Source of the DNA: a virus
Virus record (IMG/VR): IMGVR_UViG_3300042452_001105
Location: 1 to 39,551 of that record
Length of the DNA stretch: 39,551 nucleotides
Strand: one strand, 5' to 3'
The notes below the pieces were generated by a model. The model was not told where the DNA came from, ran no database searches, and saw only the letters and a program-made list of their open reading frames with translations. Positions 1-39,551 of the stretch are shown here, piece after piece (the stretch's first letter is position 1; each line of letters starts with the position of its first letter). The translations under genes were made by a program, and so were the position numbers.

Positions 1-99
1 CCGCTTCCACAACGGCGTTAACCAAACCACCGCTGCTGGTGATGTGGTGTGGAAGGGCAACAGCTACTACGCCTTGCCCATTGAAGCCGAGGGATTTGA
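1..99. repeat. 99-bp direct terminal repeat, left copy
   Basis: Bases 1-99 are identical to 39453-39551. The reading frame of gene L continues across the joint: its ATG is at 39346 and frame is kept into position 2. The simplest reading is an assembly overlap of a circular or circularly permuted genome rather than a biological terminal repeat, because the break falls in the middle of a coding gene. Confidence 0.97.
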
Positions 100-1453
100 A
101 TACAACGGCAACGGTCAACTTCCACGCCCCAAGATCCGCGTTGCAAACCTGCTGGGCAGCATCTCGGCCATCCTCATCAACATCAACGACGAGACCTTCG
201 GCAACGACCTGACTGGCGCGAAGGTGACACGCATCCGCACACTGAGCCGGTTTTTGGATGCCGTCAACTTTCCCGGCGGAGTCAACCCCTATGGCACTCC
301 ATCAGATATTGAGTTTCCCAAGGAGGTTTATTACGTCGATCGCAAGACGGTTGAAAACCGCGACGTGGTGGAGTTTGAACTGGCCGCTGCGTTTGACCTT
401 GCTGGTGTGCGTGCCCCCAAGCGTCAGTGCATCGCCAACCTGTGCCAGTGGGTTTACCGCAGTGCCGAGTGCGGCTACACGGGCACCAACTACTTCGACG
501 AAAACGACACCCCGCTCAATAGCGTGCCCGCCACCAACTGGCCCAGCGGCACCAACACGCTGAGTCCTGGCACCACCACCTTTGTGCTTGAGACGCAACT
601 GGTCAGCAGCAATCAGTGGTTTCGCTGGCGCATCGGCTCACGCGGCAACGTATTTGTGCAGGACAAGGCCGGCAACGTCGTCTGGAGCGCCAACACCCAA
701 GACATTGGCGGTTACCGCCTGGAGATGGAATCCAACGGCAATCTGCGCCTACTGACCACTGCTGGTGTATCGGTGTGGCGCACGGGCACCGCCTTCCTTG
801 GGACACCTGTCACCGTCACCTACCAGAATTGGGAGCCAACCGACATTCGTGCAGGTCGCAACGGCTCGTTCTTCCACGAAGTTCTAGGTAACGCCGATAG
901 CTATGCCGTTGGCACCACTCGCACCGCCAACTACACCTTCATCTACGAAGGCAAGACAATGACGCTGCAGCTTGCCGCCACCTGTGAGTTAATACCTAGT
1001 GCCGAAGCACCGTTGTATCCCTCTGCCACCAACCGCTGGCGTCAAACCAGTGGCTCTGGGGCCGCTGCAACCGTGATCTCCTCCACCGGCTTGTGGAAGC
1101 AGGACACTGTTTTCAAGGCAACGGTTACCACCGCCCTAAGCAACCCCTTCCGCTCACCCGTTGGCTACGGCACGCTTGAAACGGTTTCGGCGGTTTATAC
1201 CATCGCCTCTGTGACTGGCACGGCCAACCGCGCTGTGATCGAGAACAACGGCAACCTTCGCCTGCTCAATTCCAGCGATGCCGTGATTTGGGAAACGGGC
1301 ATCAACAACACCACCGAGCCTCGCGTCATTTCCGGCACCGGCGACCCGCTAAACGATGTATGCGGCAAACGACTGAGCAGTTGCAAGGTGCGATTCGGTG
1401 AAAATGCCGAGCTGCCCTTCGGCTCATTCCCAGGCGTTGGAGCGTCCTACTAA
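1..1453 (+). CDS. L: Tail-tip minor protein L (lambda gpL-like) with lectin-like insertion, 5' end cut by linearisation
   Basis: Minor tail protein L, part of the lambda-type tail tip that joins the tube to the central fibre J. The window opens inside the gene, in frame from base 2; the missing 5' end lies at 39346-39452, giving a 519-residue protein, about twice the size of lambda L. The N-terminal L fold is clear. The L-family cysteines are visible as a pair in [12 protein letters not shown] (about 440-480) and a pair near the C-terminus in VCGKRLSSC (about 1360-1385), followed by LPFGSFPG. In lambda L four such cysteines bind an iron-sulphur cluster. About 270 residues are inserted between the two pairs. 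The insert has two bulb-lectin-like motifs, [18 protein letters not shown] (about 725-780) and [18 protein letters not shown] (about 1237-1290). It is followed by K with an overlapping TAATG. Confidence 0.9.
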
Positions 1454-2169
1454 TGAAAAGCTGGCAAAAGGCAGCAGTTGAGCACGCTTTAGCCGAAGCG
1501 CCACGGGAAGCTTGCGGCTTGGTGGTGGTGATCAAAGGACGCGAGCGGTACTGGCCATGCCAAAACCTTGCCCCCACCGCCGACGACTTCTTCCTGCTGG
1601 ATCCTGCCGACTACGCCGATGCCGAGGATGCCGGTGAGGTGGTCGCTGTTTTCCATAGCCACCCCAAAACACCCGCCACCCCCAGTGACGCCGATCGCCT
1701 CGGTTGCACCAAGTCCGGCCTGCGCTGGTACATCGTCAACCCCGGCACGCTGGCATGGTGCGAAATCGCCCCAAGTGACTACAAAGCGCCACTGATCGGT
1801 CGGCAATGGGTTTGGAGCATCAGTGATTGCTGGACACTGGTACGCGACTGGTACAAAGAAACTTGGGATCTCGACCTACCTGACTGGGAACGCCCGCTCG
1901 ACATGGACGGCTTCACCGCCAACCCGATGTTTGATGGCTGCTGGAAAGAGGCCGGTTTTGTTGAGGTGCCGCTGGAAACGATGCAGGTCGGTGACGCCAT
2001 CTTGATGTCGCTGGATGGATCGTCCGGCCTTAATCACGTCGCGGTGTACGTGGGTGAGCAGCAGATTCTTCACCACATTCGCGGACGACTTAGTTCCCGC
2101 GACATCTACGGCGGCTACTATCAAAAGCAGACGGGGCGAGTGCTCCGCCACTCCAGTAGGTGCCGCTGA
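1453..2169 (+). CDS. K: Tail assembly protein K (JAMM + NlpC/P60 peptidase)
   Basis: Lambda gpK-like tail-tip protein of 238 residues with two peptidase domains. The N-terminal Mov34/JAMM domain shows Glu19, the metal motif HSHP at residues 68-71 and Ser78...Asp81. The C-terminal NlpC/P60 domain has its catalytic Cys in SDCWTL (about residue 126) and His in [10 protein letters not shown] (about 196). In this family the NlpC half is a candidate cell-wall hydrolase acting during DNA entry or tail maturation. The ATG overlaps the stop of L by one base, and the TGA overlaps the ATG of gene I. Both catalytic motifs look intact. Confidence 0.93.
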
Positions 2170-2816
2170 TGAGGGTCATCAAGGTCTACGGCAGCCTGGC
2201 TAAATTCCTCGGCCACCGCAGCTTCAAAGCAGCAGTCAGCACCCCTGCCGAGGCAATTCGTTTCCTGCTGGCCAACTTCCCAAAGCTGGAAGGGCACATG
2301 GCGCAGCACCACTACAAGGTGACTACCGGACGCCTGCAGCTTGCGATTGCTGATCATCCAGAGGTGCTGGGTTATCCCGTTGCCGAAAGCGAGCCAATTC
2401 GCATCATTCCTGTTGTTGCTGGTGCAGGTAGCGGTTTCGGTCAGATTGCGGCTGGCATCGGTCTCGTGGCGCTGGCGATCTTGGCCGGCCCCGCTGTCGG
2501 AGGTTTTCTCGGTGTTGGTTTTGGTGGAGCAGCCGGATCTGCATTGTTGGGAGGTGCTGCAGCTCAAGCCATAGGCGCCGTCGGTTTATCACTGGCGCTG
2601 GCAGGTACTGCTCAATTATTGACACCAACAGCACAAACATCAGCCGTCACAAGCGGCAGTGACAGCTTCAATGATCCGCGCAAGTCATACAGCTTCAGCG
2701 GCATCCAAAACGTAAGCCGTCAAGGTGTACCTGTGCCGATTATTTATGGCGAAACGATCGTTGGCTCGGTCGTTATTTCGTCCGGCGTCAACACTGAGAT
2801 GATTCCCGTATCATGA
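2169..2816 (+). CDS. I: Tail assembly protein I (lambda gpI-like)
   Basis: Lambda gpI-like tail-tip protein, 215 residues from the ATG at 2169. That ATG overlaps the K stop codon, so I prefer it to an in-frame GTG nine bases upstream. The N-terminal part, beginning [15 protein letters not shown], has the ubiquitin-like look of the family. The middle (about residues 75-150) is a glycine/alanine-rich hydrophobic stretch typical of gpI. The C-terminus ends in a YSFSGIQN...IIYGE segment shared with J-associated proteins. It is coupled to J by an ATGA overlap. Confidence 0.88.
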   Translation: MRVIKVYGSLAKFLGHRSFKAAVSTPAEAIRFLLANFPKLEGHMAQHHYKVTTGRLQLAIADHPEVLGYPVAESEPIRIIPVVAGAGSGFGQIAAGIGLVALAILAGPAVGGFLGVGFGGAAGSALLGGAAAQAIGAVGLSLALAGTAQLLTPTAQTSAVTSGSDSFNDPRKSYSFSGIQNVSRQGVPVPIIYGETIVGSVVISSGVNTEMIPVS

Positions 2817-5800
2817 CAAACCCACATATTGTTGGCGCTGGTAGCGCACCTTCCTATTCGGCACCTTCGCCGCCCAGCACTGAGCCTGACAACCTTGAAT
2901 CCAAACAATACGCCCGCATCATCGATTTAATCAGTGAGGGCGAAATTGAAGGTTTTCCTTCCGCTCGCGCTTATGTCCGTGGCACGGATTCCTACAACCG
3001 CGCACTACTCAAAGACGTTTACATCGAAGAAACACCATTAGTGCGAGCTGATGCTGATGCCAGTCAGCCTTATCAAGATGCGGACTTTAACTTCAAAGGC
3101 ATCACAGTACATCCGCGCTACGGCACACAAAACCAGACCTACCTGACTGAGCTTGGCACGTCAATTCAAGAAGAAATTGGCGTCAATGTCAAAGTACAAA
3201 AAGCTACTCCCGTTACACGCAGCATTACAGATGTAAATGTCAACGGAGTGCGCGTAACGGTATCGGTTCCTCAACTGCAAAGTATTCACAGCAACGGCGA
3301 AATTGACGGCGAAATAATTAACCTTGAGATTCGCGTCTCGTATGCTGGCGGACCCTACACCACGGTCATCGCTGATGCCATTAAAGGTCGTACCGCTGAC
3401 TTGTACCAGCGCAAGTATCGCATTGATTTTACGCAGCCTCCGCCTGTCGATATCCGGGTGGTGCGTATTAACGACGACCCCGAAACTCAAAGCGCGGGGC
3501 AGCGTTTCGTTGTTATCAGTGACTTTTACTGGGCAAGCTATACCGAACTGATCTACGCAAAGACCACTTATCCCAACAGCGCAGTCATAGGCATCTTTGC
3601 TGACGCCGAACAGTTCAGCAGCTTCCCGCAGCGTTCCTATCGCATCCGTGGCATCAAGGTTGCCATCCCCAGCAACGCCACCGTCGATTCGACCAATGGC
3701 CGCCTGATTTACAGCGGTGTCTGGAACGGCACCTTCCAAAGCGCCAAGTGGTGCAGCGATCCGGCATGGATCCTGTGGGATCTCCTTACATCAACCCGCT
3801 ACGGATTCGGCGATTACATTGCCGCCGCCAGCTTGGACAAGTGGGCGTTCTACGCAGCCAGTGTTTACTGCAACGAACTGGTGCCAAACGGTTTGGGTGG
3901 CACTGAACCCCGCTTTTCTTGCAACGTCAACATCCAGACGCAGGAGGAGGCATACAAGCTCATCAACGACCTGTGCTCAGTCTTCCGCGCCCAACCGTTC
4001 TGGAGCACCGGCAGCCTGACGATCGCACAGGATCGCCCCACTGATCCCACCTTCGTCTTCAACCAAGGCAACGTCACCCCCGAGGGTTTCACATACAGCG
4101 GCAGCAGCCTCAAAACGCGCCACACCGTCGCAGTTGTCAGCTACCTGGATCTTGAAACCCGCGAGACGGCCTACGAGATGGTCGAAGACACCGACGCAAT
4201 GCGAAAGTACGGCGTCAACAAAATTGAGGTGGCCGCTTTTGCCTGCACCAGTCGCGGTCAGGCCCGCCGTGTTGGCGAATGGCTGCTGTATTCAGAGCAG
4301 CGCCAAAGCGAAATTATCAGCTTTGCAACCGGCATTGCAGAGGGCACCCAAGTGCGTCCCGGTCAGATCGTGCAGGTGGCTGATCCTGTTAAAGCCGGGC
4401 GCTTCCGTGCTGGACGCATCACAGGCGGCACCGCACTGGCAGTCACGCTGGATCGCTCAGCAGAAGACATGTTCGCTGACGGTATGCCCGCCACCATGGA
4501 TTTCAGCGTGGTGTTGCCCACCGGCGTAAGCCAAACCATCACCGGCATCAACGGCACCGCCCTCAACGGCAGCACCCTGACCCTGCCGTCATCGCTGGAC
4601 CTGGTGCCCACGGCTGGCTCGACCTGGGCGATCTCCACCAGCAGCCTTAACACCCAGCTCTACCAAGTGCTGACGGTGCAGGAGCAGGAAGGCGGCCAGA
4701 CCTTTGCTATCACCGCACTACTGCATGAAACCGGCAAATACGACTACATCGAACGCGACATTCCACTGGTGGCGCGGGACATCACTGAGCTGGACGTAGC
4801 ACCCACAACCCCGCAAGGACTTGGTGCTGCCGAGTTGTTGTACGAATCCAACGGCCAGGTGCTATCCAAATTGATCGTGAGCTGGCAGCCGGTCGAAAAC
4901 GCCGCTCGGTATGTCTTCCGCTACCGCTACAACAACGGCAACTGGACAACGATTAATACCCGTTCGCCTGATTACGAAATTCTCAACAGCGTGGTTGGGT
5001 TTTATGACTTTGAGCTGCAGGCCGAAAGCAGCGGCTTCAAACGCTCTGGCACCAGCACCGCCAGCTTCAACGCCCTCGGCAAGACCGCACCACCGGAAAG
5101 CATCCCGGACCTGTTCATCGCACCAATCGACGACCGCAACGCAGAGCTGTATTGGCCGCAAGCGGTTGACCTTGACGTTCGCATTGGTGGTCAAGTCCGC
5201 ATTCGCCACACCCCGAACATCGGAGTCAACGCCACCTGGGGCCGCGCCAACGACATCGTTCCTGCGGTCAACGGCAGCAGCACCCGCAAAATTGTCCCGC
5301 TACTGGAGGGCACTTACCTCATCCGCGCTGTCGATAGCACCGGCAACGAATCCGCCAACGTGGCAACCGTGGTGGTGGACCTGCCCGCCCCGCAGGACAT
5401 TTACCTGATTCAGGAATACCGCGAGGACGACGACACCCCGCCATTCCAGGGCAGCGCCACCAACATGTTCTACAGCGCCGATGAAGGCGGCTTAGTCCTG
5501 ACCGCCACCGGCCTGATCGACGACATCCCGGACTGGGACGCCATCAGCAACGTTGACTTCTACGGCGACACCAGCAGCAGCGGCAGCTACCAGTTCCTGA
5601 ACACGCTGGACCTCAGCAACGTCTACGACATTGACCTGCGGGCGATCCTGCTGACCCGCGCCTTCCAGCCTGGTGATGCCTGGGACGAGCGTACCGAACT
5701 GATCGACGAGTGGGACGACATTGACGGCGACGACCTCAGCGCAGTCAACGCCCAGCTCTACGTGCGAACAACCAACGACAACCCCAGCGGCACTCCGACC

Positions 5801-6178
5801 TGGAACGACTGGCAGCCGTTCGTCAATGGCACCACCCGTGGCCGCGCCTTCCAGTTCCGCGTTGATGCCACCAGCCACAACCCCGCGCAGAACATCCTGA
5901 TCGACGAACTCGGTGTTGTTACACAATTCCAAAGGCGAACGGAAACCCAGCGCAACCTCAGCAGTGGTGCTGCCGCTTATACCGTCACCTTCCCGACGGC
6001 GTTTTATGCTGCCCCAAGCGTTGGCATCACGGCGCAAGATATGGCCACCGGCGACTTCTTCACACTGTCAAGTATTAGTCGCACCGGATTTACGGTGACC
6101 TTCAGAAACAGTGGAGGTAGCATGGTGAGTAAGACCTTTGACTACCAAGCCGTTGGCCACGGCAGGCAGATCACCTAA
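2813..6178 (+). CDS. J: Central tail-tip fibre protein J (host specificity)
   Basis: Lambda gpJ-like protein of 1,121 residues, the central tail-tip protein that carries host recognition at its C-terminus. The N-terminus has the characteristic ARIIDLISEGEIEGF box at about residues 32-46. The tip-attachment part includes the WILWDLLTSTRYGFG segment near residue 320. Fibronectin type III-like repeats are visible around residues 650-860. The last about 100 residues are probably the receptor-facing part. The ATG overlaps the stop of gene I. The first about 750 bp look more A+T-rich than the rest, which may reflect domain exchange. Confidence 0.94.
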   Translation: MTNPHIVGAGSAPSYSAPSPPSTEPDNLESKQYARIIDLISEGEIEGFPSARAYVRGTDSYNRALLKDVYIEETPLVRADADASQPYQDADFNFKGITVHPRYGTQNQTYLTELGTSIQEEIGVNVKVQKATPVTRSITDVNVNGVRVTVSVPQLQSIHSNGEIDGEIINLEIRVSYAGGPYTTVIADAIKGRTADLYQRKYRIDFTQPPPVDIRVVRINDDPETQSAGQRFVVISDFYWASYTELIYAKTTYPNSAVIGIFADAEQFSSFPQRSYRIRGIKVAIPSNATVDSTNGRLIYSGVWNGTFQSAKWCSDPAWILWDLLTSTRYGFGDYIAAASLDKWAFYAASVYCNELVPNGLGGTEPRFSCNVNIQTQEEAYKLINDLCSVFRAQPFWSTGSLTIAQDRPTDPTFVFNQGNVTPEGFTYSGSSLKTRHTVAVVSYLDLETRETAYEMVEDTDAMRKYGVNKIEVAAFACTSRGQARRVGEWLLYSEQRQSEIISFATGIAEGTQVRPGQIVQVADPVKAGRFRAGRITGGTALAVTLDRSAEDMFADGMPATMDFSVVLPTGVSQTITGINGTALNGSTLTLPSSLDLVPTAGSTWAISTSSLNTQLYQVLTVQEQEGGQTFAITALLHETGKYDYIERDIPLVARDITELDVAPTTPQGLGAAELLYESNGQVLSKLIVSWQPVENAARYVFRYRYNNGNWTTINTRSPDYEILNSVVGFYDFELQAESSGFKRSGTSTASFNALGKTAPPESIPDLFIAPIDDRNAELYWPQAVDLDVRIGGQVRIRHTPNIGVNATWGRANDIVPAVNGSSTRKIVPLLEGTYLIRAVDSTGNESANVATVVVDLPAPQDIYLIQEYREDDDTPPFQGSATNMFYSADEGGLVLTATGLIDDIPDWDAISNVDFYGDTSSSGSYQFLNTLDLSNVYDIDLRAILLTRAFQPGDAWDERTELIDEWDDIDGDDLSAVNAQLYVRTTNDNPSGTPTWNDWQPFVNGTTRGRAFQFRVDATSHNPAQNILIDELGVVTQFQRRTETQRNLSSGAAAYTVTFPTAFYAAPSVGITAQDMATGDFFTLSSISRTGFTVTFRNSGGSMVSKTFDYQAVGHGRQIT

Positions 6179-6963
6179 TGGCACAGGCAACTGACTATTC
6201 GCTAGCCAACCAATCGGGCGCAAACTTCCGCTCGGAGCTAAACACCATCCTGGCGGCAGTTGTCAGCCAGAACTCCGGCTCGACCGCCCCGAGCACCACT
6301 TACGCCTACCAGTGGTGGATCGACACCGGCGTTAGTCCCGCCCTGCTCAAGATCCGCAACGCCGCCAACGACGGCTGGATCACGGTGGGCGACGTTACCG
6401 CCGCGAACCTGGGCCTGCTGACCAGCTCCACCGCAGCCAGCACCTACCTCGCCTTGGCTGGTGGCACGGTTACCGGCGCATTGGAGATCGGCACCGCAGG
6501 CTCACTGGTATTTGAGGGCAGCACCGCTGATGGCTTTGAGACCACGCTGGCGGTAACCGATCCCACGGCTGACCGGACCGTCACGCTGCAGAACGCCACC
6601 TACACCGTGGCTGGCACAAACATCAACCAGAACTTCACCGTTGCCCAGCGCGGCAGCATCACGGCACTGACCGATGGGGCGACTGTAACTCCAGATTTAC
6701 AAGCAGCAAACAACTACTCTTTAACGCTCGGTGGCAACCGCACACTAGCTAACCCAACCAACATCACCGCTGGTCAGAGCGGCGTGATTGTATTGACGCA
6801 AGATGGCACTGGGGGGCGGACCTTAGCGTTCGGCAGCTACTGGAAGTTCCCCGGCGGCACCGCACCGACGCTGACGACAACGGCAAACGCGGTGGATGTG
6901 CTGGCGTACTACGTCGAATCCGCCACCCGCATTTCCGCCCGCCTGATCTCGGACCTGAAGTAA
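6178..6963 (+). CDS. Tail fibre / adhesin-like protein, short
   Basis: A 261-residue protein starting on the ATG that overlaps the J stop codon. The opening, with NFRSELNTILAAVVSQNSG and YAYQWWIDTG, is a common N-terminus of phage tail-fibre proteins that dock to the tail tip. The middle is a low-complexity Thr/Ala/Gly beta-rich region and the end is a beta-structured domain (GRTLAFGSYWKFPGG). It sits between J and a larger adhesin, as expected for a side-fibre component. I cannot name the receptor. Confidence 0.75.
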   Translation: MAQATDYSLANQSGANFRSELNTILAAVVSQNSGSTAPSTTYAYQWWIDTGVSPALLKIRNAANDGWITVGDVTAANLGLLTSSTAASTYLALAGGTVTGALEIGTAGSLVFEGSTADGFETTLAVTDPTADRTVTLQNATYTVAGTNINQNFTVAQRGSITALTDGATVTPDLQAANNYSLTLGGNRTLANPTNITAGQSGVIVLTQDGTGGRTLAFGSYWKFPGGTAPTLTTTANAVDVLAYYVESATRISARLISDLK

Positions 6964-9359
6964 TGAGCGTTATCAATAACGGCATCCTGCTTGGCGCTGA
7001 CGCTGACGCTGCGGTGGGGTATCAGGTATCGCGTTCGCTCAGGTTTAACGCACCTGACTCTGCCTATCTCAGTCGGACCCCCGGATCTGCTGGCGACCGA
7101 AACAAGTGGACCTTTTCGTGTTGGGTAAAGCTTGGAGCAGGTCTTGCTAATAACATTTTTTCTGTTTTTACAGCCAACAGCGGAAACACCGGTCTCATAA
7201 TTCGCAGCGGCTCAATAGGAAGCCCTTATCAGATTGAACTTTTTACTCAGTCCGGCGCAACTGTTCCTCTTGATTTAATCACAACCAGAGTATTTAGAGA
7301 CTACGGAGCATGGTTTCATCTCCTATTTTATTTTGATCTTGCAAATTCTACTCAAGCCGATCGAGCGCAAATCTACATCAACGGAGTTCGCGAGACAAAT
7401 TTTTCTACTAATACTAATACGATAAGCACATCCTCTGTTGGCCGCGACATTAACAATACGTCTGAGCACAGAATAGGTGCGGGCAATGGCTATGCAGACG
7501 GCTACCTCGCCGACGTTCACTTCTGCGATGGTTACGCATACGACCCCAGCTATTTCACCGAAACCGACGCCATTACCGGCCAGCTCATACCCAAGGCTTT
7601 CACGGGCAGCTACGGCACCAACGGCTTCAGACTGACCTTCTCGGATAACTCGGGCACGACGGCCACGACCCTTGGTAAGGATGCAGCGGGCAGCAACAAC
7701 TGGACCCCCAGCGGCTTCTCAGTGGCATCTGGTGCGGGCAACGATTCGCTCGTCGATTCACCCACCGGCTACGGCACGGACACTGGTGCCGGGGGTGAGG
7801 TAAGGGGGAACTACGCGACCATCAACCCGCTGCAGAACGCTGGCGGCGATACATTCTCCAACGGCAATCTGCAGGTTGCCTCTAGCGCATCTAACTACGG
7901 AACACACACCTCGACTATTGCCACCCCACTGTCGGGCAAGTGGTATGCCGAAGTCACCATTGGATCTGCTTCGTCGTACTCGGCAGTTGGCTTGGTATCT
8001 GCCAGCAGTAACTTCACGACAACATCTTGGACCGGATCTCTAAACGGTGTTGCCTACTACGGCAATAATGGCAACAAATACGTTGATGCATCTTCATCAA
8101 GTTACGGCGCATCATTTGGCAATGGCGACGTTATTGGTATTGCCTACGACGCAGACAATGGAACAGTAGCTTTTTACAAAAACGGCACCAGTCAAGGCAC
8201 TATTTCGTCTGTCACGGTGCGCTCCTACTACTTTGGCGGATCTGATTTTGATACCGGTTCGTCAGTTACCTACAACTGGAACTTCGGCCAACGTAGTTGG
8301 GCCTATGCACCACCCTCAGGCTACAAAGCACTGTGCTCGCATAATCTCCCCGAGCCGACCATCCTCAAGGGCAATACCGCGATGGATGTGAAGCTCTACA
8401 CCGGGAATGGTTCAGGGCAAACGATCAGCGGATTGGGATTCAGTCCTGATCTGGTGTGGATTAAAAACAGAGCAGATGCTGAAGTGCATGGTCTTTTTGA
8501 TGTAGTCAGGGGAGCTGATAATTGGCTATCGTCAAACACAACAGATGCTGAAACAAATTACGGTGGCGGATTTGGTGTGACCTCGTTCACGTCGGATGGT
8601 TTTGCCGTTGGAACCGGTACGGCTATTAACGCAAATGGAAAAGCGATCGTTGCTTGGAATTGGGACTGCGGATCGAGCACGGTCACGAACACCAGCGGCA
8701 GCATCAGCAGCCAAGTGAGGGCATCGGCTACCAATGGCTGCAGCGTGGTCACCTATACCGGGACGGGTTCAGCGGCGACTGTGGGTCATGGATGCGGGGC
8801 GGCACCGAGCCTGATTATCACGAAGCGCCGTAATTCAACATCTAACTGGGGCGTCTATCACAGAAGCATCGGGGCAACTAAGTATCTGCTCTTAAATACA
8901 ACTGACGCTGAACAAACTTCGATCGCCCCTTGGAATGACACCGCGCCTACAAGTACGGTATTTAGCGTAAGGGATGCAACTTTCTCGAACGAGTCTGCCA
9001 GCTTTACCTACGTCGCCTACTGCTTCGCCCCTGTGGCTGGTTTTAGCGCCTTTGGAAGCTTTGTTACAAATGGGGCGGACGATAATGCGTTTGTATTCAC
9101 CGGCTTCCGCCCCCGGTGGGTCATGTGGAAGCGCACTGATGGCGCCAACGCATGGGGAATCGTTGATTCAGCGCGAAGTAGTTACAACGTAATTGGCAAC
9201 TATTTATTGGCTAACGCAAGCGATGCCGAAGCGAACTCAACGCTTTGCGACCTCCTTTCCAACGGATTCAAAATGCGAACCAGTGGATTTGGGAACGGCC
9301 AAACCTTTGTCTACGCCGCCTTCGCGGAGTCGCCCTTTAAGTATTCCCGCGCTCGCTAA
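6963..9359 (+). CDS. Large tail fibre/adhesin with LamG-like and SPRY-like domains
   Basis: A 798-residue beta-rich protein, directly after the short fibre (ATG overlaps its TAA). Residues about 20-215 look like a concanavalin/LamG-type sugar-binding domain (SLRFN...WTFSCWVKLG, IYINGVRE, IGAGNGYADGYLADVHFCDG). Residues about 310-450 resemble a SPRY domain (KWYAEVTIG, GDVIGIAYDADNGTVAFYKN). The remaining about 350 residues contain repeats of the type SPDLVWIKNR...W and SLIITKRRNS...W seen in phage and marine adhesins. The domains suggest carbohydrate binding on the host envelope. The LamG-coding part (about 7130-7480) is visibly richer in A+T than its flanks, as if acquired by domain swapping. 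Confidence 0.78.
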   Translation: MSVINNGILLGADADAAVGYQVSRSLRFNAPDSAYLSRTPGSAGDRNKWTFSCWVKLGAGLANNIFSVFTANSGNTGLIIRSGSIGSPYQIELFTQSGATVPLDLITTRVFRDYGAWFHLLFYFDLANSTQADRAQIYINGVRETNFSTNTNTISTSSVGRDINNTSEHRIGAGNGYADGYLADVHFCDGYAYDPSYFTETDAITGQLIPKAFTGSYGTNGFRLTFSDNSGTTATTLGKDAAGSNNWTPSGFSVASGAGNDSLVDSPTGYGTDTGAGGEVRGNYATINPLQNAGGDTFSNGNLQVASSASNYGTHTSTIATPLSGKWYAEVTIGSASSYSAVGLVSASSNFTTTSWTGSLNGVAYYGNNGNKYVDASSSSYGASFGNGDVIGIAYDADNGTVAFYKNGTSQGTISSVTVRSYYFGGSDFDTGSSVTYNWNFGQRSWAYAPPSGYKALCSHNLPEPTILKGNTAMDVKLYTGNGSGQTISGLGFSPDLVWIKNRADAEVHGLFDVVRGADNWLSSNTTDAETNYGGGFGVTSFTSDGFAVGTGTAINANGKAIVAWNWDCGSSTVTNTSGSISSQVRASATNGCSVVTYTGTGSAATVGHGCGAAPSLIITKRRNSTSNWGVYHRSIGATKYLLLNTTDAEQTSIAPWNDTAPTSTVFSVRDATFSNESASFTYVAYCFAPVAGFSAFGSFVTNGADDNAFVFTGFRPRWVMWKRTDGANAWGIVDSARSSYNVIGNYLLANASDAEANSTLCDLLSNGFKMRTSGFGNGQTFVYAAFAESPFKYSRAR

Positions 9360-9382
9360 CCTTCATTTACGGACCTAGACCC

Positions 9383-9937
9383 ATGCCCTACGCACTTCCC
9401 GATGGCCGCACCCTCCCGATGGACACACCATGGGAGTACGAGAACATCAATTACCCCGCCAACTGGCTGCGTCTGAGCACTGAGGTGGACCGCGATCGCC
9501 TTGGCATCGTCTGGATCAATCCACCCGAACCGTGCGACGAGCGGTTCTACTGGGGCCGCACCGAAGACGGCGAGCTGATCCCCAAGGACCACGCGCAACT
9601 TGTTGATCAGTGGGTGGCCCAAACCCGCACCACCGCCAACACCCTGCTGGCTCCCACCGACTGGATCATCATCCGCGAGGCTGACAACGGCAAAGCGGCT
9701 GACCCGGTGCTGAAGACCTGGCGCGAGGAGGTTCGTCTAGCGGCTGGCAGCAAGGTGTTCGAGATCAAACAAACCGCCGACACCCCGGCATTGGCGGCAT
9801 ACATTACTGGTGCCGACTACCCCGCCTGGCCCGTTGACCCTTATGCTCCTCGGCCTGCTGAGCCTGTTCCTGCTGATGATGTGGAGCCTGCTGGCGATGG
9901 CGGGTTCACAGGGTCCCATGACGCCGGACTCGAATAA
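9383..9937 (+). CDS. Tail-fibre assembly chaperone-like protein
   Basis: A 184-residue soluble protein right after the fibre genes. The central segment LLAPTDWIIIREADNG...WREEVR resembles the conserved core of phage tail-fibre assembly/chaperone proteins (L..TDW...R...R). The N-terminus (GRTLPMDTPWEYENINYP) is a form seen in cyanophage fibre-adjacent genes. The C-terminus is a Pro/Glu/Asp-rich tail. A fibre-folding role is inferred from place and core motif; no enzyme signature is visible. Confidence 0.55.
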   Translation: MPYALPDGRTLPMDTPWEYENINYPANWLRLSTEVDRDRLGIVWINPPEPCDERFYWGRTEDGELIPKDHAQLVDQWVAQTRTTANTLLAPTDWIIIREADNGKAADPVLKTWREEVRLAAGSKVFEIKQTADTPALAAYITGADYPAWPVDPYAPRPAEPVPADDVEPAGDGGFTGSHDAGLE

Positions 9938-10074
9938 TGGCGGTCAAGAGTAAAACCGGCACTGCCCGAATTGAGCACAAGTCGGGTCCACCCAAAACAA
10001 CCCGTCAAGGCCACGGCCAGCATTCAAGGCCACGCCGTCGCGGACAAAAACCCTTACGTGGACAGGGAACCTAA
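9937..10074 (+). CDS. Conserved tiny basic protein
   Basis: A 45-residue, strongly basic protein (MAVKSKTGTARIEHKSG..., ending RRRGQKPLRGQGT). Its ATG overlaps the stop of the preceding gene by one base, which supports translation. I recognise this type of short Lys/Arg/Gly peptide as recurrent near fibre and lysis genes of cyanophages; its function is unknown. Nucleic-acid or ribosome contact is possible from the charge alone. Confidence 0.7.
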   Translation: MAVKSKTGTARIEHKSGPPKTTRQGHGQHSRPRRRGQKPLRGQGT

Positions 10075-10081
10075 GCCGGTC

Positions 10082-10087
10082 TAGACT
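10082..10087 (+). promoter_or_regulatory. -10-like motif TAGACT before the lysis genes
   Basis: TAGACT fits the cyanobacterial -10 pattern TANNNT and lies 20 bases upstream of the ATG at 10108, in a 33-bp gap. The same motif class recurs before other gene blocks. No convincing -35 box is visible. Confidence 0.35.
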
Positions 10088-10107
10088 GTTCAGGAATTCT
10101 TTCAATC

Positions 10108-10362
10108 ATGGTCGAGATCTTAGCTGCCATTACCGGTGCTTCGATCACGATCGGCGCCATGGGCGTTATGGGTTTCACAAAGCGTAATGAAGAAGGTCGC
10201 GAAGCGGTTGTGAGATTGACCACTGCTGTTGAGCATATTGCCACACAGCTTGAAGTATTGCATGTTGATATGAAAGAAGACAGACGCGAAACTTTTAGCC
10301 GCATTAGCGGTGTTGAACAGAGAATCTCTAAGCTGGAAGCAAGGCCTAATTGCCAAACCTAA
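10108..10362 (+). CDS. Small membrane protein with coiled coil, holin/spanin candidate
   Basis: An 84-residue protein. Residues about 3-22 form a hydrophobic Ala/Ile/Gly-rich segment that could span the membrane. The rest is charged and helical (about residues 35-78), probably a coiled coil. Small proteins of this build next to endolysins are often holins, anti-holins or class II-like lysis regulators. There is no family signature I can name. Its TAA overlaps the next ATG. Confidence 0.6.
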   Translation: MVEILAAITGASITIGAMGVMGFTKRNEEGREAVVRLTTAVEHIATQLEVLHVDMKEDRRETFSRISGVEQRISKLEARPNCQT

Positions 10363-10499
10363 TGGACCCCACCACACTCGCCACTATCGCGATCATCGTT
10401 GCTGCCGGTAGCGAAATCATCGCCATCCTGCCGATCCGTGAGAACAGCTGGGTGCAGCTGGCTGTCAAAGTGCTGAAGATGCTTTTTCCTAAGCGCTGA
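10362..10499 (+). CDS. Tiny membrane protein, holin candidate
   Basis: A 45-residue protein (MDPTTLATIAIIVAAGSEII..., ending VLKMLFPKR) with one transmembrane segment at about residues 5-25 and a short amphipathic basic tail. Peptides of this form are widespread in cyanophages beside lysis genes and are sometimes annotated as possible holins. It starts on the overlapping ATG of the previous stop and ends one base before the endolysin ATG. The holin role is inferred from context. Confidence 0.65.
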   Translation: MDPTTLATIAIIVAAGSEIIAILPIRENSWVQLAVKVLKMLFPKR

Positions 10500-10500
10500 C

Positions 10501-11571
10501 ATGGGCAACGCAGCCGCAATTTCGCTGCAAACGCTGTTTAGGTATTACAAAGGACTGCCGCATCAGGCCGCGGCAGTCAGTCTGCTTGAGCAAGATCTGG
10601 CTGCTAACGGCTACAAAGCTGCAATGCGGCGCGATCGTCCTTGGTTTGAAGCCTGGAGCCAGGATGGCAAGCAAACTGATCTTTCTCAAGCTATAAAGTT
10701 GATCAAGGATTTTGAAGGCTGCCATCTAACTGCCTACCCAGATCCGCTTAGTGGTGGTGATCCGTGGACGATCGGTTATGGCACCACCCGATACAGCGGT
10801 GGTGTGCCGGTAAAGCGCGGCGATAAAATCAACGTGATCGAGGCCGACATGCTATTGCGCCTCGAAGTTGATCGAATCGCAGACAAGTTGACATCGACCG
10901 TGCCCTACTGGCGCGAGATGAATGATGGCCAAAAATGCGCGCTAATCAGTTTCGCCTACAACCTGGGGTCGGGGTTCTACGGTTCAAATGGATTCGAGAC
11001 CATCACGAAGCGCCTGGCCGATCGGAGCTGGTCGGAGGTACCTGCGGCACTGCTTTTGTACCGCAACCCCGGCACCAATGTCGAAGCCGGTCTCCGGCGC
11101 CGTCGTGAGGCAGAAGGACGCGTCTGGGCTGGCACCCCGATGCAGCAGCAGGTGTTCATGCCCAATTCCAGTTTTGCTTTGAAGATCACGCCGCATATCA
11201 CCTACGGCGAATTCGCCCTGGAGCAAGAGGCCAGAAGATTCGATCACCAGTACCAGTGCCACACAGCTCAAAAGCTAGCTGAATTCATAGAACGCGCACG
11301 CACTGAATTCGGTGGCAAGCCAGTGATCATCACATCCGGTTACAGACCGCCCGCGATCAACAAGTCTGTGGGCGGCGCTAGCAACTCAGAACATCTATAC
11401 AACGCACCCGATGTGGGCGCTGTGGATTGGTATATCCAAGGTGCCGATATTTATGCAGTCCAGGACTGGTGTGACAAGCATTGGCCCTACAGCCTGGGAT
11501 ATGGAGCCAAAAAGGGCTTCGTGCATTTGGGCATGCGTGCTGGCAAACCACGCGTGCGCTGGGACTACTGA
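10501..11571 (+). CDS. Two-domain endolysin: GH24 lysozyme + M15 peptidase
   Basis: A 356-residue peptidoglycan hydrolase with two catalytic domains. Residues about 62-210 are a T4/lambdoid-type lysozyme (GH24) with Glu72 in FEGCHL and the DPWTIGYGTT segment at 87-96. Residues about 225-356 are an M15-type peptidase with SGYRPPAIN, SEH at 296-298, Asp309 in GAVDW and His342 in FVHLG. The lysozyme would cut the glycan strand and the peptidase the peptide stem. The first 55 residues form a separate helical segment that may target the wall. There is no signal peptide, consistent with holin-dependent release. The 3' end overlaps the convergent sigma gene by seven bases. Confidence 0.9.
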   Translation: MGNAAAISLQTLFRYYKGLPHQAAAVSLLEQDLAANGYKAAMRRDRPWFEAWSQDGKQTDLSQAIKLIKDFEGCHLTAYPDPLSGGDPWTIGYGTTRYSGGVPVKRGDKINVIEADMLLRLEVDRIADKLTSTVPYWREMNDGQKCALISFAYNLGSGFYGSNGFETITKRLADRSWSEVPAALLLYRNPGTNVEAGLRRRREAEGRVWAGTPMQQQVFMPNSSFALKITPHITYGEFALEQEARRFDHQYQCHTAQKLAEFIERARTEFGGKPVIITSGYRPPAINKSVGGASNSEHLYNAPDVGAVDWYIQGADIYAVQDWCDKHWPYSLGYGAKKGFVHLGMRAGKPRVRWDY

Positions 11572-12434
11572 TAGGCTCTGGCCTTAATGCGCAGCTTATT
11601 GATGATCAGATTCTCTTTGTGTCTGATCGCTTCGCGGCTCAAAAACATCCCTGTGCCGATATCCTGCAGTGACATCGGTGGTGAATTATCCAAGCCGTAA
11701 TGCTTGGTGAGCAGGTCCCTTTCTTCATGGCTCAGCGATAACATCCAGCGTTGCAAGTCTTCGTGCAAGATGCTGCGTTCGATCGATTCTTCCAAAGACC
11801 GGTCATGATCGATGACAACATCTATGAGCTCACTTGCATGATTTTCACTGTTGCATTTGGCATTCAAAGATGAGCATCCATCCATGTGTGCGATATACGC
11901 ATTGAACAGATGCACGGAGACGTCACAGTGTTCGATGCATTCAGTTTTGCTCGGGTATCTGCCATTCTTGCGGTAAAACTCCAATGTGAATTTGCGCAGT
12001 TTGCCCAGCGTCTGAACACCGACCACTGGCAGCTTGATCATGCGATCGTATGCCTCGAGCCCCCTGGCAATAGACTGCCTTATCCACCAATAGGCATAGG
12101 TGCTGAATTTGTAGCCTCTTTCTGGGTCGAACTTCTCGATGCTGCGTGCGAGGCCCATGCAACCTTCTTGCACCAGATCATCGATGGTCATCGACTTTGA
12201 TTTGATCATGTAGCGCTTGGCAGCGAAGACCACCAACCGCAGATTGGCACAAAAGAATTTGTCATATGCACGGCGCCCAATCATTGCAGTGCGCTGTTCC
12301 GATTTGCTCAGTTTGGTCCGCTTGCGCAACGGCATCCAAGCTTGAATTTGCCTAGCAAGTTCGATCTCTTCCGAAGGGGTGAGCAACGGAAACCGGCCAA
12401 TGCTCTCGAGAAAATCGTCAAATGCGGTTGACAT
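11565..12434 (-). CDS. Sigma-70 family RNA polymerase sigma factor (full length)
   Basis: A 289-residue sigma factor of the cyanobacterial group 2 type. Region 1.2 is at residues about 4-34 (DFLESIGRFPLLTPSEEIEL). Region 2 is at about 60-130, with NLRLVVFAAKRYM, the core-binding LVQEGCMGL and the -10-reading YKFSTYAYWWIRQSI. Region 3 follows, and region 4 with its HTH is at about 225-289 (EERDLLTKHYGL...SLQDIG...SREAIRH). I chose the ATG at 12434 because it overlaps the upstream stop (TGATG); an upstream in-frame ATG would add six residues. As last gene of the minus operon it is placed to redirect host polymerase after early expression. Confidence 0.95.
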   Translation of the reverse strand: MSTAFDDFLESIGRFPLLTPSEEIELARQIQAWMPLRKRTKLSKSEQRTAMIGRRAYDKFFCANLRLVVFAAKRYMIKSKSMTIDDLVQEGCMGLARSIEKFDPERGYKFSTYAYWWIRQSIARGLEAYDRMIKLPVVGVQTLGKLRKFTLEFYRKNGRYPSKTECIEHCDVSVHLFNAYIAHMDGCSSLNAKCNSENHASELIDVVIDHDRSLEESIERSILHEDLQRWMLSLSHEERDLLTKHYGLDNSPPMSLQDIGTGMFLSREAIRHKENLIINKLRIKARAYQ

Positions 12435-12643
12435 CAGTAGCTGAACTCGCAACTAAGGACCCGTGGCTCAAGATCTGTGCGTGCAGCCGCCACTTTGGCG
12501 ACATGACATGCGCGCTCGAATGTCACGAATTTTAAGGCGGTAAGCTCATTGTTTGTGAGTCTGATGCCGCTGTCATCCGGCGCTGGATCAGCCAGATACA
12601 GATCACCGATGGAGATCAAATAGCGGGTGCGTGTGCGGGTCAT
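12434..12643 (-). CDS. Small hypothetical protein
   Basis: A 69-residue protein (start MTRTRTRYLISIGDLYLADP) with a beta-rich opening and a central LTNNELTALKFVTFERACHVA helix. I do not recognise it. Its ends overlap the upstream 109-residue gene and the downstream sigma gene by a few bases, so it is an integral part of the minus operon. Confidence 0.7.
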   Translation of the reverse strand: MTRTRTRYLISIGDLYLADPAPDDSGIRLTNNELTALKFVTFERACHVAKVAAARTDLEPRVLSCEFSY

Positions 12644-12969
12644 GCGTTTGGCAGTGAAAGATCTGCGATAAGTGCTTTGAGGAGAATCAGATAGAGGATC
12701 GCGTCATCGATGCGTCCGTCGATAGGCTCAGACAGCACCGGCATGCGTCCATCCTGAATGGCGCTGACATACTCCGCAATAGCATCGAGATGCTTCTGCA
12801 TGTATACCAGCAACACGGTGGAGGGCTGCAGCCGTAGCTGACTGCCTAGCCGCTTGAAATTGGCTAACTGATCAGCATCGTGTGCATATTCTGCGCCTTT
12901 GCTCTCAGTCAGCACCCACAGGTGTTCTGTTGTTTCGTTTAGCAGCAGCTTGAATTCAGAACCATTCAC
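12640..12969 (-). CDS. All-alpha protein, possible DUF1599/Nmad1-like
   Basis: A 109-residue, probably all-helical protein. The combination KGAEYAHDADQLANFKRLG, VYMQKHLDAI and EPIDGRIDDAILYLILLK is a pattern I associate with small phage proteins of the DUF1599 (nucleotide-modification-associated) type, some distantly MazG-like. The family call is from memory and moderate. Its place two genes downstream of DatZ makes a nucleotide-related role attractive but unproven. It overlaps both neighbours. Confidence 0.55.
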   Translation of the reverse strand: MNGSEFKLLLNETTEHLWVLTESKGAEYAHDADQLANFKRLGSQLRLQPSTVLLVYMQKHLDAIAEYVSAIQDGRMPVLSEPIDGRIDDAILYLILLKALIADLSLPNA

Positions 12970-13207
12970 GGCTGACGCGCTCCCAGGGTGCTTCGATCGG
13001 TTCTTTGTTGTCAGGGCGCCACACCCAGGGCTGCTGCATCCACCATTCCCGCAGCTTCGGCGGCATCCGATCTTCGGGGTGGGGTAATGGACCGAGCATA
13101 TCTTCGATCTCTCGGTAGCTCACACCATCGACGCAAGCCGAGATGTAAAGGTTGGAGTAGCCTCGCTGCTTAAGCTCGAGGATCTCTTTGTGCTGAAGCT
13201 CGGTCAT
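12956..13207 (-). CDS. Small HTH-like hypothetical protein
   Basis: An 83-residue protein. The first half (KEILELKQRGYSNLYISA...SYREIEDMLG) looks like a helix-turn-helix that could bind DNA. The second half is Trp/Pro-rich (REWWMQQPWVWRPD). The start overlaps the DatZ stop by four bases. No precise family is recognised. Confidence 0.6.
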   Translation of the reverse strand: MTELQHKEILELKQRGYSNLYISACVDGVSYREIEDMLGPLPHPEDRMPPKLREWWMQQPWVWRPDNKEPIEAPWERVSREWF

Positions 13208-13734
13208 GTGCTGTGCAGTGTGGAATGGAACGCGTTGATGAGTGTGACCTGGACAGCGGGATCAAATGGCGACATGGCCAATCGATCCAACATTTGCTGG
13301 CGCAGCAGTGCTTTTACCTCTGCCGCGTGTTTGCCCAGCCCATTCACTTCGAGAAAGAGCACCGCTTCGGCGGTGTCGCAGTGCTTGACCAGAGCGTGCA
13401 CCTTTGCGGGTGCCTGCTCCTCCAACACACGGAGTTCAGGATAAATCTCCTGCTCAACTCGCGCTAGATGCGCTTTAAGCTCTGTAGTCTTGTGCGGCGT
13501 CGGTGCATCACCAGTGCGAATCTCCGGCAGGTCATGCATCAAGGCAAGCTGCTCAGCCAAAAATTGCTCGTCGGCGGTGAGTCCGACGATCGGTCCCCAG
13601 GCACGCACAAGCAGCCACACGCGGTACATGTGCTCCGCGATGTTTTGTGGGACCGCGGTCTGCACGATTCCCCATCTGGTAATGTGGCTTGCACGCAGAA
13701 ATTCTGCTGCAGTGCGCAATTCAAGCTGAGACAT
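13204..13734 (-). CDS. datZ: DatZ-like HD-domain dATP triphosphohydrolase
   Basis: A 176-residue HD-superfamily (YfbR-like) phosphohydrolase. The metal ligands are in place: His35 in NIAEHMYRVW, His67-Asp68 in LALMHDLPEI and Asp120 in VKHCDTAEA. The length and ligand spacing match cyanophage S-2L DatZ as I recall it (175 residues). S-2L DatZ is known to strip triphosphate from dATP, removing adenine from the precursor pool so that Z is incorporated. Its ATG lies inside the 3' end of mazZ (14-bp overlap), which links it to the Z pathway. A general 5'-deoxynucleotidase is the alternative, but the neighbours argue for DatZ. Confidence 0.88.
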   Translation of the reverse strand: MSQLELRTAAEFLRASHITRWGIVQTAVPQNIAEHMYRVWLLVRAWGPIVGLTADEQFLAEQLALMHDLPEIRTGDAPTPHKTTELKAHLARVEQEIYPELRVLEEQAPAKVHALVKHCDTAEAVLFLEVNGLGKHAAEVKALLRQQMLDRLAMSPFDPAVQVTLINAFHSTLHST

Positions 13735-14026
13735 GCTTCATGGCTCCGTTATCTGCGATGCGCCACACGCGGTGGCGGTTGACGCGCATTTTGCGCTGCA
13801 CAGCATCGGTCAGGTCAATTCCTTTTATGTGTGCCAAATCCAGCGCCAGGATCAACACATCCGCCAGCTCGAGCGGATCATCCTGCCTGTCTGAGGCGAT
13901 AAGCTCACCTAGCTCCTCAAGCATTTTGGCAATGATGCTCAGTGCGGTGCGGTGCGGGTTGAGCCTATCTGCCCATTCTGCAATGTCAGCTTGCAGCTCT
14001 TGCACGCTCATAGATTTCTCGGACAT
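13721..14026 (-). CDS. mazZ: MazZ-like MazG-type nucleotide pyrophosphohydrolase
   Basis: A 101-residue all-helical protein. The MazG metal motif is visible as EELGE at about residues 37-41 followed by ELADV at about 53-57. In cyanophage S-2L, MazZ converts dGTP to dGMP, the substrate of PurZ; position directly between purZ and datZ supports the same role. I chose the ATG at 14026 (sequence AGAGGA just upstream); an ATG at 14011 is also possible. It overlaps purZ by about 40 bp. Confidence 0.85.
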   Translation of the reverse strand: MSEKSMSVQELQADIAEWADRLNPHRTALSIIAKMLEELGELIASDRQDDPLELADVLILALDLAHIKGIDLTDAVQRKMRVNRHRVWRIADNGAMKHVSA

Positions 14027-15077
14027 GTTCCTCTGTGATGTTGGGTGAGCCGACGCGCACGATGTCGTCGATTTTGGGACCGAAGCCGAGGTACGAGACC
14101 ATCGAGCATTCATTGAGCCTGAGCCACAGATCGCGCAGATCCTTCCAACTGGTGCAATACTGTGCGAAGTTCAGGAAGATGAAATCGACCTTGTTCTGCA
14201 CACAGGATTCGATCGCCTGCTGGTGGCTAAATGTGAAGATGCGCCGTGGGAGCTGAGTCACCGTGGTGAGTTCCTGGGCCTGTCCGATCGCCTCGAAGGT
14301 GGTTTCCTGCGAGTCTGGGTATGTTGGGCCGCTCCACTCGCCAGAAATGGGTCGGTTAGCCACACGAATGGGGTACGTGCGGAATACGCCATAGACAGTC
14401 ACTGCGGACCAGCGCATGTACGGCATGCCACAGTCTGCAAGCAGGCTGTAGGTGGACACGTCACGGCAGGTGACATACGGATACTGACCGTGATAGATGC
14501 TCAGGCTGTAGCCCTGGCACCCTTCCACCTGAATGCGGTTGGCTTCCAGATAGATGCGCTGCAGTTCGTGGGTGCCTACCAGCTTGATGCGGTCAAAAAC
14601 CGGGTGCACCGGCTGCATCAGCCCAATGATGTTGTTCTCATCAGGCTTGCGGCGAATCCGCTCTATCTGGGCTGCGCCGACCCCTTTGCGGGTTGAGCCT
14701 GGCGCAGTGCCGCCACCTGATTCTGCATCGCGGTGGCGATTTGTCACTACCGCTGCATTCTGGTGCACGCAAATCTGAATAGATGGCTGCAGCAAATTGA
14801 GCATTTCAGCACTCTGGATCTCTTCCCAGAGGACATCGAGATCGATCAGGCTGCCTGGGCCGAGCACGATGGTGTGCAGGCTGTCTGACACTATGCCGAG
14901 TGGCAACATCCGGTGCACCAGTTTGATGCCGTCTTCAAGGATCAGAGTATGTCCAGCGTTGGGCGAGAGCGCGCAGGCTAAGACTTCGGGATTGTGCTTG
15001 GATGCCAGATAACCGGCAAAGAGGCCCTTGCCGGTTGATCCGTACTGGCCATCCATGATGACTTCGACAGATCTCAT
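13986..15077 (-). CDS. purZ: PurZ, phage adenylosuccinate synthetase-like enzyme of the Z-genome pathway
   Basis: A 363-residue PurA-family enzyme. The P-loop region reads DGQYGSTGKGLFAGYL at residues 9-24. The Asp that bacterial PurA has in its QWGDEGKGK motif is Ser14 here, the known hallmark of PurZ, which uses dGMP instead of IMP. Other PurZ-like blocks are PNAGHT (about 39-44), LPLGIVS, LGPGSLI, GSTRKG and a C-terminal YLGFGPKIDD. The reaction is dGMP + aspartate + (d)ATP to N6-succino-2-amino-dAMP, which host PurB and kinases carry on to dZTP. The ATG overlaps the upstream stop (ATGA). It is shorter than bacterial PurA (about 430), as in other phage PurZ. Confidence 0.95.
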   Translation of the reverse strand: MRSVEVIMDGQYGSTGKGLFAGYLASKHNPEVLACALSPNAGHTLILEDGIKLVHRMLPLGIVSDSLHTIVLGPGSLIDLDVLWEEIQSAEMLNLLQPSIQICVHQNAAVVTNRHRDAESGGGTAPGSTRKGVGAAQIERIRRKPDENNIIGLMQPVHPVFDRIKLVGTHELQRIYLEANRIQVEGCQGYSLSIYHGQYPYVTCRDVSTYSLLADCGMPYMRWSAVTVYGVFRTYPIRVANRPISGEWSGPTYPDSQETTFEAIGQAQELTTVTQLPRRIFTFSHQQAIESCVQNKVDFIFLNFAQYCTSWKDLRDLWLRLNECSMVSYLGFGPKIDDIVRVGSPNITEEHVREIYERARAAS

Positions 15078-15301
15078 GCTCCGAATTGGCGTTCGTAGTA
15101 ATTGGCGATGGTCTGGCGGTAGTCCTCAGTGAGCTGTTCAAGTTCGATCTCGAGCGCCGCATTGAAGATGCCATGCCGGTTGAGAATCCCGGAGATAGCT
15201 TCGTGCACAGATAATTTGCCTTTGTCACGCCGGATGAAGATAGGAAACCGATCGATCAGATCAGCGATGCGGCGCAGCTCGTCTGCTTCATAGAAAGCCA
15301 T
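15074..15301 (-). CDS. Small hypothetical protein
   Basis: A 75-residue acidic helical protein (start MAFYEADELRRIADLIDRF). No family is recognised. It is joined to the upstream gene by TGATG and to purZ by ATGA, so it is co-translated with the Z genes. Confidence 0.72.
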   Translation of the reverse strand: MAFYEADELRRIADLIDRFPIFIRRDKGKLSVHEAISGILNRHGIFNAALEIELEQLTEDYRQTIANYYERQFGA

Positions 15302-15597
15302 CAGAACAGGTCTCCGCTGCTAGCTTTGGCGGCAGGCTTGGCGTCTGGCCGCGGCTGCTCAAGCTGAATGGATAGCGAGATGTAAGTGGTGCCTTTGGCG
15401 GATTCTTTGCGCCAACCTGCGACACGCACCTTGATAGCGCCGTTGTCATCGAACACCGCTTTATCGGAGACGGCGGCGTCATAGATGGCCTTGAGGTTTT
15501 CGGGGGTGACGGTACCAGGACCGGTGAAATCGGGCTGGTTGTCTTGCTCTTTGCGCTCGTTTTTGAACAGCGAAGCATTGATAGCGGGATTAGGCAC
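15301..15597 (-). CDS. Small protein of DUF736-like appearance, possible ssDNA-associated
   Basis: A 98-residue protein read from a GTG at 15597, which lies just before the stop of the upstream HTH gene; no ATG gives a sensible N-terminus. The segment IKVRVAGWRKESAKGTTYIS recalls small DUF736-type proteins (GWKKESKKGTKYLSL) and single-strand-binding folds. The C-terminus DAKPAAKASSGDLF resembles the acidic tails of SSB-like proteins. With exonuclease and ERF upstream, an SSB-like helper is a reasonable guess only. Confidence 0.6.
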   Translation of the reverse strand: MPNPAINASLFKNERKEQDNQPDFTGPGTVTPENLKAIYDAAVSDKAVFDDNGAIKVRVAGWRKESAKGTTYISLSIQLEQPRPDAKPAAKASSGDLF

Positions 15598-15817
15598 GGA
15601 TGGTGACTCCAATGTTGTGGGCGGTTTCGAATTCCTTGACGGAATCGAGAAGGTAAAACACGCGACCGGCTGCGCCGATCTTGATGAAATTGGGACCTTT
15701 CTCGTCTCGGCGCCACCTGCTGAGGGTGACATTCGAGACGGGGTACAGAGACTGCTCCCAGCGTTTAACGAGTTCACTGGGGGTCAGGAGATTGCTCCGG
15801 TCAAGATCGGGCGACAT
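15590..15817 (-). CDS. Small helix-turn-helix DNA-binding protein
   Basis: A 75-residue protein of the MerR/excisionase-like HTH type: LLTPSELVKRWEQ...VTLSRWRRDEKGPNFIKIG followed by a beta wing GRVFYLLDSVKEFE. Such proteins act as excisionases or small regulators; with no integrase here, a regulator is more likely. A 68-bp gap with a hairpin precedes it, so it may have its own control within the minus operon. Confidence 0.75.
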   Translation of the reverse strand: MSPDLDRSNLLTPSELVKRWEQSLYPVSNVTLSRWRRDEKGPNFIKIGAAGRVFYLLDSVKEFETAHNIGVTIRA

Positions 15818-15845
15818 GATGAGTCTGTTCCTGAATGATTAAGAC

Positions 15846-15861
15846 AGATGCTGATGCATCT
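15846..15861. promoter_or_regulatory. Short inverted repeat in the ERF-HTH gap
   Basis: AGATGC-TGAT-GCATCT forms a six-pair stem with a four-base loop. It lies in the 68-bp gap between the ERF gene and the HTH gene, the only such gap inside the minus operon. It could be an operator for the small HTH protein or an RNA hairpin; no T-run follows, so a terminator is unlikely. Confidence 0.35.
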
Positions 15862-15885
15862 TGAGCAGGCAGACCCATTAAAGCA

Positions 15886-16305
15886 TCAGAAGAAATCTTT
15901 TGCATCGTGATCAGTCTGTTTTTTAACAAAGGTTGATTCGGCATCATCGTCATCATCTCCAGCCAACCCATAGATCGACAAGAGACCATAGCGGCGGGCA
16001 TAGGTGAGCGCTGAGCCAAGCTGCTGCATGGCATTACCGCGCCCACCTTCAAACCTGACCGGGATCGGCAGATCAGATTCGATTCTCTCACCACAAACAT
16101 GCATCAGCGTGGTGCGGATCGACATCAGCCCCTCACCGAGGTAGTGCATGGTCTGAGCATGCGCCAGGCCAAATGCCGTTGCAGGCTGGACTGCCTGCAG
16201 GGCATCTGCCAAGGTGACATACTGCCCATAATTGCCGCGACCTGACCTGCTGGCGCTGTGGTGTGTGGCTTGGAAAGCGGCAAGCGCCTGTGCGAGGTTT
16301 TCCAT
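15886..16305 (-). CDS. ERF-family single-strand annealing protein
   Basis: A 139-residue recombinase of the ERF superfamily. The signature GSALTYARRYGLLSIYGL followed by an acidic GDDDDDAES run is at about residues 95-125; YVTLADALQAVQPA near residue 30 also fits. These proteins anneal complementary single strands during phage recombination and genome circularisation. The ATG at 16305 overlaps the exonuclease stop (TGATG). It is short for the family (often 180-300), but the core is present. Confidence 0.88.
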   Translation of the reverse strand: MENLAQALAAFQATHHSASRSGRGNYGQYVTLADALQAVQPATAFGLAHAQTMHYLGEGLMSIRTTLMHVCGERIESDLPIPVRFEGGRGNAMQQLGSALTYARRYGLLSIYGLAGDDDDDAESTFVKKQTDHDAKDFF

Positions 16306-17117
16306 CACATTTCCGGCAGGCGTGGGCTCATCCACGTCGGCGGGTCCAGCGTTGTTACGTGCTGACTGTATCCTGGCCATGGCAATCCAAGTGGGTAGGT
16401 GGAAGCTGCGTGCGCTAACGCCTGCAGGTTGCGGTTGGCTTCGAGGGCACCTGCTTCGATTAGCAGCGGTGATGCTTCGAAGACTTGAACCGCCCAAGGG
16501 TCGGTGCTTTCAACCGCGATGAAGATGAAACCACGGGGCTGTGTGCCCGTAGCGAGCTTGAAGACATTCAGATAGTGCGCCGCCTGCACGTGGTAGCGGT
16601 AGGTGGCAACCGCTTTTTGAAATCCCTTGAGTGAGGCATCCTGCGTGGTCTTCAGATCAACCAGCCAGCCGGAGTCTGTCAGCCAATCAGGGCGGCACTT
16701 GAGCTCGAGGCCAGTATGCGGGCACTTTGCAAAGAAGGATTCCTCTGCGCGGCCAGGCGCGGCCAAGATCTTATGCGCCATCGGATGCTCGAGCACCGAT
16801 CGCAGCATGTACTGCACAGTGTCCCAGTCATCCTTTTTCAGGAGCTTCTTGCCATCCGCTGCGGCCAGCTCCCATTCGAGCTTGCCTGCTTTGGTGGTGC
16901 GGCTGACGTCCGGCGCCTGGGCATAGGTTGCCGCGAACTTTTCGGGTTCGAGGACTGCCATGTGAACGGCAGTGCCACGCTCCATAGCAGGTGTTGGTGC
17001 GGGTTCAAGCCTACTGGGATCGCACCATCGGCTCCAATAATGGAGTGGTGATTTGGCGATCGAGTCGAGTTTGGATTTGGATACGCCGCTGTGGGCGTGG
17101 TAGTCGATGATGTCCAT
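16305..17117 (-). CDS. RecE/PD-(D/E)XK-type exonuclease
   Basis: A 270-residue nuclease like the C-terminal domain of exonuclease VIII. The N-terminus YHAHSGVSKSKLDSIAKSP...Y is typical (start residues pick cells to load DNA ends). Then ERGTAVHMAVLEPE, and the PD-(D/E)XK core CRPDWL...GWLVDLKTTQ at about residues 170-190. It would resect double-stranded ends to make substrate for the adjacent ERF protein. I chose the ATG at 17117; a GTG ten codons upstream is possible. First gene of the minus operon. Confidence 0.9.
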   Translation of the reverse strand: MDIIDYHAHSGVSKSKLDSIAKSPLHYWSRWCDPSRLEPAPTPAMERGTAVHMAVLEPEKFAATYAQAPDVSRTTKAGKLEWELAAADGKKLLKKDDWDTVQYMLRSVLEHPMAHKILAAPGRAEESFFAKCPHTGLELKCRPDWLTDSGWLVDLKTTQDASLKGFQKAVATYRYHVQAAHYLNVFKLATGTQPRGFIFIAVESTDPWAVQVFEASPLLIEAGALEANRNLQALAHAASTYPLGLPWPGYSQHVTTLDPPTWMSPRLPEM

Positions 17118-17137
17118 GTGAAAAAGCGGACTGATGT

Positions 17138-17166
17138 AGTAAATCACGATCGATCAGATGCGTCAA
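17138..17166 (-). promoter_or_regulatory. Promoter of the minus operon (exonuclease to sigma)
   Basis: On the minus strand TTGACG (17166-17161) and TTTACT (17143-17138) are separated by exactly 17 bp, a good sigma-70 arrangement, about 20 bp upstream of the exonuclease ATG. It shares the 91-bp divergent gap with the promoter of the dCTP deaminase operon, so both early blocks would be controlled together. Confidence 0.55.
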
Positions 17167-17179
17167 GTATTGCAAGATC

Positions 17180-17188
17180 TGTTATGAT
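17180..17188 (+). promoter_or_regulatory. Extended -10 promoter of the dCTP deaminase operon
   Basis: TGTTATGAT matches the extended -10 consensus TGNTATAAT with one mismatch. It lies 20 bp before the ATG of the deaminase gene. No clear -35 is needed for this type. It overlaps the region of the divergent minus promoter. Confidence 0.5.
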
Positions 17189-17208
17189 AAAACGGTCGCA
17201 TTCACTTC

Positions 17209-17784
17209 ATGCTCAAAAACGACGCCTGGATCCGCAGCACGCCCGGCCTGATCACCCCGCTAGTCCCGCAGCTAGAGCGGCACATCGGGGTCATCCCGGC
17301 GCTCAGCTACGGCTGTAGCAGCTACGGATATGATCTGCGCCTGTCGCCTAAAGATTTCAAAATCTTCCGCCACGTGCCTGGCACCGTGATGGACCCCAAG
17401 CGGTTCAATCCACAAAATCTGGAGCAGGTCAAGTTGCACGCCGATACTGAAGGCATGTGGTTCGTACTGCCCGCCCACAGTTACGGCTTGGGCGTGGCCC
17501 TGGAACGTCTGCAAATGCCAGGCAATGTCACGGCGATCTGCGTTGGCAAATCCACCTACGCCCGCATGGGCATCATCGTGAATGTGACCCCCGCTGAGGC
17601 TGGCTGGAGCGGCCACTTGACCCTGGAATTCAGTAACTCTAGCGGTGCCGACTGCCGCATCTACGCAAATGAAGGCGTCTGTCAGCTGCTATTCCTCGAA
17701 GGCGAGCCCTGCGACACCACCTATCAGGACCGCTGTGGTAAATATCAAGGCCAACAAGAACAAGTCACCCTGCCGATCGTGTGA
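17209..17784 (+). CDS. dcd: dCTP deaminase
   Basis: A 191-residue trimeric dUTPase-fold enzyme, close to the usual 193 residues. Motifs are YGCSSYGYDLRL (about 35-46), GKSTYARMGI (about 110-119, nucleotide-binding Ser/Arg) and NVTPAEAGWSGHLTLEFSN (about 122-140, with the catalytic Glu in the TLE segment). It deaminates dCTP to dUTP, feeding thymidylate synthesis. In a phage predicted to use Z:T pairs it would help balance dTTP supply. First gene of a + operon; its stop overlaps the next ATG. A bifunctional dCTP deaminase/dUTPase is possible. Confidence 0.93.
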   Translation: MLKNDAWIRSTPGLITPLVPQLERHIGVIPALSYGCSSYGYDLRLSPKDFKIFRHVPGTVMDPKRFNPQNLEQVKLHADTEGMWFVLPAHSYGLGVALERLQMPGNVTAICVGKSTYARMGIIVNVTPAEAGWSGHLTLEFSNSSGADCRIYANEGVCQLLFLEGEPCDTTYQDRCGKYQGQQEQVTLPIV

Positions 17785-18137
17785 TGCCCGAATTCAAAGC
17801 AACCGAAAAACAGTGGGCAGAAGTGGTCTTTTGGTCATCAAAAGATAGCGGCGGATCTGCCTGCATCCTCGAGCTGCGTGACAGAATCGAGAGACTTGAA
17901 CTCGGCGCCGGTATTCACGCTGCTGTGAAACATGAAGTCACAGATGCTTATGCCGCCAAGCCAGGTCGATCATTGGTGCGGCGGGTAGCGTCTGCCATGG
18001 CCCGCGCTGATGGCGACTTTGGCTATGACACAGAAGCAGCCGCAGCAATCCGTGAAGTAGCCGAATGGCTGCGCAACAGCCGGATGCAGTATGCGGAGAC
18101 GTTTGCAGACCTGCTCGAGCAGGAGGCATCACGATGA
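17784..18137 (+). CDS. Hypothetical protein
   Basis: A 117-residue, mostly helical protein (MPEFKATEKQWAEVVFWSSK..., central LRDRIERLEL coiled-coil piece). Similar openings (KATEKQWA) occur in cyanophage proteins of unknown function. It begins on the ATG overlapping the deaminase stop and ends on an ATGA overlap. Confidence 0.75.
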   Translation: MPEFKATEKQWAEVVFWSSKDSGGSACILELRDRIERLELGAGIHAAVKHEVTDAYAAKPGRSLVRRVASAMARADGDFGYDTEAAAAIREVAEWLRNSRMQYAETFADLLEQEASR

Positions 18138-18490
18138 CCAATCCCATCACCCCACCGCCGGACTTGGTGCAGAAGTGGGGGCACGACGCCAATTTGGCTG
18201 GCGCTCCCTGGACTGACGAGAACTGGTCTTACGAACAACACATTGCCACCCAAGCCGCCCAATGGGGCGCAGACCAGGAGCTGGAGGCGTGCGTAAAGCT
18301 GCTAGAGCTGTCCGATAAAAACGCACGGGATTTTCTGTACTCCGCCCGCCGCCCCAAGCCGCCGAGTGCCAAAGAACAGGCTTTGTTTGCCTTGGCAGTT
18401 TTGACGTCTGCAGACGAAACCTGCAGCATTGCTGAAATCCAGCAGCACTGGCACACCATTCGCCGCGCACTGGAGCAGCTCGATGATTGA
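18134..18490 (+). CDS. Hypothetical protein
   Basis: A 118-residue protein opening MTNPITPPPDLVQKW, a common N-terminus of small cyanophage proteins, with a TQAAQWGADQELEACVKLL helix and a long C-terminal helical part (HTIRRALEQL). Function unknown. It starts on an ATGA overlap with the preceding stop. Confidence 0.75.
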   Translation: MTNPITPPPDLVQKWGHDANLAGAPWTDENWSYEQHIATQAAQWGADQELEACVKLLELSDKNARDFLYSARRPKPPSAKEQALFALAVLTSADETCSIAEIQQHWHTIRRALEQLDD

Positions 18491-18526
18491 TTCAGCAAAA
18501 GACACGTTGTTTGGGGATTTGCGGTG

Positions 18527-19894
18527 ATGGGCCTGCGCACGTACCAAATTGATTTAATCGACCAGATCCGAGCTGAACTGCAGGAGCATCGGCGGATCTT
18601 GGCGGTGCTGCCCACTGGTGCCGGTAAGACGCACACGTTCTGCACCATTGCCCAGCTGAGCACGTACCGTAACCACAATGTGCTCATCTTGGTGCACCGC
18701 AGTGAGCTGATTGCACAGACATCTGCGCGGCTTACGGCGATGGACGTGCCGCATGGTGTGATCGCGCCGGGCCACCCTGTCGTGCACGCGCAGGTGCAGG
18801 TCGCGTCGATCCATTCAGCTGCCCGCCGCCTAAAGGCGTTTCCCTGGTCGCCCAATCTGCTGATCGTCGATGAGGCACATCATTGTGCGGCGCGGTCTTG
18901 GAAACAGGTGCTCGACGGCTATTCCAATGCCCACGTGCTGGGCTGGACGGCCACACCCCAGCGGCTGGATGGCAAAGGCCTGTCGGATTCTTTCGATGCG
19001 TTGGTCGAGGGTCCGTCTGTAGCCAGGCTCATGGAGATGGGTCATCTGTCGCGCTACAAGCTCTACGCACCACCTACGGGCGCCGATCTGTCTGGTCTGT
19101 CGAAACGGGCTGGTGACTACAGGGTCGAGCAGATCGAAGAGCGCATGATCGAATCGCGGGTGCTCTATAGTGCTGTGCAGAATTTCAAGAAGTATGCACC
19201 TGACCGCCGTGCGATCGCATTTTGCACGTCGATCAAGCATGCCGAGCTGACCTGCGGTGCATTCAACGAAGCTGGCGTGGCCGCGGCCTCCGTTGATGGC
19301 ACCCTGTCTGCCGCCGAGCGTGCCGCCAGGCTTGATGCTTTCAAATCTGGCGATGTACGGGTGCTGGTGTCTGTAGATCTGATTTCCGAGGGCTTCGATG
19401 TGCCCGCCTGCGACTGCGCCATCTTGCTGCGCCCTACAGCATCGCTCAGCGTGTATCTACAGCAAGTCGGGCGCGCCCTCAGGCCCTCAGACCGTGAGGC
19501 CGTGATATTGGACTGCGCTGGCAATTCCCAAACGCATGGGTTGCCTTGTGACGTGCGCCCCTGGAGCCTGCAGGGCATCGCACCGAAGAGCCGCAGCGAC
19601 CTGCGCGCCGTAGCCGTTCGCATCTGTCCGTCGTGCTATGGGGTACACCGACCTGCCGCCCTCTGCCCGTTCTGTGGACATGTGCATGCGGTGGATCGCG
19701 AGATGCCCAAGGAAGTCAAGGCAGATCTAGTGGAGGTGGACACCCGCCGTGCCGCAGCCGAGGAAAGAGCTGCTGCAAAGAGCAAGCGCAAAGAGGTTGG
19801 TAAAGCACGCACCCTTGAGGAACTGCTGCAGATCGCCAAGGACCGCGGGTACAAGCCAGGCTGGGCATATGCGGTGATGAAGTCGCGCAAATGA
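18527..19894 (+). CDS. SF2 DEAD/DEAH-box helicase
   Basis: A 456-residue superfamily 2 helicase. Walker A PTGAGKT is at residues 29-35, DEAH at about 115-118, motif III TATP at about 141-144, and the second RecA domain ends in QQVGRALR near 315-322. A four-cysteine zinc element (CPSCYGVHRPAALCPFC) follows at about 363-379, then a basic C-terminal tail. It resembles phage UvsW/SSL2-like helicases that remodel replication and recombination intermediates. I use the ATG at 18527; a GTG three bases earlier is in frame. Confidence 0.93.
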   Translation: MGLRTYQIDLIDQIRAELQEHRRILAVLPTGAGKTHTFCTIAQLSTYRNHNVLILVHRSELIAQTSARLTAMDVPHGVIAPGHPVVHAQVQVASIHSAARRLKAFPWSPNLLIVDEAHHCAARSWKQVLDGYSNAHVLGWTATPQRLDGKGLSDSFDALVEGPSVARLMEMGHLSRYKLYAPPTGADLSGLSKRAGDYRVEQIEERMIESRVLYSAVQNFKKYAPDRRAIAFCTSIKHAELTCGAFNEAGVAAASVDGTLSAAERAARLDAFKSGDVRVLVSVDLISEGFDVPACDCAILLRPTASLSVYLQQVGRALRPSDREAVILDCAGNSQTHGLPCDVRPWSLQGIAPKSRSDLRAVAVRICPSCYGVHRPAALCPFCGHVHAVDREMPKEVKADLVEVDTRRAAAEERAAAKSKRKEVGKARTLEELLQIAKDRGYKPGWAYAVMKSRK

Positions 19895-19928
19895 TAGACA
19901 TGTTACAAGCTGTATATTCATGATTGCT

Positions 19929-19957
19929 TTGATTTTTTTGAAGTGTTTTGATATATA
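19929..19957 (+). promoter_or_regulatory. Candidate sigma-70 promoter before the small-gene cluster
   Basis: TTGATT and TATATA are 17 bp apart in an A+T-rich gap. The start point would fall just before a GC hairpin (19962-19978) and 25-30 bp upstream of the ATG at 19994. Match to consensus is moderate (4/6 and 4/6). Confidence 0.45.
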
Positions 19958-19961
19958 AATC

Positions 19962-19978
19962 GGGGGCAAAGAGCCCCC
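19962..19978 (+). promoter_or_regulatory. GC-rich leader hairpin
   Basis: GGGGGC-AAAGA-GCCCCC is a perfect six-pair stem, 15 bp before the ATG at 19994. No T-run follows on the + strand. Because a promoter lies just upstream, it is probably a 5' leader element that protects or controls the message; a weak terminator for the helicase transcript is the alternative. Confidence 0.5.
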
Positions 19979-19993
19979 ACCACTCTCCAAATC

Positions 19994-20254
19994 ATGACTC
20001 ACGCTCTGACCCTCAACGGCGAAATCATCAAGTTCACCCCCAATGGTGAGTTTGTTGAAATCGATCAAACCACTACCCAAGTGATCAACATTAAGGAAAT
20101 TGAAACCATCAATGAATGGCATGGCACTTGGTGCTATACCGGTAAGGTCAACCAGCAAGTCATCAAAGGCAATTCTTGGACTTCAGTGTCGATCACCAAA
20201 GCCCGCACAATTTGGTCAGATTTGATCAAGCAAGGCGCTGTCCTGCCCGCCTGA
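19994..20254 (+). CDS. Hypothetical protein
   Basis: An 86-residue beta-rich protein (MTHALTLNGEIIKFTPNGEFVEIDQ...). No family is recognised. It stands alone after a promoter and leader hairpin and opens a run of very small genes, a setting typical of early takeover proteins. Confidence 0.72.
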   Translation: MTHALTLNGEIIKFTPNGEFVEIDQTTTQVINIKEIETINEWHGTWCYTGKVNQQVIKGNSWTSVSITKARTIWSDLIKQGAVLPA

Positions 20255-20278
20255 TGCGGGTCCCTTGATTCCGTTTTT
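20246..20278 (+). terminator. Weak candidate terminator
   Basis: CCCGC-CTGAT-GCGGG forms a five-pair stem over the stop codon of the 86-residue gene, and a run of six T follows at 20273-20278. The 12-base distance between stem and T-run makes it a weak intrinsic terminator. Confidence 0.3.
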
Positions 20279-20283
20279 TGCCC

Positions 20284-20289
20284 TAAGAT
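20284..20289 (+). promoter_or_regulatory. -10-like motif TAAGAT
   Basis: TAAGAT, a member of the recurring -10-like motif set, two bases before the ATG at 20292. If it is a promoter, the 20292 start would be inside or before the transcript start, so it more likely serves the gene at 20371. Confidence 0.25.
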
Positions 20290-20291
20290 TC

Positions 20292-20408
20292 ATGAACCCC
20301 TGGATCAACCGCTTCGCCATCTTCGCCATCGTCTTCGGTGTGTGGGCGATGGCTTATGACACTGGTCGCCATGTTTGCACCCAACATCAGCTTCAAACGC
20401 ATCGCTGA
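20292..20408 (+). CDS. Tiny membrane protein
   Basis: A 38-residue protein (MNPWINRFAIFAIVFGVWAM...) with one membrane segment at about residues 8-21. Similar one-helix peptides are frequent in cyanophage early regions. It overlaps the next gene in another frame by about 38 bp. Function unknown. Confidence 0.5.
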   Translation: MNPWINRFAIFAIVFGVWAMAYDTGRHVCTQHQLQTHR

Positions 20409-20562
20409 AGTAGCTGCAGCCCGTGGTCTGACGATCACAAAGGCTTGCAAGCCCTATCGCAGATGCGGTTTGGTGCTCTATGACGTGCATCACGGCACCG
20501 ACTACCTAGGCACATTCTCTGTTCGCGGTCTCAACCTGTTTTTCTCAGATGGAAATCCCTAG
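20371..20562 (+). CDS. Small hypothetical protein
   Basis: A 63-residue basic protein from the ATG at 20371 (MFAPNISFKRIAEVAAARGL...), with an alpha part then a beta part (CGLVLYDVHHGTDYLGTFSV). An ATG at 20356 in frame is an alternative start. No family recognised; the alpha-beta layout might bind nucleic acid. Confidence 0.55.
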   Translation: MFAPNISFKRIAEVAAARGLTITKACKPYRRCGLVLYDVHHGTDYLGTFSVRGLNLFFSDGNP

Positions 20563-20704
20563 CTATCCCGAGCTCGAAGAGCTGTTTATCAAGTGGTGGG
20601 CAGAGTCCTATCCCATGGCTCCCCCAGGCCCGCACGCGATTCGCACGCATGCCGCTTTTGCGCTGTTTGTGCTGAATCTGGAGTCCATGCAGGCACAGCG
20701 CTGA
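20549..20704 (+). CDS. Small hypothetical protein
   Basis: A 51-residue protein (MEIPSYPELEELFIKWWAES...). The start overlaps the previous gene by 14 bp and the stop overlaps the next ATG by one base, which supports it as a translated member of the cluster. No family recognised. Confidence 0.55.
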   Translation: MEIPSYPELEELFIKWWAESYPMAPPGPHAIRTHAAFALFVLNLESMQAQR

Positions 20705-20781
20705 TGGAAGACCAAATCACCTTGCTGCTGTGCATTGCTGGCGCACTGCTTTTGGGTTTCATGTACCTGTCTATGCGATGA
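20704..20781 (+). CDS. 25-residue single-span membrane peptide
   Basis: MEDQITLLLCIAGALLLGF plus six residues: almost wholly one transmembrane helix. It starts on the overlapping stop of the preceding gene and ends with an ATGA overlap to the next, so the coupling argues for a real gene despite its size. Confidence 0.5.
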   Translation: MEDQITLLLCIAGALLLGFMYLSMR

Positions 20782-20996
20782 CCCTGCCCGCAGATTGTCT
20801 GGCCGAGTATTGGCACCCGCGGCACAACGAGTGCATCATTGATTCATCCTGTCGGATGGAGTGTGTCTTGCTCGCCGTTGCAGATGCTGTGGTGCCTGCC
20901 GAGCCCGAGCCTGGCGCTGATGCCTCGCTTGTCGAATATACAACTTGGGCAGAACGCATGCGCCTTCGTCGTTTGATCCTGACCGATGTTTCCTAG
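20778..20996 (+). CDS. Small hypothetical protein
   Basis: A 72-residue protein (MTLPADCLAEYWHPRHNECI...) with four cysteines (at about residues 7, 19, 25 and 29) and an acidic middle. Four Cys and two His near the N-terminus could bind metal. It starts on an ATGA overlap. No family recognised. Confidence 0.55.
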   Translation: MTLPADCLAEYWHPRHNECIIDSSCRMECVLLAVADAVVPAEPEPGADASLVEYTTWAERMRLRRLILTDVS

Positions 20997-21153
20997 CTTT
21001 GGCGCGATTCGCGTTGGCACGCCGGTAAAGGTCTACATGGGTGCAGATTGGCAGCGCGGTTTTGTGCGCGTCTGCGAGTCCTCTTACGTCTGCGTGCAAC
21101 TTACTCACCGTCTGATCACCGTCTACGATCTACGCAACATCAAACCCTCATGA
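20986..21153 (+). CDS. Small SH3-like beta protein, hypothetical
   Basis: A 55-residue protein (MFPSFGAIRVGTPVKVYMGA...GFVRVCESSYVCVQL). The regular beta-strand pattern with G-T-P-V-K-V and W-x-R-G-F-V resembles small SH3/KOW-like barrels. The resemblance is structural guesswork. It overlaps both neighbours by a few bases. Confidence 0.55.
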   Translation: MFPSFGAIRVGTPVKVYMGADWQRGFVRVCESSYVCVQLTHRLITVYDLRNIKPS

Positions 21154-21353
21154 CCTGGTTCACTCGATTTTTGCTCTTTTTGCTTTCTCGACGCCCTGAT
21201 GTCAACGTGGCTGTGACCTACCTAGAGTCGGAGTACACCGACGACATCGATGCGGTCGATTTTCTGGAATGGTGCTATGAGCTCGATTTAGCCATCGATT
21301 TCGACCGATCTTTTTATGGAGAGGATCCGCCGCGCCGCGGATACTATGACTAA
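21150..21353 (+). CDS. Small acidic protein with hydrophobic N-terminus
   Basis: A 67-residue protein. MTWFTRFLLFLLSRRP is a short hydrophobic opening that could attach to the membrane. The rest is very acidic (LESEYTDDIDAVDFLEW, FDRSFYGEDPP). An acidic DNA-mimic or membrane-bound inhibitor is imaginable but not shown. Starts on an ATGA overlap. Confidence 0.55.
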   Translation: MTWFTRFLLFLLSRRPDVNVAVTYLESEYTDDIDAVDFLEWCYELDLAIDFDRSFYGEDPPRRGYYD

Positions 21354-21513
21354 GGACGAGCTGCTGATTGTTGTGCACCAGCTTTCGCACGCTTACAGTG
21401 TGCAGCGTGCTGCCGCCGTCTGGGCAGTTAATCAAGCTGCCGAGAACTTGAGCTATGGGTGCACAGCCAGAGACTGTCCTGCAAAACGAAATTCGCCTGG
21501 CGCTCTCGGCTAA
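21346..21513 (+). CDS. Small hypothetical protein
   Basis: A 55-residue protein (MTKDELLIVVHQLSHAYSVQ...), helical, with two Cys near the end. It overlaps the VRR-NUC gene by 59 bp in a different frame, more than any other pair in the cluster, so its C-terminus or its reality is uncertain. Confidence 0.42.
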   Translation: MTKDELLIVVHQLSHAYSVQRAAAVWAVNQAAENLSYGCTARDCPAKRNSPGALG

Positions 21514-21835
21514 GTGCCCAGGCTCCACGATTTTTCGGAATCATTGCGGCGCTCTGCGTGATGTAAACGGTCGTATGGTGCAATTTGGCCTGCATCCTGG
21601 CTCACCTGACCTTGTGGGCTGGAAAACCGTAGAGATCACGCCCGAGATGGTCGGCACCAAGGTGGCCGTCTTCTGCGGCATCGAGATCAAGACGCCCACA
21701 GGCAAGGTCCGTGAAGACCAGCTGCATTTTTTAGATCGCCTGCGCTGCGCCGGTGGTGTTGCAGGCGTGGCCCGCTCCGTTGACGATGCTGTGACGCTCC
21801 TTTCGGATCGTGTTACCGTGTCATATACGGAATGA
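21455..21835 (+). CDS. VRR-NUC domain nuclease
   Basis: A 126-residue stand-alone VRR-NUC (PD-(D/E)XK superfamily) protein. The motif order is Glu in VLQNEIRLAL (about residues 8-17), RNHCGALRD, PGSPDLVGW with the catalytic Asp (about 48-56) and GIEIKTPTGKVREDQ with Glu-x-Lys (about 74-88). Phage VRR-NUC proteins cut branched DNA structures, and this one lies directly before the primase-helicase. A Holliday-junction or flap nuclease in replication is likely. Confidence 0.9.
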   Translation: MGAQPETVLQNEIRLALSAKCPGSTIFRNHCGALRDVNGRMVQFGLHPGSPDLVGWKTVEITPEMVGTKVAVFCGIEIKTPTGKVREDQLHFLDRLRCAGGVAGVARSVDDAVTLLSDRVTVSYTE

Positions 21836-21865
21836 CCCCGGTGGGTGCCAGCCCAAGCCGGGGTC
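21834..21865 (+). promoter_or_regulatory. Two-tier hairpin between VRR-NUC and primase genes
   Basis: GACCCCGG (21834-21841) pairs perfectly with CCGGGGTC (21858-21865), and inside it TGGG pairs with CCCA. The stem begins inside the VRR-NUC stop codon and ends 27 bp before the primase ATG. No T-run follows. It resembles a tRNA fragment at first sight because of GGGTCGAATCC, but no cloverleaf forms. A translational or processing element is more likely than a terminator. Confidence 0.5.
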
Positions 21866-21892
21866 GAATCCTGCTCTTCGAATTATTTTACC

Positions 21893-23803
21893 ATGCTCTC
21901 GAGCACGAGAACGCCCTGTCCTGTCTGTGGCCGCACGTCGAGTGGCTGCAAGTGGGAGGAAGATCTGCTCTATTGCCGCATTGGCAATTCCTGTAGCCCC
22001 ATGCAGCGCCACCCGCATCTGAAGGTGGGCGAGATCGTGGCGGATGGTTGGGCATGCGTGAAGATCAATGATGACGCCGAGTGCGTGACATTCAAGCGCC
22101 ACACAGAGCGCGAGATTGTCCGCACCCGCCAGTGGGAGTATTTCACACCTGCTGGCAAGCGCAGTCTGCACCGCCGTATCGACTACACATATGGCCCCAA
22201 AGATGTGTCCTGGTCTAAGGGCACAAAGACTGATGACCTGTTGCCGCTGTGGTATGAGGATCTGCCCGAGTCTGGTGCCACGGTGTTTGTGGTCGAGGGC
22301 GAGACCTGCGCCGAGGCATTGCGGGCGATGGACCTGCACGTCACATCTGTGCCCAACGGCAGCGGCTCTTGGAAGTCCAAGATGCCCGACCTGCCCAAGT
22401 TTGCTGCCAACCGCCTGATCCTGTGTCCAGATAGGGACCGCCCTGGGATCGAGCTCATGCAGCGTCTGGCCGCGGCGTTTCCAGGGTCCAGATGGCTCTG
22501 GCCGCAGTCATCGAATGTTGACGCCTGGGAGGACCCGAACGACGGATACGACATCGCGGATTGGATCGCAGACGGTGCCACCAAGGATGCCCTGCGCGGT
22601 GCCGTGCGGATGGAAGGTCCCACATTGCCGCAGTTGCCCTGGTACGAGCGCCTCGGGCAACATCACACAGATACTGGTCGCCTGGTCAAGCCCCGCGGGC
22701 TGGAGCTTAAGCACATCATCGATAACGGCCTGGGTGGTGCCCTGCGGTTCAACACCCTGAAGCGCGCCATCGAGATCGACGGCACCTGCATGGACGAGAC
22801 TGCGCTGCGCCTGGCCTATATCGACCTGCAGCACAGCGGTATCGATGTGCAAACACAGACTGCGCAGGATGCCCTGTTGCGTGCGGCCTGCGACCGCCCC
22901 TATCACCCGATCCGGCAATACCTGGACACCTGCACAGATCCGCTGCCCGACGGGGTGTGGGCGAACATCGCAGGCGAGCTTCTCGGTGGTGATGCCCACG
23001 ATTTCGATAACAGCGCTCTGCGCAAATGGTTGATCTTTGCTGTGGCTCGCATCTATGAGCCGGGCTGCCCCTGCGGCTTCGTGCACATCTTGGCTGGCGA
23101 CCAGCACCTGCACAAGACACGCTTCTACAACACCCTGGCCAGCGAGCCCTGGTTCTATGAGGGCTTCATTAAGTCCAATAAGGATGCAGACGACATCGTG
23201 GGCCTGCACATGCGCTGGATCGCGGAATGGGGCGAGCTGGACGGTGGGATCAAGAACCACGAGTCAGCTGGGCTGAAGAACTTCATCACCCGCAAGACCG
23301 ATCTTGTGCGCGAGGCGTATGGCAAGGGGCACCAGGAGAGGCCGCGGCAGTTCGTGCTCTGCGGCACGACCAACAAGCACGATGGCTTCTTCTCGGACGA
23401 GACCGGCAACCGGCGGTTTGTGATCTACACGGTGGAGAAGAAGATCGATTCTGAAAAGATCGAGGATTTGCGCGACAGGATCTGGAGCAGCGCTCGCCGT
23501 GAGTATTTGGCTGGGGCGAAATGGTTCCTTGATGAGCAGGAAACAGAAGTCAATAATGCCCGCAACCGAGGCATGTACGCAGAGGATGCTTGGCGCGACA
23601 AGATATCCACGTGGCTGGCTGTACGGCGCTTCGAATACATACTGAGCAGCGATATTCTGACCAACTGTCTGGAAATTCCGTTGGAGCGACAGGACCAACG
23701 GGGTCTTACAAGGGTGAATCGGATCCTGAGATCACTCGGATATTACAAGACGCGTAAGGACCTGTCGGGAGAATTCAAGACAATATGGAGACAATCAGTA
23801 TGA
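21893..23803 (+). CDS. Primase-helicase: zinc ribbon + Toprim + VirE-type ATPase
   Basis: A 636-residue replication protein from the ATG at 21893. The N-terminus has a zinc ribbon (CPVCGRTSSGCK...CRIGNSC, about residues 9-34). A Toprim-like primase part follows, with VFVVEGETCAEAL (about 126-138) and LILCPDRDRPG (about 168-178). The C-terminal half (about 370-560) is a virulence-associated-E/SF3-like ATPase: HILAGDQHLHKTRFYNTLA in the P-loop place, then WIAEWGELDG, and FVLCGTTNKHDGFFSDETGNRRF. It should unwind and prime DNA. The P-loop lacks a plain GKT (it reads HLHKTRF). Cyanophage S-2L uses a PrimPol instead; none is recognised here. Confidence 0.88.
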   Translation: MLSSTRTPCPVCGRTSSGCKWEEDLLYCRIGNSCSPMQRHPHLKVGEIVADGWACVKINDDAECVTFKRHTEREIVRTRQWEYFTPAGKRSLHRRIDYTYGPKDVSWSKGTKTDDLLPLWYEDLPESGATVFVVEGETCAEALRAMDLHVTSVPNGSGSWKSKMPDLPKFAANRLILCPDRDRPGIELMQRLAAAFPGSRWLWPQSSNVDAWEDPNDGYDIADWIADGATKDALRGAVRMEGPTLPQLPWYERLGQHHTDTGRLVKPRGLELKHIIDNGLGGALRFNTLKRAIEIDGTCMDETALRLAYIDLQHSGIDVQTQTAQDALLRAACDRPYHPIRQYLDTCTDPLPDGVWANIAGELLGGDAHDFDNSALRKWLIFAVARIYEPGCPCGFVHILAGDQHLHKTRFYNTLASEPWFYEGFIKSNKDADDIVGLHMRWIAEWGELDGGIKNHESAGLKNFITRKTDLVREAYGKGHQERPRQFVLCGTTNKHDGFFSDETGNRRFVIYTVEKKIDSEKIEDLRDRIWSSARREYLAGAKWFLDEQETEVNNARNRGMYAEDAWRDKISTWLAVRRFEYILSSDILTNCLEIPLERQDQRGLTRVNRILRSLGYYKTRKDLSGEFKTIWRQSV

Positions 23804-23964
23804 GCCTGTAAGGGTATGTGGTGCCAATCTGCCCGTCCCGATTGGCCGTTTACCTGTTTTTACAACTTACTTAATAATATTTTTGGAAAAAAAAGGGAAG
23901 AAGGGGGGTTTTTAGGGAAAAAAAGGAACCAGTATGTATGTAGTAAGGTCGGTAGACTTCAGAC
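23804..23964. other. Non-coding gap with purine homopolymer tract
   Basis: 161 bp between the primase and small terminase genes. It holds an A+T-rich part (TTTACC and TAATAAT at 23849-23878) and then a purine-rich stretch of A-runs and G-runs (about 23885-23927, broken by one TTTTT). Such tracts can mark replication origins, packaging sites or DNA bends. A -10-like TAGACT is at 23953-23958. I cannot decide among these from sequence alone. Confidence 0.5.
23953..23958 (+). promoter_or_regulatory. -10-like motif TAGACT before the terminase gene
   Basis: TAGACT six bases before the ATG at 23965. Same motif class as before the lysis and tape-measure genes. Transcription from here would be almost leaderless. 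Confidence 0.3.
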
Positions 23965-24288
23965 ATGCCAGCCCTATCACCCAAGCGCCGTAAAGAGCTC
24001 AAGACGCAGTTGCGGCTGTGGATGGACATGGGCTGGCCGCGCTGGCGGATTAATGCCGCCTGCAATGAACAACTCGATATCAACCCAGAGACTGCGGATG
24101 AGCTGATTCAGGAGATCAGGCATGAGCAGCAGCAAGAGCTCACCATTGAGCGGAGTGAGTTCATGACCCAGCAACTCATCAGGCTCGAGGCGCTGGCAAC
24201 CAAGGCTCAGGAGGATGGCAATCTGGGCGTCGCCCTGGGTGCCTACAAGGAGATGCACTTGCTCATAGGTCTGCACGCTCAGCGCTGA
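23965..24288 (+). CDS. terS: Small terminase subunit candidate (TerS)
   Basis: A 107-residue helical protein. The N-terminal basic KRRKELKTQLRLWMDMGW...RINAACNEQLDI looks like a helix-turn-helix, and the rest (about residues 45-100) is a coiled coil (IQEIRHEQQQELTIERSEF). That plan fits small terminase proteins, which bind the packaging site. It is separated from the large terminase by a regulator and small genes, which is less usual. A general DNA-binding protein is the alternative. Confidence 0.55.
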   Translation: MPALSPKRRKELKTQLRLWMDMGWPRWRINAACNEQLDINPETADELIQEIRHEQQQELTIERSEFMTQQLIRLEALATKAQEDGNLGVALGAYKEMHLLIGLHAQR

Positions 24289-24371
24289 TGCGCACGGAGT
24301 GGCCGCTCGGAGCCTCGGGAAGGTGTCTTAGATCGGTTGTCCGGCACTGAGTACCGGAGAGCACTCAGAAC

Positions 24372-24396
24372 GGCCACGGAAGGCCACGGAAGGCCA
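24372..24396. repeat. Tandem 10-bp direct repeat, 2.5 copies
   Basis: GGCCACGGAA at 24372-24381 and 24382-24391, then GGCCA at 24392-24396. It could be an array of protein-binding sites, for example for the small terminase encoded just upstream. Confidence 0.8.
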
Positions 24397-24399
24397 GAT

Positions 24400-24425
24400 A
24401 CAGAAAAGCCCCCATTGCGGGGGCT
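24400..24425 (-). terminator. Intrinsic terminator of the regulator gene
   Basis: Read on the minus strand, AGCCCCC-GCAAT-GGGGGCT is a perfect seven-pair stem followed by TTTC, 15 bp after the stop of the regulator gene. On the + strand the same stem lacks a T-run, so it serves the minus gene best, but may also end the terS transcript. Confidence 0.7.
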
Positions 24426-24439
24426 GGAGGCTCTCCAAT

Positions 24440-24868
24440 TCAGACGGTAGCTTGAAAAATCGCACGGCCACGCTCGGTCAGTTGCAGCCACCCCTTGCCG
24501 CCGTGCTCAAAAACGCCAGCCTTCTTGAGGTTGGTCAGGCGTGGTGCATTAGCCAGGCCGATGCTGGGAATGTCTTTGCCGATCTTGGCGCCGACAATCA
24601 TGTCGGCATCATGTGTTGCTGATTGAATCTGCTCGCACAGCTGGAAGAAGAGAGCCTGTGTGGCTGCATTGAGTTTCTCAAAAGACAGACGGGCGGGCGC
24701 CGAAAATGCACCGATGACGGCTTCTTGCTGGAGAGCAGTCAGCACGGCCATGGCGCGTTCTTTGGAGATGCGGGTGCCATTCTCTGAGAAATAGCCCTTT
24801 TCGCTGCAGGCGATGGAGTGGCGACCCTTGAGTTGGCCGAGAGCTTGAGCGATTTCGAAAGTGGTCAT
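24440..24868 (-). CDS. Winged-helix transcriptional regulator candidate
   Basis: A 142-residue protein from the ATG at 24868 (an upstream ATG would add 13 residues). The C-terminal about 45 residues, IPSIGLANAPRLTNLKKAGV and then GWLQLTERGRAIF, look like a winged helix with recognition helix and wing. The N-terminal half (MTTFEIAQALGQLKG...ISKERAMAVLTALQ) may be a second HTH. It is transcribed away from a + operon, with a perfect palindrome in between, the usual arrangement of an autoregulated repressor. No known repressor family is matched. Confidence 0.6.
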   Translation of the reverse strand: MTTFEIAQALGQLKGRHSIACSEKGYFSENGTRISKERAMAVLTALQQEAVIGAFSAPARLSFEKLNAATQALFFQLCEQIQSATHDADMIVGAKIGKDIPSIGLANAPRLTNLKKAGVFEHGGKGWLQLTERGRAIFQATV

Positions 24869-24905
24869 GATTGGAAAATGCGGTGGGCTTTCGCCTCTTG
24901 AAATC

Positions 24906-24935
24906 ATTAAATTTCAAAGCGATCATAGCTGTCAA
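24906..24935 (-). promoter_or_regulatory. Promoter of the regulator gene
   Basis: Minus strand TTGACA (24935-24930) and TTTAAT (24911-24906), 18 bp apart, 38 bp before the ATG. The -35 box is a perfect consensus. Confidence 0.55.
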
Positions 24936-24946
24936 TCCATATCAAC

Positions 24947-24960
24947 CATTTTGCAAAATG
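24947..24960. promoter_or_regulatory. Perfect 14-bp palindrome, operator candidate
   Basis: CATTTTGCAAAATG reads the same on both strands. It lies between the two divergent promoters, 11 bp from each -35 box, so a dimer bound here could control both. The regulator encoded at 24440-24868 is the obvious candidate binder. Confidence 0.6.
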
Positions 24961-24971
24961 TCTGCGATATC

Positions 24972-25001
24972 TTGACATTTCGTGATCGGTTCTGATATGA
25001 T
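24972..25001 (+). promoter_or_regulatory. Strong sigma-70 promoter
   Basis: TTGACA (perfect) and TATGAT (5/6) are 18 bp apart and the -10 is extended by TGA (TGATATGAT). This is the best promoter in the window. A strong Shine-Dalgarno GGGAGGA follows before the ATG at 25026. Confidence 0.8.
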
Positions 25002-25025
25002 ATGTTTACAGATCGGGAGGAACCG

Positions 25026-25196
25026 ATGTTCACTCACAACAGCTACCGCGAGGCAATCAGCTTCCTGGAAGGCGACAAGACCTTCGCCGGCACCGTTTGT
25101 TGGGATGCAGGTGAAGGCTGGAAAGCTGAGGCCTATTGGCACCGTGGCCGCATCCTGCAGGTCAGCATCAATCCAGCCGGCATGAGGATCGTATGA
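25026..25196 (+). CDS. Small hypothetical protein under a strong promoter
   Basis: A 56-residue protein (MFTHNSYREAISFLEGDKTF...). The ATG at 25026 is chosen because GGGAGGA lies just upstream; an in-frame ATG at 25002 would lie on the promoter -10. With the best promoter and ribosome site of the genome it should be a highly expressed early protein. No family recognised. Confidence 0.75.
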   Translation: MFTHNSYREAISFLEGDKTFAGTVCWDAGEGWKAEAYWHRGRILQVSINPAGMRIV

Positions 25197-25354
25197 ATTA
25201 TGAAAAGCGACATGCCATCTCCAGCGCTTGGATCAAGGCGCTGGATTGGCAATTCTTTTACCAACGCTGTGGCGATATCGACAAAGCCCAGCTATGGGCC
25301 AAGCGAGCAGCCAAGCTTGAAAAACGCGTACTCTCTGAGGATCCCAATGTTTGA
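25193..25354 (+). CDS. Small hypothetical protein
   Basis: A 53-residue helical protein (MNYEKRHAISSAWIKALDWQ...) with charged C-terminal repeats (WAKRAAKLEKRV). It starts on an ATGA overlap, so it belongs to the early transcript from 24972. No family recognised. Confidence 0.65.
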   Translation: MNYEKRHAISSAWIKALDWQFFYQRCGDIDKAQLWAKRAAKLEKRVLSEDPNV

Positions 25355-25598
25355 AGCCACCAAAGATTTCTTTTCTGACGCCTTCCATCACAGACTGGAG
25401 GACACCCGCATGCTCGATATTGTGCTGTCATTGACAGGATTCGGCAGTCACATCAAGCAAGGCACGCTGATGCACGACTTCCACAGGCTGACACCCAAGC
25501 AGCGCAATTACATCTGCTGCGTGCTGCTCGAGCGTGATCAGGATCCTGAAGCCTGGGAGGCCGAGTGGTCTAAGCTTGAATCGGAGGCTTTCGAGTGA
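25347..25598 (+). CDS. Small hypothetical protein
   Basis: An 83-residue protein (MFEATKDFFSDAFHHRLEDT...) with a MHDFHRLTPKQRNYICCVLL segment suggesting a short helical DNA- or protein-binding fold. No family recognised. It overlaps the upstream gene by eight bases and the next ATG by one. Confidence 0.65.
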   Translation: MFEATKDFFSDAFHHRLEDTRMLDIVLSLTGFGSHIKQGTLMHDFHRLTPKQRNYICCVLLERDQDPEAWEAEWSKLESEAFE

Positions 25599-25930
25599 TG
25601 GCACAGCGCAGGGATTCCAAAGGCCGATTCGCTGGCAGCGGCGCTATTGCTGCTGCAACACGCAGCACTTCTAGTGGCAGCCGCGCTCGATGAGCAGCCA
25701 CGTCTGTAAAGGCTGAACAACAAGGCAAAAAAGCCAGAATGCAAGCTGATAGACGGTCCGAATTAGCTGGATATGGGCCTTCATTTGGTGGTGTGCGTCG
25801 TCGTGTGGCAGCACCATCTGTCGGGCGTCGTGCAACACAGGATGTTTCAGCAAGCCGCAAAAAGCTGAAAACCATGGAGCGCGAGCGCCGCAGTCTCCTG
25901 CGTCGTGGTTCGATGCGTGGTGGCGCTTAA
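25598..25930 (+). pseudogene. Small basic-protein gene interrupted by an in-frame TGA
   Basis: One frame runs from ATG 25598 to TAA 25930 with a single TGA at 25691-25693. Part one (31 residues, MAQRRDSKGRFAGSG...SGSRAR) and part two (RRSELAGYGPSFGGVRRRV...RRGSMRGGA) together look like one continuous Arg/Gly/Ser-rich basic protein of about 110 residues. The opening MAQ.RDSKGRFAGSG is common in cyanophage small proteins near terminase genes. It may be a broken gene, a sequencing error, or a true readthrough. The part after TGA could restart at ATG 25739. It ends overlapping the convergent sigma gene. Confidence 0.6.
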
Positions 25931-26502
25931 ATCGCGTTGAGATCCAGCCCGTCTAAGCAGGTCACCTTGTAGCAGATGCTGGCCTGCTCGACGATCTTCA
26001 AATCACGCTGAGTCAGCCCAGCCCGGTCCAGTATCTCGGTCATCGTGCCACCTTCCGCTGCTGCTTCGCGAAATTTCTGCAATTTGCGCTTGGCGCCACT
26101 GGAGATCCGGATCATGCCGGTTTTCATGTCGATCGATCTTGTGATCGACTGGCGGATCCACCAGTATGCGTAGGTGGACATCTTGTAGCCGCATTCTGGG
26201 TCGTATTTTTCAGCCGCACGCTGCAGGCCGATCGTGCCCTCCTGGAGCAGGTCGGCAAAGGTGATGCTCGTGCCCGAAATGCGCCTGAGGTACTTCTTAG
26301 CAACTGCCACTACAAGGCGTAGGTTGCAGCAGACGAATTGATCACGGGCGCGCCGACCTGACCTGACCAGGCCCCGTGGAGGATCTGGGTGCTTGAGCCA
26401 TAGCTGGATTCGCCGCCCAAGCTCAATCTCCTGCTGCTGGGTCAACAGCGGATACCGCGCTGCCATGTCGATGAATTCTTTCACATCAGACATATCGTGC
26501 AT
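25927..26502 (-). CDS. Truncated sigma-70 factor lacking region 4
   Basis: A 191-residue sigma-family protein. Region 1.2 is EFIDMAARYPLLTQQQEIELG (about residues 9-29). Region 2 is CNLRLVVAVAKKYL, FADLLQEGTIGL and YKMSTYAYWWIRQSI (about 58-125). Part of region 3 follows. It stops (ending CLDGLDLNAI) where region 3.2 and the -35-reading region 4 should begin. The core-binding and -10-reading parts look intact, so it could bind polymerase and use -10-only promoters, or block host sigma. AGGA precedes the ATG. It is transcribed away from the large terminase and is clearly different in sequence from the full-length factor at 11565. Confidence 0.92.
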   Translation of the reverse strand: MHDMSDVKEFIDMAARYPLLTQQQEIELGRRIQLWLKHPDPPRGLVRSGRRARDQFVCCNLRLVVAVAKKYLRRISGTSITFADLLQEGTIGLQRAAEKYDPECGYKMSTYAYWWIRQSITRSIDMKTGMIRISSGAKRKLQKFREAAAEGGTMTEILDRAGLTQRDLKIVEQASICYKVTCLDGLDLNAI

Positions 26503-26512
26503 GATCCTAAAT

Positions 26513-26518
26513 TAAGAT
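26513..26518 (+). promoter_or_regulatory. -10-like motif TAAGAT before the large terminase
   Basis: TAAGAT, 25 bp before the ATG of the large terminase, in the 41-bp divergent gap with the truncated sigma gene. Member of the recurring motif set. Confidence 0.4.
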
Positions 26519-26543
26519 CACAGCCATTACAGCGCAGAACACA

Positions 26544-27884
26544 ATGCCCGGCATCCTGGATTGTGTCGCCGGTGGCAACATCCTTACCGGGCCCAGTCAC
26601 AGTGGGCCAAGCTCAGCTGAGATCCTCGATAAGCTCAACAGCACACTGCTGCCGCACCAGGCGCAGTTTTGCAGCAACGTCGATCACCGGATCCTCGGGC
26701 TGGTCAGTGGATTTGGCGCAGGCAAAACCTATGGCCTGTGCGCAAAAGCAATCAATATCGCCGCGGCCAACATCGGCTACGTGTCAGCCCTATTTGAGCC
26801 TGTTGCGCCGATGTTGCGCGACATTCTGATGCGCTCTTTGGACGATATGCTCGAGTGGCTTGGCTTGCCATTCGATTTCAGGGTCAGCCCGCTGCCCGAA
26901 TACGTGTTGCATTTCAGGGAAGGTGACCATACGATCTTGCTGCGGACCATGGAGACCTGGAACCGCATCAGGGGCCAGAACCTGTGTGCGATCGGCTTTG
27001 ACGAGGTAGACACGGCCAACCGCCGCGTTGCCGAGCAGGCGGCTCGAATGGCACTTGCCCGTCTGCGCTCGGGCAATGTGCAGCAGTTCTATGTGGCAAC
27101 CACGCCGGAAGGCTTCGGATGGGCCTGGGAGACATTCGAGAAGAACACCGCACCTGATAGGCACCTGATCCGTGCGCGCACCCAGGACAACCCACACCTG
27201 CCGGAGGGATTCATCGACTCTTTGATGGCCAATTATCCCGAACAGTTGATTCGGGCGTACCTCGATGGCCAATTCGTCAATCTCAACACGGGGCAGGTCT
27301 ACGACCGGTTCAACCGGGCCAAGCATGTCACCCAGACGCCGTACGACAGCGCAGCTGTGGAGCCACTGCGCGTGGGCATCGACTTCAACGTGGGCAATAT
27401 GTCAGCCGTGATTGCCGTGCGCCGTGGTAATGAGCTGCTTGTCGTCGATGAAGTCAGCGGGGCGCATGACACTGATGCAATTGCTAAGGAGATCAGGGCC
27501 AGATATCCTGCGCATCCGGTCTACATGTACCCAGATGCTTCGGGTGGAAATCGCAGCACCAATGCCACGCAGACGGACATCGCGATCCTGGAATCTTACG
27601 GGTTTAAAAATCAATCCCCACGGAGCAATCCCCCCATACGCGATCGGGTGGCTGCTGTTCAGGCTCTTTTGGAGAATGGGCGTGGAGAAACAAGGATCCA
27701 GATTCTCGATAAGTGTGTTCGGCTGATCGAATCTTTGGAGCTGCAGAGCTACACAGACAAGGGCGAGCCCGATAAGGACGCCGGATTTGACCATATGAAT
27801 GACGCGCTGGGTTATCTGGTCTGGCGTGAGTTCAACCCACTCCACGCAAATGCCGGACGCGGCACCGGAATCAGGCTCTACTGA
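26544..27884 (+). CDS. terL: Large terminase subunit (TerL)
   Basis: A 446-residue DNA-packaging motor. The ATPase half has Walker A GFGAGKT (residues 56-62), Walker B LCAIGFDEVD (147-156) and coupling motif VATTPEG (184-190). The RNase H-like nuclease half has Asp280 in RVGIDFNVG, Asp331 in YPDASG and the acidic HMNDALGY end (about 417-424). It cuts concatemers and drives DNA into the prohead. The length is normal. It leads the structural operon, followed by the portal after a 36-bp gap. Confidence 0.95.
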   Translation: MPGILDCVAGGNILTGPSHSGPSSAEILDKLNSTLLPHQAQFCSNVDHRILGLVSGFGAGKTYGLCAKAINIAAANIGYVSALFEPVAPMLRDILMRSLDDMLEWLGLPFDFRVSPLPEYVLHFREGDHTILLRTMETWNRIRGQNLCAIGFDEVDTANRRVAEQAARMALARLRSGNVQQFYVATTPEGFGWAWETFEKNTAPDRHLIRARTQDNPHLPEGFIDSLMANYPEQLIRAYLDGQFVNLNTGQVYDRFNRAKHVTQTPYDSAAVEPLRVGIDFNVGNMSAVIAVRRGNELLVVDEVSGAHDTDAIAKEIRARYPAHPVYMYPDASGGNRSTNATQTDIAILESYGFKNQSPRSNPPIRDRVAAVQALLENGRGETRIQILDKCVRLIESLELQSYTDKGEPDKDAGFDHMNDALGYLVWREFNPLHANAGRGTGIRLY

Positions 27885-27891
27885 TTTCACG

Positions 27892-27897
27892 TAGAAT
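27892..27897 (+). promoter_or_regulatory. -10-like motif TAGAAT before the portal gene
   Basis: TAGAAT, 23 bp before the portal ATG, in the 36-bp gap after the large terminase. Member of the recurring motif set. Confidence 0.35.
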
Positions 27898-27920
27898 CGC
27901 AGAAAGCCCAGCCGCGACGG

Positions 27921-29345
27921 ATGACTTACACCGGATACAGGTTCTACGACCGTGCCGTGTTCAGCAGGGTCGCGAATGTCGGGGACACAAACTCAACTTG
28001 GGCTGCCCAAGAGCCTCATTGGGTGCTGATCGAGGACCTGATGCAAGGCACCTACGGCATGCGGAGGAAGCATCGTAGATACCTTCCCCAAGAGCCCAGG
28101 GAGCTCGACGAAAGCTACGATAATCGTCTGGCGCGCAGTGTGTGCCCGCCGTATTATCAGCGACTTGAGCGGATGCTTGCAGGCATGCTCACCCGCAAGC
28201 CTGTGCGGCTCGAAAATGTCGATGATGTCGTGCGAGAGCACCTGTTTGATGTTGACTTGCAGGGCCACGACCTAAATGTGTGGACCTACGAAACGGCCCG
28301 CAAGTTGGTCAGGTACGGACATGTGGGTGTATTGGTGGACGCGCCACAGGGTGGTGAGGGTCGCCCATATTGGGTTACCTATACGCCGCGGGACATCCTC
28401 GGGTGGCGCACTGAGCAGGCCAATGGCTCGCAGCGCCTCACCCAACTGCGCCTGCGCGAATCTGTGATTCTGCCCGATGGCGACTGGGGCGAGAAACAGG
28501 TGGACCAGGTGCGCGTGCTCAAGCCTGGCGAGTACGAAATTTGGCAGCGCAACGAGAAATCGGAATGGTCTCGCACCGAGCAGGGTGGAACCAGCCTGCC
28601 CGAGATCCCATTCACAGTGGCCTATGCCAACCGCGTTGGGTTCATGGACTCGAGGCCGCCGCTCGAGGACATCGCAGAACTCAACCTGAAGATGTATCAG
28701 GTGCAGAGTGACCTAGACAACCAGCTACATATTTCGGCGGTGCCGATGTTGGCGTTCTTCGGATTCCCATCCGCAGCCGAGGAGGTATCAGCAGGGCCTG
28801 GCGAGGCGATCGCATTCCCAGCCGAGGGACGAGCTGAATATATCGAGCCCGGTGGATCAAGTTTTGATTCACAGTTCCGCCGCATGGAGCAGCTCGAGAA
28901 GCAGATCAACGAGCTGGGCCTGTCTGCAGTGCTAGGCCAAAAGCTCGCCGCAGAAACTGCAGAAGCCAAGCGGATCGACCGGAGTCAGGGCGACAGCACC
29001 ATGATGGTGATCGCACAGCAGGTGCAAGACATGATCGACAACTGCCTGCAATTTCATGCCGACTACCTGAACATCACGCAGGCTGGCAGCTGTCTGGTCA
29101 ATCGCGATTTTGTGGGCACCAAACTTGATCCGGCAGAACAGCTGGCACTTTTGCAGCTTTATACCGCAGGCACGATCACTCAGAAGACGCTGCTCGATCA
29201 ACTCGCGCAAGGCGAAGTCTTGGGTGATGATTTTGACACCGACGAAGAGATCATGGCCACTCAATCCGGTGGCCTGATCGAGATGGAGGGCCCTGCGGTG
29301 GAACCGCCCAGCATCGAAGAAGAGATGCCGCCGATCGAAGAATGA
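27921..29345 (+). CDS. Portal protein (DUF4055-like)
   Basis: A 474-residue portal, the dodecameric ring through which DNA enters the head. The segments WVLIEDLMQGTYGMRRKHRR, YLPQEP, YYQRLERMLAGMLTRKP and YETARKLVRYGHVGVLVDAP match the DUF4055-type portal family. The C-terminal part (about 300-460) contains the long helices and ends in an acidic Glu-rich tail (PSIEEEMPPIEE). Position between terL and the MuF gene fits. The stop overlaps the next ATG. Confidence 0.9.
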   Translation: MTYTGYRFYDRAVFSRVANVGDTNSTWAAQEPHWVLIEDLMQGTYGMRRKHRRYLPQEPRELDESYDNRLARSVCPPYYQRLERMLAGMLTRKPVRLENVDDVVREHLFDVDLQGHDLNVWTYETARKLVRYGHVGVLVDAPQGGEGRPYWVTYTPRDILGWRTEQANGSQRLTQLRLRESVILPDGDWGEKQVDQVRVLKPGEYEIWQRNEKSEWSRTEQGGTSLPEIPFTVAYANRVGFMDSRPPLEDIAELNLKMYQVQSDLDNQLHISAVPMLAFFGFPSAAEEVSAGPGEAIAFPAEGRAEYIEPGGSSFDSQFRRMEQLEKQINELGLSAVLGQKLAAETAEAKRIDRSQGDSTMMVIAQQVQDMIDNCLQFHADYLNITQAGSCLVNRDFVGTKLDPAEQLALLQLYTAGTITQKTLLDQLAQGEVLGDDFDTDEEIMATQSGGLIEMEGPAVEPPSIEEEMPPIEE

Positions 29346-29629
29346 TGACAGACCACATTGTGGACGTCACAGATCCCTTGGAGCCGCGGCCACCTCGGCG
29401 CCAAACGCTGGGCTATAGCCGCAAACCATTGCCTGACCACATCTTCGCTGTGGTGCGGCTCAGCTGGTTTAAAGAGGGTAGACCTCAAGAAGTAGATGAA
29501 TTTCAGATCGTGGAGCGCACAAACAACAGCTACGAAGCCTTTATGGCCGCGATCACTCAGGCTATCCAGTGTGGTGCCGATGTGACTGTGATGTGTGATT
29601 TAGATCCTGCTGAGTTTGGGCTTGATTGA
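29342..29629 (+). CDS. Hypothetical protein between portal and MuF
   Basis: A 95-residue protein with a Pro/Arg-rich start (MMTDHIVDVTDPLEPRPPRR) and an alpha/beta rest (SYEAFMAAITQAIQCGADVT). It overlaps the portal stop by four bases and the MuF start by one. No family recognised; head-assembly accessory by position. Confidence 0.7.
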   Translation: MMTDHIVDVTDPLEPRPPRRQTLGYSRKPLPDHIFAVVRLSWFKEGRPQEVDEFQIVERTNNSYEAFMAAITQAIQCGADVTVMCDLDPAEFGLD

Positions 29630-30840
29630 TGGTCGTACCGGCAGCGCTGTATCGAAACGCGATCGATCTGAATCGCTACAGCAACAGCGTGGCCAGGCGT
29701 ATTATCAACGCCTACAACGACATGATCATCAATGCTGTTGATCAGCTACGCAGCATTGATGAGCTGTCGGCACCAAATAAGGCCGCAAGGCTGCGCGGCA
29801 TTCTGCAACAGCTCAAAGAAAGCCTCGGCACATGGGCAGGCGACAGCACAGAACTGGCCACCAGTGAGCTGCAGGGGCTGGCCGAGTTGCAATCGGAATT
29901 TGTGGCTGAGCAGCTGCGCAAAGCTCTGCCTAAAGACGCGCGCAGACTGGTCAACACGGTAGAGATCAGCCCGCAATTTGCAGAGTCTGTGGTCACTACG
30001 GATCCAACGCAAATCAATGTGGTGACACTGAGCGATGACTTGGTAGCTGCAGTCCAGGGCGCGCCGCAAACATTCAGCCTGACTGCATCACAAGGCACGA
30101 CGATCACGCTGCCCAACGGAAAGACCGTCGAGAAGGCCTTCCGGGGCCTGGCGGTAGACCAGGCCGAGAGATTTAGTCAAACGGTACGGACGGGGCTCTT
30201 GTCGGGCGAGACGACGCCGCAGATCGCAAAGAAGTTGATTGGCTCTCTGCAGTTTGGCGAAGAGGCCAAATCCGTGCGGCAGCTGATCGCAGCCGGTGGC
30301 CAGTCAACTGCTGTTGCGGACAATCAGATCATGGCGCTGGTCAGAACCAGCATCAACCAGGTGGCGAACACAGCCAGCCAGCAGGTGTATGAGGCCAACC
30401 AAGATATCACCAAAAAGTACAAGTATGTAGCCACGCTCGATACCAAGACGTCACCGATCTGCCGGGCACTCGATGGTAAGGAATTCGAGTATGGCAAGGG
30501 GCCGATGCCGCCGCAGCATTTCAACTGCCGCAGCACCACGGTGCCGATCGTGGATTATGAAGGCCTAAAAGAGGCCGGATACGACTTCGTACCACCAGCG
30601 GCAGGCCGCAGGGCAAGTATGGATGGGCCAGTACCTGCCAACACCACATATGGCAAGTGGCTCTACGACCAGCCTGCGTCAGTCAAGGCCGATGTGCTGG
30701 GTAAATCGAAGGTCGCATACTTCGACAAATTGACTCAAGAATATGGCGCCGACAATGCGATGGCGAAGTTAGTGCGAGATGACGGGTCGGAATTAACCTT
30801 GGATCAGTTGCGTCGCCGCTACGGCAAGATCGATGCCTAA
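29629..30840 (+). CDS. MuF-like head morphogenesis protein
   Basis: A 403-residue minor head protein of the phage Mu gpF / SPP1 gp7 type. The MuF core is at about residues 240-310: LVRTSINQVANTASQQVYEA, then KYVATLDTKTSPICRALDGK and PPQHFNCRSTTVPI with conserved Cys, His and Cys residues. The ATG at 29629 overlaps the upstream TGA, so I prefer it to an in-frame TTG. It is normally attached to the portal and may be ejected with the DNA. The C-terminal about 90 residues (YGKWLYDQPASVK...) are an extra helical part common in cyanophage homologues. Confidence 0.9.
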   Translation: MVVPAALYRNAIDLNRYSNSVARRIINAYNDMIINAVDQLRSIDELSAPNKAARLRGILQQLKESLGTWAGDSTELATSELQGLAELQSEFVAEQLRKALPKDARRLVNTVEISPQFAESVVTTDPTQINVVTLSDDLVAAVQGAPQTFSLTASQGTTITLPNGKTVEKAFRGLAVDQAERFSQTVRTGLLSGETTPQIAKKLIGSLQFGEEAKSVRQLIAAGGQSTAVADNQIMALVRTSINQVANTASQQVYEANQDITKKYKYVATLDTKTSPICRALDGKEFEYGKGPMPPQHFNCRSTTVPIVDYEGLKEAGYDFVPPAAGRRASMDGPVPANTTYGKWLYDQPASVKADVLGKSKVAYFDKLTQEYGADNAMAKLVRDDGSELTLDQLRRRYGKIDA

Positions 30841-31021
30841 AGATATGAGCAAAAAGCAAGCCAAGATCGGCAAAGTGATGTCCGAGTTCAAGGCCGGTCA
30901 ACTGCACAGCGGCAAACCTGGGCCAGGTAAAGGACCGACCGTCAAAAGCAAAAAGCAGGCACTCGCTATTGCGCTGCGCCAAGCTGGCGTACCCAAAAAA
31001 GGCAAGCGCGGCAAAAAGTGA
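30833..31021 (+). CDS. Small basic DUF6496-like protein
   Basis: A 62-residue, Lys-rich protein (MPKDMSKKQAKIGKVMSEFK..., ending KKGKRGKK). The core KVMSEFKAGQLHSGKPGPGK with AIALRQAG matches the DUF6496 family found in phages and bacteria; function unknown. It overlaps the MuF 3' end by eight bases. Confidence 0.8.
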   Translation: MPKDMSKKQAKIGKVMSEFKAGQLHSGKPGPGKGPTVKSKKQALAIALRQAGVPKKGKRGKK

Positions 31022-31026
31022 TCAGT

Positions 31027-31032
31027 TAAGAT
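31027..31032 (+). promoter_or_regulatory. -10-like motif TAAGAT before the scaffold gene
   Basis: TAAGAT, 28 bp before the ATG of the scaffold gene, in the 39-bp gap. Member of the recurring motif set. Confidence 0.4.
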
Positions 31033-31060
31033 GCGTCTGAAATAGCCCTACGGGTCATTC

Positions 31061-31741
31061 ATGTCTGACGAAATCATTCAGGAGCCTACGGCGACTGATA
31101 GTGAAGATCTCACTGGCCTGAAGCGCAGCATCGAAGCGCTTGAGCGCAAAAACCACGAATTGATCGGCAAGATCAAGGACTTGAAATCTAAGGCGCCACC
31201 CGTGCCGGATGGTGTTGATATCAACGAACTGCTCGAGTTCAAACGCCGCAAAGAGCAGGAAGAGCTCGAGAGCCAAGGTAAGTACAACGAAGCTCGCCAG
31301 GCACTGGAGCAGCAATTCCGCGAAGTCACGTCTGAAAAAGACAAGCGGATATCTGAGCTCGAAGCACGCGTCCGGGAATTAGAGCTTGTCAGTCCTGCAG
31401 TGTCAGCGCTGGCAGATGTTGTGCACGACCCCGATTTGATCCTCAAGACCAAGCTCAGCGCCGACAAGATCGAACGCGAGCAGGATGGCACAGTCGTGGT
31501 GGTGGACGGCTACCAGCGCATTCCGGTTCAGGAATGGGCAAAGACGTTGCCCGCATGGATGCAAAAACAACCCAAGCCCCAGGGCAGCGGGGCACCCACC
31601 AATCGAGGCTCGAGCGAAATGCCGACCGGCCTGAAAAATCCATTCACGCCCGAGCATTTCAACCTCACTGAGCAATCGCGATTATTCCGGACCGACCGCG
31701 ATCTATATGAGAGAATGAAAGCTGCAGCCAAATCGATGTAA
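31061..31741 (+). CDS. Scaffolding protein candidate
   Basis: A 226-residue, highly charged coiled-coil protein (coiled coil about residues 18-115: SIEALERKNHELIGKIKDL, RRKEQEELES). The C-terminal half is Pro/Gly-rich and ends in a basic helix (LFRTDRDLYERMKAAAKSM). That build and the place just before the capsid gene are typical of prohead scaffolds, whose C-terminal basic helix binds the capsid protein. Confidence 0.85.
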   Translation: MSDEIIQEPTATDSEDLTGLKRSIEALERKNHELIGKIKDLKSKAPPVPDGVDINELLEFKRRKEQEELESQGKYNEARQALEQQFREVTSEKDKRISELEARVRELELVSPAVSALADVVHDPDLILKTKLSADKIEREQDGTVVVVDGYQRIPVQEWAKTLPAWMQKQPKPQGSGAPTNRGSSEMPTGLKNPFTPEHFNLTEQSRLFRTDRDLYERMKAAAKSM

Positions 31742-31744
31742 GAT
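31739..31744 (+). promoter_or_regulatory. -10-like motif TAAGAT before the capsid gene
   Basis: TAAGAT overlaps the scaffold stop codon, 77 bp before the capsid GTG. The gap then holds a repeated GGCTACGCC (at 31762 and 31779-31787). A separate promoter for the capsid gene would raise its dose; member of the recurring motif set. Confidence 0.35.
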
Positions 31745-31821
31745 GAAGCTGTAAGTGCGCAAGGCTACGCCGAGCCGCTGGGGCTACGCCCACAACCGTA
31801 AACCAATCTTGAGGATCTGTC

Positions 31822-32853
31822 GTGGCGACTCTTCGCTCTGACATCATCATCCCCGAGGTATTTACGCCGTATGTCATCGAGCAGACCACCCAGCGTGATG
31901 CCTTCCTGGCTTCCGGTGTGGTGCAGCCGATGGCTGAGCTGAATGCCACGGAGGGCGGTGATTTTATCAACGTGCCTTTCTGGAAAGCCAACCTTTCCGG
32001 CGACTTCGAAGTGCTGTCTGACAGCACCAGTCTGACCCCCGGCAAAATCACTGCTGACAAGCAAGTCGGCGTGATCCTGCACCGCGGTCGTGCCTTCGAG
32101 GCCCGCGACCTTGCTGCCCTTGCAGCAGGCGCTGACCCCATGGCCGCCATCGGTGCCAAAATTGCCGATTACGTTGCTAACCAGCGCCAAAAGGACCTGC
32201 TGTCCTGCCTCGGCGGTGTGTTCGGCAGCCTGGGCGCTACCAGCAGCTCTGCCGCCTTCTTTGGTCTGACCATCGACGGCGAATCGGGTGATACCCCGAC
32301 TGTGCTGAGCCCCCGTCACGTGGCTGAAGCCCGCGCGCTCCTGGGCGACCAGGGCGACAAGCTGACTGCCGTTGCCATGCACTCCAAGGTCTACTACGAC
32401 CTGGTTGAGCGCAAGGCGATCGACTACGTGACCGAGACCGATGCCCGTCTCACCTCCAGCGTGACCGATTTTGTGGGTGGCAGCATTGCCTCCGCCTACG
32501 GTCCCGTGAGCGTGCCCACCTACATGGGCCTGCGTGTGATCGTGTCTGACGATGTGCAGACCGATGGCAGCGGTTCCTCGACCGAGTATGCCACCTACTT
32601 CTTCACTGCTGGCGCTGTTGCCAGTGGCGAACAGATGGCAATGCAGACAGAGACCGACCGTGACATCCTCGCCAAGAGCGATGCCATGTCGATCGACCTG
32701 CACTACTGCTATCACCCCGTTGGCGCAAAATGGGGGGTGACCACCACCAATCCCACCCGCGCTCAGCTGGAGACCGTGGGCAACTGGTCGAAGGTGTACG
32801 AGCTGAAGAATCTCGGCATCGTGCGCGCCACCAATACCTCCAACATGGATTGA
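31822..32853 (+). CDS. Major capsid protein
   Basis: A 343-residue HK97-fold capsid subunit of the gp13-like type. MATLRSDIIIPEVFTPYVIE and RGRAFEARDLAALAAGADPM are family marks; the middle KVYYDLVERKAIDYVTE and late YHPVGAKWGVTTTNPTRAQL also fit. It starts on GTG at 31822, supported by GAGG eight bases upstream. No delta domain is seen, since scaffolding is a separate gene. It should be the most abundant protein. Confidence 0.92.
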   Translation: MATLRSDIIIPEVFTPYVIEQTTQRDAFLASGVVQPMAELNATEGGDFINVPFWKANLSGDFEVLSDSTSLTPGKITADKQVGVILHRGRAFEARDLAALAAGADPMAAIGAKIADYVANQRQKDLLSCLGGVFGSLGATSSSAAFFGLTIDGESGDTPTVLSPRHVAEARALLGDQGDKLTAVAMHSKVYYDLVERKAIDYVTETDARLTSSVTDFVGGSIASAYGPVSVPTYMGLRVIVSDDVQTDGSGSSTEYATYFFTAGAVASGEQMAMQTETDRDILAKSDAMSIDLHYCYHPVGAKWGVTTTNPTRAQLETVGNWSKVYELKNLGIVRATNTSNMD

Positions 32854-32864
32854 GGTAACTAATC

Positions 32865-33284
32865 ATGGCACAACCTTCCCAGTTTGAACTGTCTTCTGAG
32901 CAGTACATCACCGCTACCCACTACATCGCTTCTTCGGTTGCTGATGTGCAGTTCTTCACCGCTCCGGTGAAGTGCGAAGTGGTCAGCATCCGCGAAGTGC
33001 ATGCCACCGCTGGCAACGATGCTTCTGATGTGACCGGCACGATCCGTCGTTGCCAAGGCACTGAAGCCGCCACCGCTGGTGATGACCTGCTTGGCACCAC
33101 CAAGATCAACCTCAAAGGCACTGCTCTGACCGAGCAGAAGTTCGATGCGGCTGATTCTGGTGAGCTGACCAGCACTGCTGCCCATCTCATCCTCGAGGCT
33201 GGCGACCGCCTGTCCCTCGATGTGACTGGTACCACCACCACTCTGGCTGGTGTGATCCTTTCTGTGCTCTTGAAGCGCGTCTGA
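32865..33284 (+). CDS. Head decoration-like protein
   Basis: A 139-residue beta-rich protein (MAQPSQFELSSEQYITATHY..., later HLILEAGDRLSLDVTG). Position immediately after the capsid gene and good codon use point to a capsid decoration or head fibre protein. No catalytic residues. Its stop overlaps the following ATG. Confidence 0.6.
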   Translation: MAQPSQFELSSEQYITATHYIASSVADVQFFTAPVKCEVVSIREVHATAGNDASDVTGTIRRCQGTEAATAGDDLLGTTKINLKGTALTEQKFDAADSGELTSTAAHLILEAGDRLSLDVTGTTTTLAGVILSVLLKRV

Positions 33285-33460
33285 TGGGGCTGTTCGCTTT
33301 CCGGCGACTGCGTGAACGGGAGGCTCTGGCTACGGCTGGAGCCTTTTTTTCTATGGCGGAGCCCGAACCTAAACTTGAGGTAGTCGAAGAGCAGCCAGCA
33401 CCCAAAAGGCGCCGTGCTGTGAAGTCCAAGCCGGAGTCAACAAATGGCGATCGTAATTAA
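33284..33460 (+). CDS. Small charged protein spanning a terminator
   Basis: A 58-residue protein (MGLFAFRRLREREALATAGA...KRRRAVKSKP) with acidic middle and basic end. It starts on the overlapping decoration stop. An intrinsic terminator lies inside the first third, so its translation would compete with termination; the in-frame ATG at 33353 would give a 35-residue form after the T-run. It may be a coupling device more than a protein. Confidence 0.45.
   Translation: MGLFAFRRLREREALATAGAFFSMAEPEPKLEVVEEQPAPKRRRAVKSKPESTNGDRN
33321..33350 (+). terminator. Intrinsic terminator between head and tail genes
   Basis: AGGCTC (33321-33326) pairs perfectly with GAGCCT (33339-33344) with a 12-base loop, followed by a run of T to 33350. 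It would reduce transcription beyond the capsid/decoration genes so that connector and tail proteins are made in smaller amounts. It sits inside a short coding frame. Confidence 0.75.
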
Positions 33461-34007
33461 CGCGACTGTTGGCTCGGCATCGGCCAATTCATATGTCACG
33501 CTGGCTCAGGCTGACGCGATAATTGAAGGCCTGGTACAAGATCCAGATGTCCAGCACTGGAACTCTGGAAATACCGACAGCCGCAACCGAGCGCTGTACA
33601 CGGCTACCCAGCGCCTAGACCGCGAGCGGTTTCTGGGTGCGCGTGCCACCGACACGCAGGCTTTGCAGTGGCCTCGAACGGGTGTGCGCAAGCCGGACAC
33701 GTACATCAACACCTACGCCGTAGGGTTTCCGTTTCGAATCACGACAGACTATTACACAGACACCGAGATTCCAGATCAGATCAAGCGTGCGCAGATTCAG
33801 CTAGCCGTTTATCTGCATAACAACACCGATGGCCTGGGGCTAAGTGGCCTTGAGGATTACAAAAATGTCAAGATCGGCAGTCTCGATGTGACGCCGAATT
33901 TGGGCTTTGGAGCTGTCGGTGCTGACAAAGTACCACCGCTGTTCGAAAGGTATCTGACAGGCCTTAGAATCAGTGGACCAGGCAATTTCTCGATTCGACG
34001 GAGCTGA
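33444..34007 (+). CDS. Head-tail connector, DnaT-like/neck protein
   Basis: A 187-residue protein (MAIVINATVGSASANSYVTL...). The opening with ANSYVTLAQADAIIEG, followed by TATQRLDRERFLGARA...LQWPR and DQIKRAQIQLA, is the form often annotated putative DnaT-like or head-tail connector in phages. A replicative DnaT role is unlikely here because it lies in the structural operon; an adaptor ring at the portal is likely. Confidence 0.8.
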   Translation: MAIVINATVGSASANSYVTLAQADAIIEGLVQDPDVQHWNSGNTDSRNRALYTATQRLDRERFLGARATDTQALQWPRTGVRKPDTYINTYAVGFPFRITTDYYTDTEIPDQIKRAQIQLAVYLHNNTDGLGLSGLEDYKNVKIGSLDVTPNLGFGAVGADKVPPLFERYLTGLRISGPGNFSIRRS

Positions 34008-34009
34008 TC

Positions 34010-34246
34010 ATGGGCAACGGCGGCAGCTACAACATCGGGTTTGAATACATCACCGACACAAATGCTCATACCGGGCGGTTTTGCAGGCTGTATGCGCTGG
34101 CTGATGCCGTGATCAGCACGGCCACAGTCCAAAATGCCAGCGGCAACACTTTCAGCTCAGTGCCGTTGAATCATGGTGATGAGATCGAGGGTGTCTTCAC
34201 CAGCGTGACACTCGCATCAGGCAAAATCATCGCCTATAAGATCTGA
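34010..34246 (+). CDS. Small structural-operon protein
   Basis: A 78-residue beta-rich protein (MGNGGSYNIGFEYITDTNAH...). Short beta proteins at this place (between connector and head-closure genes) are frequent in cyanosiphophages; the role is unknown, perhaps a capsid or tail accessory. Its stop overlaps the next ATG. Confidence 0.65.
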   Translation: MGNGGSYNIGFEYITDTNAHTGRFCRLYALADAVISTATVQNASGNTFSSVPLNHGDEIEGVFTSVTLASGKIIAYKI

Positions 34247-34605
34247 TGGCCATTGCAACACCGCTACGCAAAGTCGCCAGCAAATTGATGCTGCGATTCG
34301 GCGGTGATGTCACATTCCGCAAAATCACACCTGGAGCATACAACTCGACCACAGGTGCCATCGCAGAGACTGTTGTAGACACGGGCATCAAAGGAGTGCT
34401 CGAGGATGTCAATTTGCGCGAAGTCAACGAGCTGATTCAGGCTAGCGACAAGCGCTTGATCATAGCTGCGTTGGATCTGAATGGCACCACGCCATCGACA
34501 TTTGATCGTGTTGTGATTAGCAATATCGTGCACCAAATCATCAGGGTGCAGACAATCGAGCAGAACAACGAGCCCATCACGTATGAATTAATTCTGAGGG
34601 TTTGA
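34246..34605 (+). CDS. Head-closure / neck protein candidate
   Basis: A 119-residue protein (MAIATPLRKVASKLMLRFGG...). The beta-rich pattern with FRKITPGAYNSTTGAI and a final VVISNIVHQIIRVQTIEQNN...YELILRV strand resembles SPP1 gp16-like head-closure proteins. Assigned mainly from order: connector, closure, gp10-like, terminator, tube. Confidence 0.6.
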   Translation: MAIATPLRKVASKLMLRFGGDVTFRKITPGAYNSTTGAIAETVVDTGIKGVLEDVNLREVNELIQASDKRLIIAALDLNGTTPSTFDRVVISNIVHQIIRVQTIEQNNEPITYELILRV

Positions 34606-34606
34606 T

Positions 34607-35047
34607 ATGGCACGGCGAATCAACCTGGCACAGACAGGCGATTACGCCGCCGATCAATTCGAAAAGCTGTTGCGTGTGACGGTGCTCAACACCGATCGCA
34701 AACTAAAAGAAGAAAGCCCTGTGCTCACGGGCAGATTCAGATCAAGCTGGGTGGTCTCCGAAAACGATGTGACCGAGTTCGAGGCAGAAGGAGCACAGAT
34801 ATCCAAAGATGTGAAGGCGATGAACAGGCAAAACTACCAGCAAGAGAAGCTCGGTGGTGTCTATCACATTTCAAATAGCCTGCCTTATGCGGAAGCGCTG
34901 TGCTACGGCACCAATTTGCCGCCATCGTGGAAAGCGGCAGGCGTGAATGGCAGCTTGCAGAATCCGCCGGGCTGGGTGGACCTGATCGCTGCTGAGATCA
35001 CAGCTAGCGTGCGGGCAAGTGCCGAGAACATCGCAAGATCATCCTGA
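34607..35047 (+). CDS. HK97 gp10-like tail completion protein
   Basis: A 146-residue neck/tail-completion protein. The core LKEESPVLTGRFRSSWVVSE (about residues 36-55) and YHISNSLPYAEALCYGT (about 86-102) match the HK97 gp10 family pattern (P..TG.L..S...; N..PYA...E.G). The following gene is the tail terminator, as usual. The stop overlaps the next ATG. Confidence 0.85.
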   Translation: MARRINLAQTGDYAADQFEKLLRVTVLNTDRKLKEESPVLTGRFRSSWVVSENDVTEFEAEGAQISKDVKAMNRQNYQQEKLGGVYHISNSLPYAEALCYGTNLPPSWKAAGVNGSLQNPPGWVDLIAAEITASVRASAENIARSS

Positions 35048-35472
35048 TGGCAGCAATCAATCTCAATACTGTTAGAGCCACGATTGAGGGCCGACTTGCC
35101 ACAGAGCTGGCGCTGTCGCCTGCGATCCCAGTGGTTTTTCATAATATGCCTTACAACCCGGTGAACAACGGCACCTGGGTTCAGTGCTTGGTATCTTTCG
35201 GCGCCAACACCTACCTGACCATGGGTGGCACGACGGGCAGCAGCAATAATGTGCTTGGTGTCGTGGTGATCAACATATTCTCGGCCAAAGGTGTGGGTCC
35301 AGGCGCCAACCTGACGGTTGGAAAACGCATTCGGGATCTCTACAATAGAATCGTTGTAAGTGGGGTCCATTTTGATCCCCCAACAGGGCCCGAGGTGGTG
35401 GCTTCGCCATCTCCAGAGGGTTTCTTCCAAACACGGGTCAGACTGACCTTTGAAACCTTCGAGGATCTGTAA
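35047..35472 (+). CDS. Tail terminator (DUF4128-like)
   Basis: A 141-residue protein of the lambda gpU/DUF4128 type (MAAINLNTVRATIEGRLATE..., VVFHNMPYNPVNNGTWVQC, VVVINIFSAKGVG). It caps the tail tube and limits its length. Located just before the tube genes. Confidence 0.82.
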   Translation: MAAINLNTVRATIEGRLATELALSPAIPVVFHNMPYNPVNNGTWVQCLVSFGANTYLTMGGTTGSSNNVLGVVVINIFSAKGVGPGANLTVGKRIRDLYNRIVVSGVHFDPPTGPEVVASPSPEGFFQTRVRLTFETFEDL

Positions 35473-35474
35473 TC

Positions 35475-35891
35475 ATGGCGTTCTACCGAGGCCAGCAAGG
35501 CTCAATCAAATTCGATGATGCGGGCTCTACTGCAGCCACCATCACCAGCACGCGATCATGGTCGATGACCGTTGAGAAAGAGTCGCTGGACACCACTGCC
35601 CTTGGCGCCACCTATCGCGCAAACGTCGGCGGTCTGATCAGCGGCTCCGGGTCTTGCGAGGTCCTCTACACCGCCAGTAGCGCAGATGAAACCAATGCTT
35701 TCATCGAAATGGTCAATTCGACCAATGATGAAGGCGCCGCGCTCTTTGAGCTCTATATGGACACTACGGGCGGCAAAAAGATCACCTTTGACGGCGTGAT
35801 CACTTCCGCTGAGTATTCTGCCACCGTAGGCGAAATCGAGATCATCACTCTCAATTTCGTTACTAACGGTTCCATCACCCTGGACATCTGA
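35475..35891 (+). CDS. Major tail tube protein, copy A
   Basis: A 138-residue tail-tube-type protein (MAFYRGQQGSIKFDD...SWSMTVEKESLDTTALGATY, ending NFVTNGSITLDI). The beta-barrel pattern fits TP901-1/phi-type tube proteins (lambda gpV analogue). The next gene is a close paralog with the same start, the same middle and nearly the same end, so the gene has been duplicated. Confidence 0.88.
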   Translation: MAFYRGQQGSIKFDDAGSTAATITSTRSWSMTVEKESLDTTALGATYRANVGGLISGSGSCEVLYTASSADETNAFIEMVNSTNDEGAALFELYMDTTGGKKITFDGVITSAEYSATVGEIEIITLNFVTNGSITLDI

Positions 35892-35893
35892 TC

Positions 35894-36313
35894 ATGGCTT
35901 TTTATCGCGGCCAACAAGGCACAGTCTTTTTTGACAAGGATTCAAGCGGCGGCCTGTCCGAAATCGCCGCGGTGCGGTCTTGGTCTATGACCGTCGAAAA
36001 AGAATCACTCGATGTGACGGCGCATGGTGCCACCTATCGGGCCAACAATGGTGGTTTGATCAGCGGTTCAGGCTCAATCGAGGTGATGTACGACGCGCCA
36101 GGCTCTGGTGACAAACTTGATCTCATCAAAGAGGCCAACACGGCCACTGACCCCGCCAATGCCAGCGTCGAGCTCTATCTTGATGAAGCTGGCACCAAAA
36201 AGATCACAGGCGACATCCTAGTGACAAGCGCTGAATATTCTGCTACAGTGGGAGAGATCGAAATAATCACGATTAATTTCGTGACTAACGGATCTATCAC
36301 ACTTAGCATCTAA
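35894..36313 (+). CDS. Major tail tube protein, copy B (paralog)
   Basis: A 139-residue paralog of the preceding protein. Shared blocks are MAFYRGQQG, RSWSMTVEKESLD, GGLISGSGS and TSAEYSATVGEIEIIT; the rest (about residues 14-27 and 70-110) has diverged. Two bases separate the genes. The two could form a mixed tube, or one could serve the tail end or surface. Confidence 0.88.
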   Translation: MAFYRGQQGTVFFDKDSSGGLSEIAAVRSWSMTVEKESLDVTAHGATYRANNGGLISGSGSIEVMYDAPGSGDKLDLIKEANTATDPANASVELYLDEAGTKKITGDILVTSAEYSATVGEIEIITINFVTNGSITLSI

Positions 36314-36319
36314 CACCGC

Positions 36320-36679
36320 ATGTCGGCTACTCGTCAGCGCCCCGTTGATCTGCTCACTGGGGCGTTTGATCTCAACCAACGTCGTCGGTTTGATATCAAG
36401 AATCCTGCAGGCGATGTAGTGTTGTCGCTGTATTTCAAGCCGATCACCCGCGCCGATCGCAAGCGTGCAACCGCGATGGCGGGCACCGATGAAGCTCTAG
36501 AGATCAGCACGCAGATGCTTTGCCAGATGGCCGAGCTCGAAGACGGTACCAAGGCCTTTGCTGCTGCTGACGCCGCCAAGCTGCAACGCGAACTGCCCGA
36601 AGACGTTCTTAACGAGCTTGAGATGTTCCTGTTTGGTCTGGGTAATGCACCCTCGCTTGAAGAAGCAAAAAACGAGTAG
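36320..36679 (+). CDS. G: Tail assembly chaperone gpG
   Basis: A 119-residue chaperone that coats the tape measure during tail assembly. It starts at ATG 36320 (MSATRQRPVDLLTGAFDLNQ...) and ends in SLEEAKNE. Near its end lies the slippery heptamer A AAA AAC, in the phase required for a -1 shift, that yields the longer gpGT. Position between tube and tape-measure genes is as in lambda. Confidence 0.9.
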   Translation: MSATRQRPVDLLTGAFDLNQRRRFDIKNPAGDVVLSLYFKPITRADRKRATAMAGTDEALEISTQMLCQMAELEDGTKAFAAADAAKLQRELPEDVLNELEMFLFGLGNAPSLEEAKNE

Positions 36680-36858
36680 AGGAAGACTCATGGCTATTCT
36701 TTGAGCTCTTCCTTGCAACCGAGCTTGGCAAGACGGTGAGCGAGCTAAGGCAGCAGCTCACCGAGGGCGAATTCATGATGTTTGCCGCCTACTACGAAGT
36801 GAAAGGCAAACGAGAAAAAGAGGAAATGGATAAGGCCAAAGCACGTCAGCGCAGGTAG
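36320..36858 (+). CDS. GT: Tail assembly chaperone gpGT, made by -1 frameshift
   Basis: Fusion product: 118 residues of gpG, then a -1 shift on A AAA AAC (36667-36673), then 61 residues in the -1 frame to TAG 36856-36858. The shifted part reads RVEEDSWLFFELFLATELGK, then TVSELRQQLTEGEFMMFAAY, then a charged tail. This is the expected T-domain style (ATELG.TV.ELR..L...EF). No start codon with a ribosome site is seen that would make T on its own, so frameshifting is the natural reading. The total length is 179 residues. Confidence 0.88.
36667..36673 (+). promoter_or_regulatory. Slippery heptamer for programmed -1 frameshift
   Basis: AAAAAAC read as GC(A AAA AAC) in the gpG frame, the strongest known bacterial -1 slip sequence, seven bases before the gpG stop codon window ends. 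The -1 frame stays open for 61 codons after it. Confidence 0.88.
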
Positions 36859-36861
36859 ACT
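36856..36861 (+). promoter_or_regulatory. -10-like motif TAGACT before the tape-measure gene
   Basis: TAGACT overlaps the gpGT stop codon and is 23 bp before the GTG at 36885. Member of the recurring motif set. Confidence 0.35.
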
Positions 36862-36884
36862 GAAATCAAGATAGGTCGAGAACC

Positions 36885-39011
36885 GTGCCCGCTGTTGCCG
36901 TAGTAGACGTACAGGTAAACAGCCAGAGCGCTGTACGCAATCTGCAGCAGGTCAATACAGCGTCCAAAGCTGCACAAACCAGTATCGGTGGTCTGCAGAA
37001 TGCTGTCACCAAGCTGGCAAGTTCTTTTGCAGCTATTCAGGCAGTTCGGTTCGTTTTTGCTAAAACGGCAGAGATCGAGACACAGACAAAGAGCTTGCAG
37101 GTGCTGACAGGCAGTGTCCAGCAAGCCAAACAGATCATCCAAGAGCTGCAACAGTTAGGTGCTGTTACGCCATTCACAAGCACCGAGCTTATTGATGCTG
37201 CCAAACGTCTCCAAGCCTTTGGTGTAGCTGGCAATCAGGTTGTCGAAGTCACTCGCAGGCTGGCAGATGCATCGGGAGCGACCGGTGCCGAGTTGCAGGG
37301 CTTGGTCACAGCATATGGGCAGGTAGTCGCCAAAGGGCGCCTACAGGGCGAAGAGCTTCTGCAATTCCAGGAGCGAGGTGTTGGCCTGCAGCAAGAGCTG
37401 CAGAAAATGTACAAGCTCTCAGGCGAAGAGCTGCAGAAGGCACTGAGTAAGGGGCAGATCAATGCCCGCGCCGTTGAGATCGCATTCCAGCGGCTCACCG
37501 ACGTTGGCGGCAAATATGCAAATGGCGCAGTAGCTCAATCTGACACGCTTTCGGGCAAGCTCAGCACGCTTCAGGATGGCGTCGATGCATTGGCGCGCCG
37601 TATTGGCCAGGCTTTGACGCCCGCGCTTAAAGCCATCTTTTCTCAGGCCATTGCTGTTGTTGATGCGGTCAATCAAGCCATAGCCGCTGGACGTGGGGCT
37701 GGGTTCACGCGAAGCGTCATAGGTGCAAGGGGATTCATTACAGGAGGGGCAACCAGTCAGGCAGTAGACAACATTGCAAAAGGTATCAATCAGATCACGT
37801 CGCAATCAAACAAAACCGGCATTGCTCAGAATTTGCAGGCTTTGCAACAATATCAGCGCCTTTTGCAGTCGATTGCGCCAGAGGATCCCAACAGCGACCG
37901 CGCTGTGCAGTTGCAGGGTGTCATCCTTCAGAAAATCAACCAGAACATCGAGGCACAAAAGACACTCAATAAACAAACAGGTGCAGCAGCCAAAGTCTTT
38001 GATATTCCAGCATTGGGCGGCGCCAAGGACGGCAAAGGTGGTCGCAAAGGCAAATCAGACGCTGAGCGCGCCGCTGAGGCTGCGGCCAAGGAAAGGCAAC
38101 GCGTGGCGGACGTGGTGCGCGATCGTACCGCAGAAGCCGCGATCCTGCGCATCAATTCTGACTTGCAGGACAAGATTGCCGCAGCCCAGGCTGCCCGTGA
38201 TCCGATGGAAGTGGCACGTCTGCAGAGTTTGCAACGAGAAGTCGATCTGCAATACAAGTATGCACAACAGCTCGCCGCCGAAGACAAATTGCGTGCCCAG
38301 CAGGCCATTGTTCTTCTAGGCAACACTGATCTGATCGCGAATCAGCGCGAAAAAGAACGCAATCTGGCGGAGATCCAGCGACAGCAAGATCAAGATCATA
38401 TGGATGCGTTGAAAAAGCACATCGAGCAACAATATGAGCTCAACACAGCGGTGCAACAACAGAAAGCATTCGCAGAAGGAATCGCGGGCACGCTTGGCCA
38501 AGGCCTTACCAGCACGTTCGACTTGCTGATTCAAGGATCGCAGAGTTGGCAGCAGAGCTTGCAGCAAATCGCTTCTGGTGTGTTGGTTGATATCGCCAAT
38601 CAGCTGATCCGAATATTCGTGATCGAGCAAGCCATTAATTCGATCCGCAGCTTTTTGACTCCGATTAGCCCAGGTACCCCGATTGGTGCAGGCGGTGGCA
38701 AACTAGGCAGGTTTGGAACCCTCGGTCCCAATTATGGGATTCCACAGCGAGCAATGGGTGGATCCGTGATGGCCGGACAGGGCTATCTCGTGGGCGAAAA
38801 GGGCCCTGAGCTGTTTATGCCGGGTCGTAGTGGCGGCATAGCCCCCGCAGGTACCTTCGGAGGCTTCGGAAACGTCATCGTGAACGTTGATGCTAGCGGG
38901 TCCAATGTGCAAGGCAATGGACCCGATGCTGCTGCCCTTGGACGCGCTGTTGGTGCGGCTGTGCAGGCAGAATTGATTAAACAGAAGCGTCCCGGAGGCC
39001 TGCTGGCGTAA
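36885..39011 (+). CDS. H: Tail tape-measure protein
   Basis: A 708-residue tape measure, started by GTG. The N-terminal part (about 35-240) is the TP901-type tape-measure domain (VNTASKAAQTSIGGLQNAV, TPFTSTELIDAAKRLQAFGV, FQERGVGLQQELQKMYKLSG). A long coiled-coil with Gln/Lys/Arg-rich repeats covers about 330-560. Hydrophobic and glycine-rich parts near the end (residues about 570-690) include VMAGQGYLVGEKGPELFMPG, a common tape-measure C-terminal motif. By the usual rule of about 0.15 nm per residue the tail would be about 100 nm. The stop overlaps the M start. Confidence 0.93.
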   Translation: MPAVAVVDVQVNSQSAVRNLQQVNTASKAAQTSIGGLQNAVTKLASSFAAIQAVRFVFAKTAEIETQTKSLQVLTGSVQQAKQIIQELQQLGAVTPFTSTELIDAAKRLQAFGVAGNQVVEVTRRLADASGATGAELQGLVTAYGQVVAKGRLQGEELLQFQERGVGLQQELQKMYKLSGEELQKALSKGQINARAVEIAFQRLTDVGGKYANGAVAQSDTLSGKLSTLQDGVDALARRIGQALTPALKAIFSQAIAVVDAVNQAIAAGRGAGFTRSVIGARGFITGGATSQAVDNIAKGINQITSQSNKTGIAQNLQALQQYQRLLQSIAPEDPNSDRAVQLQGVILQKINQNIEAQKTLNKQTGAAAKVFDIPALGGAKDGKGGRKGKSDAERAAEAAAKERQRVADVVRDRTAEAAILRINSDLQDKIAAAQAARDPMEVARLQSLQREVDLQYKYAQQLAAEDKLRAQQAIVLLGNTDLIANQREKERNLAEIQRQQDQDHMDALKKHIEQQYELNTAVQQQKAFAEGIAGTLGQGLTSTFDLLIQGSQSWQQSLQQIASGVLVDIANQLIRIFVIEQAINSIRSFLTPISPGTPIGAGGGKLGRFGTLGPNYGIPQRAMGGSVMAGQGYLVGEKGPELFMPGRSGGIAPAGTFGGFGNVIVNVDASGSNVQGNGPDAAALGRAVGAAVQAELIKQKRPGGLLA

Positions 39012-39349
39012 TGGCAACATTCCCCGCGATCACACCCGCATATGGCGCTCAAAAAAGCAGCCAGCCCAATGTTCGTACGGTTCAATACGGAGATGGCTAC
39101 AGCCAACGGTTGCGTTATGGCTTGAATCAAGATGCAAAGCGATGGGATTTGACTTGGCAAAACATCACTGAAACCAACGCTGATACCATCGAATCTTTCC
39201 TCGAAGCCCGCGCTGGCGCTGAATCTTTCGACTGGACTACACCAGACGGCAGCACCGGCAAGTGGATTTGCCCGCAATGGAACAAAACTATTCCTTACGT
39301 CAACCGCGCCACGATCACCGCCACCTTCATCCAGGTGTTTGAGCCATGA
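39011..39349 (+). CDS. M: Tail-tip protein M (lambda gpM-like)
   Basis: A 112-residue minor tail protein of the lambda gpM family (MATFPAITPAYGAQKSSQPN, VQYGDGYSQRLRYGLN, WICPQWNKTIPYVNRATITA). It sits between tape measure and L in the order H-M-L-K-I-J, as in lambda. The TGA overlaps the L start codon (ATGA). Confidence 0.92.
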   Translation: MATFPAITPAYGAQKSSQPNVRTVQYGDGYSQRLRYGLNQDAKRWDLTWQNITETNADTIESFLEARAGAESFDWTTPDGSTGKWICPQWNKTIPYVNRATITATFIQVFEP

Positions 39350-39551
39350 CCTCAAGCGTCTTTGAAGACCTAATTGGCAGTTCGCCATACGCGATCATCG
39401 AGCTGTTTGAAATTGAACTGCGCCAAGATCTGCACGGCAGCGACGAAACCTACCGCTTCCACAACGGCGTTAACCAAACCACCGCTGCTGGTGATGTGGT
39501 GTGGAAGGGCAACAGCTACTACGCCTTGCCCATTGAAGCCGAGGGATTTGA
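39346..39551 (+). CDS. L: Gene L, true 5' end (continues at base 1)
   Basis: The start of tail-tip gene L: ATG at 39346 in an ATGA overlap with the M stop, reading MTSSVFEDLIGSSPYAIIEL and on through the repeated 99 bp. Through the circular joint it continues as the partial gene at 1-1453. The first 107 bases (39346-39452) are unique; 39453-39551 duplicate 1-99. Confidence 0.93.
   Translation, partial: MTSSVFEDLIGSSPYAIIELFEIELRQDLHGSDETYRFHNGVNQTTAAGDVVWKGNSYYALPIEAEGF
39453..39551. repeat. 99-bp direct terminal repeat, right copy
   Basis: Identical to 1-99. Removing one copy gives a 39,452-bp circle in which gene L is intact. Confidence 0.97.

Follow-up and report, generated by a model that had tools for sequence, protein, structure and literature searches.

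By its sequence, the product of positions 25927-26502 of the window (the whole stretch analysed here, 39,551 nucleotides of IMG/VR record IMGVR_UViG_3300042452_001105) is a sigma-70-family protein, a close relative of sigma-70 in which the promoter-melting part is retained but the -35-reading part is missing. Sequence comparison further identifies it as a real and conserved region-4-less sigma of S-2L-like cyanophages that carry the gene cassette for 2-aminoadenine (Z) DNA. We posit, with about even confidence, that this short sigma is a working promoter-specificity factor of domains 1.2-2-3, and that its likely niche is initiation on 2-aminoadenine DNA. The genes concerned are:

25927-26502, minus strand: short sigma factor, 191 aa, with regions 1.2, 2.1-2.4 and 3, without region 3.2 or 4
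26503-26543: divergent gap of 41 nt between the short sigma and terL genes, with TAAGAT at -31 of terL and no -35 match
26544-27884, plus strand: terminase large subunit (terL), divergent from the short sigma
11565-12434, minus strand: full-length phage sigma, 289 aa, at the end of the early operon and convergent with lysozyme

The short reading frame begins with ATG, and its product matches the Pfam families Sigma70_r2 (3.3e-16, 59.3 bits, against a curated cut-off of 24) and Sigma70_r1_2 (1.4e-06), so that region 2 homology, on which membership of the sigma-70 family turns, lies above the curated cut-off. The same search matched neither the region 3 nor the region 4 family. Past region 2.4 the sequence aligns to other sigmas over their region 3. 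An AF2 model (pTM 0.64, mean pLDDT 84.9, the last ~11 residues low) sets region 3 apart as a separate helical domain at residues ~130-189 (helices 135-149, 154-161 and 165-189); the C-terminus falls just ahead of region 3.2, so that the protein has neither sigma finger nor region 4. The best sequence matches are ordinary sigma-70 proteins, and the model matches sigma-A chains in RNA polymerase holoenzymes, with SigA of Syn7942 at the top (9dvs_G, E 5.5e-8). A preliminary description had already recognised a 191-aa sigma with regions 1.2 and 2 and without region 4, lying beside the large terminase, and a second, full-length sigma at 11565-12434. The reading frame and the Pfam matches bear out the first point, although region 3, visible in the alignment and the AF2 model, had been overlooked; terL indeed starts 42 nt away on the opposite strand; and the full-length frame is real, with Pfam matches to r1_2, r2 and, weakly, r4 (4.2e-05, 23.4 bits, just below the 24.1 cut-off).

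Standard members of the family have region 4, which reads the -35 element and binds the flap. Six-frame translation of the window found no region 4 downstream of the short sigma in any frame, or elsewhere besides the full-length sigma, and a six-frame search of nine contigs, of the kind that the preliminary description had advised for a separately encoded region 4, found no such gene. Since region 4 is absent from the protein, from the downstream frames and from separate ORFs, the domain make-up demonstrated by the sequence is that of a truncated sigma-70 member and not of a standard one.

It had also been considered that a sequencing error might truncate a full-length gene. A scan of viral contigs found 57 IMG/VR loci encoding the same short sigma (62-100% identity), all of which, unless a contig end interrupts them, terminate at a common position; four further, more divergent short sigmas of the same length (54-60% identity) came from a profile scan. 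With dN of 0.05-0.17 against dS that is >1.3 or saturated, selection on the gene is, from these alignments, strongly purifying. The shared end point, the purifying dN/dS and the lack of region 4 codons downstream hence rule out an error or frameshift, and demonstrate conservation of the short form. In a maximum-likelihood tree, 17 short-sigma representatives form a single clade (100/99) that sits on a long branch, and the full-length sigmas from short-sigma phages cluster with the sigmas of S-CBS1, S-CBS3 and KBS-S-2A. Because these companions branch elsewhere, the tree demonstrates a separate origin and rules out a recently truncated copy of the phage's own full-length sigma. The sigmas of S-CBS1, S-CBS3 and KBS-S-2A are cyanosiphovirus proteins of the sigma-70 family, and the full-length sigma of the window shares their place near lysozyme. 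All three contain region 4, with R or K at position 423, whereas the short sigma is a clade apart, absent from these three phages as far as searched. The two sigmas of the window are 47% identical over 148 residues. Against more distant relatives the short sigma retains 63-76% identity and its full-length companion 36-45%, and of the two it is thus, on these identities, the short one that is better conserved.

The window ends in a 99-nt terminal direct repeat (1-99 and 39453-39551) and is therefore a complete genome, circularly permuted and ~39.45 kb long. It contains a gene cassette that the preliminary description, correct in placing a region-4-less sigma beside a full-length one, had overlooked as an accompaniment of the short sigma:

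13986-15077, minus strand: PurZ-type adenylosuccinate synthetase, GSTGKG motif
13721-14023, minus strand: MazZ-like NTP pyrophosphohydrolase
13204-13734, minus strand: DatZ-like HD-domain dATP triphosphohydrolase

The three genes (13204-15077) abut or overlap, like those of S-2L. The gene set by which Z phages are recognised, a PurZ with Ser in GSTGKG together with MazZ and DatZ homologues, is present in the window, and its replication genes resemble those of cyanophage S-2L, whose DNA contains 2-aminoadenine (PMC8342488). From cassette and replication genes together, the window probably represents a 2-aminoadenine phage whose own DNA contains the modified base, and 2-aminoadenine genomes are probable, on gene content, in both freshwater and marine cyanosiphoviruses. 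A 107-aa ORF at 23965-24288 (plus strand) resembles a helix-turn-helix protein or a small terminase subunit.

PurZ and the short sigma occur together in all 18 records that span both loci, namely the window, 15 IMG/VR contigs, S-2L and G047, one record (G015) having only a terminal PurZ fragment; some PurZ contigs of the lineage are too short to extend to the short-sigma locus. The five longest contigs with a short sigma and no PurZ (G001, G005-G008) are not counterexamples, since they end before the PurZ locus. Neither gene was found in 19 KBS-like relatives, chosen by a KBS-S-2A-type terminase and similar to the window in their virion genes, the PurZ search there having no positive control of its own; 12 of these relatives have one full-length sigma. 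A tblastn search with the PurZ of the window likewise found no match in KBS-S-2A. On portal and capsid trees, in which two of the ten short-sigma phages were labelled from the short sigma alone, short-sigma phages are scattered among the others (at least 3-4 changes), so that virion genes fail to explain the distribution of the short sigma. In contrast, terL and the replication block travel together with the short sigma and PurZ, and the divergent arrangement with terL (gap ~40-55 nt) recurs in nearly all relatives. The capsid encoded within 27921-32853 of the window is 87-96% identical to that of PurZ-less phages (L415, L435 and KBS-S-2A) and terL only about 60%, a difference which suggests that head genes recombine between Z and non-Z phages.

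We take the demonstrated co-occurrence with PurZ to sit largely at the level of a lineage or module, as far as gene content tells. In the records searched, the short sigma is confined to this S-2L-related Z lineage; no such sigma was found in Z phages outside it (PurZ at 47% identity or less), and it is therefore not required for Z genomes in general. The most telling case, on sequence comparison, is S-2L itself. Its S2L_15 ('sigma 70', MW334946) is a 59% identical relative of the short sigma, and it shares PurZ, MazZ, DatZ, exonuclease, helicase and primase homologues with the window; its terL and capsid are only ~25% identical and its sigma gene lies elsewhere, not adjoining terL, yet PurZ and the short sigma are kept. 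The S-2L protein has ~70 extra C-terminal residues without similarity to region 4, and a search of this tail for a concealed region 4 or a fused partner gave no match. The only N run of the record (MW334946, L082), at about 6965-6970, lies inside sigma region 2.3 and breaks the reading frame, so that the pocket residues and frame of S2L_15 are unreadable. Unlike in the window, no full-length sigma was found in S-2L.

The preliminary description had noted a recurring -10-like motif and thought that it would fit a short sigma preferring promoters with only a -10 element. The promoter-like sites of the window, besides that in the divergent gap, are:

27892-27897, plus strand: late -10-like element TAGAAT, at -29 of the portal gene
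36856-36861, plus strand: late -10-like element TAGACT, at -29 of the tape-measure gene
24972-25001, plus strand: host-type promoter TTGACA-18-TATGAT with TG before the -10, near-consensus and conserved in relatives

The motif itself holds up: TARRMT stands ~27-34 nt ahead of the terL, portal and tape-measure start codons, without a -35. Among sequences <85% identical, and with a pattern chosen after some sites had been viewed, 15 of 21 have it at -36 to -24 of terL and 15 of 16 at the same distance from portal, where shuffles average 0.6 (maximum 4); upstream TTGACA matches are no better than shuffled. At the portal and tape-measure genes, part of its conservation is accounted for by a frequent overlap with the stop codon of the gene before. 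Its proposed connection with the short sigma does not survive comparison with KBS-S-2A, which has a full-length sigma only and in which the element recurs at -30 of the portal and putative tape-measure genes; the motif hence cannot be credited to the short sigma. TARRMT is common to cyanosiphoviruses with and without the short sigma. A de novo motif search of the gaps with a simple Gibbs sampler gave nothing convincing, a depletion of TATAAT apparent in the window is inconsistent among relatives, and the late half has no excess of -35/-10 promoters (9 observed, 7.7 expected). The host-type promoter at 24972-25001, conserved in G021, G004 and G009, faces the 3' end of the short sigma.

Late promoters of T4 carry a -10-like element but lack a -35. 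They are served by gp55, which resembles the short sigma in being a small phage sigma that lacks region 4. The T4 protein has diverged far, and its C-terminus binds the sliding clamp, whereas the short sigma has region 3 and remains close to sigma-70; we liken the two by domain layout. On that analogy, the best reading is that the short sigma would work most like gp55. Region 2 would dock on the beta-prime clamp helices of host RNA polymerase, the protein would recognise and melt the -10 element and, without region 4, it would open promoters with no -35 contact. It would serve initiation on Z-DNA, probably at late genes, alongside the ordinary full-length phage sigma. The two sigmas may also effect a temporal switch, as the preliminary description suggested. 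We infer core binding, promoter opening, timing and a preference for Z-DNA; of these, promoter opening is a likely role, judged from the residues conserved. In a 15-row alignment (sigma-70 numbering), the core-binding residues D403, Q406 and E407 and the melting residues Y425, Y430, W433 and W434 are invariant, as are N383 and Q437.

These residues also bear on the anti-sigma or decoy role suggested in the preliminary description, in which the short sigma would take the clamp helices via region 2 and, for want of regions 3.2 and 4, form a poorly active holoenzyme, shutting down host SigA transcription. Such a decoy would account for the good conservation of core-binding regions 2.1 and 2.2, the missing region 4 and the lack of a promoter class assignable to the short sigma. 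However, region 2.3 is the most conserved stretch of the protein (mean 0.96, against 0.85-0.88 for 2.1 and 2.2), with intact melting residues that a decoy would not need, which favours a DNA-melting protein; the short sigma is also absent from relatives with similar virion genes. We therefore disfavour the pure form of this role and consider a decoy unlikely. Somewhat less probable still is a two-part sigma, in which the short protein would give regions 1.2-3 and a flap-binding protein like T4 gp33 or the full-length sigma would supply the region 4 function. Both sigmas are present in the long records of the lineage, S-2L excepted, and since gp33 does not resemble sigma in sequence (PMC2988020), such a partner could be overlooked. 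Bacillus SigO-RsoA has sigma domains 2 and 4 on separate proteins (PMC8103513); the six-frame search of nine contigs gave no separate region 4 protein, in contrast to a split sigma of that kind, and S-2L, where no full-length sigma was found, also speaks against the idea. That the protein acts after initiation, binding -10-like bubble sequences during elongation (pausing or antitermination), would fit the retained single-stranded-DNA-binding region 2.3 and the absent region 4, but we found no sequence evidence for it, know of no dedicated sigma-like post-initiation factor of this kind, and hold it to be very improbable.

Initiation by the short sigma on Z-DNA is an attractive hypothesis, resting on gene association and residue changes. 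T:Z pairs have three hydrogen bonds, and Z at -11 carries a group that hinders melting by sigma-70. As Lee et al. (2004) are cited in PMC4496690, sigma-70 melting needs an unsubstituted C2 hydrogen on the -11 adenine; 2-aminoadenine is substituted there, which makes a Z-adapted pocket plausible. In Taq sigma the -11 base pocket comprises Y253, F242, F248, R246 and E243 (PMC5101437). All 61 short sigmas have C or S at the position of sigma-70 R423 (the Taq R246 equivalent), every aligned one has Y at that of F419, and the full-length companions retain the usual pocket, including R423. The occurrence of the short sigma only with the PurZ/MazZ/DatZ cassette, together with the changed pocket, is what points to Z-DNA transcription start as its likely niche. 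Sampled cyanobacterial sigmas, however, have M (47), R (17), K (9), T (2) or L (1) at 423, so that C or S alone proves nothing on Z adaptation, and R423C is weakened as proof. M is found at this pocket position in many Prochlorococcus and Synechococcus sigma factors (L299-L378). It also counts against the niche that the full-length companion has an unchanged pocket, although its promoters would be Z-DNA too. We hence offer only tentatively, as a doubtful proposition, that the altered pocket accepts the flipped 2-amino base that hinders ordinary sigma-70, which would make the short sigma the first known transcription factor adapted to all-2-aminoadenine DNA. The link to Z-DNA, drawn from sequence records, is correlational.

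The accessible part of the open-access literature searched yielded no description of a truncated sigma in Z phages. The short sigma would add a region-4-less phage sigma beside gp55, as well as a minimal natural sigma of regions 1.2-2-3. It may help host RNA polymerase to start on altered DNA, and its company with the Z cassette makes initiation by RNA polymerase on Z-DNA directly testable.
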